Shown here: positions 1 through 64,000 of the stretch, piece after piece
How positions within the stretch are numbered: the stretch's first letter is position 1
Layout: every line of letters begins with the position of its first letter
Assembly (NCBI GenBank): GCA_026210745.1
Contig: CP110632.1
Location: forward strand, 2,975,001 to 3,039,000
DNA: 64,000 nt
Source: Exobasidium rhododendri
Lineage: Eukaryota > Basidiomycota > Exobasidiomycetes > Exobasidiales > Exobasidiaceae
Direction: 5' to 3'
The notes under the pieces: model-generated
What the model was told of the DNA's origin: nothing
Database searches by the model: none
Seen by the model: only the letters and a program-made list of their open reading frames with translations
Program-made: the position numbers and the translations under genes

Positions 1-1
1 G

Positions 2-3000
2 ATGATTGTTGATGAGATCCATCTGCTTCACGACGACAGGGGTCCTGTTTTGGAAAGTATCATTGCGAGAACAATTCGGAAGATGGAGCAGCTCAACGAT
101 GCCGTACGTCTTGTAGGATTGAGCGCTACTCTCCCCAACTACAAGGATGTCGCCACCTTCTTGCGCGTGAATCCGAAAAAGGGTCTCTTCTACTTTGAGT
201 CGTCCTATCGTCCCTGCCCGCTGAAGCAAGAATTTATCGGCATCACGGAAAAGAAGGCGATCAAGCGATTGCAAGTGATGAACGAGGTGACGTATGAGAA
301 GACGTTGGAGCAAGCGGGAAAGAATCAAGTCCTCATCTTTACACACAGTCGAAAAGAGACCGCAAAGACTGCCAAGTTCATCCGAGATCAAGCGATGGAG
401 AACGACACGCTATCGCAGTTCTTGCCGCAATCCGGTGCTAGTCGAGAAGTGCTGCAGACGGAATTGGAGAATGTCAAGGACACCAACTTGAGGGACGTCT
501 TGCCTTATGGGTTCGGTATTCATCATGCCGGAATGTCTCGCCCAGATCGACAATTGGTGGAAGACCTCTTTCAAGACGGTCATCTGCAGGTCCTCGTCTC
601 CACGGCGACCTTGGCGTGGGGTGTGAATCTGCCTGCTCACACGGTGATCATCAAGGGAACCCAGATCTACAATCCTGAAAAGGGCAGATGGACAGAGATC
701 ACGCCTCAAGATATGCTGCAGATGCTGGGAAGAGCCGGTCGACCTCAGTACGACACTTTTGGAGAAGGGATCATCATCACGAACCACAGCGAGTTGCAGT
801 ATTACCTCAGTCTGCTCAATCAGCAATTACCGATCGAGTCGCAGTTTGTTTCCAAGCTGGCAGACAATCTCAACGCGGAGATCGTCTTGGGGACGATCCG
901 GAATCGGGATGAAGCGGTGGCCTGGCTAGGATATACCTACCTGTATGTGCGAATGCTGCGAACGCCTTCTCTCTACAGTGTCACGCCAGATTATGCCGAG
1001 GATGATGCCTTCCTCGAGCAGAAGAGGGCGGACATCATCCATTCGGCGGCTATAATTCTCGAGAAGTGCGGACTGTTGCGATATGATCGAAGGAGTGGAA
1101 CATTCACCTCGAACGAGCTGGCCAAGATTGCGTCTCACTACTACATCACCCATCACAGCATGAACACGTACAACCAGCATTTGAAGCCGTACCTGAGCAT
1201 TGTGGAGCTGTTCCGCATCTTTGCTCTCTCCGAAGAGTTCAAGTACCAGGTAGTTCGACAGGATGAGAAGCTGGAGGTGGGCAAGCTGCTAGAGAGAGTG
1301 CCGATTCCCGTCAAGGAGTCGTTGGAAGATCCTGCTGCCAAGGTGAATGTCTTGCTGCAGACCTGGATTTCACAACTGAAATTGGAGGGGTATGTTCTGG
1401 CGGCAGATATGGTCTATGTCACCCAATCGGCCGGTCGTATTTTGCGAGCCATCTTTGAGATCTGTATCAAGCGGGGATATGCCAGACTCAGTCACATTGC
1501 ATTGGATCTTTGCAAGATGGTTGAAGCGAGACAGTGGAACAGCATGACCCCCTTGCGACAATTTAAAGGAGTGCCTGCAGACCTGATCAAGCGTCTGGAG
1601 AGGAAGGAGTATCCGTGGAATCGTCTAAGAGATCTCGAGCCAAACGAAATAGGAGAGTTGATCGGAGTTCCCAAAGCAGGTAGATTGATCCATCGACTAG
1701 TCAATCAATTCCCTCGACTGGAATTACAGGCATTCTTTCAACCTATCACGACCAGTCTCCTCAGTGTCCAGCTCACCATCACGCCAGACTTTCAGTGGGA
1801 TGAAAAGATTCACGGCGGTGCTCAAGCCTTTCACATCCTGGTCGAAGACGTCGATGGAGAAATCATCCTCTACCACGACATCTTCCTATTGCGTCAGCGG
1901 TTCGCCGAAGAAGAGCACAGCGTCACATTCACTGTCAACATGACGACTCCAGTTCCACCCAACTACTACATTAGCGTCGTCAGCGATCGGTGGTTGCAGT
2001 CGGAAGTGCGATTGCCGATCTCGTTCAAGAACCTCATCTTGCCTGAAAAGTTCCCACCTCACACTCCGCTTTTGGACTTGCAACCTCGTCCGATTTCTGC
2101 CTTACAAGACGTCGAGACACAAAAGCTCTACGTCAATCAATTCTCTACCTTTAACAAGATCCAGACGCAGGCCTTCCACGCACTCCATGCAACTGACGAA
2201 TCTGCTTTCATTGCTGCTCCCACCGGTAGTGGCAAGACGGTGTGCGCCGAGTTGGCGCTGCTTCGATTCTGGGCAAAGGAAGACGACGAGCTGAGCCGAG
2301 CAGTGTATCTGGTGCCCTTTACCGTCATGGTGGCACCGCTAGTGGAAGCTTGGAAAGCTAAGTTTGCATCTTTCAAGGGCGGCAAGGAGATTGCGTCCTT
2401 GACGGGAGAAAGCAGCGTCGACTTGCGCATCTTGGACACTAGCGATGTCGTTGTTGCCACGCCTGATCAATGGGACGTGCTTTCTCGTCGATGGAGGCAA
2501 AGGAAGAATGTGCAGAACATCGGTCTCTACATTGCTGATGAAGTGCACTTGTTGAGTGACTGGAAGGTGGGACCAGCATACGAGATTGTCCTTTCAAGAG
2601 CTCGATTCATCGCGGCTCAGACATCAAAAGCGACCAGATTTGTAGCGCTGAGTGTTCCTCTTGGGAATGGACGAGACATTGCAGATTGGTTGGGCGTGTC
2701 GAGCGGAAACATCTTCAACTTCAGCCCAGCATCTCGACCGATTCCACTGGAGGTTCACCTTCAATCGTTCAGCATTCCTCACTTCCCAAGCATGATGGTT
2801 GCCATGGCTAAGCCGGCATATCTGTCAATTGTGGAGCATTCTGCCAACGAGCCAGTCCTGGCCTTTGTTCCTAGTCGTAAGCAGAGTATCTTGACGGCTA
2901 ACGATCTGCTCGCTTACGTCATTGCCGACAGCGAAAGGCAAGAAGGAGGTGGCGAAGAGAGCCGATTCTTGAATATTGAATCAACGGAGCTGCAACCCCA

Positions 3001-4741
3001 TCTGGATCGCGTTCAGGACGAAGAGCTGAAAGAAGTACTGCAGTACGGGATCGGTTACTATCACGAAGGTCTCTCAAGAGGAGATGCTCGCATTGTTCAA
3101 AGGCTATTTGAAGCAGGTGCCATCCAAGTCGTCGTTGTCAGCAAGGAGATGGCCTGGAGCTGTCCCATGAAGGCTCACTTGGTTCTGATCATGAGCTGCC
3201 AGAGCTACGAAGGTCGAGAGCATCGATACGTCGACTACCCGATGAGCGACGTTCTCCAAATGGTCGGAAAGGCAACTTTGGGATCATCTGAAAGCGAAGA
3301 GATAACGAGCAAGTGTGTCTTGCTAGTGCAATCGACAAGGAAGGAGTACTTTAAGAAGTTCCTAGCAGAAGGACTGCCGGTGGAGTCTAGATTGAATTCA
3401 TTCTGTCAGGACTTCTTCAATTCAGAGATCGTGTCCAAGACGATTGATGACAAGCAAAGTGCCGTCGACATCCTGACCTGGACGTTGCTGTATCGACGAC
3501 TGATCATGAATCCTCAAGTGTATAATTGTCAGGGCAAAGACATGCAGCACATCGGTGACTGGCTGAGTGAATTGGTCGAGAGTACGCTGAACGACTTGGA
3601 AAGCTCAAAGTGCATTGCTATTGAGGATGAGATGGACGTCAGCCCGCTCAACTTAGGAATGATCTCCAGCTTCTACAACGTCTCCTACATTACCATCGAC
3701 GTCTTCAACATGTCGTTGAAAGGTCGCACAAAGCTGAAAGGACTGCTCGAGATTGTCTCTTCTGCCGCAGAGTTCGAAGACTTGCCCATTCGACAACACG
3801 AGGATGCCCTCCTACGTCGGATATATGATCGCCTCCCCTTCAAGCTGGACAAGATCAATTTCCTGAGCCCTTATCACAAGGTCTTTATCCTATTGCAGGC
3901 TCACTTCTCGCGACTTTCCCTGCCGCTCGATTTGGCAAAGGATCAAGAGATAGTGTTAAAGAAGGTACTGAACCTGTTGAGTGCATGTGTGGATGTGATG
4001 TCGAGCAATGCGCAGTTGAACGCACTGGTGGCCATGGAATTGAGCCAGATGATAGTTCAGGCGATCTGGGAGAAGGAATCACCGCTAAAGCAAATCCCTC
4101 ACTTTACAAGTGAAGTGATTCAGCGGTGCAAAGCAAAGGGAATTGAAGACAATGTTTATTCACTGGGCGACATGCTTCCTGATCTGAGCGAGAAGGAGAG
4201 AGGAGAGTTGCTGCAAATGACGAACAAAGACATGATGGACGTTGCCGAATTTGTGAACAACTATCCGTATGTGGAGGTGGACTGCTCCTTTGAAGTGACG
4301 GAAGATATAAAGGCAAGCGATTCGATTGTCCTGAATGTCCGTCTCAGTCAGGACGATGACGAGGACGAGAGCGACGAGGACGAAAAGATTGATTCCCCTA
4401 CCAAGCCCATCATTGCACCGTTCTATCCCACTGCCAAAACGTTCTGCAATTGGTGGGTCGTTGTTGGTGATAGCGCAAGCCGTAACTTACTCAGCATCAA
4501 GAAGGTCATCCTGAACAAGAAGGATGGGAACACGTTCAAGTTGGAATTCAATCTTCCAAAAGGTCAATTCGACAATCTGAAGCTGTATCTCCTGGCGGAT
4601 TCATTTGTTGGTGCAGACAGAGAGCTCAACCTGCCATCTTTGAGCATCTTGGAGGGAGAAGACAGTGACGAAGATTCGGACGACGAGGAAGACGACGACG
4701 AGGACGACGAAGATAAAGACACGGAGATGCTAGAAAGTTGA
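2..4741 (+). CDS. BRR2: Pre-mRNA-splicing helicase Brr2 (U5 snRNP), 3' part
   Basis: Only the last 1579 codons are present, and the gene runs off the left edge. Brr2 is the Ski2-like RNA helicase of the U5 snRNP that unwinds U4/U6 to activate the spliceosome in the nucleus. The visible part starts inside helicase cassette 1: DEIH at residues 4-7 of the fragment, SAT at 41-43, and motif VI QMLGRAGRPQYD at 240-251. A Sec63 unit follows. Cassette 2 keeps a Walker A (APTGSGKT, Lys 745) and DEVH at 846-849, but its motif VI is degenerate (QMVGKA), as expected for the inactive second cassette of this family. A second Sec63 unit follows, with an acidic loop and a roughly 30-residue Asp/Glu tail that is longer than I would expect. 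No intron is evident in the visible part. It converges on PDS5, 240 bp away. Confidence 0.95.
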   Translation: MIVDEIHLLHDDRGPVLESIIARTIRKMEQLNDAVRLVGLSATLPNYKDVATFLRVNPKKGLFYFESSYRPCPLKQEFIGITEKKAIKRLQVMNEVTYEKTLEQAGKNQVLIFTHSRKETAKTAKFIRDQAMENDTLSQFLPQSGASREVLQTELENVKDTNLRDVLPYGFGIHHAGMSRPDRQLVEDLFQDGHLQVLVSTATLAWGVNLPAHTVIIKGTQIYNPEKGRWTEITPQDMLQMLGRAGRPQYDTFGEGIIITNHSELQYYLSLLNQQLPIESQFVSKLADNLNAEIVLGTIRNRDEAVAWLGYTYLYVRMLRTPSLYSVTPDYAEDDAFLEQKRADIIHSAAIILEKCGLLRYDRRSGTFTSNELAKIASHYYITHHSMNTYNQHLKPYLSIVELFRIFALSEEFKYQVVRQDEKLEVGKLLERVPIPVKESLEDPAAKVNVLLQTWISQLKLEGYVLAADMVYVTQSAGRILRAIFEICIKRGYARLSHIALDLCKMVEARQWNSMTPLRQFKGVPADLIKRLERKEYPWNRLRDLEPNEIGELIGVPKAGRLIHRLVNQFPRLELQAFFQPITTSLLSVQLTITPDFQWDEKIHGGAQAFHILVEDVDGEIILYHDIFLLRQRFAEEEHSVTFTVNMTTPVPPNYYISVVSDRWLQSEVRLPISFKNLILPEKFPPHTPLLDLQPRPISALQDVETQKLYVNQFSTFNKIQTQAFHALHATDESAFIAAPTGSGKTVCAELALLRFWAKEDDELSRAVYLVPFTVMVAPLVEAWKAKFASFKGGKEIASLTGESSVDLRILDTSDVVVATPDQWDVLSRRWRQRKNVQNIGLYIADEVHLLSDWKVGPAYEIVLSRARFIAAQTSKATRFVALSVPLGNGRDIADWLGVSSGNIFNFSPASRPIPLEVHLQSFSIPHFPSMMVAMAKPAYLSIVEHSANEPVLAFVPSRKQSILTANDLLAYVIADSERQEGGGEESRFLNIESTELQPHLDRVQDEELKEVLQYGIGYYHEGLSRGDARIVQRLFEAGAIQVVVVSKEMAWSCPMKAHLVLIMSCQSYEGREHRYVDYPMSDVLQMVGKATLGSSESEEITSKCVLLVQSTRKEYFKKFLAEGLPVESRLNSFCQDFFNSEIVSKTIDDKQSAVDILTWTLLYRRLIMNPQVYNCQGKDMQHIGDWLSELVESTLNDLESSKCIAIEDEMDVSPLNLGMISSFYNVSYITIDVFNMSLKGRTKLKGLLEIVSSAAEFEDLPIRQHEDALLRRIYDRLPFKLDKINFLSPYHKVFILLQAHFSRLSLPLDLAKDQEIVLKKVLNLLSACVDVMSSNAQLNALVAMELSQMIVQAIWEKESPLKQIPHFTSEVIQRCKAKGIEDNVYSLGDMLPDLSEKERGELLQMTNKDMMDVAEFVNNYPYVEVDCSFEVTEDIKASDSIVLNVRLSQDDDEDESDEDEKIDSPTKPIIAPFYPTAKTFCNWWVVVGDSASRNLLSIKKVILNKKDGNTFKLEFNLPKGQFDNLKLYLLADSFVGADRELNLPSLSILEGEDSDEDSDDEEDDDEDDEDKDTEMLES

Positions 4742-4913
4742 CGTTGTTCTCATGCTTGTACTTCTACTTCTGCCTCGGTCAATTTCCTTTTCTGCTTGGG
4801 AAACCGCCTGTGAAAAGCTTGAAATTCAAAGGATGAGAAGCTCTCTCTGGTATAGTACATGAGCGAATAGGAAGAGGTGAATTTGCGGGGGCAGTGAATG
4901 GCACTACTGAGGG

Positions 4914-4914
<1 letters not shown>

Positions 4915-4956
<42 letters not shown>
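4915..4956. repeat. (TG)21 dinucleotide microsatellite
   Basis: There are 21 uninterrupted TG units in the 240-bp gap between the converging BRR2 and PDS5 genes. It probably lies in the 3' UTR of one or both transcripts. The Val-Cys and Thr-His reading frames across it are artefacts of the repeat. Confidence 0.97.
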
Positions 4957-4957
<1 letters not shown>

Positions 4958-4981
4958 CTTCGTATCTGTGTTTTGCTATAC

Positions 4982-7900
4982 TCATACATGTGCAGCAGCT
5001 TGCCTCCTTCTTTGTCGTTGTTCATTACGAGCGAGCTTCTCCTTTCTCACCTTGTTCTTCAACCGAGCTCCTCTTCCTTTGCCTTCAGCGCCTTCTTCTC
5101 CACCACTCTCGACCTCTTCATCTTCACTAATGTCTTCTTCCTTTTCCTCCTCCGCCTGACCGTTGGAGTTCTGGATGGACTCCTGCTCGGACATGTTCAC
5201 ATCCTCGTCGTAGTCTTCTTCGATAGACTCATCTGACAGCTCGCTCTCTTCGTCTTCGTCATCGTCCTGGCCCTTCTTATTCTTTCTAGCCCGCTTTGAG
5301 CCTTTCTTTGTCGAGTTCGCGGTCACACCGGCCGTCTTTGCTTTCATGTTGTTACTCTTCTTCTTCTTCTTCTTGTCCTCTCTCTTCGACGCTGCCGATG
5401 CTGCCGCTGCCTTGCGCTGATGAAATCGCAGAGTCAGCCTACCTTTTGTATCATCCCAGCATCTCGAAGGAATTCCATGACTCACCTTGGCGCTGCCTCC
5501 GTGGGCCGTTCGCTTGACGGGCATGTTCTGGAAGTGCTCGATAATCTCATCAGAAAGGAAGCCTCGTTTGTAGATCTGCCCCATGTTCATTCGATCAATC
5601 AAATCAGTCGTCAGTCAGCCTGTAGCCGCATTTTTCTCCCAACCCCCAACCCCCTCTGTGCTTCTTCTCACCTCATTCTGATCTTCCCTCGATGACATTG
5701 GTTTGTACAACTCCTTTGGCAAATCGACACGACCGGCCCAATTGCCGACACTGCAACCCAGAACGTCTGCTCTCTTTTTGATCAAGCACATTGCCAGTTC
5801 ACTCAACCGATAGATGCCTTCGCTCGCTTCTTGATCTTGGTCTTCGAAACCTTTGCATCGGTTGGCAATATAGTACAAGCAAGCCAAATTACTCTGATTT
5901 GCACAGCAATCCAGGTAGAAGTCCAAGTACTGTGAAGCATTCTGAAGGCTATCTAGATCGTTCAGCTTGCCGTCCTTGAAGTCGGGATAGTGATTGATCA
6001 GATGGATCAGTCTCGCGAGGCCCAGATCAAAGTATTTCAGTCGAAGCTCCTGCGTCATGATGGACTGCAATCTCGTACAAATCGACTGAACCATCGTCGG
6101 ATTTTCCTCGACCGGATCATAGGCAGTCATGAATCCTAGGATGTAGTAACGGGCAGGCAGATTACTGCTCCTCTGGATCTGGTAGTGGAGCAGCTTTTGT
6201 AGGAATCGATCTCGGACTTGAAATGTGGGATCTTGCACCGTCGTCGCAAACGTCTGAAAGTCATGCACTCCGATGTGGCTTTCGCAGCTTGCGTTCCTGG
6301 CCAACTTCAGCAGTGAAATGGCCGCCACGATACGAAATCGACCCCTTGTTGTTGCGTTGCTCTGCAATGCCTTGCCAGGTTGACCATGCTCAAGGCAGGT
6401 AAAGAGCAGCTTCAGCGACGGCTTGATCATCGAGTTGACGCCGTCTTGTTCTGCATACGCTACACATTGCTGTGTCAGAAATTGAATGGCAAGCACTCTC
6501 GCTCTCACTTCGTCGTTCATGTCTTCATCTTCCACCCAATCGTCCAATTCTTCCTCCGATTCCTCCGTCTTGCGCTTGTTCTCTTCCGACAGCGGCTTCA
6601 ACAGAACATGCTGGACGACCTTTTGCGCCATAGAAGCGCTGACATGGCGCAGTATAGGACTGGCACGCTTGACAAACTGCTTCAACGTGGCCATGACAGC
6701 CACTAGCTTTGCATCGTCGTACGCTGCCAGATCGTGAGCCATCTCTTCACAGACTTCCTCTACCATTTGCGTTGCCGAGCTCGAGTCACTATGACTGCTG
6801 AGCAAAGCAAGCAAATTAGCAGCATACTTTGCTTCTAATTGCGAACCTTCGATCGTCATACTACGGATTTTCTTCATGCTTGTCTTGTCCAATGTGATTA
6901 GTCCCTTTCCTGCCTCGCTCCCCTCCACCCTCGCCATGGCCATCAAGCAGATCGCTTTCACGTCCCCGTTCTTTCTTTCGTCACACACGATCTCGAGCAG
7001 CTGTGGAACGTGATCGAGAAACATGGTCGGCTGTGACTTGGCGACTGCCTTGAGCAGGTCGATAACTCTCTTCTTTATAGTCTTGCTGCTCTCCACGGCG
7101 TCCATCTTCTGTACTTTTCGCAACAGGATCGGTATCGAGCTGGTCTGGATGAAGGGAAAGCTGGCCAGTCGAACAACGACTGTCATGGTCGCATTGGCCT
7201 TTCCTCCACCACCACTTTGCAGCTTCTTTTTCATCTCCGTCATCGCCTTGACAAACGTCTTGAGATCGCTCTGACTGTCCATGATGACCTTCATCAGCTT
7301 GTATGATCGAGCGTCATTCTGCTTTGCAAAGCTGTTCAGGTCTCTGGCTGCAACGGAGACGTCGGAAAAGCTGGTGGCAATCACTTCGATGGAACGTAAT
7401 AACTTGGCTTTCGTCGACATGATCTCTTCTTGGCTTCCGTCAACGACACCGCCGTTGAATGCTTGACACGACTCGAGGAATTGGTATAGGTGTCGTCTCT
7501 GGTCAACGAAGTTGCTAATCTTGGCCATCAGAGTCGCATTCTCATCATCCAGCGATTGCAGGACAAGTAGAAATCGGTCGACCCACTTGGCCTCATCTTC
7601 CTGACCGAGTTTTGGAAGAGGCAAGATGAACCGCAGCAAGGTGTACTGCACCACGAATAGGGATCCGGCTACAGTCGGTAGAAACGCAGACATGACCTTA
7701 TTCGGTATCCACCCAAATTGTGCTATGACTACCTCGTTGCCTCTTTCAATCTCGGGATAGGCTAGAGAGAATGCTCTGCCGATGACCTCCAACGCTTCCA
7801 GTCTGACTGCTTCTTTTGTATCAAGGACCCTGTTCCCGAGCTCTTTCAAAGCGCTCAGGGAGACATGATGACAGAGCGTTTCAAAGTCCAGCGTCCCAAA

Positions 7901-9341
7901 CACGCTGATCATAGACAGCCGAATCTTTTCATCGCTGTCGATAAACTTTTGGACGATGTGTTCTTCCACTTCCGCTCTCAAATCAGGGTGGTGTATGATC
8001 AGACCTCTTGTGGCTTCGATCCAGAGCAGTCGAATCGACGAACTCTTGTCTACACTTCGGCTCAACCACGCCTTCCAAGTGCTCTGGTACTTCTGTGCAA
8101 GGTCACCATCTCTTCCTTCCTCTGCTACCTTTTCTGAGAACATCTGACCGAGTGTCTTGACGCTTGCCTCTCTGATCGTATCATTCTCCGCTCGAAGACC
8201 GTCCTCTAGGCGAGGCATGATGCTCAAGAGAACGGAGGGTGCGGACGCGTTGATATTGATGATGAGTGTATAAATCTTCTGAAGGGCTTGCTCCATGGCA
8301 GGCGTCTCCTCCTTTGAAGTTGCCTTTGCCATCTCCTTTGCGAAGTACTGCCAGATGGGTATTCCATTGATAAGAGTACTGACCGGTGTATGTTCATCCC
8401 CTCGCGCCGTCAACTCACCTGCCCGATACTGCCGTGTAAGCTACTGCTTGCTCCATTGCAGACAAGGGTGGCCAAACGAGATGCCACCGGGTTCGTCCTC
8501 TTGACGGTCGGATGAAGGTAGGCGATCAAGAGCTCTACTACCTTTTTTGGTACTGCATCACCTTCGAGGAGTAGATCGATAAGTAAATTCGAGACCAGCA
8601 AGACAATCCTGATGGGCGTCTCATTTCTGGAAGTTGATAAAAAAAACAATGAAATGAGCAAACGAATTTTACACACTTCGCTTGGACGGACTCTCTTGGC
8701 CAGACTTACTTCATCACTGCAAACAGGCCTGTGAAGTATTCGCAGATGAGTCGCTCGGGACCATCGATTTCCCACATCAACAGCAGTGACTTGACGTCGA
8801 CCAACGTCTGTAGCAGACTGGTAGCATCGCTAAAGACAGGACTCGTCGGCTTGTTGAGTCCGCCGTTGGTCGCCGTCAATACGCTGAGGAAGAATTGAAA
8901 GATCATCTGGAGATGGAGATTGCTTGTGAGTGATATTGCACACGAGCGCCCAGTGTCTTTCGCACTCTTGCTCACCGGCAGCTGGTCTACTTCATAGGGT
9001 GAATTTGGTGCATACAGTCGCAGCAAGTCGGCCAGGCAGCACGCCAAAGAGGCGCGAACCTCTTTCCCTTTGTGAAAGAGAAGCTCCTCTTTGATCAGCT
9101 CTTCTCGTGCGCTGTCCAGATATGCCTTGCTGAGCGAGTCAGAGCTGGGGTCATTCAGCTTCTTTTGCTCCACCTGTGTGCATAGGGTGACATGCTCATG
9201 AGTGAATAAATGCCGGACTCGCTAGTCTGTATGTGCAGCAAAATCTACCTTAAGCTCCTTGAGCAATTGATCGGTCGTCTGCCCCTTTCTCAATAGCTTC
9301 ACCTTCTTGGTTGGGACGATTGCAGTGGTCGCTCTGACCAT
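4982..9341 (-). CDS. PDS5: Sister-chromatid cohesion factor Pds5
   Basis: Pds5 is a HEAT-repeat protein that binds cohesin and controls its loading, release and acetylation. The model has seven exons: 9341-9249, 9173-8976, 8906-8710, 8626-8419, 8347-5672, 5575-5486 and 5416-4982. It gives 1298 residues, close to the usual length. The start is the ATG at 9341, beginning MVRATTAIVPTKKV. The family signature after a helical lead is clear (VRASLACCLADLLRLYAP, then PYE). HEAT repeats fill the middle, including HPDLRAEVEEH and FGWIPNKVMSAF. The C-terminus is a Lys-rich then acidic unstructured tail ending in Arg/Gln-rich sequence. Introns 8975-8907 and 5485-5417 are both 69 bp and free of stops, so retention would keep the frame. 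Identification is strong. The last two short exons are the least certain. Confidence 0.9.
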
Positions 9342-11047
9342 GATGGCTTGGCTTTCAGCTGAAGGGACCAGGGGACAGGGAAGCACGAAAGACAAGTGGA
9401 ATGACAGTGTTACTTGCTCACTTCGACCTTTAACGCGCTTCCCCCGACCTTCAATTAAGATTTTTTCTCTATCTGACGCGTCACCTTCAGCTCAGAGCGG
9501 AGCGCGATGGAAAGACAGAAAGCTTGCGCGCGTGGCCTTCTTCCCAGTCCCCGCAAAAGCCTGGAGAGAAGCTTCAGATTCTTCTGTTCAGTAGTATGTG
9601 GTAGTGATCTTGGGCTACCACAGTGTCGTACTTCTTTTCATCTCTCTTCCCCGTGTCATCTCTAGTCATTGATGCGATGGTCTTGTAGTCACAAGAGAGA
9701 CACAATTCTGCTCCTTCGTTAGACTCCTACTGGCAAGGAAGATGCTCCTCCTCCCACCCCCCTCGACTTAACAGGCGGCATCCCTTGGCTACAAGGTCAC
9801 CCGGACCAGAAAGACAACCGCACAAGGACGGCCGACATGCAGAGTGAGGTGTGAGTTGCTTTGTGTATTCCGTCATCGACTTAGGATCACGGTTGGATCA
9901 GACCCTCACTACAATGTGTGTCGTACAATAAGTGCTCCTAACCATTTTAGCGGGACACAAAAACAGCGTTCAAAAGGAAAAGGACAAGATTGGGTGCTGC
10001 ACCTGTGACGTAATGTCGGTGTAAAAAGGAAAGTCTAGACGCGCGATCCATGCAGCTAGTCAATTGCAACCACAAAAAGCGCCAGATAAAACAGTACGAA
10101 AAGAGATTAGCTATTCACGTCAGTCGGATTGAGTTCTCTTCTGCGATGCTTATTTGGTGCGGAGGGGAATTAGAAATAAAAGAAGGAAAATAAAGATTAA
10201 GCTTTAGGTTGGGTAAAAGTTTCGTTCTTGCAGGCCTTTCGCAGGCGCTGCATGCACTACAGTACTACTGTACTGCTATGATGAGGCAAGCCGCAATTGA
10301 CTAAGGCCTGTACCCTACTCCCCCCTGGCGTGCTTGCCCCGTTTGCAGGGCTGGTCTAGAGCGTCGTACCAAGATCCCCTCTGATCTTTGTAAAAGAGAA
10401 AGAGAGCACACAAACACACTCCATAGTCCTTACTCCTGCTACTGCGCACACGACTGAGAGAGAGAGTGATAGCGATTCCCAAATTAGTCTCATCTAGCAC
10501 CCATTTTGCAAGTGGCGCAAAAGCGATCACACCATCCTGCTTCTCGGTTTTTCACAGCGTGACATTTTTAACCTCACGACTTGTCGATATCGTCGCCTGT
10601 TGAGTAGTGCCAAATCTAAGACACAGCTGCTTCAACGACATATCTCATCGCATTCTCTCTTCACCTTCTCGATCTTCGTCCTGCAAGAAAACAGTTCATT
10701 CTCCGCCGCTGCAAAGAGTCGACCACCAGGTCAGGGGAAAAGACGTAGCAGCGTCCGAACTCGATAGGTCCACTGGCCTGAACCTTGTCCTTCGACGGAC
10801 GGGAGCAAGTGGCAAGGGAGCCGACCACAGGGAATCAACAATCTGTGAGACAAAGCGTGGAAGGCGTCCTGCGGAAGAGGACAGACGACAGTGGAGGAAG
10901 CCTACGGCATACCCGTTTCAAAAGCTCTGTGCTTTCCCCCAATTACACCAGGCGGCCCTTTAATTGCCTCGTCGTATAGGTTCCAAGGTCTTTGGTCATC
11001 ACCTACTCCATATTGGTTGCTACACTAGGGAGGCGACCGGCTTCAAG
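9342..11047. promoter_or_regulatory. 1.7-kb divergent upstream region, PDS5 / Hsp20-like gene
   Basis: No gene is supported here. The region separates the PDS5 start (9341, minus) from the ATG at 11048 (plus), so it must hold both promoters. An A/T-rich stretch lies at about 10170-10200 and a GA-rich run at about 10456-10468. Frames at 10607-10979 overlap one another, begin with no family resemblance and probably lie in the leader of the downstream gene. The long leader may contain a 5' UTR intron that I cannot place. Confidence 0.5.
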
Positions 11048-13939
11048 ATGACGACGGAGACTACCTCAGAAACTTCAGACCGCAAGCAAGGTGTGCCTTT
11101 GCCATCCGCCTCTATTTCCTCTTACTCGTCCACCAAGGCACCGATTCGACCAGAGGCAAGGCGCCTCCACGTTGAGGGAGCACCGAGTACAGGTAGACTG
11201 GTAACAAGTAAGAGAAGCCCTGGCCCAGCCTGGCTGGAAGGACTTAACGACGACGACGACGACGAGCAGCGCCTCGTCCAGTCAGGAGATGTGACATCAA
11301 GGGAGAGCACTTCACTCCTCCAACAAGCGGCGAACTACGCATCCCTTGCCACCCTGACAAAGTCATCCCCTTCCACTGCCTCTTCCTCTTCCTCGTCCTC
11401 TTCCACTCATGCAACGGAGTCGGTCGTCGTCCCTACCAATCACAGCACTGTTCTTGTGCCTAAAAGACGACAGATTCGAACAGCCCGATCGGGACGGAGC
11501 AACAAGAAGAGTCCTCCTATCATGTTACTCTCCCTTGAAAACAATGCAGCAGCGGCGGGTGATGACGTAGACGGCGACTGTGCGCCGCGCCTCTCCATTT
11601 CCTCCGCCGAGAGCAGTGGTGAAAGTGAAATCAAAACCCCCGAGTCAATGACGGTGCCTCCAACCTGGGCAGATGTACAACAGCAAGAACAAAGGCAGGA
11701 AGCTGGCACAGGGAAGAAGGAGGACTCGACCCTTGTGGATTTCCAGCAAGCAGCAGAAGCCGCTCATCATCACCTCTTTCAGCGACAACCACGACCAATG
11801 GAGCAGCTTCAGCTTTACAGTGGTAATCAAGCGCATCACGACCCACAACTGTCCCTCCTGATGGATACTCCCATATCGCCTGCCACCGCCGACTTTTCTG
11901 TTCGACTGGCTGAAGCTGGTTACAGACAGCCCACCCTGAGTCCCGCTGGCGATCAAGTGCCTCACTCGCACCACATCGACGCCACCCAAAGGATGGGACT
12001 GGAGGGAGGTGCAAATGTCGACGCTGAAGAGGAGGGGAGCATGGCTCAACAGGACGGCCAGGACCCACAAACACAAGCAAAAGGATTGTCTGGTCTGACT
12101 CCTCATAGTAGAACGTCGACCATTCGTGCAAAGAGACCCAACACATTTTTGCGATTGCCGTCCTCTCGCACCGATGAAACAGCACGACCTTCACCGCCTT
12201 CCACTGCTGGCCCTACACCCTTGGCTACAGCGGACAGCTCCTTTGGAATGGGTAGGAATCCTATGGATGATGCTCAAGTGACGATGAGCAGTCGCCGTGG
12301 AGACTTGGAGAGGGTCGACAGTGAAGATCTTTTGTCCAAGTCGGACGGACTATCAGGAGGAGGTCTGTCTGGGTCCTTCGTTTCGGTGGACGACCTGCTT
12401 AATCTCGGCAACAGCAGGCTGGACACGTTTGCTAGTCCGGACTCTTGGCGTTCCTTGCTACCAGACAACGACCCTTACTTTGTCTCTGATGAGGCTCTAT
12501 CGAGTAGTGCATCTAGTCGATCGGCTTCCCTTGCGGGACTTGCCGCTCTTCACCGAGGTCAAAGCTCGTCATTACACCACGGCGGCACTCACGAGGAACG
12601 TGCTGCTAAGAGCAAAAACGAAAGTCAAGGCATGACGACGATTTCCAATGACCTCCTCCACGCTAGGAGACACTCCAATGAAAGCGTGCAGTCGTCCTTC
12701 TCCTTACCTGGACCCGTCGCCGCTTCCGACTACGCTTCTTGCAATGCGAGTGGATCATCGTACGACATGGATGGCTCTTACCAAGGCGATGGCAGTCGAA
12801 CAGCAGTTGCGCCACTTCAATACCTCTACGATCAAAGCAGCAAAAGCTTTGCATCGCCCATGCTCCTGTCTCCTTCCAAGTTCGGTAAGGACCATGTTCG
12901 CGCTAGCACAAACGATGAAAGTCTTGGTCTTTTCGACGCAGCATCAGCGAATGAAGCGGCTGTATCTCGTAGACACGCCAGCTTCTCTGCCTTTGATAGC
13001 CCGACAATGAACAAGACAAGCAAGTTGTGTCAAGCAGCGGTAGACAGGATTCCTTCTCTTGATGGACGTCGTGGTGCGGCAAAGGAGATGGCTGGCAGAG
13101 GAATCTATGCTGATGCCGTCGCTCCGTCTAGTCCCCTCTCTTCTTGTGCGATGGGAAACGAGGAAGACCGAGAGAGTTGGCCAACAAGTCGCAATTCGAT
13201 GCAGGGCTGGCAAGCTGGCATTGCGAATGCCAGTCAGCCCCATGTCCAAACGTTTGATCCTTCCTCGGTAGACCACATCTTAGCTTCTCAAATGGGCTGC
13301 AGTTCTCTTCAGGATCTTGGCGGCAGTGGCGGCAAGGCAGGAGAGGAGACTGTTCCAAGCATTACCGGGCCGCTCTCCCCTGCCGTTGCGCTGACGAACG
13401 GGACCCCGGCTGGTGCAATGGCATCTGGTCACCACACGCTTGCCCGTACGACAACGACGACGACGGTGACGACTACTCCGATGCCTTCACTGGAGAGCCA
13501 TCATCTGATGCAGTCGTCACCATCCACTGCCAATTCAGCGTTGGTAGGACACCCACCACCCTTTCTCACATCGCCTTTCCCACACCGCGATGCCAGCCCG
13601 GCAAAGCAAGTCAAGGCGCAACTGAACCATATTGATCCAGCTTCCGATACCCTTCTAACTCTGCAAGAAGCAAGACCAGCGCCTGCCAGTACTGACTTCC
13701 AGATCGAAACGCACGCTACTCACTACACCCTCAAAACAAGACTGCCAGGATTTACGCTAGATGGCATCACACTTGCCACCAAACATCACCATCAGCTCTT
13801 TATCATGGCAGACAAGTGGGACGACAGCAACGGAGGTCACTTTGAGAAGCGAATCACGTTCGGTGATGATGCCGACCTTCGATGTACCAAGGCTAAATTC
13901 GACGGATCTCTTCTCGATATCACCGTTCCCAGGCGGTAG
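11048..13939 (+). CDS. Large disordered protein with C-terminal Hsp20/alpha-crystallin-like domain
   Basis: One exon of 963 residues. The ATG at 11048 (MTTETTSETSD) is the first in frame. About 880 residues are low-complexity, rich in Ser, Thr, Ala, Gln and Asp, with no recognised domain. The last 85 or so form a compact beta-rich segment: FQIETHATHYTLKTRLPGF, then LFIMADKWDD, FEKRITFGDDADL and GSLLDITVPRR. This order (a hydrophobic strand with LPGF, an ITF strand, and a final LDITVP strand) is the pattern of an Hsp20/alpha-crystallin fold, as in fungal small heat-shock proteins, but here it ends the protein with no IXI tail. The function is unknown. A regulatory or scaffold protein with a chaperone-type interaction domain is an inference. 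Confidence 0.8.
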   Translation: MTTETTSETSDRKQGVPLPSASISSYSSTKAPIRPEARRLHVEGAPSTGRLVTSKRSPGPAWLEGLNDDDDDEQRLVQSGDVTSRESTSLLQQAANYASLATLTKSSPSTASSSSSSSSTHATESVVVPTNHSTVLVPKRRQIRTARSGRSNKKSPPIMLLSLENNAAAAGDDVDGDCAPRLSISSAESSGESEIKTPESMTVPPTWADVQQQEQRQEAGTGKKEDSTLVDFQQAAEAAHHHLFQRQPRPMEQLQLYSGNQAHHDPQLSLLMDTPISPATADFSVRLAEAGYRQPTLSPAGDQVPHSHHIDATQRMGLEGGANVDAEEEGSMAQQDGQDPQTQAKGLSGLTPHSRTSTIRAKRPNTFLRLPSSRTDETARPSPPSTAGPTPLATADSSFGMGRNPMDDAQVTMSSRRGDLERVDSEDLLSKSDGLSGGGLSGSFVSVDDLLNLGNSRLDTFASPDSWRSLLPDNDPYFVSDEALSSSASSRSASLAGLAALHRGQSSSLHHGGTHEERAAKSKNESQGMTTISNDLLHARRHSNESVQSSFSLPGPVAASDYASCNASGSSYDMDGSYQGDGSRTAVAPLQYLYDQSSKSFASPMLLSPSKFGKDHVRASTNDESLGLFDAASANEAAVSRRHASFSAFDSPTMNKTSKLCQAAVDRIPSLDGRRGAAKEMAGRGIYADAVAPSSPLSSCAMGNEEDRESWPTSRNSMQGWQAGIANASQPHVQTFDPSSVDHILASQMGCSSLQDLGGSGGKAGEETVPSITGPLSPAVALTNGTPAGAMASGHHTLARTTTTTTVTTTPMPSLESHHLMQSSPSTANSALVGHPPPFLTSPFPHRDASPAKQVKAQLNHIDPASDTLLTLQEARPAPASTDFQIETHATHYTLKTRLPGFTLDGITLATKHHHQLFIMADKWDDSNGGHFEKRITFGDDADLRCTKAKFDGSLLDITVPRR

Positions 13940-16704
13940 TCACTCCCACGCCTTTCGCAGAGTCTTGCGCGAACTTTGCATAGCGACTCTTCTTCCTCTT
14001 ACTTCGCGCCTTTTTTCTCTCCTATCTCACCTACATCGATACCCTCACACTCCCTCAAAAATGACGGAGTACTACCGTGCTCTTCTCCTTTCCCCTTCTT
14101 CTTACTTTATTCTCTTTAATTCTCTTTAATTCTCTTTAATTCTCTTATCGATATCGATGAATCGTCAATGTCATATTCACACTCATCGCTCGCGCTGTGA
14201 TGCTGCTGCCTGCGTGGTCTCGTTCTGTTGGCGTGGTCTCTGGCATGTCTGTGCCTCTGCATCCAAAATACAGTCGGTGAGCTATATTTTTGCTCACCGC
14301 TTTTCACTACCACCACGCTGTGTACTCGAGACCGTAGGTGTGAGGGCTCTAGTGTAAGGGTAAGGACTTGGACGGCCAGCACTCGTGCGAAGCACGCAAG
14401 GGACCGGAGGAGAGTGGTCGTGGGAAGCAGATGTGTAAAAGTGGGTAATTCTGGAGGCAACTTGCGCGCATTTCAATCGTCTCGAAGGATATGCAGAGGT
14501 GGAAGAAGGCGTAGGCGACAACGACACTCAAAGATGCACTGAAGCTCGACACAACCACGCAGAAGAGCAAGTCCTATCCTTCTGTCTTTGTCGCCTCCGA
14601 ACACAATCGAAAGATATAGAATGGTGCTGCAGCAGTGACGGTCATTGCTACATTCGCGTACCGGGCCAGAAGCAGCAATGAAGAGCACCCAGAAGGCCGC
14701 CAGATCTCTCTCTGTCCCGTAGACCCTGTACTGCCTCGATCAGTATAGCTTCCTCCGTTCCTGTAATGCCTCTCGTCCAGCAAGCAGTCCTCACATCGCT
14801 TGCACAAAGGAGTTACACATCGCATTTCTCATACAGGAGACATCTATTTGCGATAAGTTGGGAATGCGATCTTGCAAAAATTCTTGCTTCGCTGTGCCTC
14901 TTAGTGTAGCTGCCTACTATGCAGCAGCAATGGCGTGAGAGCGCATCACTCATACGCCGGCCCGGCTTCAGGATGGCTTCTGGTCATCTCACTTCTCGCT
15001 AAAGACTCTCTTCAGACACTTTCTCTTTCCTCTGTGACCAGTGATCATAAACACTGCCAAAAGTCAGAACGAGCTGGTACAGAGTACTTCATCGCACCAC
15101 GTCATGTCCTATAGAGCATGGTGCGCATATGTACTTCGAAGTGTTACAGTCCTCGTGATATAGAAGAATTGATCCTCTCCGTGTCTTCATCATGCATGCG
15201 TCGTCGCCCTCGACAATATCGTGACAGGCGAAACAAAATCCATGCACGCAAGTCTCAGTGATCTTGGCAGCCGGCCGCTTCGATCTACAGAGCCACTCAT
15301 AATCATACTAGACAGATACTTCTAAGCTCAATCAGGCTCGGAATATACAATGGTTTGCTACAAGCTGAGAAGTATGCTACGGCAAATCCTTTAGAGGAAC
15401 GGACCAATTCGGGCTTCGACATGGACTCAGGTATGCTCTTCAAAGAGAATTTGACACAGCGCGCTCTAATTCCCCCTCTTACAGCATAGCGGGAGAGACA
15501 GGACCCAGAATGTTCACTTCTACAAGACGGAGAGCATCTCTTCCATCGGTGACACTTGAACCTTGCCACCATAGCTCGTCTCACACGGTCGATGTCAATT
15601 TGTGTCGACGCAGCGGTCCGTCCTACATGTGTGACGTGTGTTATTACCTCACTTTTAATTACGTGTGTAGAGTCCGCTTCACCCAAGTGCGACTTGTGAC
15701 TGACTACTTCCTCAGCGCGCGCACAGGTAAGTAATGGCACCACTGGTGATCTCACCTCCCAGGGAAATGGAAAAAGTCCGGGCGCGTAGCCCACGTGGCG
15801 CAAGACCAACACTCAGCACAGATCAGGTTTGCGAAGTTTGATCTACTTTGGATGTCGAAGGAGAAGAAAAAAAGGAAGAGGTGGTGACGAGAGAGACGCT
15901 AGAGACACCACTCAGAACACAGGGGAGGGTTGGGAAAAGATGTGAATTAGCAGAATAGAGCATAAGATGCGCAGCCTTTCCGAGCACACATCGGCTGCCT
16001 GTCACAAAGATTTGTTATGAGTAAAAGAGTAATGATTGAAGGCGTGAACTAGAGACGGGAATGAGAAAGGGGGAGCTTGAACACCATGTCTACATGTCCA
16101 ATGGCTTTCTTTCGCTCTATCTTTCCCAATTGCTTCGTCCTCGTCCTTGCCCTCAATCGTGACGTACAAGAATCAGTAAGATAGAACGCTTTCATAGTGA
16201 TACTTCGCCATAACCCCTTTCTCTGGCTTTGTGGCGACCGCAATCGCTGCTTTCTCCGACAGGCAGCTAAAGAAATGGCGTTGGATCGACTGTGTTCCCT
16301 AACCTAGTATTATCAGACGAGGGGCCGATTCTGTTTTATTGTCCCTTTTCCTCTCCCTCACTTCAAATAAAAGAAATTACTGGGCGTGGAGGTGTGCAGC
16401 TGATTATTGTATTGCAATTAGGCTCGTTCATTACAAAGTTTATAGTTGAGCTGCACGAAAGTCACATCTCTCTATTGAAAATACGTACGAGGCCCAGATA
16501 CGAAAGAGTAAGAAAAAGTAACAAAAAATCACGATAGCGAGAATCGGAAACTGGAGCAACAATCCAAAAAGGACTTGCAACGTAAATCCATTTCGTCGAC
16601 CTCCCCCTTTTGCAACCCACCCGTCCCTTCGTCCTCTCTTCACCACATCAATCTTCTACTTCAAAACCAACACTACCACCAACCTTACCTCCTCCTCCAC
16701 CAAC
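13940..16704. other. 2.8-kb gap without a recognisable gene
   Basis: This is the longest stretch without a supported gene. Short frames occur on both strands (for example 15303-15812 minus and 14116-14460 minus), but they overlap one another, show low-complexity composition and match no family. I looked for tRNA B-box, U6, 5S and 7SL signatures and saw none. The left end holds a decamer tandem repeat, and the right end must hold the histone H1 promoter. An unrecognised long non-coding RNA or a degraded insertion cannot be excluded. Confidence 0.5.
14109..14146. repeat. Decamer tandem repeat TCTCTTTAAT
   Basis: The unit TCTCTTTAAT is repeated head to tail about 3.8 times without change, downstream of the Hsp20-like gene, followed by ATCGATATCGAT. 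It is probably part of the 3' UTR or a neutral minisatellite. Confidence 0.9.
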
Positions 16705-18153
16705 ATGTCCAAGACTGCTACCAAGACTGGTGCTGCTAAGCCTGCAGGCCCTAGCTACGAGGTGCGTGTTTGAAAGAACAAGTCGACTCTGCGCGTGTAT
16801 TTTCGTGGCCGTTTCTGTTGACGGATTTGGAGTAATGGTGACGAGATGCCAGTATTGCAGCATCAGATCGGAATAGCAATGATGGCAGCAGATACCAGAG
16901 ACCTCAAGCTACCTCGCTGGCCTACTTTGGTGTCTCTGCCATTGCTCTTGATCTTGCCATCGTCGCTGCCTTGCTGGGCCTTTTTGAGGAGAGGCAAAGC
17001 AGGGCGGTACTGGGGACGAATTCCAGAAACCAACGTGATGAAGCTTCTTTGCGGCCTGATATGCCCATGGAAAGCTTAGTATTACATCGAGTTTACCTTC
17101 CTCCATGCCTTGCACACCAAGTCGCATCTCTCCCCATCTCGTCGTCGTCGCTAGCCAGCTCAAGGCGATCGACCCGTCAACAGAGGATGGGGACCGAAAA
17201 ATCGGGACGCGCACAAACATTGCGCGCGTGTGGGACAGCTCTTCCGACCTGCCCTTGTCGCTGTCACCTGTTGAACGACTGCTGATCATGTCTCTTCCTT
17301 CTCTTCCACATGTCCTTCTCCTCACCATCATTACTTCAATTTTCCCCTTTACCTTTCTTTCCTATTTCCCTTCCCCCTCCCCTTTGCCACTACAGCTAAT
17401 GATCAAGGAAGCCCTCCTCGCTCACCCCGAAGAGACCCGAAATGGATTGAGCCGACCCACTATCAAGAAGTACTTGCAGAAGAAGCACCCAGAGACGAGC
17501 AAACTGTCGGAAGCTTCATTCAACAACCACATCTCCAAGGCCATTGCTCGAGGTGCCGCCAAGTCGACCTTCCTCTTGCCCAAGGGACCCAGTGGAAAGG
17601 TCAAGTTGGCTCCTTCTGTCAAGAAGACGAAGGCTCCTGCTGCCAAGAAGGCCCCCGCAGCTACCAAGCCAGCCGCTGCCGCTGTCAAGAAGGCACCAGC
17701 AGCCAAGAAGCCAGTTGCCGCGAAGAAGCCAGCTGCCAAGAAGACTGCCACCAAGACTGCTGCAAAGAAGGTGAGTCGAGGAGAAACGAACAACAAAGGC
17801 GTGCATGCCTCTCTAGAAGTCCACTCACTCCACACAACTTTCCCACACCATTATCAGACCGCCTCGAGCACAACCGCAAAGGCCAAGAAGCCAGTCGCCA
17901 AGAAGACAGCTACTAAGGTAAGCCCTCCTTCCGATTCTTTCGCGATACCCTGCGTTGGCCCTTTCTGTGAAAGCACACATACGCAGGCAGGGAAGACGAA
18001 TTCGTTTTATCTGCTTTCTCGCCTCTGTCTGTTGCTCTGGCGGGAATGTTTTGAGCGGCTGCCTGGCCTTCTTTGCTGCAACGCTGACCAACTGTCATTC
18101 CGTTCCAATAGGCTGCACCCAAGAAGAAGGCTGCCCCTAAAAAGGTCGCCTAA
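16705..18153 (+). CDS. HHO1: Linker histone H1
   Basis: H1 binds linker DNA at the nucleosome dyad. Four exons (16705-16761, 17396-17770, 17858-17917, 18112-18153) encode 177 residues. A short N-terminal tail (MSKTATKTGAAKPAG) leads into one winged-helix domain at about residues 17-90 (SYELMIKEALLAHPEE, LSRPTIKKYLQKK, FNNHISKAIARG, GPSGKVKL). A long Lys/Ala/Pro tail follows with repeated AAKKP and AAPKK units. There is a single globular domain, unlike S. cerevisiae Hho1, which has two. Intron 1 (634 bp) is several times longer than most introns here and splits the globular domain just after PSYE. The Lys-rich tail is interrupted by two short introns, each at a phase-0 site. Family identity is certain, and the exon phases all agree. 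Confidence 0.93.
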
Positions 18154-18624
18154 GTCGAGCCCTTCCTTCTCCCGTCTAAATTGGATAAAGAGTGCAGGAA
18201 GCCACATCACTGTCTCTCTATCCTATTCTATTCGCACTCGACTTGGCTTCTGTTGTACTACTACTATTACCTTCTCCGACTGTAGACGGTTCTCTGTGGT
18301 TCGGATCGGCTTTTTCGTACTCGTACCTTTCATCTCATCTATCCTCTCTTATCGATCTTTAGGGGGGGGGAATATCATGTTCCCATGCTCGCATGGTGCT
18401 TGATCCTTCCCTCGCTCTTCCTTTGTTCTATTTTCCTTTCATCCTGGTTGCTCCAGCTGTCTTTCGAGATGGTTTGTTCCTTCCATACATTGTATTACAA
18501 ACTTCTTTGTCCGAAAATATCGTTCCACTGATTTCCGGGGAGCTAGCCTGATGCGAGCAAGTTGGACAAGTACTACTGTATACAAAGAGACCAAGTGTGA
18601 ATGTAAGTCTTTTGGGATGCCCAT
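18154..18624. other. Intergenic region between converging H1 and a small membrane-protein gene
   Basis: The 470 bp hold the two 3' ends and nothing else that I can support. A G9 homopolymer lies at about 18362-18370, and pyrimidine-rich sequence follows the H1 stop codon. Confidence 0.6.
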
Positions 18625-19197
18625 TCAATGCTGCGAAGACTGATGTTCATGTTGCCGGCGGTAGTGAGCGAGGACTTCCATGGCACTCTGATCTACGTTG
18701 GGAGGTGAAGAAGAAGCAGCTTCTCCAGCCGTCGCAGTCTGCTGTCTCTGTTTCTCAGCAAGAGGTGCAAAGATGATGGCAGCACCGACGAGTAGAAGTA
18801 CAATGACCAGTCGGAATATGGATGCACTGAAGGTCAGGAATGCCCTAGAGATCAGCAGGAACAGTAGTAGTAAAGCGCCGCCTACACAGAGCGTTGGTAG
18901 CGAGACTTCCTGCGCTCCGATGAGAATCTTGGCCGGGGCCTGTGAAGTTGACGTGGTTGCAGCCTGCTCGTCATGATGACGGGGTTCGCTGGACAAGTTT
19001 GGTGATGAAAGTGCTACATGCGGGTTCCGCCTTGCGCTAATATGATGAGAGAGGGAGAGAGAGAGTGCAAAGGGAAGCGCTTTCAGTACGAGATCACTTC
19101 CAGCTTCCAGCCGATCCCAACCTATTCACCTCTCGCTTGCATCCCCTTTCCGTCGAGTGCTGCCCTTCGATGTCAGCTTGCGGACCAGCTTCGACAT
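18625..19197 (-). CDS. Small two-helix membrane protein, function unknown
   Basis: The main exon (18988-18625) has no usable ATG at its head, so an upstream exon is needed. The best fit is ATG 19197 to 19130 (MSKLVRKLTSKGSTRRKG), spliced with GTGAAT...CAG across 19129-18989; phases agree and give 143 residues. After a Lys/Arg-rich head and a Ser/Thr/Gln linker come two adjacent hydrophobic segments, LPTLCVGGALLLLFLLI and IFRLVIVLLLVGAAIIF, then a polar tail ending in Gln/His/Ser. This suggests a hairpin-type membrane protein with both ends on the same side. I do not recognise the family. It is divergent from the syntaxin gene 272 bp away. The first exon is an inference. Confidence 0.6.
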
Positions 19198-19469
19198 GGA
19201 CCAGTCAAGGAGGGATTTGTCAGTGACGCCTGGATCGCACCTTTTGTGTCTTGATCTGTTGATCTCTCGAATCCAAGCAGGGTAGCGGAGAGATATTGGA
19301 TGAGAGCGGGGACGGGGTGGCCACGCGACGCAGAGGTTGCGCCAATTTAACATCATTCTGTTGAGGACTTGCAATCTAGAGCGTACACACACACCCTTAG
19401 GGGGCCGGCGATCGTGTATCAGATTCGACTTGGAGGCGTCGCTTCTGTACAAGACACCTGAATACCACC

Positions 19470-20820
19470 ATGTCCTTCAACGATCTAGAGCGTGGCACAG
19501 GGTCACAAGCGCCGGGCAGGAGTGATGGTGGAGCAGGAGGACTCAATGGTCAGTCTTATGGTCGGAATAGCAATAGAAATAGTCGGGGAAATGCTCGTGG
19601 TCCCTTACCGCTTTATCATGCTCCTCCTTCTTCATCGTCTTCTCAAAATGCGAACAACGATGGAGCAGGTAATCAGCAACAAAGGACTACAGATCCAGAA
19701 TGGAAAAAGCTTGCAGACAGGATAGGGATACAAATATTCAAATTGAACAGTAATGTACAGGGAATGGATAAGTTGATGGAACTACAATCAAAGCGAACAC
19801 AGACTTCTCGAGGAGGTGCCAAGGTCAAGAGTGCTGGTGGAAGCGACAGGGACTGGACGGGAGAGATGTAAGTGCAAGTGCTGGGCCGAAGGAGTCGATG
19901 CGAATCTTGTGGTGACCTTGCTGATACTCTTTACGATGCAGCCACGATCTCACCGAGACAACACGATCGTTGGTCAAAGATCTGAGTACAGCAGTCAAGA
20001 CACTGTCCGCCTATCATGGCGATCAGCTCTCTTCTGCAGATAGGTTCACTACCGCAAAGCTACAGCGGGAGTTTGAGACAGCGATCAATTCATTCGCTCG
20101 AGCACAAAAAGACAGTGTAAAGATGAGCAGGAATCTACTAGACGGGGCAAAGGAGGATCGGGAGAGAGCAGTCAGGGCGGCAGGAGGGAGTGAGAGCGCC
20201 AACAAGACGTGAGTGACTCAGAAAAGAGCGTCCAATGAATGCTTCCGACTTATATACGCATGTACTGTACCCCGGCCATACAGAGCTGTGGATGAGACGC
20301 TGGTGCAGATGGACAGCCCCGAGTCTCCTCAGCAGGAACAAGAGCAACTGCAGCAACAACTAACACAAGGACCAAGCTTGGCCGAGATTGAATTTCAGGA
20401 AACGCTCATCGCTGAACGGGAGAGTGAGATTCGTGAGATCGAGAGCGGCATACACGAATTGAATGAGATATTCCGGGATCTAGGTCACATAGTCCAGGAG
20501 CAAGGCGGCATGATAGGTGCGTAGGATGCGTCTCGTGCTAGGGGTAATGCGAGAATGCTCATCTTTTGAAATTGCCTCCGACAGACAACATCGAGTACAA
20601 TGTCTCATCGATTGCCACAAACACAGGCGCCGCTGATCGAGAGCTTGTGTCGGCGAACGACTATCAGAGGAAAGCAGGCAGGAGGGCCGCTTGCTTGCTG
20701 GTGATCGTAGGCTTTGTGATTTCCGTCGTCCTCCTTGCAGTCAGTCAGACGTCAATACTACATAGGCGTCGATTCGCTACTGACTTCCAACCTCTTTGTC
20801 TTTCACAGATTCTGAGCTGA
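19470..20820 (+). CDS. PEP12: Pep12/syntaxin-7-like endosomal Qa-SNARE
   Basis: A t-SNARE for fusion at endosomes or prevacuolar membranes. Exons are 19470-19867, 19942-20208, 20284-20516, 20585-20739 and 20809-20820, giving 354 residues. The start MSFNDLERG is typical of the family. A Ser/Gln/Asn-rich stretch precedes the N-terminal three-helix region (WKKLADRIGIQIFKL, then LVKDLSTAVKTLSAYHGDQ). The Qa SNARE motif is LIAERESEIREIESGIHELN followed by IFRDLGHIVQEQGGMID, with the central-layer Gln in EQG. A single C-terminal helix is rich in Val and Leu. The final 69-bp intron (GTCAGT...CAG) has no stop and keeps the frame, so an unspliced form would add 23 residues after the anchor; both forms end at the same TGA. 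Confidence 0.9.
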
Positions 20821-21378
20821 GCGGGACAGGAAGACATTTTACACTGTGTCATGTAATGGACATTTCTTTATATCTTACTTTTTCGAAACAAGGTGACGCC
20901 TCACATCGTGCAGGATATGCCGGACACCCATGTGACCTAGTCTAGACGTCTCCTTTACCGCGGGAGAGAGGTCACCCACGGATCTATTTCGTTCATGTGC
21001 ACCATCGAGGAAGGAGGGAAGAGACTCTCCCCACTTGGATCAGGTCCTTGCTTTTGCTCTCTTCATAATATGATGCACTTCTGACATCAACTTCACTCGA
21101 GCCATCCCTCTCTCACAAACCCAGTCAGAGTGTGCATTGCCCCGTCGCAATTCGTCCTGAGATGCCCGTCACGGATGCTCTTTTACCCTGGCAGAGGTGC
21201 GAAAGATCTACAGGATTCATCATTCGAATGTAGCGTGGTCTGTGCTGAAATGATTGTACTGATTTGTGCGTGCTACTACTACTTCGAGTATTGCCCCCCT
21301 TCCCCTCTTCGCCTGATCATACTTGCCCGAGAACACGATTGCTTGTGAGGTGGAAGACGACGTCCTCGCACGAGCTTG
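20821..21378. other. Intergenic region upstream of NBS1
   Basis: The 558 bp between the syntaxin stop and the NBS1 start hold no supported gene. The region should contain the syntaxin terminator and NBS1 promoter. A short frame at 21130-21348 shows no family resemblance. Confidence 0.5.
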
Positions 21379-24300
21379 ATGTGGGTGCTGGAGGCATGCT
21401 TTGATGGTGAAGATGGTGAGTGTAGCGCAAGCTGTGTGACGTCGTCAGCAAGGCGATACTTATTTCGACTGGGCGACTAACAAAATTCCCAACATTGCCT
21501 CTTCTCCTCGACCCTGCTCTTCATGCGACAGCTCCCACCCGCAAAGCATTACTCCCCGAGCAGAAGTACGACTTCGGGAGAAAGGCACCAGCTGATCTTA
21601 TCCTGGCAGATAAGACGGTGAGCAGAGAGTCGGCCACCATCTCAGTTGGAGCATACCAATCCAGCGAAAGACATAGGCAACCGGAATTGAGATTGCATGC
21701 TCACAAGAAGGTAATACGAATCATTCCCCTGGGAAGCGAGGACGAATGGGTGGAGGATAAGGAGCGCTTCGTTGGAGAGACTGTTCTACCGGATAGTGAA
21801 AGGCTGCTATCGGCAGGGGAAATCGTTGTTCTGTCGAAAAATGCGCCTAGTGTTAAGTAAGTGCAGGCGAGTGGCCTTGTATGCTCTCCTCTTCTGATCA
21901 ATTTTGCTCGGATTTTCCTCTATTAAGGATCCTCTGGCTACCCTTGGTATTCAGTGTGTATTCGAAGGGCTACAGCAAGGAAGACGTCGATTTATTAGCG
22001 AAAGACTGCAACGCACTTGGAGTCCTTCTGGAACGCAACAAGCAATTTGTGGCCAACAGTACCCACTTCGTCACGCAGGTCGTCAATTACACTGTACCAC
22101 TGCTTACCTCTTTGATGTCGGCAGCCTCGATCGTCACTTTGGAGTATGTCGCAGAAGTGATTCGAAGGGGAAAACTGGCGAGAGAGGATCCCGACTCTCT
22201 TCAACGACTTTTCAAACTTCCCAATGCAATTGACTACTTTCCAGACGAGGTGACAACGGATCTTATGAGCAAAGAGAAATCAAGGGAGGTTCTGGTCCGC
22301 AACGAAGTGAGGAAGACGCTCTTTGTGGGTACGACACTGCTCATCGTACACGGGGAGCAAGGTCACAGCAAGTCACTCGAGTCACTGGCATCTATTTGTA
22401 AAGCGGCCGGAGCAAGAATTGTGACCGAAGATGTGTCGATGTTGAGCGACGAGGAATCCTTGCTTCGTTGCTTCCGACGCAACAAGTCAGAGGCAGAAAC
22501 GTACCTTGCAGAGAGTGGAGAAGCTGCATCTCAAGCCCCGGATGAAGGTTTGGTTGTGGTGTGTGAGGATAAGGATGTCGGAGCAAGCTGGCACAAAAGT
22601 GTGATGCTAATGACAAGACGGTTAGTCACTCAGAGAGAGAGAGAGAGAAGAGTGTTATGGAGATGTGATGAGGACGCTGCATCTGACCTTGTTATGACTC
22701 TCCTCCACAGACTGAATATCGCCATGACCTCTACTGGTGCTACTGCCCTCACTCGCGCCATCCTCTTCGTCGATCCCCGGCAGTATCTTAATCAGGTGGC
22801 TGAGCCAACGCCGACGCACTTTGAGGGGGACGAAGACGACAGCGAGACTTTGCCGCCGACTCTGCGACCTGACCAGCGCGATGAAGACTCAAGACCTTCT
22901 ACAGCTATGATGGAGGATGAGCAGAACGAGGCAGCAGCTTCAGATTCCACCATGCTGCTGGAGAGAGCTACCACGCCACAGCCTTCCACGCTACCTTCAA
23001 CGGCCATGATCATGTCGACTATCCAAGCAAGCCCGCGAAAACCGAGACGAAGAGCTGATATGGCACTTCGCGATCCATTCGAGGACCTCTTTGGTGCGAG
23101 TGCTGCTGCGTCTGCCTCGTTTCCTACTTCTACTGCTGACGAGCCCACCGATGTGATCCCCAGCACCGCCGAGCAAGAAGAGGTAAGACCTGCGCATCGC
23201 TACAGAAGAAATGGCGGACCAGAGAGCAAGAGACCGCGTATTTCAGAAACATGGCGCAACATCTTTGACAGCAAAGATGAGACGAAGGAGGATGGTGGGA
23301 TTGTAATGGAGGGCTTGACGGAGGGCCCTTCTCAGTCGATGACAAGAAAGTATCGAGAGGAATTGGACGAAGCCGACCGATTGGCATCGCAACAGACTAC
23401 TGCACCGAGAAAGGAAGTAAAGAAGTCTGTCGAAGCGACAAGGAAGAGGAAAGCACACAGTCCACCAATTGGTTCCCGAGAGAGTTCCCAAATACAGAGG
23501 AGAATAATATCAGATGAAGAGGTAGAAGATGAGGGCGAAGGAGTAGATGTGCGGCTACAGTCTTATGCAGGACGTAGTGCGACAATCGAAAGCAAGACGG
23601 GCGAGACGATCCGGGAGAAAGAACCCTCGCCGCCATCAACAGCCAAAACCGCAACGCCCACGGCGGACACTGATACAAAGTTCTTACAGGCGATGGCCAC
23701 TTCCAAGAAGAGCAAAAAGACATTAGACCCGTTTGACAAGGAGTTCAATTCACTTCGCATTGCTAAGCCGAGTCGAACGACTGGTCATCACGGTAAGATC
23801 ATTGCCGATGTCGACGATCCAGAGTATCGAGCTTGGGAACAGATGGGACCGAGTGACTTCGACATCAACGCCGCTGGCAACTTTGTACAAGTCGATTTTG
23901 TCCCACTAATCTATCACCGCAGTGAGGCAGAGCTGAGAGAAAGGGCGATCAGACAGCAGAACCAGCAGAGCGAGTGGGCGGGCAAGCCCAACTTCAAGAA
24001 GTTCCGATCTAAAGAGAACAGCAAACAGCATCAGAGGCATACGATAGCGATGGATGTGGACGAAGGGCTAGACTACGGCGTAGGTGATGGCTATGCGAGG
24101 CCCAGACCAAGGCCGACCAGTAGAGTGATGGTGCCCGTGGAGGACGACGAAGGCGGAGAGGTCGAGTTGATGGGGCCTCCACCAAAGGCCGATCCGACGT
24201 CCAAAAAGATTGGGAGAAATCGTAGTCCCCTAGCAGACCCATTCAGCGAGGCTGAGGACGAAGAAGGTGCGGCACTCTCGTCCAGGTCAGCCATAGCAAA

Positions 24301-24607
24301 GCCAAGTCAAGCTCGTCGAGGGAGATACGGACTCCAATTACGGGAGGAAAGAGAAGAGGGAGAGGATGACGAAGATGTGAGAGCGAAGGGCACGAATGGC
24401 AGCAAAAGGAGAGCCGTCGATGTACGACTGGATGTAGACGTCGATTTGGATGACAGCGTCTATCGAACTCGTCGTAGTCGTACCCCCGCAAGCATTCAGA
24501 GCTCGACGGTGGTGGGCAGCAAGCGCGATGCGCTCGATCTCAGCTCTGACGACGATGACGATGACAGCAGTACCTTTTCAGGATTCCGCAAGAAGCGCAG
24601 GTCATGA
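21379..24607 (+). CDS. NBS1: Nibrin/Nbs1, MRN complex subunit
   Basis: Nbs1 joins Mre11-Rad50 at DNA double-strand breaks and recruits the ATM/Tel1 kinase. Exons 21379-21415, 21532-21856, 21928-22620 and 22711-24607 encode 983 residues. The start MWVLEACFDGED matches the MW start of nibrins. An FHA domain follows (YDFGRKAPADLIL, then VSRESATISV), then BRCT repeats (WLPLVFSVYSKGYS; NSTHFVTQVVNYTVPL; LEYVAEVIRRGKL). A long disordered acidic middle precedes the conserved FNSLRI box and the Mre11-binding NFKKF motif (Phe 780). The C-terminus is Asp/Ser-rich then FSGFRKKRRS, resembling the acidic-plus-aromatic ATM/Tel1-binding tail. The small first exon (37 bp) was chosen because its phase and start both fit. 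The 90-bp last intron is in frame. Confidence 0.93.
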
Positions 24608-24841
24608 TGCAGTCCACTTCCTCAACTCTATTCTATGTAGCATATCCATATCATTCCACTTCCCTCACACATGCTACACATACCTTTACGCCTGTAGACT
24701 GTCCTAGTTATACAAAATAGCATTGATTCGTACGACAGTACATCTACTGCCCGCTACATTTCTTCGTCAATTATAGCAGCGCTACGAGAGATAGAGACAC
24801 CCGCACGAAAGGCAAGAGAAGGAAAGCAGAGAGCAGACGTG

Positions 24842-27299
24842 CTATGCAAAGTTCTGCAGAGTTGCTAGCCACGACTCCATCTGCTCATCTAGACTCTGGC
24901 CATTGTCTGTGGGGACGTGATGTTGGTTCATAAAGGAGCCGATGAAGGTAGACTGATTCAGAGTCTCAAAGGGGTGTAGCGCCGCCGCCACGTCGTTGAA
25001 GAAGTCTGCATCCACGTCTGCATGTGTAGGTTCTCCGTCGACCTTGAGATAGTTGTTGAGATCGTTTTGCAAGACTCGTTGAGCATCAAGCATCGGTACT
25101 TGAGAGATGGAGGATGTGGTATGCTGGTAAGTATCATAGGAAGACGCATAGCCATCAGGATGAAAATTGCCGAAGACGGCAGGCTTCACGATAGGATAGG
25201 ACGGCGTATCGGTGCTGCTAGTGTCCGTCGTCCCTTGAGCGCTTCCACTGATCACGGAAGTTGCTTTGATACCATACCCCTCGGCCTTCTTGTAATGATG
25301 ATCAATGAGCGGAATCACCAGCTGTCGTCCGTCCTCTCCCGTCAGGACATCCTTGATGGCCATCTTACTGTCGACTCGAGCGTTCATGTTGATGATCTTG
25401 GATGCCTTCAACAGGACTCTGGAGACCAGCTTCAAGGCTTGAACAGCAGGTGCAAAGTCGGCCGGAATGGTGAGCAGCAGATCGCGTCCCCGATAAGCCC
25501 AATGCATGTAGTGTCGAACAGATCTTGGTATCCCTCCTTCTCCTCCTCCTCCTTCTCCCCCGCCGCTCGTTCCTCCGAGAGATTCGATTGACAGTTCCAT
25601 CAGAGACGCCAGTACCAGTGTGATGGCGGATTCTAGGGTGGTCAATGGAATGTATATCCATCGCAGGTGGTGACCGGATACGAATCTCATGCGCAAACTT
25701 TCTTGAATCTTGATTATACTTACAGTCGACTCTATGCATACCTGTCTCGAATGATTCATCTGCTCGATCGAGATCAATTTATTTGGGAAGAAGCAAAGTC
25801 GATGCATCGTCGTCAGAGAGGTGTAGTAAGACAGCAACAAGATACGCCTCTCCAGCTCAAAATTCCGAATGAGCCGTTGTGACGCATTCAGTCTTGGCAA
25901 GGAAGGTTGCAATTCTTCCGGCAAGGAACGGGTCCAGTCCTGACAGTACTGTTCGTACCCTTCAATGTCCGCCGCACTAACACCACCAGTCTGTATCTTG
26001 CCAAGGAAGTCTTCCACAATACGAAGCAGCCTGGCCTTGTATATCAGACACCCATTGTTCCGCCTTCCCATCATTCCGCATACGTATTCATATTCAGGTT
26101 CCTTTGTCGTTATCTCGGCTTGCGAGATCTTAATTGGACTGCTACTTGTCACACAGCAAATCCTGTCAAAGATGTAGTACGTCCAGAACAGTCTCCTTCT
26201 ACTTTCCCTCTCTTTATGTAGGTACGTAGGCGATGGATCGTTCTGCAAATCGCAACGGATCACCATTCTCGAGATAGATTGCACCAATAGCGCAGCTTCT
26301 TCCCCTCCTGATCTACCTTCATTGCGGAGATAGATGGAGTAGATAAGACTAGCTCGAATAAGATCAGGACTAGAGCCGTCGTACTGTGTAGCTAAGCCAA
26401 GCATGGCACGGACATGCTCTTCGTAGGACTGTACGATACTATCCTTCGTACGTTCTTCTTGTACCTTCGCAATCGAAGAAGGTTCAGAATCTAAGAAAAA
26501 GATCTTGGTGAGTCCTTCGTTGGCAACTTGTACCGATACCAAGATAGTTGCCAAGATCAGTGACAGCCTTGTAGCATCCCCGACCTTAACATCATCGGTC
26601 TTGAGCTTCTCTCCTTTCTTGTTGAACCTTTCGAGGAACGAGTTCAACCAAGTGTCCAACGACTCAAAGTCACCAACCAGGTACATCCAGTTCATTTCTT
26701 CCATGAAGAACGTCTGCCAAAGCTCGGTTTTCTCGCTGGTCGGTAGCTCAAGCCGTATCATTTCAAACGTCTCGAAAACTTCCGGCGGGTATGATCGATG
26801 ATAGGGAGCTAGGCCATCCCGCTCTGCTTCGGTGTTGTTTTTCATCTACGGATGCATTTCAAACGAAGGGATTTGGTCGAATTGCGTAAATTTGTAGTGC
26901 AGACTTTAGAATGCATCGTAATCAAAGTGTACTCACACGTTCAAGGAAGCGACGGAGAGACTGAGAGGAGGCCAGCTTCTGCTCTTGAAACGCATACATT
27001 GGCATACCGCTCGGTACAGCAGTAGCAGAGGCAGGCCTCTCTCTTTTATTGTTGATGTACCCATTCTCGGGCTGGAAGGCTCTCCGCTTGCTTGGTCTGC
27101 CATCGTAAATACACTCTCTGGCGCCATAGTCCATGCAGGCCTGACACGTTGGTGATTGCCGATTGCATCGTACTCTTCGTTCATGGCATAGCCTGCAAGA
27201 GAGCATGGGTCGATTTCGTTTCTTGACTGTGCGGTTGTATTTCATCGGCTTTTCTCCATCGTCCATATCTGCGCATAGTAAAGTGGACAGATCAACCAT
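24842..27299 (-). CDS. Zn2Cys6 transcription factor with fungal-specific regulatory domain
   Basis: Exons 27299-26937 and 26845-24842 encode 788 residues. The DNA-binding binuclear zinc cluster is near residues 35-62: C-x2-C-x6-C-x6-C-x2-C-x7-C, with the core CRLCHERRVRCNR. A basic linker (KRRAF) follows. The middle-homology region is recognisable by RASLIYSIYLRNEG, MVIRCDLQNDPS and RESRRRLFWTYYIFDRI. The C-terminal part is Ser/Thr/Tyr-rich and acidic in places, as in activation regions. It is divergent from the dehydrogenase pseudogene with 377 bp between them, so it may once have regulated it. The targets are unknown. Confidence 0.9.
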
Positions 27300-27676
27300 T
27301 CTTCACAGGAAAAGTTATTGTAGCTACCTGACGGAGAGTGGTAAGGAGGTCGGATTATAGTAATGCTCAGCAACAGGCGCCTGTCTGCCCAGTGGGACAC
27401 TGCGCTTTCAAGGAACGGGAGTTGGACCAGAGCCGTGATCAGAGTCTATGCACTACAGTAGTCTGATGGGACGTATTAAATTTTCGCACTGGCCATTTCA
27501 TCATGCCCTTTGTAATTTAAGCTTAAATGCGACTTACCACCGAATGAAGTGGGCAAGACTGAGCGCGAAATCGAGGTGTCCATGTATACCATATTATGAA
27601 AGGAGGGGCGTCCTTGCTGGGCGCATAAAAAGACCCTCTCCCTCTCTAAGCAACAAACTGTGCTTCTCCTCCCACT
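27300..27676. promoter_or_regulatory. Divergent promoter, Zn2Cys6 regulator / dead dehydrogenase
   Basis: The 377 bp lie between opposite starts. A TATA-like and A/T-rich stretch is at about 27474-27485. No clear CGG-type inverted pair for Zn2Cys6 binding was found by eye. Confidence 0.4.
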
Positions 27677-28707
27677 TTGGTAGGACTGTCAACTGTGAAA
27701 GAGTCTAATGCTCGCGCTGCATCGGAGCAGAGTCGCCTGGTGGCGCTCTTTGTCGGCAGTACCAGCGGAATCGCATACTACACACTGAAGCAGTTTGCCA
27801 AACACGCCGTCGAACCTCGTGTCTACTCTACCGGGCGCTCGCAAGAAGCTGGAAGCAGGATCGAGGCAGAGTGCAAGGCGTTGAATGAGAAGAGACAGTT
27901 CACATTCATCAAAGCCGACACTACTTTGATAAAGGTAGTTGATGAAGTTTGCGAGGACATCAAGACAAAGGTGGACTATGTTAATCTGTTGTTCTTGACA
28001 GTAGGAGCTCTCGTGTTTGGACAAATCGCCTCGGAAGGTCTGGATTATGCAATGGCATTAGGTTTTTAACCTACGGTCGAAATAGATTTATACAAAACCT
28101 TTTGCCACTCCTCCAAGAGGCACCTGGTCTTCGAAGAGTCGTCAGCGTATTTGCAGGTACCAAAGAAGGACCTGTTGATTGCGAAAATTTTGATCGTGTC
28201 ACAATGTCGTTCTCCTGAAGGCTCGAGGACATCTGAGATCTATGGTTATGCTAGCGCTGGAAGATTTCGCCAAAAAGGCGCCAACGGTCTCCTTTATTCA
28301 AGACTACCCAGGCTTTGTCAAGTCAAATATAGGGAGAGAGGCGACAGGGCTCTTTTGGATGTCTTTGAAGTTGGTCAATGTACTTGTGGGCACCTTCCAA
28401 TACATCTCCATCGAAGAGTGTGGAGTGCGACACCTATTCCTAGCAACCAGCCCCATCTTCCCACCAGCAGAAAGGACGAAAGGCGAAGCTGCAACCACAG
28501 ATGACACGCTGACGATCGCAAAAGGGTCAAGCGGCAAGACGGGAAGCGGCGTATATATATACAGTCGACGAACATTGCCAGAGCGGTGGACAACACGTTA
28601 TAGCGATGCTAGAAGGACTACGAGCGCAGTCATTCCCCGAAAAGGTCATGCAACACACTTTGGGACAATATAAGCGCATCACCGGAGTGGATGCCCTGGT
28701 ATCATAA
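27677..28707 (+). pseudogene. Decayed short-chain dehydrogenase/reductase
   Basis: The remnant covers a whole fungal NAD(P)-binding oxidoreductase of the Rossmann type, but it is broken in four places. The family start is MVSLSTV or similar; here the first codon is TTG followed by VGLSTVKESNAR, with no ATG upstream in frame. The cofactor loop VGSTSGIAYYTLKQFAKHA is intact. A T5 run at 28063-28067 leads to a TAA, and the next frame continues as LTYGRNRFIQNLLPLL. A second shift near 28211-28217 moves to KARGHLRSMVML. A (TA)5 run at 28552-28561 causes a third shift, after which VDEHCQSGGQHV and the family C-terminus RITGVDAL end at 28707. None of the breaks looks like an intron. Assembly errors could explain one or two of them, but not the lost start plus three shifts easily. 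Confidence 0.85.
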
Positions 28708-28772
28708 TATTTATTCACCTTCTCATGATGTCGCATCTACCACCTACACGAATATATCTTACTCGAGCTCTC

Positions 28773-29761
28773 TTAATGTTTGCCCTGATACCACTTCTTC
28801 TTGTCTGTCGTCTGCGTCTGCGCGATCCGGTCAGTAGCCACGGCAGCGTTGCCGTTGCCGTTGCCTGTAGTGGTGGTCGTGGTCGTGGCCGGTGTCTGTG
28901 CGTTTGTGCTGCTGCCGAGCTGCTGATCCGAGTGATCTCGAACATTCTTCTTCGCAGCTGACTGCGCAGGGTGTTGATAGGGGGTCTGTGATGTTGCTCC
29001 ACCTGGAAGAGCGGGTGGCTCTGGTGTCAAGTTTGGTAGTCCTGCTGCAATATGCTCCTCGCCCAAAACCCGTAGGTACTCTTCCAACAACTTGGCATTG
29101 CGGCTGTTTGCTTTAAAGACGGCCAGAGCGATATCACCAGCAATTGGTATAAACCCGATGCCCGCAGAGATACTGTGAAGTGGTTTGCGTCAGATGAGAC
29201 AAGTGAGTATCTATCTACTCACACAAACTCACAAATTGTTCGTCATCATTTTGCGTGTGACCCAGGGAGGAAGACTAGTTCATAGAGAGAAGGAGGATCT
29301 GTCAGCTGCTTCACTCCTTCGAGCCTACTATCCCATGCAAGGTCGCTACTCACTCGGCCCCCTCTTTGGCCGGCTTCAGGACCAAGAGATAATTTAAGGA
29401 GGCATCCGCAATATCACCTGCCCCCGGAATCAGTCCAATGACGGCGGTCCATCCAAATCGAAGGCCACAGACATTGAAGCCTTTGTCCAGGTAATGCGCC
29501 CTCCTCGCAATCTTCTTCAGCAACTGCGCCTCAGCTTTGGTCAAGCCAGGGGGAGGTGGACGCTGCGGAATTGAAAGAGTAGCACAATGAATTAGGATAG
29601 ACGCACATCACTGTTAAAGGGGACCTTGGTCAACTCACCTTTCTTCTCTTCTCCTTGCCTTTGCTGTCTACCCAGTATTCGTAGAAGGGGTCTTCGGGCT
29701 CAAACTGCTTGGCATGCTGAGAGACGAGTCGCTTCGTTGCTTTAGTCGCCAGGGATGCCAT
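28773..29761 (-). CDS. DUF4112 family protein
   Basis: Exons 29761-29639, 29562-29354, 29274-29233 and 29172-28773 give 257 residues, and all phases agree. The start MASLATKATKRLVSQ leads to EDPFYEYW and KGKEKRRK. The DUF4112 core follows: FGWTAVIGLIPGAGDIADAS, LPPWVTRKMMTNN, then IGFIPIAGDIALAVFKANSR and NAKLLEEYLR. The paired Gly-Asp-rich repeats are probably short membrane-associated helices. The C-terminal 80 or so residues are a Thr/Asn/Gln-rich tail, including a run of seven Thr. Exon 3 is only 42 bp. The function of this family is not known to me. Confidence 0.88.
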
Positions 29762-30106
29762 GGTTGTGGGATGACAACGACGTTTGCGTGTAGAAGAAGT
29801 TGAATAATTAAAGGGGAAGCCGTACCTCCTTTTCCAGATTCTAACTAAACTTTTTTTTCTTTTTGCGTTTCTTTGTCTTGGCTGTGTTTCCTTGTGGAGG
29901 GGACAATCATGTACGTCACATCGCCTTCGAAGTGCGGAACGAAATGCAGGTAAAGTTGAATGCGTAGGTAGAGACGACCTCTTACATCTGCGCGTGGTGT
30001 GCTTCCGCCGGGCGAAGTTAAGCGTTTGGGAGTGGTGTTGTGTGAAGGAGGGGGTTCCGCGAGCGGTGCCTTTGCCTTTTCCTTTCCTGGCTACGAATAA
30101 GAGATC
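29762..30106. promoter_or_regulatory. Divergent promoter, DUF4112 gene / 77-aa protein gene
   Basis: The 345 bp separate two opposite starts. A T8 run lies at about 29849-29856. No gene is supported. Confidence 0.45.
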
Positions 30107-30504
30107 ATGTCGCACCACATCAAGAATGCAGACGGCACCGTCGACATGAATGGACTAGGCAAGCACTTAGACTTTGTGAAGGGGTGAGTAGAGGAGAGGG
30201 AGGCGTGTTTGCTTTGTGAAGACGCATAAGTTGACCACTCTTGCGACTGCGCTTCTCTTTGAAACTTGGCAGCAAGTACGCTCAGGTAAGATGCTCCTTC
30301 TGTTGATCACCCTTGTAGCTGTGGGACTCATGCCTTCATGTTCCGTGAACCCTCTCATAGAACGCAAAGAATTACGAGGCCAACACGGGACAAACAATGA
30401 ACATCGGAGGTAAAAACACTGAAGAGACAAAGGGCGCCATGCAAGCCAAAGTGGAGGAGCCGACAACGGAGGAAGAGCAAAAGAAGGCTGATGGAACGGC
30501 TTGA
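30107..30504 (+). CDS. Small hydrophilic protein (77 aa) with a 13-bp exon
   Basis: Exons 30107-30183, 30273-30285 and 30361-30504. The middle exon is 13 bp and encodes part of a Gly codon plus KYAQ; its flanks are clean (GGCAG before, GTAAGA after) and the phases close exactly. The product begins MSHHIKNADGTVDMNGLG, continues FVKGKYAQNAKNYEANTG and MNIGGKNTEETKG, and ends in a Glu/Lys-rich tail. It has no membrane segment or signal peptide. The regular spacing of charged and small residues suggests a helical, perhaps stress-related, soluble protein, but I do not recognise it. Confidence 0.72.
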
Positions 30505-30820
30505 AGCTGGGGCTAGGATGATGCGAGGCTGCACCTTTCCTCTTCCTTTCCCCCTTGTGCAACTCATGTGTTGATCCTGCTTCACTACTCTACCTGTCGT
30601 CTGTCCTTACCACCACCACCGCCACCACAGCCCGTCTTTCTCTTTCTCCACACTGAAATCTTATCTTACACGTGAAAAGAAGCCCGCACACAAAGGCGTG
30701 AAGTGGAAGTCGAGAGGTCGAAAGTGGCTCCGTCCTAGCTTGTTGTAAATCGTAAAGTGCATTTGGGGGAAGCATAGTGCCATCATTGAAGATTTCCTTG
30801 AAGTCTCGACTGGCGTAAGG
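30505..30820. other. Intergenic region between two small plus-strand genes
   Basis: The 316 bp hold a short purine/pyrimidine-asymmetric stretch (ACC and GCC triplets at about 30610-30630) and otherwise nothing that I can support. Confidence 0.4.
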
Positions 30821-31084
30821 ATGGCGACAGTCCTCAGGGGAAAGTGGGACATCGACGTCAAGGAAGGAGCGGCGACGGGGCAGGTGCTGCCACCTCCGCA
30901 AGACACCAAAGAGATCGCTCTACCTTCTGCAAGTCTCGACGACCTGATCGCAGGTGTGGCAGAGCTGAAGAAACACATTAATGCGCAATTCACAGTATGG
31001 AAAGATGTACTGGAGAGCACGAAAGACGCGGTTGTAGTAGGCGAGGAGGAAGAGGAGGGTGGCGAAGACGAAGACGACGACTGA
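30821..31084 (+). CDS. Small acidic helical protein, possible KEOPS subunit Gon7
   Basis: One exon of 87 residues from an ATG (MATVLRGKWDIDVKEG). A loop rich in Pro and Gln precedes a single amphipathic helix, LDDLIAGVAELKKHINAQFT, and the protein ends in a run of Glu and Asp (GEEEEEGGEDEDDD). Length, a lone central helix and the acidic end resemble fungal Gon7, the small disordered subunit of the KEOPS tRNA-threonylcarbamoyl complex. The resemblance is of architecture only; direct sequence identity is weak by eye. It could equally be an unrelated small acidic protein. Confidence 0.55.
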   Translation: MATVLRGKWDIDVKEGAATGQVLPPPQDTKEIALPSASLDDLIAGVAELKKHINAQFTVWKDVLESTKDAVVVGEEEEEGGEDEDDD

Positions 31085-31478
31085 ACGAGCTTCACAAGAG
31101 CCAATCACCTCCGGTTCTTTTTGCTTGGCATGCCCGGAAGTAAGTCTCCTGGATATTTTGCATGGACGGGTGTAGCCAGCTTCCCTGAAGAGGTCGAGAT
31201 GCATCAAATGATGAATAACGAAGGTTGAGTGAGGAAAGGGGACATTCCAAACAGCGTGGAGTCAACCCATCAGAGAAGGGTCTAGCATCGTTCTTTGCGG
31301 ACGTCAAACATTGAAGAACCCGGATGAATTTGAACAAGAATATTTATGATAGTAGTGTACAGTATTAGGGTCGAACAGAGTAAACAGAAAGGAATTCGAG
31401 GCGTCCAAATATCAAAGAGGAAAGTGACTCTATCGTCTCCAACTTCCCTATCGACAAAGAAGGGGCGTCTTTACCTCA
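31085..31478. other. Intergenic region between converging genes
   Basis: The 394 bp are flanked by the 3' ends of the acidic small protein and the Gly/Gln-rich protein. Nothing is recognisable. Confidence 0.4.
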
Positions 31479-32295
31479 TCAGGCCTCCCGCTTTCCGAAC
31501 GCACCGAGAAGACCGCCGCCTGTGTTGCCTGCCAGATAGAAGAGCTTTGTAATGTTAGCTGAAGGCTGGCGGAACATCGACGGAGTCAATAGGTTACATA
31601 CCTCCAAACGGTCCACCTTGCTGGTAGTCCTGGCCACCCCCGTAGCCTTGTTGTGGGCCTCCCTGCTGGCCGCTGTGATGATTTCTCTTCTTATACATGT
31701 CGTACATCATCTTTGCTCCCTGTGCCAACGCCGCACCTCCACCAGCACTGGCTAAGCCACCAGAGTGATTGCCCATCATCTTGTTGGCGGCAAATCCACC
31801 CGCCGCTCCCATGGCCATCGTTCCGATACCTCTTTCGCCTGCGGGCAAGGGATTTCCATTCTCGTCATATTGGACTTGCTCTTGGCCTTGTCCTTGTTCC
31901 TGTCCTTGATAGTAGCCTTGTCCCTGACCCTGAGGGTAGGCGTTCTGAGAGCCAGGACTGTTGTTGTTGTCGTTGTAGTACGACGAGCCTTGTGAATTGT
32001 ACTCGTTGGACTGTCCTGGTCCTCCAGGGTAGCTGGACTGCTGTGATCCGTATCCTTCTCCGCCTTGTCCGCCTGGGTAGCTGGACTGCTGTCCCGGGTA
32101 GGACACTGCTCCTTGCTGGTACCCTTGCTCAGACGAAGGGAAGCCAGGTCCACCAGGATACGACTGCAAGGGAAGAGAGGAGTAGAGCGAGGGATGTTAG
32201 TGAAAAAAAGTTCCGATGCACTGCTTGTCCTCTCTAGGACAGTCCAGTCGCTTACGCACAGACTGCTGGTTGTTACTTTGATTGTAGTACGACAT
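31479..32295 (-). CDS. Gly/Gln/Tyr-rich low-complexity protein
   Basis: Exons 32295-32260, 32163-31602 and 31528-31479 give 215 residues. The start is MSYYNQSNNQQS. The N-terminal half repeats SYPGG and QQSSYPGG units, followed by alternating Gln/Gly (YPQGQGQGYYQGQEQGQGQE). The more ordered part reads VQYDENGNPLPAGERGIGTM, MGAAGGFAANKMMG and ALAQGAKMMYDMYKK, resembling the glycine-zipper segment of fungal proteins that carry a G-x3-G pattern. It ends GGNTGGGLLGAFGKREA, joined by the last intron. The composition (Tyr, Gly, Gln) is like condensate-forming proteins. The function is unknown. Confidence 0.78.
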
Positions 32296-32750
32296 CTTGG
32301 GTGCTCTGTTTGTGTAAATGAGATGTGAGGTGAGGGAAAATAAGATGCTGGACGGAACGGAGACACCTCTTTATATACGTCTACAGGCAAACGCCATGCT
32401 GTAGCGGCCCATGCACCGCTTCCACTCTCAAAATAGCATCTCGTCCACGCTTTATTCACCGCCACGCACGACAAAAATGACACTTTTCCTTTTTTTGATT
32501 GATGGAAACACGCGCAGCAGATGACAATCTCGACCGCGGAGCATCGTTCGGCACTGCTCTTCGGGTGAATTGGCAAACTCATCGCTCCGCCAAGCAATAG
32601 ACCTGCACCCAGAGCCTCAAGCTTTTGCTACCCTCCCGTCTTTCATTTCTCGCTTCTTATTCGGGCATTTCACTCACCGGGTGTTAGGAAGGGGGGAGGG
32701 GACAATCTTGGCGGCTGTCTACGGAGGAGCGACCTGGAATTGCGACTATA
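32296..32750. promoter_or_regulatory. Divergent promoter, Gly/Gln-rich protein / Lys-rich protein
   Basis: The 455 bp lie between opposite starts. A TATA-like TTTATATA is found at about 32371-32378, oriented for the minus-strand gene about 80 bp upstream of its ATG. Confidence 0.5.
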
Positions 32751-33842
32751 ATGGTCGACAGTCTCTTCGGCTCCTCGTCCTCACCTCTGCGCAACCTCTC
32801 GCAAGAAGATGAAGTGGAATTACCACCACTGCCATTGAGTCCGCTAGGCCCAGCAGCTCTTCGTGATGCGATCGAGGAGTATAGGTCGATCTTGAAATCA
32901 ATCGAGTTCGAGGAGACCACCGATTTGACATTCTCCTTTGCCCACCGAGCGCACCTGGAGCAGCTAGTAGATCGCTACTGGGATATAAGTGTGCAGAAGA
33001 GCCTATCATCTTCAAGAAGTGTTCTCCCAATCGGTGGAGACGTGGAAGGAGCAGCACGATTGCCAGAGACGTCATCAGAGCACAATGCGGAAATCTTGTC
33101 AAAGCTGAAAGAAACGATACTCCTCCATCCATCTTGCCGTGTCTCGCCCCTGCTTTCCCGATGGCCCTTACTGGCTGCTGATGTACCCAAACCGGCCTGG
33201 ACGATTGGGGACGAGGTGCTGGCTGTCATAGAGCAAGAGAGGAGGAAGAAGAAGAGGAGGAGGAGCAAAGACGGCAAGGATGGGAGGAACCAAGAGGACG
33301 CTCGCTTCGAACCCATCGACGTCGAGATGGCCGCTCCTGCTATCACAACCTGCCAACATGCTCTCAATGGCGTCCTGCATGACCTTGCAAGGAGAAGCGA
33401 ATGTCACCCCGTTCGTCCAGATAAGAAGAGTAAGAAGAGGAGTGTCATCATCGATTGGCGAGGAGTTTTGTCTGTTCTGGCCTCTCGTCCTTCCGTGCCA
33501 AGTCCAATCTACCAGGCGACTCAGGAACGACTGCACAAGATCTATGGAGATTCAACGTATGTTCCACCTCCCTCCTGGAAGGCAAACATGGGGATGGGAG
33601 GAAAAGATCACATTTACGAGACGCTGAAGAGCAAGGATCCGATGCCATCAAAGTGGAAGACTGCCAACAACGATGCACCAGCAAAGGAACAGCACAAAGT
33701 GTTGAGAGAGCTGGACAAGACCTTACTCTACCCTCGATCAAAGAAGCGAGCTCGGTACCTACAATCGGCACCAATAGTTGCTGCTCGAAAGACGAAGAAG
33801 AAGAAGAAGCAGACCCGAATAGACCCACCATTTGTAACATAA
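32751..33842 (+). CDS. Lys-rich nuclear-type protein, unknown function
   Basis: A single exon of 363 residues from ATG 32751 (MVDSLFGSSSSPLRNL). The N-terminal third is structured: ELPPLPLSPLGPAALRDAIE, then FSFAHRAHLEQLVDRYWDI. A strongly basic segment (RRKKKRRRSKDGK) around residue 165 looks like a nuclear localisation signal, and another basic run (KKKKKQTR) is near the C-terminus. A middle part (HALNGVLHDLARRSE, then IDWRGVLSVLASRP) and the box YVPPPSWKANMGM may be conserved. The arrangement suggests a nuclear or nucleolar factor, perhaps in rDNA transcription, but I cannot name it. Confidence 0.75.
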   Translation: MVDSLFGSSSSPLRNLSQEDEVELPPLPLSPLGPAALRDAIEEYRSILKSIEFEETTDLTFSFAHRAHLEQLVDRYWDISVQKSLSSSRSVLPIGGDVEGAARLPETSSEHNAEILSKLKETILLHPSCRVSPLLSRWPLLAADVPKPAWTIGDEVLAVIEQERRKKKRRRSKDGKDGRNQEDARFEPIDVEMAAPAITTCQHALNGVLHDLARRSECHPVRPDKKSKKRSVIIDWRGVLSVLASRPSVPSPIYQATQERLHKIYGDSTYVPPPSWKANMGMGGKDHIYETLKSKDPMPSKWKTANNDAPAKEQHKVLRELDKTLLYPRSKKRARYLQSAPIVAARKTKKKKKQTRIDPPFVT

Positions 33843-33986
33843 CTTCAATCGTTCAAGTACTGTACTCGTACGTCCAAACATCAAATTTATCCTCCCTTTC
33901 AGTCATACTCTCCATCGTTAAAGAGGCAATCGTCAAAGCTTTGTGCACCCCCTTCTAATTTCACAACAATTACATTGTGTCTAGTA

Positions 33987-34665
33987 TTACATCTCCAGGT
34001 CGAATTGCTCCTCTCCATGTCCTCCGTTTACTTTGCTGCCGATGTCGTTTCCTCGTCGGCCCAGTGCTGCATTCGGAATTGATTCCGCACTCCTCGTCTT
34101 GAGTGCTTCGTTGGTCCCCTTTGTTGGACTTACAGGACCATTACTGAAGTTGAACGCACTTCCTGGATCTCTAGAAGCTACCGGAGGCGAACGGGAAAGA
34201 GTCGCAGCGGTCGTGCGACCATGGCCGTTGATGCCATTGGCACTCTGACCGCCATTTTCAACGACTTCACCGCCTACTCCTTGACTGCCGTTGACCTTTC
34301 GTCCAAGGACTGCATCCATACTTATCTTTTCCCTACCTTGCTTGCTTTGTGATGCACCATTACCGTTATAGAAGGCCGTCTTATCGGGTGAACGTGAGAT
34401 CTCGGCTGGAATGTTGGGCGGTGTCTTTGAGAGCGGTGAGGAGGCCAGAGAGAGAAGTTGCTCCCGCGAATAGACAATGCGTGATCTGTTGTGGGAGCAG
34501 GTGTTAGCAGTGACCCTGCTCAATGGAAACCTGTACCACTCACCCTCCTGGTGTACTGCCGTAGAAGTTACCGCCTGAAGGAGTGGCCAAGAGCATGTCC
34601 TTTGCTTTGGCCGACAGATGGTCGTTGGGGCCAGCACGACGCATCGGCAAAGGTGATGAAGACAT
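33987..34665 (-). CDS. 4E-BP-like translation repressor with TOS-like motif
   Basis: Exons 34665-34544 and 34485-33987 give 206 residues. The region 28-64 matches animal 4E-BP1 closely: TPSGGNF, STPGGSRIVYSREQLLSL, then SSPLSKTPP. It has the eIF4E-binding motif Y-x4-L-L at Tyr 46, Leu 51 and Leu 52, and proline-directed sites at Thr 28, Thr 38, Ser 57 and Thr 62. In human 4E-BP1 the TOR-controlled sites are Thr 37, Thr 46, Ser 65 and Thr 70, and the motif begins at Tyr 54; offsets from Tyr are -8, +11 and +16 in both. The last five residues FDLEM fit the TOS consensus (human ends FEMDI) used for binding Raptor. The 135-residue Ser/Asn/Gly-rich linker between the two parts is longer than in animals. 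The likely role is to block cap-dependent translation until phosphorylated by TORC1, by inference from the family. Confidence 0.87.
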
Positions 34666-35770
34666 GACGCAGATCAGAGAAGGGGCCAGGGGAATCTAAG
34701 GTGAAGTACGTAGTCAACAAGCCGATCTTTACAACGCACAGCTGTCAGTGTGAATGCGAAGGAGAGAGAGAGAAAAAGCGAGAGGGAGTGGGAGGAGTTG
34801 TTGACTCCACTTCTCGGCTAGGCATGGTCTGTGCATTATCTCCATCTGTCGGGGTGTTTTTTTTTTGGCCGCTGTCTCTCAAAAAAGAAAGAAGCGGCGC
34901 GTGGCGTCATCTTCCGCCATTAGTATTGGGCGGGGTGGGGATGTGTGTATGCAATGTGAGACGTCAATGGTCGAAGGACTGACGTGCGCCTGTCGACCGG
35001 AAACGACATCATGCGAGTCATCAGTTGCGTCACCCCCCCTCTCCCTGCTCCTACTATGAACACTCGTGGCGGAGCAGCCTGTCCAAAGGCAGATCAATTT
35101 TTTAGATCACGCTCGAGCCTGTATATCGGATTTATTTCTAATACCGATCGTCGCCTTGCAGGACTTTCCCTGCGCCTCCTTTCCCTCCTTTGAGTGAAGG
35201 GTATTTGTGTACCCTCAAAGATGACCCTCAAAGATAGATTGTCTGGTAGACTAGCTTCCTTTCACTTCTCTCGTGTGGGGAAGGCAATGAATGATTCTAC
35301 AGCTATAGTCTTCCATTTTTTTTTCACCGTTAAGATAATACGTTGTCGTGCTTCTTTTTCACAGATATCAACGTGGAAGAAATTAATGTGGGAGGTACGG
35401 ATGCAATGATTCTGCCTACTGTATACAGAAGGAGAGAGAGAGAGGGAGGGAGCTCTTGGATCTTATATTAGCGCTACAAAGACTAATACTGTGGTCATGT
35501 CTTAAGTGTATTTTATCTCAAAGTCGTATTAGATGACGTGGGGTGTGCTATTTAGACCAACTTTTGGGCTGGGCGCATCAAAGTGGGACCGAACTACAAT
35601 TTACAATTTACAATCCCCCTCCCCTCTCGCTCTCTCGATTTGAAACGGACGGCACTCACTACCGTGCCGCACGCCTCAACCTACGCACACACCAGGAACA
35701 TCCTCCTTGCTGCTCTTCACCACTCTTTCTCATACTAGCACCTCTCACTTGTCACTGTTCAAACGTCAAG
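34666..35770. promoter_or_regulatory. 1.1-kb divergent upstream region, 4E-BP-like / acyl-CoA synthetase
   Basis: No gene is supported. It contains GA-rich runs (34766-34778 and about 35432-35448), an uninterrupted T run at about 34859-34867, and an A/T-rich stretch at about 35450-35540 nearer the acyl-CoA synthetase. Both genes' promoters must lie here. Confidence 0.5.
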
Positions 35771-38152
35771 ATGACCAGATCGGCTAGTGTTGAAGTGGGC
35801 GGTGCTCCTGAGAAGGGTCAAGGGAAGGCCAGACGTGCTTATTGCTGTCCGGAAAGGCTGATTGAGAAACCGTCGGAAGGGGATCTGAACACAATGGCAG
35901 ACGTTCTCGAATTTGCAGTAAAGAGTGAGCATTCGAGCTGCTGCAGAAGAGCAGGCATCAGTGCGGAATACTGACATCTCCTGTGGGTTGCCCAGAATTC
36001 ACCAATAAGCCCGTCATGGGCTATCGTGAGTTGATCAAGATGCACAAGGAAGAAAAGGAGATCACCAAGATGGTCGAAGGGAAAGAAGTGAAAGGTGAGT
36101 TTGTGAATGTTCATCGGGACTGCAGGTTATGTTGCGGGCATGCTTAGATCGTCTTCTATTCTTCTCTGTAGAGAAGAAAAGCTGGCAGTACTCTGAGCTA
36201 AGCGACTACAAGGTGAGCAGTGGACTTCCCGAATTAGTTCCCATCTTTTTTCCCCGAGACACTGAACACCCTATCCACACTGCAGTACATCACGTACACC
36301 GAATTCTACGATCTGGTCGGCGATGTTTCGAGTGGTCTCAGCCATCTTGGACTCAGCTCGAAGACTCGCTTTAATATCTATGCAACTACTTCGTGAGTAC
36401 TTACTCCTAGCCTAACGAGGTTCCGATTGTCCCAACTTCTGACGCCTCCAGCCTCCTGCTAGACTCGACTGGCAAGTCATGGCTCATTCATGCTTTGCAC
36501 AGAACATTCCATTCTGCACTGCATACGACACACTGGGCGAGGAAGGCCTTCAACATTCCTTGTCTGAACCCGAGGTCGTGGGAATCTTTACGAACGCCGC
36601 TCTGCTCGACACCCTTGCTAATGTTGTAGCCGACACACCTACAGTCAAGTATGTCATCTACGATGGCAAACCCGACAATGCTCAGTTGGAGAAATTGAAG
36701 AAGGGCTTTGGGGAGCGTGAGGGATATCAGATCCTCCACCTCGAGGACTTGAAAAAGAAGGGAAAGGCAGACAAAGTGGAACGAGTCAAGCCGCATGCAG
36801 AAGACATTGCGTGTATCATGTACACTTCAGGCAGTACAGGAGCGCCAAAGGGGGTCATCCTGACACATCGCAATCTAGTCGCCGCTATCGGTGCCGTCGA
36901 GATGCTACTAGGAGGGCTCCTCAAACCAAACGACACCTTCCTCGCCTATCTACCTTTGGCTCATATCCTCGAGTTCATCGTCGAATGTTCCTTCACCTAT
37001 GTAGGTATCACGATGGGCTACGGAAGCGTCAAGACGTTGACCTCAACAAGCACGCGAAACTGTGAAGGAGATCTACCAACATTCAAGCCAAGTATCATGG
37101 TAGGAGTACCTGCGGTGTGGGAAACGATCCGCAAAGGCATCAATCAGAAGGTCAATTCGGGACCGGCTGTCGCCAGAGCTGCCTTCAGAGGAGCCTATGC
37201 CGCCAAAAAGTACAAGGTTCCCATCGTCAGTAGCGTAGCAGACGCTGTTGTATTTAGCAAAGTCAAAGCTGGAACAGGAGGTCGACTTCGCTTGGCGCTA
37301 AGTGGTGGCGCCGCGATCAGCAAGGAAACACAAGAGTTTCTGGAGATTGCTCTAGTCCAAATCCTGCAAGGGTACGGCTTGACAGAGACCGTCGGTATGT
37401 GTGCTATTCTGCTGCCAGAATTCATGCAGTACAGCTGTGTCGGTATCCCCGTACCTGCGGTGGAGGTTAAGCTGGTGGATGTGCCCGATGCAGGATACTT
37501 TGCTTCTGACAGTAAGGGAGAAGTTTGGATCCGAGGACCGGCTGTCAGTAAGGGCTACTTTAAGAGGGAGAAGGAAACAAAGGAAGCATTCACGGAAGAC
37601 GGCTGGTTCATGTCTGGAGATGTAGGTCAATGGAACAAGGATGGCACACTATCCATCATCGATCGCAAGAAGAACTTGGTCAAGCTTTCAGGAGGAGAAT
37701 ACATTGCGATTGAAAAGTTGGAGTCGTCTTACAAGTCGTGTGACTACGTCCAGAACTTGTGTGTCCACGCACACCCGGATGCGAAACAACCAATGGCCAT
37801 TGTTTTCCCCCGAGAGGACAACTTCCGAAAGCTGCCGGGCGCCAGCGGAGGCGAAGACCTCGCTACTCTGTGCTCGAAGAAGGAATTGGCCAGTGCTGTA
37901 CTCAAAGAACTCAACGCAGTAGGAAAGCAGGCCGGCTTCAAGTCGCTGGAAATGCTGCAGACGGTCGTCTTGGTGCCAGAGGATCTACCCACCACTGCTG
38001 CTCAGAAGATCCAACGCAAGCAGGTCGTGGAGAAGTTCAAAGACAAGGTGAGTTGCTCTTCTTTTTTCCTTCTTGTTCATTGGCGTAGGGGAAATAATCG
38101 TGCTGACGACGAAACCTTGCCTTCTTCACAGATTGACAAAGTCTACCCGTGA
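35771..38152 (+). CDS. Long-chain-fatty-acid--CoA ligase (Faa1/Faa4 type)
   Basis: Activates long-chain fatty acids to acyl-CoA with ATP, probably at the ER or lipid droplet. Exons 35771-35924, 35996-36094, 36172-36212, 36286-36392, 36463-38047 and 38132-38152 give 668 residues. The N-terminal fold (MGYRELIKMHKEE, WQYSELSDYKYITYTEFYDL) leads to the AMP-binding signature MYTSGSTGAPKG at about 253-264. Motif GYGLTET lies at 437-443. The fatty-acyl signature follows (DGWFMSGDVGQWNKDG, DRKKNLVKLSGGEYIAIEKL), with Asp 534 starting DRKK. The last exon codes only IDKVYP. The acceptor at 36462 (TAG) was picked over the nearby CAG because only it keeps the frame into WQVMAHSCF. Confidence 0.93.
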
Positions 38153-38473
38153 TCACCGATACCACCCTCTGAGCCTGTCTTTCCCTTCTCCACTACTATC
38201 TGTTTCTCTTTCTTCTCTTCCTTCCCCCATTTTGAGACTCTTTCACTCGTGGGCGCAATACAATATTCGCGGAAGCAATTCAACGTTGACGAGTGCGATT
38301 TATAATCATCGAGGCAACTGAGCGACTTTTTTGAGATTACACAACTACAGTTTGTACAGCAACTGCAGTTGTGGTGCTAGTGAGAATTAAAACTTCCCTT
38401 GGCCCGCGCTCGACTTTCTTCTTACGTTACATACTTTTGTGATAAGGACTCGTGATAAAGAAGTTCCTTGGTG
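38153..38473. promoter_or_regulatory. Promoter region of alanine aminotransferase gene
   Basis: The 321 bp between two head-to-tail genes hold no supported gene. A CT-rich tract at about 38170-38250 precedes the start. Confidence 0.4.
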
Positions 38474-40412
38474 ATGGCGGCATCTATCAGTGGTGGAGGG
38501 ACTACCAGACGCTTTATCTCGACGTCGATATCGCTCGAAACAACGGTTGCAAGGCACGCTCTTCCATCTCCACCTCTCCCGTACATCCAAGGCTACAAAT
38601 ACTCTCGCCGCGCCATGTCATCCACTTCCTCTCAGTACAGCAAAGTACTGACACTCGATACCATCAATCCAAATGTCAAAAATGTGGAATATGCTGTTCG
38701 AGGAGAACTGTCGAACAAGGCAACAAAATATGCGGAAATGCTGAGTGAAGGTAAAGGTGACCTGCCATTCAAGTCAGTCGTCTCAGCCAACATTGGGAAT
38801 CCACAGCAACAGCCTTACCTTGCTCAGAAACCACTCACGTTTTGGAGACAGGTGCGTTTGAAGGAAAGGGGGCAAGGAAGCTTTGTGCTCTCCAAAACGC
38901 AGCGCAGTCTGCCAGAGTCCAATTCGACTGAACACCTTCTTACTTCCCTTTCTCACGCTGTGTGGCAGGTTGCCGCCTTGACTGAGTACCCTGCGCTTCT
39001 GGACAACCCAGAGATTGCGAAAACTTTCCCAAGTGATGCACAGGAGCGCGCAAAGAAGCTCTTGGCCAGCGTCGGTAGTCTGGGTGCCTACTCTCATTCT
39101 AAGGGCGCTGCCAGTATTCGAAAGGACGTTGCCGCATTCATACATGGTGAGCGCCATTGACCACCTTCGGACACGAGAGGGAAAAGACTACTGACGGCAT
39201 CAATGTGTCTGCTTCACACACACACTTTTTGTACAGAGAGAGACGGCCATACCACCGACCCAGAGATGATCTATCTTACGGCAGGTGCTTCGGCAGGTGT
39301 ACAATTGCTCTTATCCGTCGTCGTGTCCAGCCCCAAAGTCGGTATCATGATTCCAATTCCTCAGTACCCCCTCTACTCTGCTGCGTTGGCGTTCAACAAC
39401 GCACACGCAGTGCGATATGAGCTCGACAGTGAGCATGACTGGGCAATAGACGTGCCAGGAATGGCAAAGATTGTCGACGAGGAGCGTGCAAAGGGAGTGG
39501 ATGTTCGTGCTTGCGTCATCATCAACCCAGGGAATCCGACAGGAAGCTGCTTGACTGAAAAGAACGTGCTTGATGTCCTCAAGATGGCGCACGACAAGAA
39601 GCTGATCGTCATGGCCGATGAGGTGTATCAAGCCAACATCTACATGCCCGAAGAGCTACCCTTCATCAGCTTTCGAAAGGTCCTGAAAGATCTCGGAAAG
39701 ACTGGTGATGCTGAAGAGAAAAAGATCGCCGATGAAGTAGAACTGGTCAGTTTCCACAGCATCAGTAAAGGTGTCACTGGAGAATGTGGAAGAAGAGGTG
39801 GATACTTTGAGTTGACGAACATGTCGGCTGAAGTTGAAGCGCAAATCTACAAGATGGCCAGCGTCAATCTGTGTCCCTCTATCTCTGGTCAAATCGGGGT
39901 AGACCTGTTGGTGAAGCCACCGAAGGAGGGGGAACCGAGTTACAAGCTGTTCAAAGAGGAGACGGACGCAATCTTCTCCACGCTTCTGGAGAGGTCGAGG
40001 AAGATGGCCAGCAAGTTTAACGATCTGGAAGGCATATCATGCGGGGAAGCACAGGGAGCTCTGTACCTCTTCCCCGAAATCAGTCTACCAAAGAAGGCCG
40101 TGGAAAAGGCAAAGGAAGAAAAGCGCTTGCCAGACTTATACTACTGCCTGAAGATGCTCGACGCTACTGGTATCTGCGTCGTCCCTGGAAGTGGATTCGG
40201 AAAGATGCCTTCCGAAGACGGCAAGATCTTTTTGTGAGTGATGCAGTGTACAGGGGTGGGGGGAGAGGAAAGACGGACAAGGAGGCACAGACGAGCTGAC
40301 ACCACCCCTTGATCGCTCCCGCAGGCGAACAACTGTTCTGGCAAAGGAGACTGACGAGTTCTGCGATAGATTCGGCAAGTTCCATGCCTCGTTCATCAAA
40401 GAGTTTGCCTGA
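38474..40412 (+). CDS. ALT1: Alanine aminotransferase, mitochondrial/cytosolic
   Basis: PLP enzyme that interconverts alanine plus 2-oxoglutarate and pyruvate plus glutamate. Exons 38474-38851, 38969-39146, 39237-40233 and 40325-40412 give 546 residues. The first 47 residues are rich in Arg, Ser and Thr and lack acids (MAASISGGGTTRRFISTSIS), as for a mitochondrial presequence. A second in-frame ATG at 38615 (MSSTSSQYSK) could give a cytosolic form. Family features are IGNPQQQPYL, YLTAGASAGVQLLLS, NPGNPTGSCL, DEVYQANIY and the PLP-Lys box SFHSISKGVTGECGRRGGY (Lys 363). The C-terminus is FLRTTVL...FASFIKEFA-like. The 117-bp first intron keeps the frame. Confidence 0.94.
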
Positions 40413-40648
40413 TTGTCCTTGTCTCTCTGATTGTCGCATCATCGCATGTATGTATATCTTCTAGAACCTCCACCGTCGGGTGAAATTCAAACCAGTAAGA
40501 TTACACCGTATGTCCCGTACGTGTTTCTTTCTCCCCTTCTCGTCCATTCTTCCTCTTCCCTTCCCCGCCTTTTCCACACTGCGCATACTTCTAGATCGGT
40601 GCTTCGATCAGCAGAGTGCATGCCCTTTCAGAAGCCTTCTAGCAGACG

Positions 40649-41760
40649 ATGAAGGGGGGAAGGGCAGTGCCGATACGATTGGTCCTGTTTGATGCATTCG
40701 ACACACTTGTCAGACTCCGCAAGCCGGCGTACATACAGTATGTCAGTAGCACCAGCAGCCTCTCTTTTCATTAAAGTCTAGAATGTTGGTCTGGCCGAGG
40801 CTGACCTTCGGACCACGCTTTCCCGTTGCCTCTTTTCCGCTCCCCTCTTACCAGGCCGAAGAGACAAGGAAGGTGGGACTGGTCATGACCGATCAAAAGA
40901 TGCAAGAAGCCTTCCCCCTCGCATTCAAAGAGATGAAGGCGAAACACCCAAACTATGGCTACAATACCAAGTTGAACTCAGCCGATCAGTGGTGGAGAGA
41001 ATTGATCAGATTATCTTTACGACACGGAGGTATACGAAGGAGAACGTCTGATATGATTCGTGGCACAATGGTGAAGTCCCTCTTGCAGCGATTTTCTTCT
41101 TCTGGTGCATATAAATTGAACGAAGGAGTTCCAGAGATATTCGCCTCCTTGAGAGAATTGAAAGCGCAGAGGCGGAAAGAAGGTGGTGTCGTCGTGGGTG
41201 CTAGTGATGAAGGAGCATTTGATATCGAGCATGACTTGCATTGGAATCTAGCCACGAATAGCGACGCTCGAATCCTCTTGGCTTGTCAGTCGTTGGATCT
41301 GCATCAGCACATCGACGTAACAATAAAGAAAGGAGCGAATTTAGGGAAGCAACATCTGAAGGAAATGTCAGGATCAGCAACTCCTCCACCACCACCGCTC
41401 TTTCCCAAGAGAAGGAGCATGAACTCGGAACCATTCCTGTCCTACTTTCTAGGCTACGAGAAGCCAGATCCCAACTTCTTCCATCTAGCAGTTCAAAAGG
41501 CCTTCTCATCGCTGTACCCGCCCAACGACTCTTCATCAACAACTCCTCCTCCTCTCTCTGACCTCTGTGCACAAACTCTATTCGTCGGAGACCACTATCA
41601 TGAAGACTATGTCGGCGCTCGGGAGGCAGGACTACAAGCAGCTTGGCTCAAGCGTTCTCAAGATTGGCCTGCAGGGCTTACGCAGGCGCAGAAGGGGGAC
41701 GTCGTAGCACTTGAGTCGATCGAAGAAGTGCCCGCGATCATCCGGAAGTCTTGGGCGTGA
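40649..41760 (+). CDS. HAD-superfamily hydrolase, HDHD3-like
   Basis: Exons 40649-40741 and 40855-41760 give 332 residues. The nucleophile box is LVLFDAFDTLV (Asp 15, then Asp 18), the same D-x2-D spacing as in HDHD3 rather than the standard D-x-D. The cap has FKEMKAKHPNYGYN and SADQWWRELI, also HDHD3-like. Motif II is a weak ATNSDARI, and motifs III/IV are GYEKPDPNFFHLAV and LFVGDHYHEDYVGAREAGLQ. Two low-complexity Pro/Ser inserts (around PPPPPLFP and SSSTTPPPLSD) widen the core domain. The donor is GTCAGT, chosen because it alone joins in frame to YAEETRKVGL; this is a less common donor. Substrate unknown. Confidence 0.87.
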
Positions 41761-42001
41761 CGTCTCCTTCACATCTTTTCCGAATTCCATTTGCCTATCG
41801 CAGCATGAGGGGACGGAACGGAGGTCATGGAGGATATCTGTGTAATATTAGAGATCGAGTCACGACAATATATGAGGCGGAACGAAAAATTGAGTAAAGA
41901 GGAGGAGAGTTGCGGGGGGGCGGGGAGAGAGAGGACGACTCGGTAGGCGAGATGTATCTATTCAGGCGGCTTTCCTTGGTATCACTTGGCCTCACTTTGC
42001 C

Positions 42002-44173
42002 TCACTTTGCCTCACTTGGCTTCCTCTTGGCTTCGCCCTCTAGAGCAGCGACGCCTGCTTCCGTCAAGGTAGGTCGGCCATCAGAGATGTCCTCGTTGAA
42101 GAACTGAGGTTTGTATCTAGCACACAAGTCGACGAGATCAATCAGTTCCCGCACACAAAGCGTCCGAAAACAAAGACCCCGCAGCACTCACTCTACCCCC
42201 TTCTTCTTCCGCTCGGCAGCGGCCTCTCTTTGTACCTGCTCAATCTCCTGTTTGTGCTTGGTGGCTTGACCGAACTCCTTGTTCACAATTGCTTCCGTCA
42301 CTGGCTCCCAGATCTTTCGGCTTTCCAAGTCTTCCTGTACGTCGAGTGGTCGGACATTCTTTGTTGAGATCATGTTCAGTTGATCCAAGTCCACAAGCAA
42401 TCGTGAGTCCTGCAGAGGGGTAAAGGGACATAGGCGGCTTCATCAGGAACTTCTGTCTCCCTCCATTCTCCCATCACTTTCGTTTCTGCACTCACCTTGT
42501 CACCCTTCTTCTTGTACATTATCTGACCTCTCCATGTGCCCTCTATCGTAGCGATCACTCTGTCTTGTGGGACAGAGCGGATCTTGTCGCAATCATCCTC
42601 GGTGTCGGGATTGTGCTCGTAAATGACTGCTTCCAGGGCGTACTTTGCCTTCAATACCCAGCTCTAGACCGATCGAAGAATGCAAAGAGGCAAGAGACGG
42701 AGTCAGTCATCATCAAGAGCACTCCCTTTTCTCCCTCCCCAGGATGCATCACCCGCATACGCACCTCATCTTTGTACTCGACTATCGCCTTCAGTCTTGC
42801 ACCGCTATCACCTTCACGCTTTCCCCCTCGACAAGTAACGAACAAGGTCTCGCAAATGGCAACCCATAGTGATCCACGTAGCAAACCATTGATCGATGCT
42901 GTCGGGTGTGTTATCTGGTACTCCTCTCCCTCTGCACCGCACAGGGCATTCTTCGTCAATCGTACAAAGATCCCCTTGTTGTATTCTCCAGGGAAGATGC
43001 GAACGCCTGTCGATGCGAAAGACGAGTCACGATCAGCCGCGCGAACATCTTTATCGTCCTCACAAAACACGCCGGCAAGACAAACTTACTAGTTCCTGTG
43101 AACTTCGCACTTAGCTGATCTACACCATACAGCTCCACACCGGCTTCCTTACACTCCACAAAGAAGCTGGAGATTGGTGGGTGATGGCTGACTTGCTCCG
43201 TCAAGAAGGCTATTCGCCGAGTTGAATCATGAGCTGAAGCAGATTTCGTCGTCTTGAAGCTGCCGGTGATAGACGCTCCATCATCATCTTCGTTATTAGA
43301 CCCGTCCCCTTTTGCTGATGAAAGTGGTTGTGTCGGGACAGACGAATTAAATGATCCTGCAGGCGACTTCTCTTTGCTGGACTCGATCGATTTCGTGCTC
43401 GCTGCACTCGATGACTTGTTGCTTCGAGAGCTCAGAAGGATCTTGCTTAGTCCTCTTCTCGTCTTGTTCACCTCGCTGTCACCCGTGCTACTGATGGTGC
43501 TCAAGCCTCTTGTTGTGCTTGGCCTCGAGTTTGCTTCCTCTGCCGAGTTCTTACTGCTGCCATTATTGTCGATTGTTGTCGATGCTGTCGCACTTCCTCC
43601 TTTTTTCTTTGATCTACCCTCCGAGACGGCAGAACTGTTCGACTGTTGAAGTGGTGTCGGCGTCGATGTGAGTAGGTCCATCCTTGGGATCAGATCCCCA
43701 TTCTCGTTGACCTCCGGAGGTTGAACGTCCCAATGACACCGGAAGTGTTCCCCCAGGATGGAATTGTAGGGCTTGCAGATCTTGCCATGCACGAATTTCA
43801 GCTCCTTTGTAAAGGTGTAGCGAAGCACCGCCAGCATTCTGTCCAAAGCATCGTCATAATCGCCAATGGCAGTCAGGAAGTCACCTCGATCAAGATAATT
43901 CCAGTATTCCAGATTAGGCACAGGCTCCAGCAAATTGGCAGGTAGAGAGAGACGGATCGCAGCTAGGTCCTTGACACCAACCATTCTTCGCAAGACGTTG
44001 AGCAGGGCTTTCAATTTCCCGCTGTCACTGTTGTCCTTATTTGCCGCAGCGCCCATCTCTTCCTCGTCAGTCATGTTGACTGCTTCGGGAGGTGCAGCGA
44101 TCTCTTCTGCCGTAGCTTCTTGAGCGCTCTTGGCCTGCATTGGAGGTGGTCCTTCGTTGGATTCGGAAGTCAT
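42002..44173 (-). CDS. Oxysterol-binding protein (OSBP/Osh, Kes1-type)
   Basis: A lipid-transfer protein that moves sterol or phosphatidylserine/PI4P between membranes. Exons 44173-43090, 43006-42765, 42663-42496, 42409-42192 and 42116-42002 give 608 residues. The lid and core are visible: PANLLEPVPNLEYWNYLDR, FTKELKFVHGKICKPYNSIL, GEHFRCHWDV (141-150), the signature EQVSHHPPISSF (326-337), then FPGEYNKGIFVRL and FEGTW-like IEGTWRGQIMYKK. It has no PH, ankyrin or FFAT part, so it is of the short type. A 170-residue Ser/Asn/Lys-rich insert lies between the FRCHW segment and EQVSHHPP, which are only some 20-30 residues apart in Kes1. Splice phases agree throughout. Confidence 0.92.
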
Positions 44174-45453
44174 CGTCGATGAGGTGGACGGACTTTGAGT
44201 GTTAAGTACCGAGAAAAGAGGCCAGAAAGTCTTGATTTGTCCAGTGCAAGAGAGATAGGCGATGAAGAAGAAGCTCTGTGGGTGCTGGGGACGATCGGAG
44301 AATCACTTCTGGAAGATGAGGCCGCTGCCGCTCCTTCCCTGTGTGTTACTTTGAAGAGGAGGGGAGAAAGGGGTGTTTCGAATCGCGTTGGCAATGGGCG
44401 CACTGGGCCAAACGGCGGTAGTGAGCCGCAAGTGGAGAGACACAAGGGTCCTGTAATTAGTTGCGAACTGCGAAGAGACTAGATTGGCAGATGTTGAAGT
44501 GACTTGCTCGTTGGGAAAAGGGGGGAGATTGGACGTTCAACCTCAGCTCTGTCCACACAACAATAGGAGCGCTGATGGGAGAGATTAATGAAAGACTACG
44601 ATCGAGATGAGAAAAGTAGAGGAGAACTCGTTCGTTATCGTATATAGTGTGTACCTGGGTGGGGGAAATGGCGATTCTCTTGTTGGAAATCGTAGCCTCC
44701 AATGAGGTAGAGTGACGTTTGGTTTAATAATAGAATTCCTGTCCATGTTTGAAATTCAATTCCCGTATTGGCGTACGTACAGTAGATCGCAAATAGAAAA
44801 ATAGGAGCGAAAAAAAGCCTCGGCATTACTTATCTTCCTACTTTCAGATTTCTTCATTTGTGCACACGTGTGCGGAGTGGTCTGTGCATCGAGAGTCTGC
44901 TAGAGCTTGTGAGGTGGCCCTGCCAAAAGAGGGGGGGGGGTTATCGTCTTGCATGAACATGGCATGGCAGTCGTATAGATGAATGTCATTGAAATCCACC
45001 CCTTTTGTAAGTGCGAGGGGAATGACTTTCAAATTTGCATCTTCATCGTATTACAGGCAACGGTGTAAAGGGGCAAGATGTGCCAAACGCTTCAGCCACA
45101 AAGACCACGGTATATTATGTAAGTTCAGTGAGGATAGTTATGCAGAGTGGATCGTAGCTCTCGCCAGCATTGTGTCAATTCATCGAGCGTGGATGATCGC
45201 TCGGCAAATGTTTGAACTGCTGGCAGTGTGTAGTAGGGAACTACTTACGACAGGTGCCTGAAGAGGGGTGGTCTTCACGCTTCATGGTGATGCACCGCCA
45301 AGCGGGAATCAAAGATTCAGAACACAAGCGCTCCTCATCTTTTGCAAAGAGAGATGTGTCAAATTAATACAATGCAAATCAAGTAAAATGCCCCTCGCTT
45401 GATGTCTTTCGCCTTCCTCAGTCTCTTTCTGCTTCTCTCACCGCGCGCACTCG
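44174..45453. other. 1.3-kb region upstream of the OSBP gene
   Basis: Between the aminopeptidase P stop and the OSBP start, both on the minus strand. No supported gene, tRNA or repeat. A G9 run lies at about 44932-44940. It probably holds the OSBP promoter and leader. Confidence 0.5.
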
Positions 45454-47523
45454 CTACACCTTGAATGAGCAGTACTTCTTGAGCCACGTCAGACCCCTCT
45501 GATCTCCCGCTTTTTCCAGCAAGGGTCCTACTTTCGTCAATGTTTCGTGGTGGTAATCGTTCAGCCACGCTCTTTCATCACTCGTCAAGAGTGACACTTC
45601 AATAAGGCTGACCTGAATTGGACAGAGTGTGAGGTGCTCAAAGCAGAGAAATCCTTTTCCACCAAAGTCGTTGGCGAGTTTTGCCTTCCTGACCACGACC
45701 AGATTCTCGATTCGAATACCCCATGATCCATCCTTGTAGTAGCCAGGCTCGTTGGAAATGACCATGCCATTCTTGAGGGGCGTCTCGTTGAAGATCGGTC
45801 TTGTACCAATTCCCTGAGGACCTTCATGAACGTTGAGAAAGTGACCGACGCCGTGCCCCACTCCGTGCCGGAAATCAAGTCCCTCGCCCCACAGAGGTCT
45901 CCTGGCTAGAGGATCGAGAAGATATCCCGTAGTACCCTGAGGAAAGACGGCTCGATCGATGGCAATGTGCCCCTGCAACACTCGCGTAAAGGCACGGATC
46001 TCGTCTGGTCGCGCTTGGCCGAAGTGCCAAGTCCTGGTCACATCGGTCGTCCCGTCGGTGAATTGGCCGCCAGAATCACAAAGGTAGATCTCGTTCGGAT
46101 CGATGTTGGGACATGTCTTTGGATCCGGTGAGTAGTGGATGATGGCGCCGTTTGAGCCAGTGGAAGAGATCGTTGTAAAGCTGAGACCGCGAAAGTGCTC
46201 TTGCTTTGCTCGGAACTTTTCCAATTCGTCCGCTGCTTCAAACTCAGTCACCTTCGCCCCTTTTGCCAGCTGTTCCTCTAGCCAAGCAAAGTAGCCAGCC
46301 AGAGCAGCACCGTCCCTCACATGACAGTCACGAAAGCCTTGAATCTCCGTCTCGTTCTTGATACTCTTTTGATCTCCTACGATCGATCGATCAATGAGCA
46401 CTTTCGCAGGGCCTCCCAGCGCATCTTGAACTGCCAACGAAGCTCTCTTACCGATCAGTAGCTTGTCTCCGTCCTGAAGATTGCCCCCGAGAGATTTCAG
46501 GTCGGAGTAGAAAGATTCGTAGCTCTTGACTTCGACTTCCTTGCCCAGATGAGTCTTGACGTCGCTTTCAAGCTGTGCCTCGCTCACGTACAAGATACTC
46601 CTGTCCAGCAACACAATAGCAAAGGCGAAGAAGACGGGATTGTAGGGTACGTCCGAACCCCTCAAGTTGAAGAGCCAAGCCACCTCATCCAGCATGTTAG
46701 CGACAAACCCTTTGACATGGCTCCCCTTCTTCTTTAGCTCTGCCTGTAGCTCTTGAATCTTACCAGTCGCTGATCGCCCCGTATACTCTTGATCCAGAAC
46801 AAAGACCTTCTCCGAGGGTCTCTTTGGTCGATCTTGCCACACTTCGTCGACTAGATTCTTCTCTATCCCAATCAAAGACGACTTGACCTTTGCGAGGTCC
46901 GATGAGATCGTCCTGAAATCTTCTGCGCTGATCAAAGATGAGTCCATACCAATCTTGGACTGCGCAGGTATGTTCTTAGAAAGGTACTCTTGCCATGTAG
47001 GAACGTTCGTCTCCCCCAACTTCATCAATGTCCACACGCTTGGCTCTAGTTGCTGTCCTGCTTGCAAGTGGTAGCGCCCATCGGTGAAGAGAGCCGCCTG
47101 TGACTGTGTAACGACTGCACAACCTGCCGATCCACTGAACCCGCTAATGTATCCTCTCCTCAAGTCTGATTCTGCTGGGTATTCACTGGCATGTTCATCT
47201 TCTGAAGGTACAATATACGCATCTAACTTGTGCTGCTTCATCAACAATCGCAGCTTGTTCACTCGCTCTGCCGTGTCCACTCTCCCGGTAGCAATCGCAC
47301 CCATTGCGGAGGCAGCGGGCCCTTTAATGCTGGTATGAGAATACGGTCGAGTTGGAGCTTTTCGCTGCAAGTGGTTCAACGCAGGAGTGGAAGAGCGGTC
47401 ACCTAGGCGAGCTCGAAGTGCAGAGGATACAGATGCAGAAGACAGAGGCAGGTTGCGATATTTCGGAGGTGTGGAGCAGGAAATATTTGTACGTCGTAGA
47501 GTAGCAGCTCCACTTCGATGCAT
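45454..47523 (-). CDS. Xaa-Pro aminopeptidase P
   Basis: Removes N-terminal residues preceding proline, with two Mn ions. A single exon, 689 residues, from ATG 47523 (MHRSGAATLRRT). The first 70 or so residues are basic and Ser-rich, as for a mitochondrial leader, and an internal ATG (MGAIATGRVDTAERVNKL) matches the start of cytosolic enzymes. Domains: two creatinase-like N domains (LRLLMKQHKLDAYIVPSEDEHASEY; GYISGFSGSAGCAVV), then the pita-bread catalytic domain with metal-binding boxes CDSGGQFTDGTTDVTRTWHF, HGVGHGVGHFLNVHEGP, ISNEPGYYKDGSWGIRIENL and the final Glu in LTLCPI-type context. No missing catalytic residue is evident. Confidence 0.94.
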   Translation of the reverse strand: MHRSGAATLRRTNISCSTPPKYRNLPLSSASVSSALRARLGDRSSTPALNHLQRKAPTRPYSHTSIKGPAASAMGAIATGRVDTAERVNKLRLLMKQHKLDAYIVPSEDEHASEYPAESDLRRGYISGFSGSAGCAVVTQSQAALFTDGRYHLQAGQQLEPSVWTLMKLGETNVPTWQEYLSKNIPAQSKIGMDSSLISAEDFRTISSDLAKVKSSLIGIEKNLVDEVWQDRPKRPSEKVFVLDQEYTGRSATGKIQELQAELKKKGSHVKGFVANMLDEVAWLFNLRGSDVPYNPVFFAFAIVLLDRSILYVSEAQLESDVKTHLGKEVEVKSYESFYSDLKSLGGNLQDGDKLLIGKRASLAVQDALGGPAKVLIDRSIVGDQKSIKNETEIQGFRDCHVRDGAALAGYFAWLEEQLAKGAKVTEFEAADELEKFRAKQEHFRGLSFTTISSTGSNGAIIHYSPDPKTCPNIDPNEIYLCDSGGQFTDGTTDVTRTWHFGQARPDEIRAFTRVLQGHIAIDRAVFPQGTTGYLLDPLARRPLWGEGLDFRHGVGHGVGHFLNVHEGPQGIGTRPIFNETPLKNGMVISNEPGYYKDGSWGIRIENLVVVRKAKLANDFGGKGFLCFEHLTLCPIQVSLIEVSLLTSDERAWLNDYHHETLTKVGPLLEKAGDQRGLTWLKKYCSFKV

Positions 47524-48070
47524 CAACTGGAGGAGCAAGACTTACGACGAGGAAGATTGGGTGGGACAGAAAGAGAGGAGGAGGAGAGAGAGATAAAGGC
47601 TCTTTGCAAGGGCATCTTATACAACTCGGCTACCGTGCGAACTAGGCGAAAATCTGGGCGCGCTTTCTTAATTTTTACAACAGTGTTGCCAGAGGCGGAC
47701 TCGTCCCCCGCGGAAGCTAATCAAGAGGGACGAGAAGGAGACGTCTCGTCCGATGTGGACAGAAGCACGCAGCACATCGAGTAAACAAGGTCATTGATTT
47801 GGATTGTAAGCTTTGTTGAAAAAGCAAGATTGCGTTGATAGTGATACACAATAGAGGAATGAGTGAGAATGCCGGTGAGAAAGAAAGAGAAGACAGAGAA
47901 CGGTACGAGGCGGAGGAAGAAAGAAGAGGGGGGGGCGTGAGCAGCAGAGAGAGGGGAGGCTAGGGAGGAAGAGGGGGAGGAATTTCTGTCCAGTAGAGCG
48001 CTCAGCACACGATCACCTCAGTGTTGAAAGAGGAGAAGAGCTTGAGCAGGAGACAATGAATTCGGACGCA
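47524..48070. promoter_or_regulatory. Promoter region of aminopeptidase P gene
   Basis: The 547 bp between the SAHH stop and the aminopeptidase P start (both minus strand) hold no supported gene. GA-rich, purine-biased sequence at about 47880-47985 is the main feature. Confidence 0.4.
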
Positions 48071-49563
48071 TTAGTATCGGTAGTGCTCCGACTTGTAAGG
48101 ACCCTCCTCGTTCAAGTCAAGGTAGTCAGCTTGGACCTTGGTCAGCTTGGTCAACTTCACGGCAACCTTGTCCAGATGAAGTCGGGCTACCTCCTCGTCG
48201 GCGGACTTGGGCAGCATGTACACCTTTCCTGTCTGATACTTCTTCATGCCCTCGTTGTTCTTCCAGAGCTCGATTTGAGCCAAGGTCTGATTGCAGAATG
48301 AGAAGGACATGATCATGCTGGGGTGACCGGATGCGCAACCCAAGTTGACCAATCGTCCAGCAGCCAAGAGGATGATGTGCGTTCCGTTGGCAAGGGTGTA
48401 TCGGTCGACCTGAGGCTTGACTTCAATCTTTTGCTTTGCGTTCTTGTTCAACCAGGCGACGTCGATCTCAATGTCAAAGTGGCCAATGTTGCAGACGATG
48501 GCGTCCTCCTTCATCTTCAAAAAGTGCTTCTCCGTGATAATGTCACGGCAACCGGTGGTGGTGACAAAGATGTTTGCCTTGTGACAGATGTCTTCCATGA
48601 TGTCGACTTCGTATCCGGCCATGGCAGCTTGGAGGGCGTTGATGGGGTCCACTTCGGTGATGATGACTCTGCATCCGTATCCTCGAAGAGATTCGGCGCA
48701 ACCCTTTCCAACGTCACCGAATCCTGCAACGACGGCGACCTTTCCACCGAGCATTACATCAGTGGCTCGCTTGATTCCGTCGACGAGTGATTCACGGCAG
48801 CCGTAGTAGTTGTCGAACTTGGACTTGGTGACACTGTCATTGACGTTGATGGCGGCCATCTTGAGGGTGTCGCGCTTCATGGCAGTGTAAAGGTGGTGGA
48901 CACCAGTGGTGGTCTCTTCCGACACACCTCTAATGTCTTCGAGAAGCTGTGGGTACTTTTCGTGGACGAGCCAGGTAAGATCACCACCGTCGTCAAGGAT
49001 CATGTTGAGGGCCTTTCCGTCGGGGAACGCCTTGAGGGTCTGCTCCATGCACCAGGTGTACTCGTCCTCGGTCTCGCCCTTCCAAGCGTAGACCGGCACA
49101 CCAGTGGCAGCAATAGCGGCAGCGGCGTGGTCTTGGGTCGAGTAGATGTTGCAAGACGACCAGGTGACCTGAGCACCAAGAGCAGTAAGAGTCTCGATGA
49201 GCACGGCAGTTTGGACTAAAGGCGGAGGGGAAAGGAGAGTAGGGGAGGATGTGGTGAGCATTGATCATCTATCAAGAAGAAGGAGGAGGAGGAGGAGCTC
49301 CTGCCTCTCACTCACTGGTCATGTGCAAGCATCCGGCAATGCGGGCACCTGAAAGAGGCTTCTCGTTGCCGTACTTGGTTCGAAGAGCGACAAGACCAGG
49401 CATTTCACCCTCTGCGATCTCAATCTCCTTTCGACCGAAAGCAGCGAGGGAGATGTCGGCGACCTGAAAAGAGGCAGGAAGGACCGAGACAACGTCGACT
49501 CAGCGGCTCGCCCTAAGCTACGTCCCACCCTGTTATACTCCTCACCTTGTAGTTGTTGGACAT
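48071..49563 (-). CDS. SAH1: S-adenosylhomocysteinase
   Basis: Hydrolyses S-adenosylhomocysteine to adenosine and homocysteine, relieving product inhibition of methyltransferases. Exons 49563-49546 (six codons, MSNNYK), 49463-49316 and 49215-48071 give 436 residues. Boxes: [26 protein letters not shown] formed across the second intron, [20 protein letters not shown], the NAD-binding [18 protein letters not shown], and the C-terminus [12 protein letters not shown] with the Lys/Tyr that close the NAD site. The length and motifs are complete. Unusually, the reading frame stays open for 92 codons upstream to an ATG at 49839 (see findings). Confidence 0.96.
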
Positions 49564-49869
49564 TTTGTGTATGCGGGATATCGTACGTGTGGGAGATAGC
49601 AAGAAAGGGATCGAGGCAGAAACGTTGAAATACGACTCTTTGACTGGGAAGGTGTCGAGAAGAAATTTTGACAACGAACGTGCATTACTGACCTGAATCC
49701 TTCCAAAGACAGGGCTAGCTTCGATTGCATCTCCATCTTCTTCTTCTGCAAAATTAGCCACGCGGGAAATATCACCAGGCTTCGTCTTTTCACTCGTGCG
49801 AGAGGGTAGCCGAAGATCTTGGAGTGCGTTTGGTAGCATGGCAGTGCATTATCGCTGAGAATTCCTTAC
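49564..49869 (-). promoter_or_regulatory. SAHH leader with an in-frame upstream ATG
   Basis: From the ATG at 49839 to the SAHH start, the minus-strand frame has no stop. It reads MLPNALQDLRLPSRTSEK at first and is acidic in the middle. It could be an N-terminal extension or just an open leader. Likely promoter elements would lie between 49839 and the inverted-repeat element. Confidence 0.4.
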
Positions 49870-50252
49870 TACAGTAGAACTTCTCTAAATCGATACGCGC
49901 GGGACCGAGCGATTTCTATCAGTTATGGGGATTATGCAGTATGGGAGTTCGCTAACCCTATCTCTAACCCTAACCCTAACCAGATTTTACTATTCTGATC
50001 ACTGAAAAGACGACTAAGAGAAGTTGGAATACAAGAATGACGCAATACAATTTTGAGTTCAAATACAAAATACTACCACGTGTAAATCCCCATAGTCGAT
50101 AATTACTAGTAGGATAATTTCAGATCTCATCGATTAACAGAAATAGGGATTTTCCGATAAAATACTAGGTCCCAATTCAGTTTGGCCTGATTTGAATCGG
50201 ATATGGGAATTTATGCATTTTCAGGGTATCGATTTAGGGAAGTTCTACTGTA
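49870..50252. mobile_element. 379-bp terminal-inverted-repeat element (MITE, pogo/Tigger-like)
   Basis: Perfectly placed 25-bp terminal inverted repeats at 49872-49896 and 50226-50250, 24 of 25 bases matching; they begin CAGTAGAACTTC. The direct flanks are TA on each side (49870-49871, 50251-50252), the target duplication of Tc1/mariner-type transposons. The CAGTAGAAC start recalls pogo/Tigger ends, which is an inference. There is no coding capacity in 379 bp, so it is non-autonomous. Inside, 49952-49981 contains telomere-like CTAACC units. It sits between the divergent SAHH and flavin monooxygenase genes. Confidence 0.88.
49952..49981. repeat. Interstitial telomere-like (CTAACC)n repeat
   Basis: Three perfect CTAACC hexamers (49964-49981), preceded by a broken unit, equal to TTAGGG on the other strand, which is the telomere repeat of many basidiomycetes. 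It lies entirely within the inverted-repeat element. Confidence 0.9.
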
Positions 50253-50593
50253 CTAGACTTGTCCGAATTGGATGACATAAGTCGTTATACTTTCCCCCCA
50301 GAAAACAACGACAACGGAACATGGAACACGGAGCGGACGGTACCTGCAACACTTGATTCAATTAGCATTTTGCTGAGACCCTCTATAATACTGTAGCTCA
50401 AAGGTCAAAGCAAAAAGACTTCTGAGTACGGACCACTTTCACGCTTCGATCCGAAACCCCGCTAAGTAATATTTTTCACGCGGGGGAGATTCTTGGATCA
50501 AGAAGCCGCATAAAGCTGACAGTAGAGATGGAGGCGAGAAAGAGGCGAGTCTCTTCTTCCTCAGCACATCACATTTCAGCACAACTTACAACA
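50253..50593. promoter_or_regulatory. Upstream region of the flavin monooxygenase gene
   Basis: The 341 bp between the inverted-repeat element and the start codon hold an A/T-rich part at about 50360-50420 and no supported gene. Confidence 0.4.
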
Positions 50594-52727
50594 ATGGCAC
50601 CAGCAATAGATCATACAGATGTGGTGATTATCGGAGCGGGTATCTCAGGTATCAATGCCGCCTATCGTGTGCAGAGCGAAACATCTTGCTCGTACACCCT
50701 GCTAGAGGTGAGTTACGCGAAAAAGACGACCAGCGCTTTGACGAGCCCACCTCCCTCTCTCGAGGAGAAGGAGCACTTTGCTCCAAGTGCAGAGTCGACC
50801 TCTATGCGGCTGCTTTTCCCATCATAAAGGCAGCTATCTCTTCTCTCCCCTCGTCGGACTTTGTACTTTGGCAGAAAGTCAGACGAGGTCGTTCTCTCTT
50901 ACCTGCCGCCCTCGGGCGACAGAGTAGAAAGATTCTTTTCCCCTCTTTCCAGAACGGCTCTCCCTTCGGAACAGTCGCTCGCACCTGCCGTGCCAACTCT
51001 CTCTCCTTTGCTCCCTCCTCCCAGGAGGAGGGTCAGAGAAGGAGAGATCGACCCGAGCACCAAGCATCTCGATGGGAGGTGCGACGGAGCTGTCGGTCTC
51101 GCCGACACGAGCAGCAACGAAGTGGAGACACTCAGTGGACGGACGTTTGGCCGTCTGGACTTCGTACAGACGGCCAAGCTTCAACAAGCTCGAGCCCGTC
51201 GCCACCGACTCGCTGCAGAAATAGAGAATCGACAAGGCCTTACAAAACGTGAATTGAACTGAACTAAACTAAACTGAACTGAACACTCACAGACTCGCAG
51301 CGAAATAGGTGGTACTTGGGCGCTTTTCAATTATCCGTTAGTAGCAGAAGAGGTATCTCGTTGTTACTTTGTGCTAATTTTCAGTCTTTTTCGCCATTTC
51401 TTCGTTACCCAGTGGAATTCGGTCTGACAGTGACATGTTCACTCTGGGCTTCCCATTCTATCCATGGACGCGAAAGAAGACGATCGCGGACGGCGCCGAC
51501 ATCTGCGACTACGTGAGAGAAACGGCCAGCCACTTTGGAATCGACAAGAAGATTGAGTTTAATCAGAAGGTCGCCAGTGCTGCTTGGTCTTCCAAGGAGG
51601 CTCTTTGGACTATCAACATCGACGACGTCAAGGCAAACACCACTCGAAAAATGACGACCAGGTTCCTGCTCTTCGCCACGGGCTACTACGACTACAACGA
51701 GGGCTACTATCCCGACTTGAAGGGCATGGAGAAGTTCAAGGGGGACATCGTCAAGCCGCAGTTCTGGCCGGAAGATCTTAATTACAAAGGAAAGAAGGTC
51801 GTCATCGTAGGAAGTGGAGCAACTGCCGTGACACTGCTGCCGAACATGGCAAAGGAGGCCGCGCACGTCACCCTCCTGCAGAGGTCGCCATCGTACTTTG
51901 TGACACTGCCGTCGGTCGACAAGTTTGCTTCGGTCTACCGCAAGATCTTCCCCGCCTTCCTTGCCACGATCCTGTTGCGACTGCAGTTCCAGGCAAAGTC
52001 CTCCTTCTTCTACTACATGTGCCGCATGTTCCCCAACGCGCTGCGAAAGGTGCTACGATTCCTGGTCAAGCGTGAATTGCCACCGAACATCCCGTTGGAC
52101 CCCCACTTCAATCCCAGCTACAAGCCGTGGGACCAGCGTATATGCATGGTGCCTGACGGTGACATGTTCAAGGCATTCCGTGCGGGAACCGGCTCGATTG
52201 CCACAGGTCACATCAAGACGCTCACCAGCAACAGCATCGTGCTGGAGTCCGGCCAAGAGATCGAAGCTGACCTGATCGTTCAGGCTACAGGCTTGAAGGT
52301 GCAGTTGCTGGGAGGCAGCAGCATCACCATCGACGGAAAGAAGTTGAAGGTGTCGCATCAATTCATCTACAAGGGTCAGATGCTGGAGGGTGTGCCGAAC
52401 ATGAGCTTGTGCTTTGGCTACACGAATGCATCCTGGTCGCTGGGATCCGATCTCTGCTCGCGGTACGTCTGCAAGCTGCTCAACTACATGAAAGAGAACG
52501 GGTACGCTACTGTAAAGCCCTACTGCGATCACTCCAAGGTAACGGAAGCGCCTGCCACCAATCTGAGCTCGGGCTACCTTCAGCGAGCAAAGGATGAGAT
52601 GCCAAAGGCGACCAACAGCAGCCCGTGGAACATGAAGAACAATTACTTTATGGACTATCTCCAGTTCAAATTTGGCAAAGGAGGAAACGTAGTGGAGAAC
52701 ATGGAGTTCTTTCCGGCACGATCGTAG
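50594..52727 (+). CDS. FAD-dependent monooxygenase (FMO/Baeyer-Villiger type)
   Basis: Exons 50594-50707, 51293-51336 and 51413-52727 give 490 residues. FAD-binding VVIIGAGISGINAAYRV starts at about residue 10. Exon 2 supplies SEIGGTWALFNYP, and exon 3 opens with GIRSDSDMFTLGFPFYPW, the usual order of this family. The Baeyer-Villiger fingerprint F-x-G-x3-H-x3-W-P is present at 161-172 as FKGDIVKPQFWP, with Lys 167 in place of the His. The NADPH site is VVIVGSGATAVTLLP. The C-terminus is a substrate-domain segment with FGYTNASWSLGSDLCSRYV. Intron 1 is 585 bp, much longer than the others. The enzyme may oxidise ketones or heteroatoms; the substrate is unknown. Confidence 0.9.
50708..51292 (+). 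other. Long intron 1 of the monooxygenase, with hairpins and pentamer repeats
   Basis: At 585 bp it is among the longest introns here. It contains a perfect 11-bp stem (51147-51157 and 51167-51177, loop 9 nt), a perfect 9-bp stem (51013-51021 and 51024-51032), and GAACT/AAACT pentamers at about 51251-51287. No protein-coding exon in it joins in frame with the flanking exons. Confidence 0.7.
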
Positions 52728-52936
52728 ACACGTCGCTTCGAGTAATGTCGCAGCCGTCAAAGGCCCTCCCCCCTCTTCTTAGTACTCCTCTTCACACATT
52801 CTCACTCTCTCTCTTACCCGATGCTGTATCATGATGGAGGGTGACTAATAGCGATCCAGGCATTTCATAGAAAATGACAGGGTATGTACAGTGTGGTGTA
52901 TGGGGAAAAGGGGAAAAGAGGGGGTGGGAGGCGGAC

Positions 52937-54564
52937 TTAGGTGAAGGAGAAGAAGGTCGTGAGGGCCATGACATTGTTTGGGTCGTACTTTGCCTTTGCC
53001 GCTCGAAGTGCGGCGGAGTTCTGTGCGCCGTAGAGCTGATTAGCCGTCGTTCCAGCCATGGCATAGTTGGGGTACAAGGTGAAAGTAGACAGATCTTGCC
53101 CTTCTTGCTTTGCGAGCTGGGAGAGCAGACTAGCAGACTGCAGCGCAGCAGTACGGTAGTAGTCGTCGTCCAGTGGGTCAAGCCACGCAAAATAGATGTT
53201 CAGCGGCAGTGGACTGGTTGCGTGCGGCCAGGCCGATCCGCCGTTGGCATTGGCGAATTTGCCATAATTACTCAAGAACGGCTCGACGTCGTAAGAGATA
53301 AAGGTCGCCGATCGGAGAAATTGGGTCCCGTAAAAGTTGCTCTGGTTGGCAATCTGTTGTAATAGCGGTTCAGAGTAATTCTGTAGACTGACGGTGTGGA
53401 AGAGCCCTCGTGTTCCACCAGTGATGTTGGAAGGCGAGCTCTGAATGAGATCAAGATAGGACATCTGCTTCCATCCATCGGTGAATGTGGGAATGTTGTC
53501 AAAGACGGACAGGCTCTCGCCGGGATCCGTGCCATCGTAGAAGCCAAGCAAGGAAATCTGGGGTAGGTCGAAGAGCGTGTTGAAAGTCGGGATGATTTGC
53601 GCTTTGGGGTCCGTATTGTTGGCAGAGAAGCTGCAGCATCAAGGGGACGGTCACATTGCTTCTTTAGTGTCTGGCAAAGAGGAAGAGAAGAGGAAGAGAA
53701 CACTCACTCATTGACTGCTTTGATAATAACTGGAAGCTGATCACCCGTGTATGTCCGTAGTCCTCCATATACCATGGCTCCTTGAGTGTGCGTGGCGAGT
53801 CTGAAGTTGTAGATTATTCCAAACTGATTTCCTCCTCCCTTGATGGCGAAGAAGAGATCAGAGTACGAGGTGGAAGAGGCCGTAACTAAGTTGCCGTTAG
53901 GCAGCACCATGTCGGCGTGTATCAATGTATCCGTCGTGAGGCCGTACTGATTCGTCTTCCAGCTGTATCCCCCGCCGCCTGTGATGAAGCCGCCAACACC
54001 TACACCAGTCACTCTCCCGCCTACCACCATCCTGCCCGTTCCTGTAGAGTAGTGTAAGTCATCATATTATATCTCTTCAGTGCTTAGCCTGACTCTCCAG
54101 TCGCTTTACTCACCCTCCAATGACTGGTAAACATTGTCCCAGACGTTACCAGAGCCAACGTCGAGGTAGGACTTATCGGAGCTGAGCGTGACTTGCTGGA
54201 AGCCCTTCATGCTGATTTGAATACCTTTTGTGCTGGAGAAGCCTTGATTGCTTGCATGTTGGCCACTCGAGACAGCAAAGGGAGTTTTGTTCTTACCGAT
54301 GATCTTCATAGCAGAGCTCAATTCAGAGGCAATAGTGGGCGTAAAGATGCATGCTGGGGCTTGATATGAGGAAGTCATATACCGACTAGATGCAGCTACA
54401 TATTGAAGTGAAAGTGGATAAACGACCTTTGACTGTGGTGAAAGAGCCTTGCATGTAGTGAAGGCGGTGAGTGAGCCTGTAGATCGGACAGAGTTGTGGG
54501 GACGGGAGGCAGTGCAAGCAGAGACTAGCAAGAAGGAGCAGAGTAAGGGAAGGAGAACCAGCAT
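52937..54564 (-). CDS. Secreted berberine-bridge-type FAD oxidase
   Basis: Exons 54564-54114, 54041-53708 and 53630-52937 give 492 residues. A signal peptide is clear (MLVLLPLLCSFLLVSACTAS). The FAD-binding part has TPTIASELSSAMKIIGKN and SSGQHASNQGF, whose His fits the flavin-linked position, then GRMVVGGRVTGVGVGGFI and GGGGYSWKTNQYGLTTD. The C-terminal BBE box is LYGAQNSAALRAAKAKYDP followed by NNVMALTTFFS-like end. Secreted relatives oxidise sugars or alkaloid-like compounds. It converges on the flavin monooxygenase gene, 209 bp away. Confidence 0.9.
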
Positions 54565-55431
54565 TTCGGGGGTAATGGACAGGACGGAGGGGATTGGACA
54601 GGGCAAAATGGGCTGGCAGGGCAACAAGACGACGAGATTATAAGGGAGAGGGTAATGCCGCAAATTTGCAACACTGAGACATCCTTGTCAGAGATGCACT
54701 GCACCGCTGTAATTGGAGTGCTCAAGCCCCCTCCTTTGCATTAGCTGTGGAACAGAGAAGCGTTTCAAATTTGGGGCTGCAGATGCCAAAAGCGACCTCT
54801 CATTATAACAGTCCTCATATACACCGACCGTCCATAAGGGGGAAGGAGGCCGGGGAGCTTCCTCGGAGCAACCAAAAATAAAGCCCGCTTGAGACGCTCT
54901 TTCTTCAGCACCACATGTGCTCTTCCTTCGCTGCAGAGAAGGCGTCTGAATAGTCATGAGTGTAGTGATATTCGTAATCGCCAAGAAAAATCTGCTCCTG
55001 CGATAGCTTGGAACCCACACTACAGTGCAAGCACTTCACAAAGCACTACATCTTGTCCTGCGGATAGGCTGAAAGACAGACTTAGCGCAATTTTGGGTGC
55101 CTACCAGTCGGAAAGACGTAGGGTTAGTAAGGCACCGCTAGTAACCCTACATCAAGCTCGCGTTGCGCCCCCCACTCTTTTCACGTGACACATCTCGGAA
55201 TCGCCTCGAACGCTGAACATCCCAAAACAACTGGAGACAGGCGGACAGACCTACGCCAAGGCCTCCAGATAGTATTCCGGTTGTCCAGATACGTATTTCT
55301 CAGTCCAGCAAAGCGCGAGCAAACGTCGGCCCGCTTTCAGGCATCGTCGCTACTTGCCGCAGATATCTTCTCCCTTCCTCTCCTTCTCCTCACCGTCTCC
55401 TCATTTCTCGTTAGTGTCTGGCTAGGCCATC
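54565..55431. promoter_or_regulatory. Divergent upstream region, secreted oxidase / GGA
   Basis: The 867 bp between opposite starts hold no supported gene. Frames in both directions are short and unrelated to families. Promoters of both genes are expected. Confidence 0.45.
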
Positions 55432-57311
55432 ATGTATAATCATCAGCAACGGTACATGGGTAGCGGTTCTCCCTCGACTTCTCGACCGAGAGGAGCGTTG
55501 TCGGCTTCTAGCTCGACAGGTGCTCTAACGACTTGGGCGGACTGGGCAGCAAAAAGTCTCGACCCAGATGCTATCACAACACCGCTACAGATGCAGATCG
55601 GTGAGTGCAGCCTGTGCGTGTCTAATTTGTACGAAGAAGCCATCTCATTCGGACTTCGACGGACTCGACAATCTCCCTAGAACGTTGCTGCGATCCTTCT
55701 AATCGAGAGCCGAACCTCGCTTTGAACTTGGAGTTGGCCGACTATATCAAGGACAAGAAGGCAAACAGTCCAAGAGAGGCTGCCGTTGAGATTGTGCGGC
55801 GGATCAATTCACGACATCCACATGTCTCTATGCTCGCTCTGCAGCTGCTAGACATTCTTGTCAAGAATTGCGGCTATCCATTTCACTTGCAGATCGCTAC
55901 GAAAGAATTCTTGAATGAACTTGTCAAGAGATTTCCAGAGAGGCCCCCAGTCTTCCCGAGTCCTATCCAAACGAAGATCTTAGAGCTGATACAGGAGTGG
56001 AAAGTTACCATATGTATGACCAGCAAGCATAGAGAGGACCTTGCTCACATTCGCGACATGCATAGACTTCTAGGGTACAAGGGTGAGACTGCTGATGAAC
56101 GTTGGTCATCGAAGGAGCAAAAAGAACCTGGCTGAACTCTTGCTCCAACTACTTCTACCAGGATACCGCTTTCCAAACGTCGATTCTCGAGCAGCAGGTG
56201 TGATGAATGTAGAAACTGTGAGCGAGCGATCGGGTGTTAGCTGGTTGTGGAGGAAAGAGGAACGGGCTGGGCATGCTGACATGTTCTTATGACTTGTCAG
56301 AATACTCTGCGATCGCCAGAGGAGCTCGAGGAAGAAGATCGAGCGGCACAGGGAGCAAAGCTGCAAGAGCTAATTCGAAGGGGGACACCTCGCGATCTAG
56401 CTCAAGCGCAAGAGCTGATGAAGATCATGAGTGGAGCAGAACCAGAGTCGAAACCGGATTACTCTGAACAGACAAGGAACGAACTGAACAAGGTCCAAAG
56501 TAGGGCGATCTTGCTCAACAACATGCTCGACAATGCCAACGAAGGGGAGAAATTTGCGAAGGGGGATGCGTATGATCAGATTGCCAGTCATCTGCGGAGT
56601 GTGCAACCTAGGCTGCAGAAGTGGATCGAGGAAGGCGAGGAAGGCGAAACAGAGCACATGGATCGACTGCTGCTGATCAACGACCTCATCAACAACGTGA
56701 ACGAGCGCTATCAATCTTTCAAGCGAGGTGACTTTACCGCCAGCGTCACCATCGATCCCAGCATTGATCCTAGCAAAGGAGGAGCTGATGCAGTACCCAC
56801 AGCAAAGATTACCGACTTGATCTCCTTTGACGACGAGCAAGATGCAGCGACAGCGGACAAAGGGAGCGGTGCTGCTGCTGCTGCTCCTTCTTCTTCTTCA
56901 GCATCCATCATGGACGACTTTGCTTCCTTGACATTCGGCGCGCCAGCCTCCTCTTCCGGCGTCAACAATGGAGGCAGCAACGGAGGGTCTGCAAAGGTCG
57001 TGCCCAACTCCTCTTTGCCTCTTGATCTGTTCAGCTCGTCGTCGTCGTCCATGCCCCCCTCACAGCCTCCGTCAAATGCACAGCAATCAAATATGATAGA
57101 TGCTCCACTCGGTCAATGGGGTGCCCTACAACTACCCATGAACAGCAACAACAACAACAACAACACCACCACCACCAAATCAACAAACAGCTTCAACAAT
57201 GGCAGGAGTACGCCTTCCTTGGCATCTCAGACCAAATCGGGGCAAACGCCGGCCTCGTCAGCCCCGTCCCAGTCATCGGCCGATCCGTTTGCTGATCTAT
57301 CAAGGTGGTAG
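55432..57311 (+). CDS. GGA: GGA-type clathrin adaptor (VHS-GAT), lacking a GAE ear
   Basis: Sorts cargo from the trans-Golgi to endosomes with Arf1 and clathrin. Exons 55432-55600, 55681-56082, 56162-56208 and 56301-57311 give 542 residues. The VHS domain (about 45-200) shows CCDPSNREPNLALNLELADY, PREAAVEIVRRINSRHPHV, LLDILVKNCGYPFHLQIATK, FLNELVKRFPER and DMHRLLGYKG. The GAT domain follows from NTLRSPEELEEEDRAAQGAK through MIKKL-like LMKIMSGAEPE to HMDRLLLINDLINNVNERY. The rest is a Ser/Asn/Pro linker with an acidic ITDLISFDDEQD segment and the end DPFADLSRW. No gamma-adaptin ear can be seen. Exon 3 (47 bp) uses a GTAGAA donor, picked because it keeps phase 0. Confidence 0.88.
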
Positions 57312-57476
57312 CAGTGTCCACAGACTGTAGAGAAGAAAAGACTCTTAATCGTATTATTGTATTAGTAGTAGTACATTCAGCTGACTATATAATATATGAG
57401 GGGAGGACATGTGCATCGTGTAGGAGACAATTTGGGGGTGTGGCTCTCTCCGTCGCTATCCAATCTCCTGACCCTT

Positions 57477-58995
57477 TCACTGGCTCAGGGAAGACGCAAG
57501 GGGCGATAATGGTTCCGAAACGCTGGCGGATTGCACTGAGACGGCTTGCTCCCACTCTTGACAATTTGGTTGCGTTTCTGCCCATACGCCTCTTGCTGCC
57601 AGTTGGGAAGATTTGCGGAGTGCAGAAGCGTCCACTCCATGATCTTGTGCTAAGGCGAAGAGATGATCGCTTGCATGATCAGAGGTGTCTTCCACGATGG
57701 ACTCTCTTCTTCCATCGTACCAATTCGACACCTTCTGTCGTAGTCCTGCATCGCTCCACATGATCTGGTTTGTCAGATGCATAGCTTGCACATGTGCTAA
57801 CGTCTGATCGGAATGCAGTCGCGAGTATTTGATCAGACTGGCAATCTCGAGCATAGCTGGCACCTGCGGAATCTGTTGACCAAAGTAGATGACGAAAGAG
57901 GCGAGCAGAAGGATTGAATGAAACGCGATGCTTGAGTTGGCGTGCCACTGTTCGAGAGCACGCAAGAGAAGAGGAGAAGTCAGCCAGGGGGGAAATGATG
58001 GCCAGTCTGCCAAAGTGTAGGAGCAACTAAGAAGGCGATGCTTCGGAACTCACATGGTCCCACCTCCCTTGGCCGAATGTGACCTCAAAGATGTTCAGGT
58101 ACACTGACGCTTGAGCCGCTGCATAGAAAGCCATCAAATAAAGAAGCGGTAGTCGATAGCCGTACCCGTGCGGTCGCAAGAGTATATTCGGAGCATCTGT
58201 ACGATAAACCAGATGAGAAGGTGCCGGTCTCCAGTCTCTTCGAAAGACGAGCTGCATGAGCGAAAAGACACTCTCGTCGAAGACCTCCAGGGAGTCAAAA
58301 CGACAGGTCAGAAGCCCAAAAAGTATCAGGTTGGTGGAGACTTGCCAGACATGATCACTGATACTGAAGAGCATATAGTCCTTTGACGAAGTACAGAATT
58401 GGCAGGAGAGAAACGGGCTCGTGCCGATGGTGAGGTGTAATTTCTAAGAGTAATAAGGGGGGAGGTAAATGAGTTCAATTTCCGCCTCTTTTACTCCTAT
58501 CAGAGGTCCTACTTTCACCACTCACACGACCTTCGAAGCTACTGAGGCGTCTAAGAAGCGTTTCGAGCCCTTCCTCGCCCCACTCTCTCTTCCATCCTAG
58601 CTCTTCAAACGTCATGGATGCGACTTTAGATCGAACGTGGGCAACCGAAGTGACGACATTCGACTTTGTGAGAAGAAAGAGATCAGACCGAGAGAGGATC
58701 TTGCTAGGATGAAATAGGTACGAGAGGTGTATGTAAAGGAGGGCAAGGAAGGTGAAGGTAAGGAAGAGGTTGCTGGGCAGCAGCAAGGGGCTTGGAAACG
58801 ATAGCCATGATCTCTTGACTACGTCTTGCGGCGTACTGGATCGCAGCCTGCCTTGCCGCCACGATGCATACTTTCGCCAAGCAATCGGTCCTAGTATAAT
58901 GAGCGCTGCAGGTGAAGAAGATCAGGACGTTGCAGCTACAGAATAGAAGGTAGAAAGCGACACTCACCAAAGCTCGCGTTACCGACACTGATCAT
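57477..58995 (-). CDS. Multipass membrane protein, function unknown
   Basis: Exons 58995-58968, 58905-58526, 58380-58054 and 57947-57477 give 401 residues. The start ATG 58995 (MISVGNASFGA) is the best available, but the frame upstream up to an acceptor near 59032 stays open and conserved-looking (LCTTITVLPR), so an earlier exon may exist. Hydrophobic segments: ALIILGPIAW, LFLTFTFLALLYIHLSYLF, VSTNLILFGLLT, LPLLYLMAFYAAAQASVYL and SILLLASFVIYFG. Between them lie a conserved-looking FSISDHVWQVS and HLVYRTDAPNILLRPHG. The C-terminal 110 residues are soluble and Ser/Gln-rich. I do not recognise the family. Likely at the ER or nuclear membrane, but that is a guess. Confidence 0.7.
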
Positions 58996-59316
58996 CCTTG
59001 GCAGGACAGTGATGGTGGTGCACAGCGTCGGAATCCTAAAAGTAACACATATTCAGCGCCCATATTCGCCAGGCCTGCATGTTCAGACAAGGAAAATCAG
59101 ACAGGCGCGCTCTAATCTGCTCGGCCGGGTGGAAGCTGGGTCAATTATTAGATCTGAGATGGACCAATTTTCGCATTCTCCCACTGATCTTCCTGATTGA
59201 GGTACTTCTACGTCCTTCCCTCCCTTGGCCTTTTGCATACGTCCGTCTTCGCTCTCCGGAGACGTTGTGGTGTAAATCTTCTTTCACTTCAGAAGATCGT
59301 TCACAGAGCTTTAAAT
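58996..59316. promoter_or_regulatory. Divergent upstream region, membrane protein / TAF12
   Basis: The 321 bp between the two starts may also carry an unplaced first exon of the minus-strand gene near 59010-59032. Confidence 0.4.
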
Positions 59317-61809
59317 ATGCAACAAGATGGAAGTTCTAATGCAGGTCAACAACAGCAACCGCCAAACCAGAACACAGGGCAAGGGGGAGGAGGAGGAGGA
59401 GGAGCCAATGTGCAGCCAAATCAGATGACGGCAGCTCAACAGCAACAATACCGAGCTACTCTGCTCCAACAACAACAAATGCAGGCGATGCAAGCAGCTG
59501 CCAGAGCTCAACAACAACAGCAGCAAATTCAGCGAAGTAATGGTGCTGTTCCTGTTCAGCAACAGCAGCAGCAGCAACAACAACAACAACAACAGCAACA
59601 ACAACAAGCGCAGCAGCCGAGACCTTTGGCCCCGCAGCAGCAAGCAGGGCAACAGAGACCACCACAGCAGGGAAGTGCCGCTCCAGCCGCTACTCAAGCT
59701 CAAATGCAGGCGCTCCAGCAGCTGTTTCAGAGTCATCCGGAGCAGCTGGCAGCATTTGTGAATATGTCGAGGGAGGGAAAGTTCAATGCAGAGCAGATGA
59801 ATCAGGTACGTATGTGGACCAATGGATACGAAACCCTGACAGAACATTCATGACCTCCCCTTCACATACAACTACAGTTGCGAGGTGTGGTCAGTGCAGC
59901 ACAACAGGCACAGCAGGCTCAACAGCAACAGGCTCGACCTCCAGCGCCCGCTCCAACACCCAATCAGCAAGCAAGACCTATGCCTCATCCACAGCAGCAA
60001 CAGAGTTCGCAGCAGCAAGTACCCCAACAGCAGCAACAGCAGCAGCAGAATCCAAATCCAAATCAACAACAACAACAACAACAACCACCACCATCACAAC
60101 AACAGCAGCAGCCGCCAGCAAGGTCGGTACCGTCTCAACAGCAGCAGCAGGCACAAGGTGGTCAAGCCAGACCGCAAGGGCAACATCAGCAGCAAGGTGG
60201 TAGCCCTGATCTATCAGCTTTGATGCTGCAAATGCAAAAGATGGCAGAGCCAATCATCAGAAAGCTGAAGGAGCTCGAGGCTAACCTTGCAAGACCTCCT
60301 GCAAATGGAGGACTAGCACCGGGAACGCCGGAAAGAAGCCGAATGGAGCAGGAGCTAAACGAACTAAGACAGCAACAAAGTAAATTAGGTCAACAATTTA
60401 TGTCGGTCAGAGCTCAGTACATGGCTCAGCAAGGTCAACCTCAGCAAAATCAACAATTGCAACAACAGATGGCCATGCAACAGCAGCAACAAAGAGCAGC
60501 AGTCGCAGCAGCGGCAGGGGTGGCCTCTGGTTCGGGAGGGGGGGAAGGTAATGGAGGAATGATGAATCAAGGACAGGCGACCATATTGGCCAATCAGAAT
60601 CGAAACGTTGGTACTCCTCCTCAGAACGTCCGACCCAGTTCAGGACCAAATATTCGACCTGGATCAGGACCGCAAACGCCCGCGACACAGCAGCAAAGTT
60701 CCAGCATTGCAAGAAGCTCGCCTAGCATCCAAAGTCAACAACAGCAAGCTAAACAATCCTCTACACCTGCTGCTGCCACTACAAACACAGCGACGACGAC
60801 CAATTCACCTCAAGTACAGCATCCTCTTGTACCGCCAGAAGCGATGACGCAACGCTCCAATCTCATTTCGGGTCCTTCTAACGCTTCCGGTATGGCAGGT
60901 GGTAGTAATGCAGGACCTTTTGGAGCAGGAATAGCGGCGCAACTAAACGTTCAACCGAGCGTACCAGAGCCGTATCCAAATTCCAACGGACCGAGACCGA
61001 CACTGAATCAGGGGCTAGGTACAAATCCTACTCTGGGTACACCAGCCATCCTTCAACGGCCAGATCCTATTGCTGGGAGTTCTTCAAGTACGGCAAACAA
61101 TAGTGCTGGTGGTGCTGGAGGGTCATCGGGAGCAGGGGCTTCTGGGTGGGAGGAGCTACTGGGAACAGTCGTACGAGAGTCAAAAGGCAATGGCACATCG
61201 GCCAACGACACTTCCACTACTGATGCGGAAGCAATCCTTTCCGAAGCGGGCAATGCAGAATTTTGGGACGCATTGACAGGCAAAGGGACTGGCGCCGATA
61301 GCTTACTGAATGCAGGCACGACTACAACTAGTGGAGCAGGAGCGTCTACGGCAGCAAGTGGTGGGGATGGCAGACTACTGACGAAGAGAAAGGTGCAGGA
61401 GTTGGTGGGCGAGATTGATGCCAACGAACGACTCGAGGGAGACGTGGAAGATGTGAGTCGTAGTGTAGTATGATGGAGAGAGATATGCAAAGGGTAGTAC
61501 TTAACAGGAGTCCTTCAATATTATTTACTCCCACAGCTGCTACTAGAGATTGCCGATGAATTCATCGACTCTGTGACAGCATTTGCTTGCAAGCTAGCAA
61601 AACATCGCAAGGGGGATCGCCTAGAGGTGCGAGATGTTCAGCTTCATCTAGAGAGGAGCTGGAATCTGCGAATCCCTACACCAGGTTCCGTACCGATTCC
61701 ACCTCCTCGTATTAAAGCAAGCGCTCAACAGGTCGGCGGAGGCAAGGCGAATCAGAGCGCAGCAATCAGCGGCAATGCTAACAATGTCAACAACCAGGCT
61801 AACACTTGA
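59317..61809 (+). CDS. TAF12: TFIID/SAGA subunit TAF12
   Basis: A histone-fold subunit shared by TFIID and SAGA. Exons 59317-59805, 59878-61452 and 61537-61809 give 778 residues, far longer than the roughly 70-residue fold because of a Gln/Ala/Pro/Asn-rich N-terminal extension, including an unbroken run of 17 Gln. The histone fold is at about 645-730, split by the last intron: [20 protein letters not shown], then [20 protein letters not shown] and [20 protein letters not shown], ending RSWNLRIP. The extension may mediate weak activator contacts and condensation. Phase 0 at both introns. Confidence 0.92.
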
Positions 61810-61971
61810 TAGCACAAAAAAGGAGAAGAAGAGAAAAAAAAGGAAGGGAAGGGGAGGTGATACGATTTGAGTCATGGCATGTACTTGTACAGACGTAGTA
61901 CAGATTAATGGACACATTTGACACTATTTCTTTGAAAGGTATTCCTGAGGCCCATGCGCCGGGGAGAAGAG

Positions 61972-63784
61972 CTACCACTCGACTGAGCCGTTCCTGATGC
62001 CGTCTTTCAGCATCTGTGCAATGAGATGTTCCTCTCGCAGCAAAGTCTCGATGAAGAGCTTACTTTGTCTGACGTCGATGCAAGTGGTCCTTGCAGCATT
62101 GTGAACAAAGTCGAGGTCAGACAGGCTGCTGTGGCGCAAGATCTCCGATTGCAGCGTGCTTGCGACCAGAATCTTATCACAGATCCGTAGGAGTATGGCG
62201 ATAACTGCTGCTTCGTTTTCCTTGTCAATTATGTCTGTATGGCCCATCAGCATATCCTCCCACTTCTTGACATTATTCTCTTCGTTTTGCACCCTCTGTC
62301 TCTTGGCGGTGGAAGAGGAAGGCTGGGAAGAGGGGAGACCCAGCAAGGGTATGGCAATCAGCCGAAGTGCTATCAGTAATCGGTGTGAAGGATGCGCAGG
62401 TGAGGGAAATGGGTGAATCGTGTAGTCTCTGGAAAGGAAGACGAAGGAGGAGATCGCCCGATTAGAATCAACAATCTTCACTTCACTGCATGCAAAATTA
62501 ATACGCACTTCCAGTACCCATGCTCTTGTAGGAGTCTACTCTTCTTGTACCTTGCTTGCTCATCTTTTTCTTCCAGAAGTTCAGCTTCTACCATCGCGTC
62601 GACGTTGACTTCTGCAAAGGGATTGCCATCCCATGAAGTCGGTCTTGAAGAAGTGGTAGAAGGTAGAGTGAAGCCATACTCCGAAAGGAGCGTCTAAAGA
62701 GTTCGATGTCAAGATCAGTAAAAGGGGATCCTTCTATTTCATGTTCTGGCAAGAGGTGACTCACACCATTGGAGTGTGCGCCATACGTGATCATGACTTC
62801 TTGCCCAGGTAAGAACCCTTGTGGTCTGTGGGACTTTGCCGGCGCTCGTAGTTGCAGGCCCCCCGTCGAAGTCCAGGTCACTTTGCACTCTAAGTCTTTC
62901 TTCATGGTGTGATTTGCCATATCAAGGAGAGGCTGTGACAGCGAATTATGTTCAGCATTCTCCTTGAGACGTTCATCCTCGTTACACTCACTGCCAAGGT
63001 GAAATTATCTTGGTGTGGCTTGAGTCCCAGCGGTACAAATACGCAGCGAGAATTGACACTACACCAGGCCCAACCAAGGTCCGTCAGTGGGAGATGTTTT
63101 TCTGGCAATTGCAGTGTTTTTCCCTCTCTCTCGACGCTTACACGGATGGCACGGACATCCTTCACGAACCTCTTGTACACCCTGTCACATAGATGCGCTA
63201 CGTGGGCGGGAAGAGCTTCGAGCAAGGCGCGACAGGCTTGCATCGTCTCGTCGCTCGACGATGACTCGGCTTGCACAATGATCTGCCACATGATCGGGAA
63301 TGTAGGATAATCTGGGGGAAAGGAACATAGCAGCTCTTCGATCCTGTCCTCTGCCGCCGTTCCTCCTCTTTCTGCCCCCTCACGCCGCTTTGTCGTCTTC
63401 CATCGTGCCAGCGTCAAAGTAAGAGCTTGAACTGAAGTCAAAGGAAGCCTCGCTTCGTCCACACTCCCCTCGTCATCAGAATCTGTCCAATGGTCTGGAT
63501 GCGAGGGGTTTTCTTTTGATGGCAAAAAAGCGTCCGGTAGGGTCCCCTTCAGTGTACGAACATTGAGAAGACTTTCCGCAGGAAGGAGTAGGATTGTTTC
63601 GGATGGTGTAATGGGTGCGGTCAGGACTAATCCTCGCTCTGAGATCGGGGTCGTCATTGCGTCAGGGGGTACTCCGCGCCACAGTGCGTCAGGTTCCCGT
63701 CCAACCCTCACCTTGCGATTCTGTGGTGATACGAACACAGTCATGGATATCGAACCTCTCCAGTCCTTCCCTGTCTCGATGCAT
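61972..63784 (-). CDS. SET-domain protein-lysine methyltransferase (Rubisco LSMT/Rkm type)
   Basis: Exons 63784-63712, 63638-62992, 62932-62765, 62693-62509 and 62428-61972 give 509 residues. SET landmarks: RGLVLTAPITPSETILLLP, VQALTLTLARW, the cofactor-pocket LGWAWCSVNSRCVFV, PLLDMANH (the N-H pair of the AdoMet site), and FLPGQEVMITYGAHSN (GEEI-x-ITYG type). The C-terminal part resembles the Rubisco-LSMT substrate-binding fold. The class methylates non-histone substrates such as ribosomal proteins and elongation factors. The first exon (MHRDREGLERFDIHDCV) is an inference based on the ATG, phase and a 73-bp intron. Other introns are firmly supported. Confidence 0.85.
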
Positions 63785-64000
63785 CAAATATCGTGAGCAT
63801 GAGACGAAGAGTCAAGAAGATCCAAACGTGAGAATTTACACTTCTCTCAGTGAGAGCCGAGTCTGTGCGAGGTGAGCGTCCGCCTTTACGCGCTAAAACA
63901 CGAACAAAGGAAGAATCTTCGGGAGGGGCGTTCTTTTCTAAGGCAGCAGAACGACTTCGTAACGTACTCTATATGCGCATTACTAACAGTGTTGCCCTTT

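Follow-up and report, generated by a model that had tools for sequence, protein, structure and literature searches.

In animals, 4E-BP is regarded as a brake on protein synthesis that is released by the growth kinase TORC1. A 4E-BP gene from Dictyostelium, febA, has also been published; this gene name was not found among the matches listed in our literature search. Reviews present p20/Caf20 and Eap1 of yeast as the fungal 4E-BPs (PMC7139794, PMC6749009). According to the first, the likeness of p20 to the 4E-BPs of higher organisms ends with the eIF4E-binding motif, and p20 and Eap1 occur only in Saccharomycotina; the second calls Eap1 a homologue of 4E-BP. A 2017 review held that no TOS motif was known in fungal TORC1 substrates. 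This statement was overtaken in 2021, since PMC8542387 reports functional TOS motifs in Psk1 and Atg13 of S. pombe that are read by the Raptor orthologue Mip1 and for which Mip1 Y533, the equivalent of Y475 in human Raptor, is required. The methods of that article include a kinase assay in which rat 4EBP1 is offered to S. pombe TORC1 immunopurified through Mip1. No description of a PF05456 4E-BP in a fungus was found among the matches listed, which cover titles and the starts of abstracts from a collection in which subscription journals are mostly missing. Two surveys, one of fungal Tor genes from 2010 (PMC2997006) and one of fungal eIF4E from 2024 (PMC11791286), gave hits for 4E-BP terms only in their reference lists. 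The Exobasidium protein described here is an uncharacterised member of this known family.

Exobasidium rhododendri is a plant-gall fungus of the Basidiomycota, subphylum Ustilaginomycotina. Within the stretch analysed (the window, 64,000 nucleotides), the candidate 4E-BP gene lies on the minus strand at 34665-33987, where two exons are joined to a predicted protein of 206 amino acids. Exon 1 (34544-34665, minus strand, 122 nt) spans the first 40 codons plus two bases of codon 41 and is followed by a phase 2 intron of 58 nt (34486-34543, minus strand, GTGAGT...ACAG), in which a CTAAC branch-like site was read by eye about 18 nt upstream of the acceptor; exon 2 (33987-34485, minus strand) includes the stop codon TAA. 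There is no in-frame ATG upstream of the predicted start within the start's open frame. The exon join reproduces the motif with Tyr 46, Leu 51 and Leu 52 that the original prediction had placed in a two-exon product of this length. The product is identical over its full length to the NCBI/nr entry 'hypothetical protein CBS101457_006194 [Exobasidium rhododendri]' (P0001), which is another gene model, so that this identity is no transcript proof. The position of the intron is supported by truncated relatives. In six of them (P0003, P0006, P0007, P0008, P0011 and P0021) the called ORF lacks exon 1 and crosses the boundary, and homology starts at the exon 2 boundary; the residue five positions before the Tyr is Arg or Ser in all six and Gly in spliced relatives, as expected because AG|N read through at a phase 2 acceptor would give Arg or Ser. 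Five more (P0012, P0017, P0018, P0020 and P0030) start within exon 2 and are uninformative on the splice. The truncated relatives thus support the predicted exon join and an intron that is probably common to the group. Rhizoctonia-type relatives were also inspected by eye for the same intron: their truncated ORFs start just before the 4E motif as well, but the inferred phase differs, and we do not claim a shared intron there. The gene is the only match to PF05456 in the 17.6-Mb, four-contig assembly. On the plus strand, a 384-codon open frame at 32688-33842 is convergent with it, ends about 140 bases from its stop codon and has no Pfam match at E<=0.001.

That the product is a fungal 4E-BP of the animal type was borne out by the Pfam profile eIF_4EBP (PF05456), which matches residues 27-81 (profile positions 32-90 of 117) with 53.5 bits against a cut-off of 24 (E=2.7e-14); a scan at E<=1 gave no family besides PF05456. 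In a phmmer search against the solved chains of the PDB, the best matches were human 4E-BP1 (E of 2.8e-7 and 3.1e-7), next came fragments of 4E-BP1 (2.6e-5) and 4E-BP2 (0.0085), and another 4E-BP1 fragment, Thor and a designed 4E-BP were below significance (0.11 to 0.44). In the alignment, T37, T46, Y54, S65 and T70 of human 4E-BP1, with the numbering taken from the aligned 118-residue PDB chain, pair with T28, T38, Y46, S57 and T62, the pair T28/T37 being one out of register. Counted from the Tyr, the S/T-P sites of both proteins have the offsets -8, +11 and +16, three identical values as claimed beforehand, and the fourth is -18 in Exobasidium versus -17 in human.

The motifs for eIF4E binding and TOS are short, and for p20 and the metazoan 4E-BPs the likeness is termed convergence in PMC7139794; short motifs may have converged in a disordered protein of Exobasidium, too. 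Composition shuffles of the protein gave Y-x4-L-phi in 5,197 of 200,000 cases and a C-terminal F.[MLI][DE]. in 53 of 200,000, but Y-x4-L-phi with S/T-P at all three common offsets in 0 of 200,000. Against convergence there is also a continuous alignment of about 50 residues above the Pfam cut-off, and early-diverging fungi and amoebae have intermediate-looking sequences. We regard convergence, which the PF05456 profile match strongly disfavours, as extremely improbable and reject it. The Exobasidium protein is confirmed, at the level of sequence, as a true homologue of animal 4E-BP.

All features of the protein are encoded on the minus strand. The eIF4E-binding motif Y-x4-L-L (Y46-SREQLL with Y46, L51 and L52; 34452-34472) has the canonical pattern and is covered by both the Pfam match and the human alignment. 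Around it are Thr28-Pro (34582-34584), Thr38-Pro in STPGG (34552-34554), Ser57-Pro (34437-34439) and Thr62-Pro (34422-34424), the counterparts of human Thr37, Thr46, Ser65 and Thr70, the first being set in TPSGG, not TPGG. The last five residues, FDLEM (202-206; 33990-34004), form a TOS-like, putative Raptor-binding motif. In the joined product and in the alignment, the four sites and this tail follow each other in the order of human 4E-BP1, in line with the original prediction. IPAEISRS (66-73; 34389-34412), within a Pfam match that reaches residue 81, stands in place of human IPGVTSPS, a stretch that presumably binds the side of eIF4E. Farther downstream, the internal motif RDPGSAFNFSNGPVSP (146-161; 34125-34172) is common to many smut-group relatives in the alignment, where it is kept approximately as R-[SD]-P-G-x-A-F-[ND]-F-x-x-G-P-[VI]-S-P (columns about 296-315); it is missing, for example, in the Tilletia rows.

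Three overlapping searches, with 21, 32 and 120 listed of 181 matches, yielded 121 distinct family proteins including that of Exobasidium; the two profile searches scored only those 7993 and 7987 candidates that shared most words. Related fungi with conserved motif spacing were found in all three. Two outcomes that would have spoken against the original prediction, a missing PF05456 match and a lack of such fungal relatives, did not occur. Precomputed PF05456 annotation is present, as counted by eye, in all listed family proteins but seven (P0012, P0017, P0018, P0020, P0030, P0055 and P0061). Among the matches listed, a slightly looser core motif is found in 115 of 121 family proteins, and in these 115 core-bearing proteins S/T-P was counted 111 times at +11, 96 times at +16 and 69 times at -8, with a slight bias toward +11 because, where a protein had several candidate Tyr, one with S/T at +9 to +13 was preferred. 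The tail F.[MLI][DE] is present within the last eight residues of 111/121 listed proteins, own included, whereas 500 shuffles of the C-terminal 60 residues gave it in 0.44 proteins on average and in 3 at most; this conservation is maybe somewhat inflated because two profiles included the tail and the first query was full-length. The ten listed proteins in which it is missing are P0050, P0051, P0059, P0061, P0066, P0075, P0084, P0115, P0117 and P0119, including two models of Dictyostelium discoideum (P0117, P0119). Phe202 is invariant in the alignment from the first search, which comprises 20 of the 21 proteins and omits the partial P0012. A tail that is one residue short, F-x-M-E, was seen at the C terminus of P0057, P0060, P0062, P0063, P0087, P0092, P0108 and P0110; the named organisms among these are amoebozoan (P0108, P0110).

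Near the start of the animal rows there is a stretch resembling I-P-x-[RK]-[RK], which in human 4E-BP1 is the RAIP region. In the place of this RAIP-x2-RR region the Exobasidium protein has LPMRR (residues 6-10; 34636-34650). A strict N-terminal pattern, picked after the sequences had been viewed, matched 30 and failed to match 63 of the 93 proteins left after a completeness filter had set aside 28 of the 121 listed, with a mean of 2.5 and a maximum of 8 in shuffles. That LPMRR stands in for the RAIP motif is suggestive only. RAIP is named in the title of a reference cited by PMC6325617.

The presumed partners are encoded in the same genome. Raptor_N has one match (E=2.3e-62), located in a 1725-codon open frame, and the alignment revealed that R54, R305, R446 and Y475 of human Raptor are kept as R49, R299, R491 and Y520. 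PMC8542387 gives R54, R446, Y475 and an Arg numbered 335 as TOS contacts. In the 1335-residue human Raptor chain, positions 54, 446 and 475 are as reported there, but Lys stands at 335, and the first Arg of DRRTPLGELNW is residue 305; we therefore take 335 as a misprint of 305. An eIF4E locus is also present, in two frames (L004 and L005) that we read as two exons; its DSVEEFW fits (S/T)VxxFW, the docking motif of eIF4E according to PMC1260017. The Raptor residues and VxxFW are permissive rather than specific, because other partners such as S6 kinase and eIF4G may keep them. A second eIF4E-like locus (L003, G000:C1:3282585-3283130, minus strand; PF01652, E=1.2e-49) has SVEAFMSIF in place of (S/T)VxxFW. 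Here, Met appears to have taken the place of the Trp to which eIF4G and 4E-BP dock, and L003 may be a cap-binding protein that escapes control by 4E-BP.

Which kinase governs the protein has to be weighed separately. Its S/T-P sites are S4, T28, T38, S57, T62, S73, S140 and S160, and proline-directed positions of this kind may be targets of CDK or MAP kinases in place of TORC1. According to PMC6682726, CDK1 phosphorylates human Ser83 in mitosis, and Ser73-Pro of the Exobasidium protein is located near the counterpart of this residue. The protein could be a true 4E-BP homologue with eIF4E-binding activity that is ruled mainly by such other proline-directed kinases and has a TOS-like tail of minor importance, which would agree with the fact that every site is S/T-P. 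The retention of the tail in most listed family proteins, while the linker diverges, and the presence of the Raptor pocket residues speak against this reading, and we consider it unlikely. Instead, it is highly probable that the protein is a 4E-BP homologue that inhibits eIF4E and is governed by TORC1 via a Raptor-bound tail. From homology and motif conservation, on which this mode of action rests, we infer disorder, binding, phosphorylation and its order as well as physiological control. The protein would be a small, probably disordered inhibitor of eIF4E. In the unphosphorylated protein, the helix Tyr46-Leu52 and the IPAEIS stretch would cover the face of eIF4E on which eIF4G docks, and cap-dependent translation would be blocked. 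With ample nutrients, the FDLEM at the C terminus would be bound by Raptor (Kog1), and phosphorylation by TORC1 would proceed from Thr28 and Thr38 to Ser57 and Thr62 and release eIF4E.

Among the matches listed, relatives with PF05456 come from further basidiomycetes and from fungi of early-diverging groups as well as from animals and amoebae. The named Basidiomycota in this list belong to Ustilaginomycotina, Wallemia, Ceratobasidium and Rhizoctonia; the other named fungi are Lichtheimia, Rhizomucor, Cunninghamella, Spinellus and Acaulospora, which we take to be Mucoromycota in the wide sense, and Syncephalis (Zoopagomycota); and the named amoebae are Dictyostelium, Polysphondylium and Balamuthia, presumably all amoebozoans. 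One listed family protein carries the label Rmarinus, perhaps Rhodelphis marinus as guessed from the abbreviation, a eukaryote outside opisthokonts and amoebae. Several fungal entries are titled 'eukaryotic translation initiation factor 4E binding...'. At the database level, the family is already annotated in fungi and hence not new there, which makes the novelty smaller than the original prediction had hoped. Ascomycete names are absent from the matches listed (the best 120 of 181 in the largest search), most rows of which have no usable name; a loss of the family in Ascomycota is our hypothesis. In P0032, annotated as 'Regulatory protein suaprga1, partial' of Rhizoctonia solani, PF02330 and PF05456 are found in one protein, probably due to a fused gene model.

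A tree was calculated from 41 of the 121 proteins (40 different), mostly those with an organism name, over 63 columns; it is poorly resolved, with 15 of its 37 inner branches open. P0002 and P0010 were labelled basidiomycete by similarity and P0064, P0107, P0118 and P0120 'other'. A branch (98/96) splits the 19 basidiomycete-labelled rows from all others, animals included. Seven other-fungal rows form one side in 79% of the bootstrap trees and are placed with animals and amoebae, which are not resolved. Fungi were not recovered as one group, the basidiomycete and the other fungal rows not being joined; with 63 columns, the tree neither shows nor excludes a single fungal clade. The best-studied members of the family are from animals, and the position of the other-fungal rows on the animal/amoeba side, with fungi not forming one group, might be read as a trace of recent horizontal transfer from an animal into the fungal lineage of Exobasidium. 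There is no sign of such a transfer into basidiomycetes in the 41-row tree, and the well-supported basidiomycete branch and the spread over several fungal groups speak against it. Even with the short alignment and the many open branches in mind, we reject recent transfer, which has hardly any probability left.

The distribution of the family is in keeping with vertical inheritance and losses. An origin before animals, which had been put forward from this gene alone, is supported by the relatives in Basidiomycota, other fungi and Amoebozoa, and what the gene suggests is an old switch, not a new system. We lean, with less confidence than for the mode of action, towards the view that the complete switch, consisting of RAIP-like N terminus, TPGG sites, eIF4E helix, TOS and Raptor groove, was ancestral to fungi, animals and amoebae, possibly older, and would still be working in Basidiomycota and early-diverging fungi. 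If this is true, p20 and Eap1 of yeast are replacements after a loss, and the standard fungal models misrepresent translational control across much of the kingdom. Since basidiomycetes and early-diverging fungi have a conserved PF05456 protein with a TOS tail, it becomes directly testable how old the TORC1-4E-BP switch is, and the fungal protein is a simple candidate marker of TORC1 output in these groups. The earlier interpretation is supported as far as sequence goes, and TORC1 control and eIF4E binding are what we infer from it.

Compared with the known systems, the Exobasidium protein is most like the metazoan 4E-BP1/2/3 and Drosophila Thor. It shares with them Thr-Pro sites in a TPGG repeat, Y-x4-L-phi, S/T-P at +11 and +16, an IP-containing stretch after the sites and a C-terminal F-x-phi-[DE]-x, perhaps also an N-terminal I/L-P-x-R-R-like region. 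It differs in its core, YSREQLLSLASSPLS instead of the metazoan YDRKFLMECRNSPV, and in its length, since human 4E-BP1 has 118 amino acids and the Exobasidium protein is 88 residues longer, the extra length being mostly unaligned; a long Ser/Gly/Asn-rich linker and the extra internal motif are found only on the fungal side of this comparison. The fungal PF05456 proteins of Acaromyces, Violaceomyces, Ceraceosorus, Tilletia, Meira, Parajaminaea, Kalmanozyma, Ustilago, Melanopsichium, Wallemia, Ceratobasidium, Rhizoctonia, Lichtheimia, Rhizomucor, Cunninghamella, Spinellus, Syncephalis and Acaulospora have the same core motif and, in most cases, the TOS-like tail; many have the Pfam domain and some are named. 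Among them, TPGG repeats are missing in the rows of Ceratobasidium and Rhizoctonia, most of which have FELELE as their last residues, a tail that P0061 does not have. The rows of Lichtheimia, Rhizomucor, Cunninghamella, Spinellus, Syncephalis and Acaulospora resemble animals in their YDR core, and P0115 from Spinellus is without tail. The amoebozoan 4E-BPs of Dictyostelium, Polysphondylium and Balamuthia have the same PF05456 domain and core spacing, but the tail is F-x-M-E in Polysphondylium (P0108) and Balamuthia (P0110) and lacking in the two D. discoideum models. Psk1 and Atg13 of S. pombe are likewise TOS-bearing substrates of TORC1, but they are a kinase and an autophagy factor, not inhibitors of translation. 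With p20/Caf20 and Eap1 of yeast, finally, the Exobasidium protein has the eIF4E-binding motif Y-x4-L-phi and the proposed role in common.
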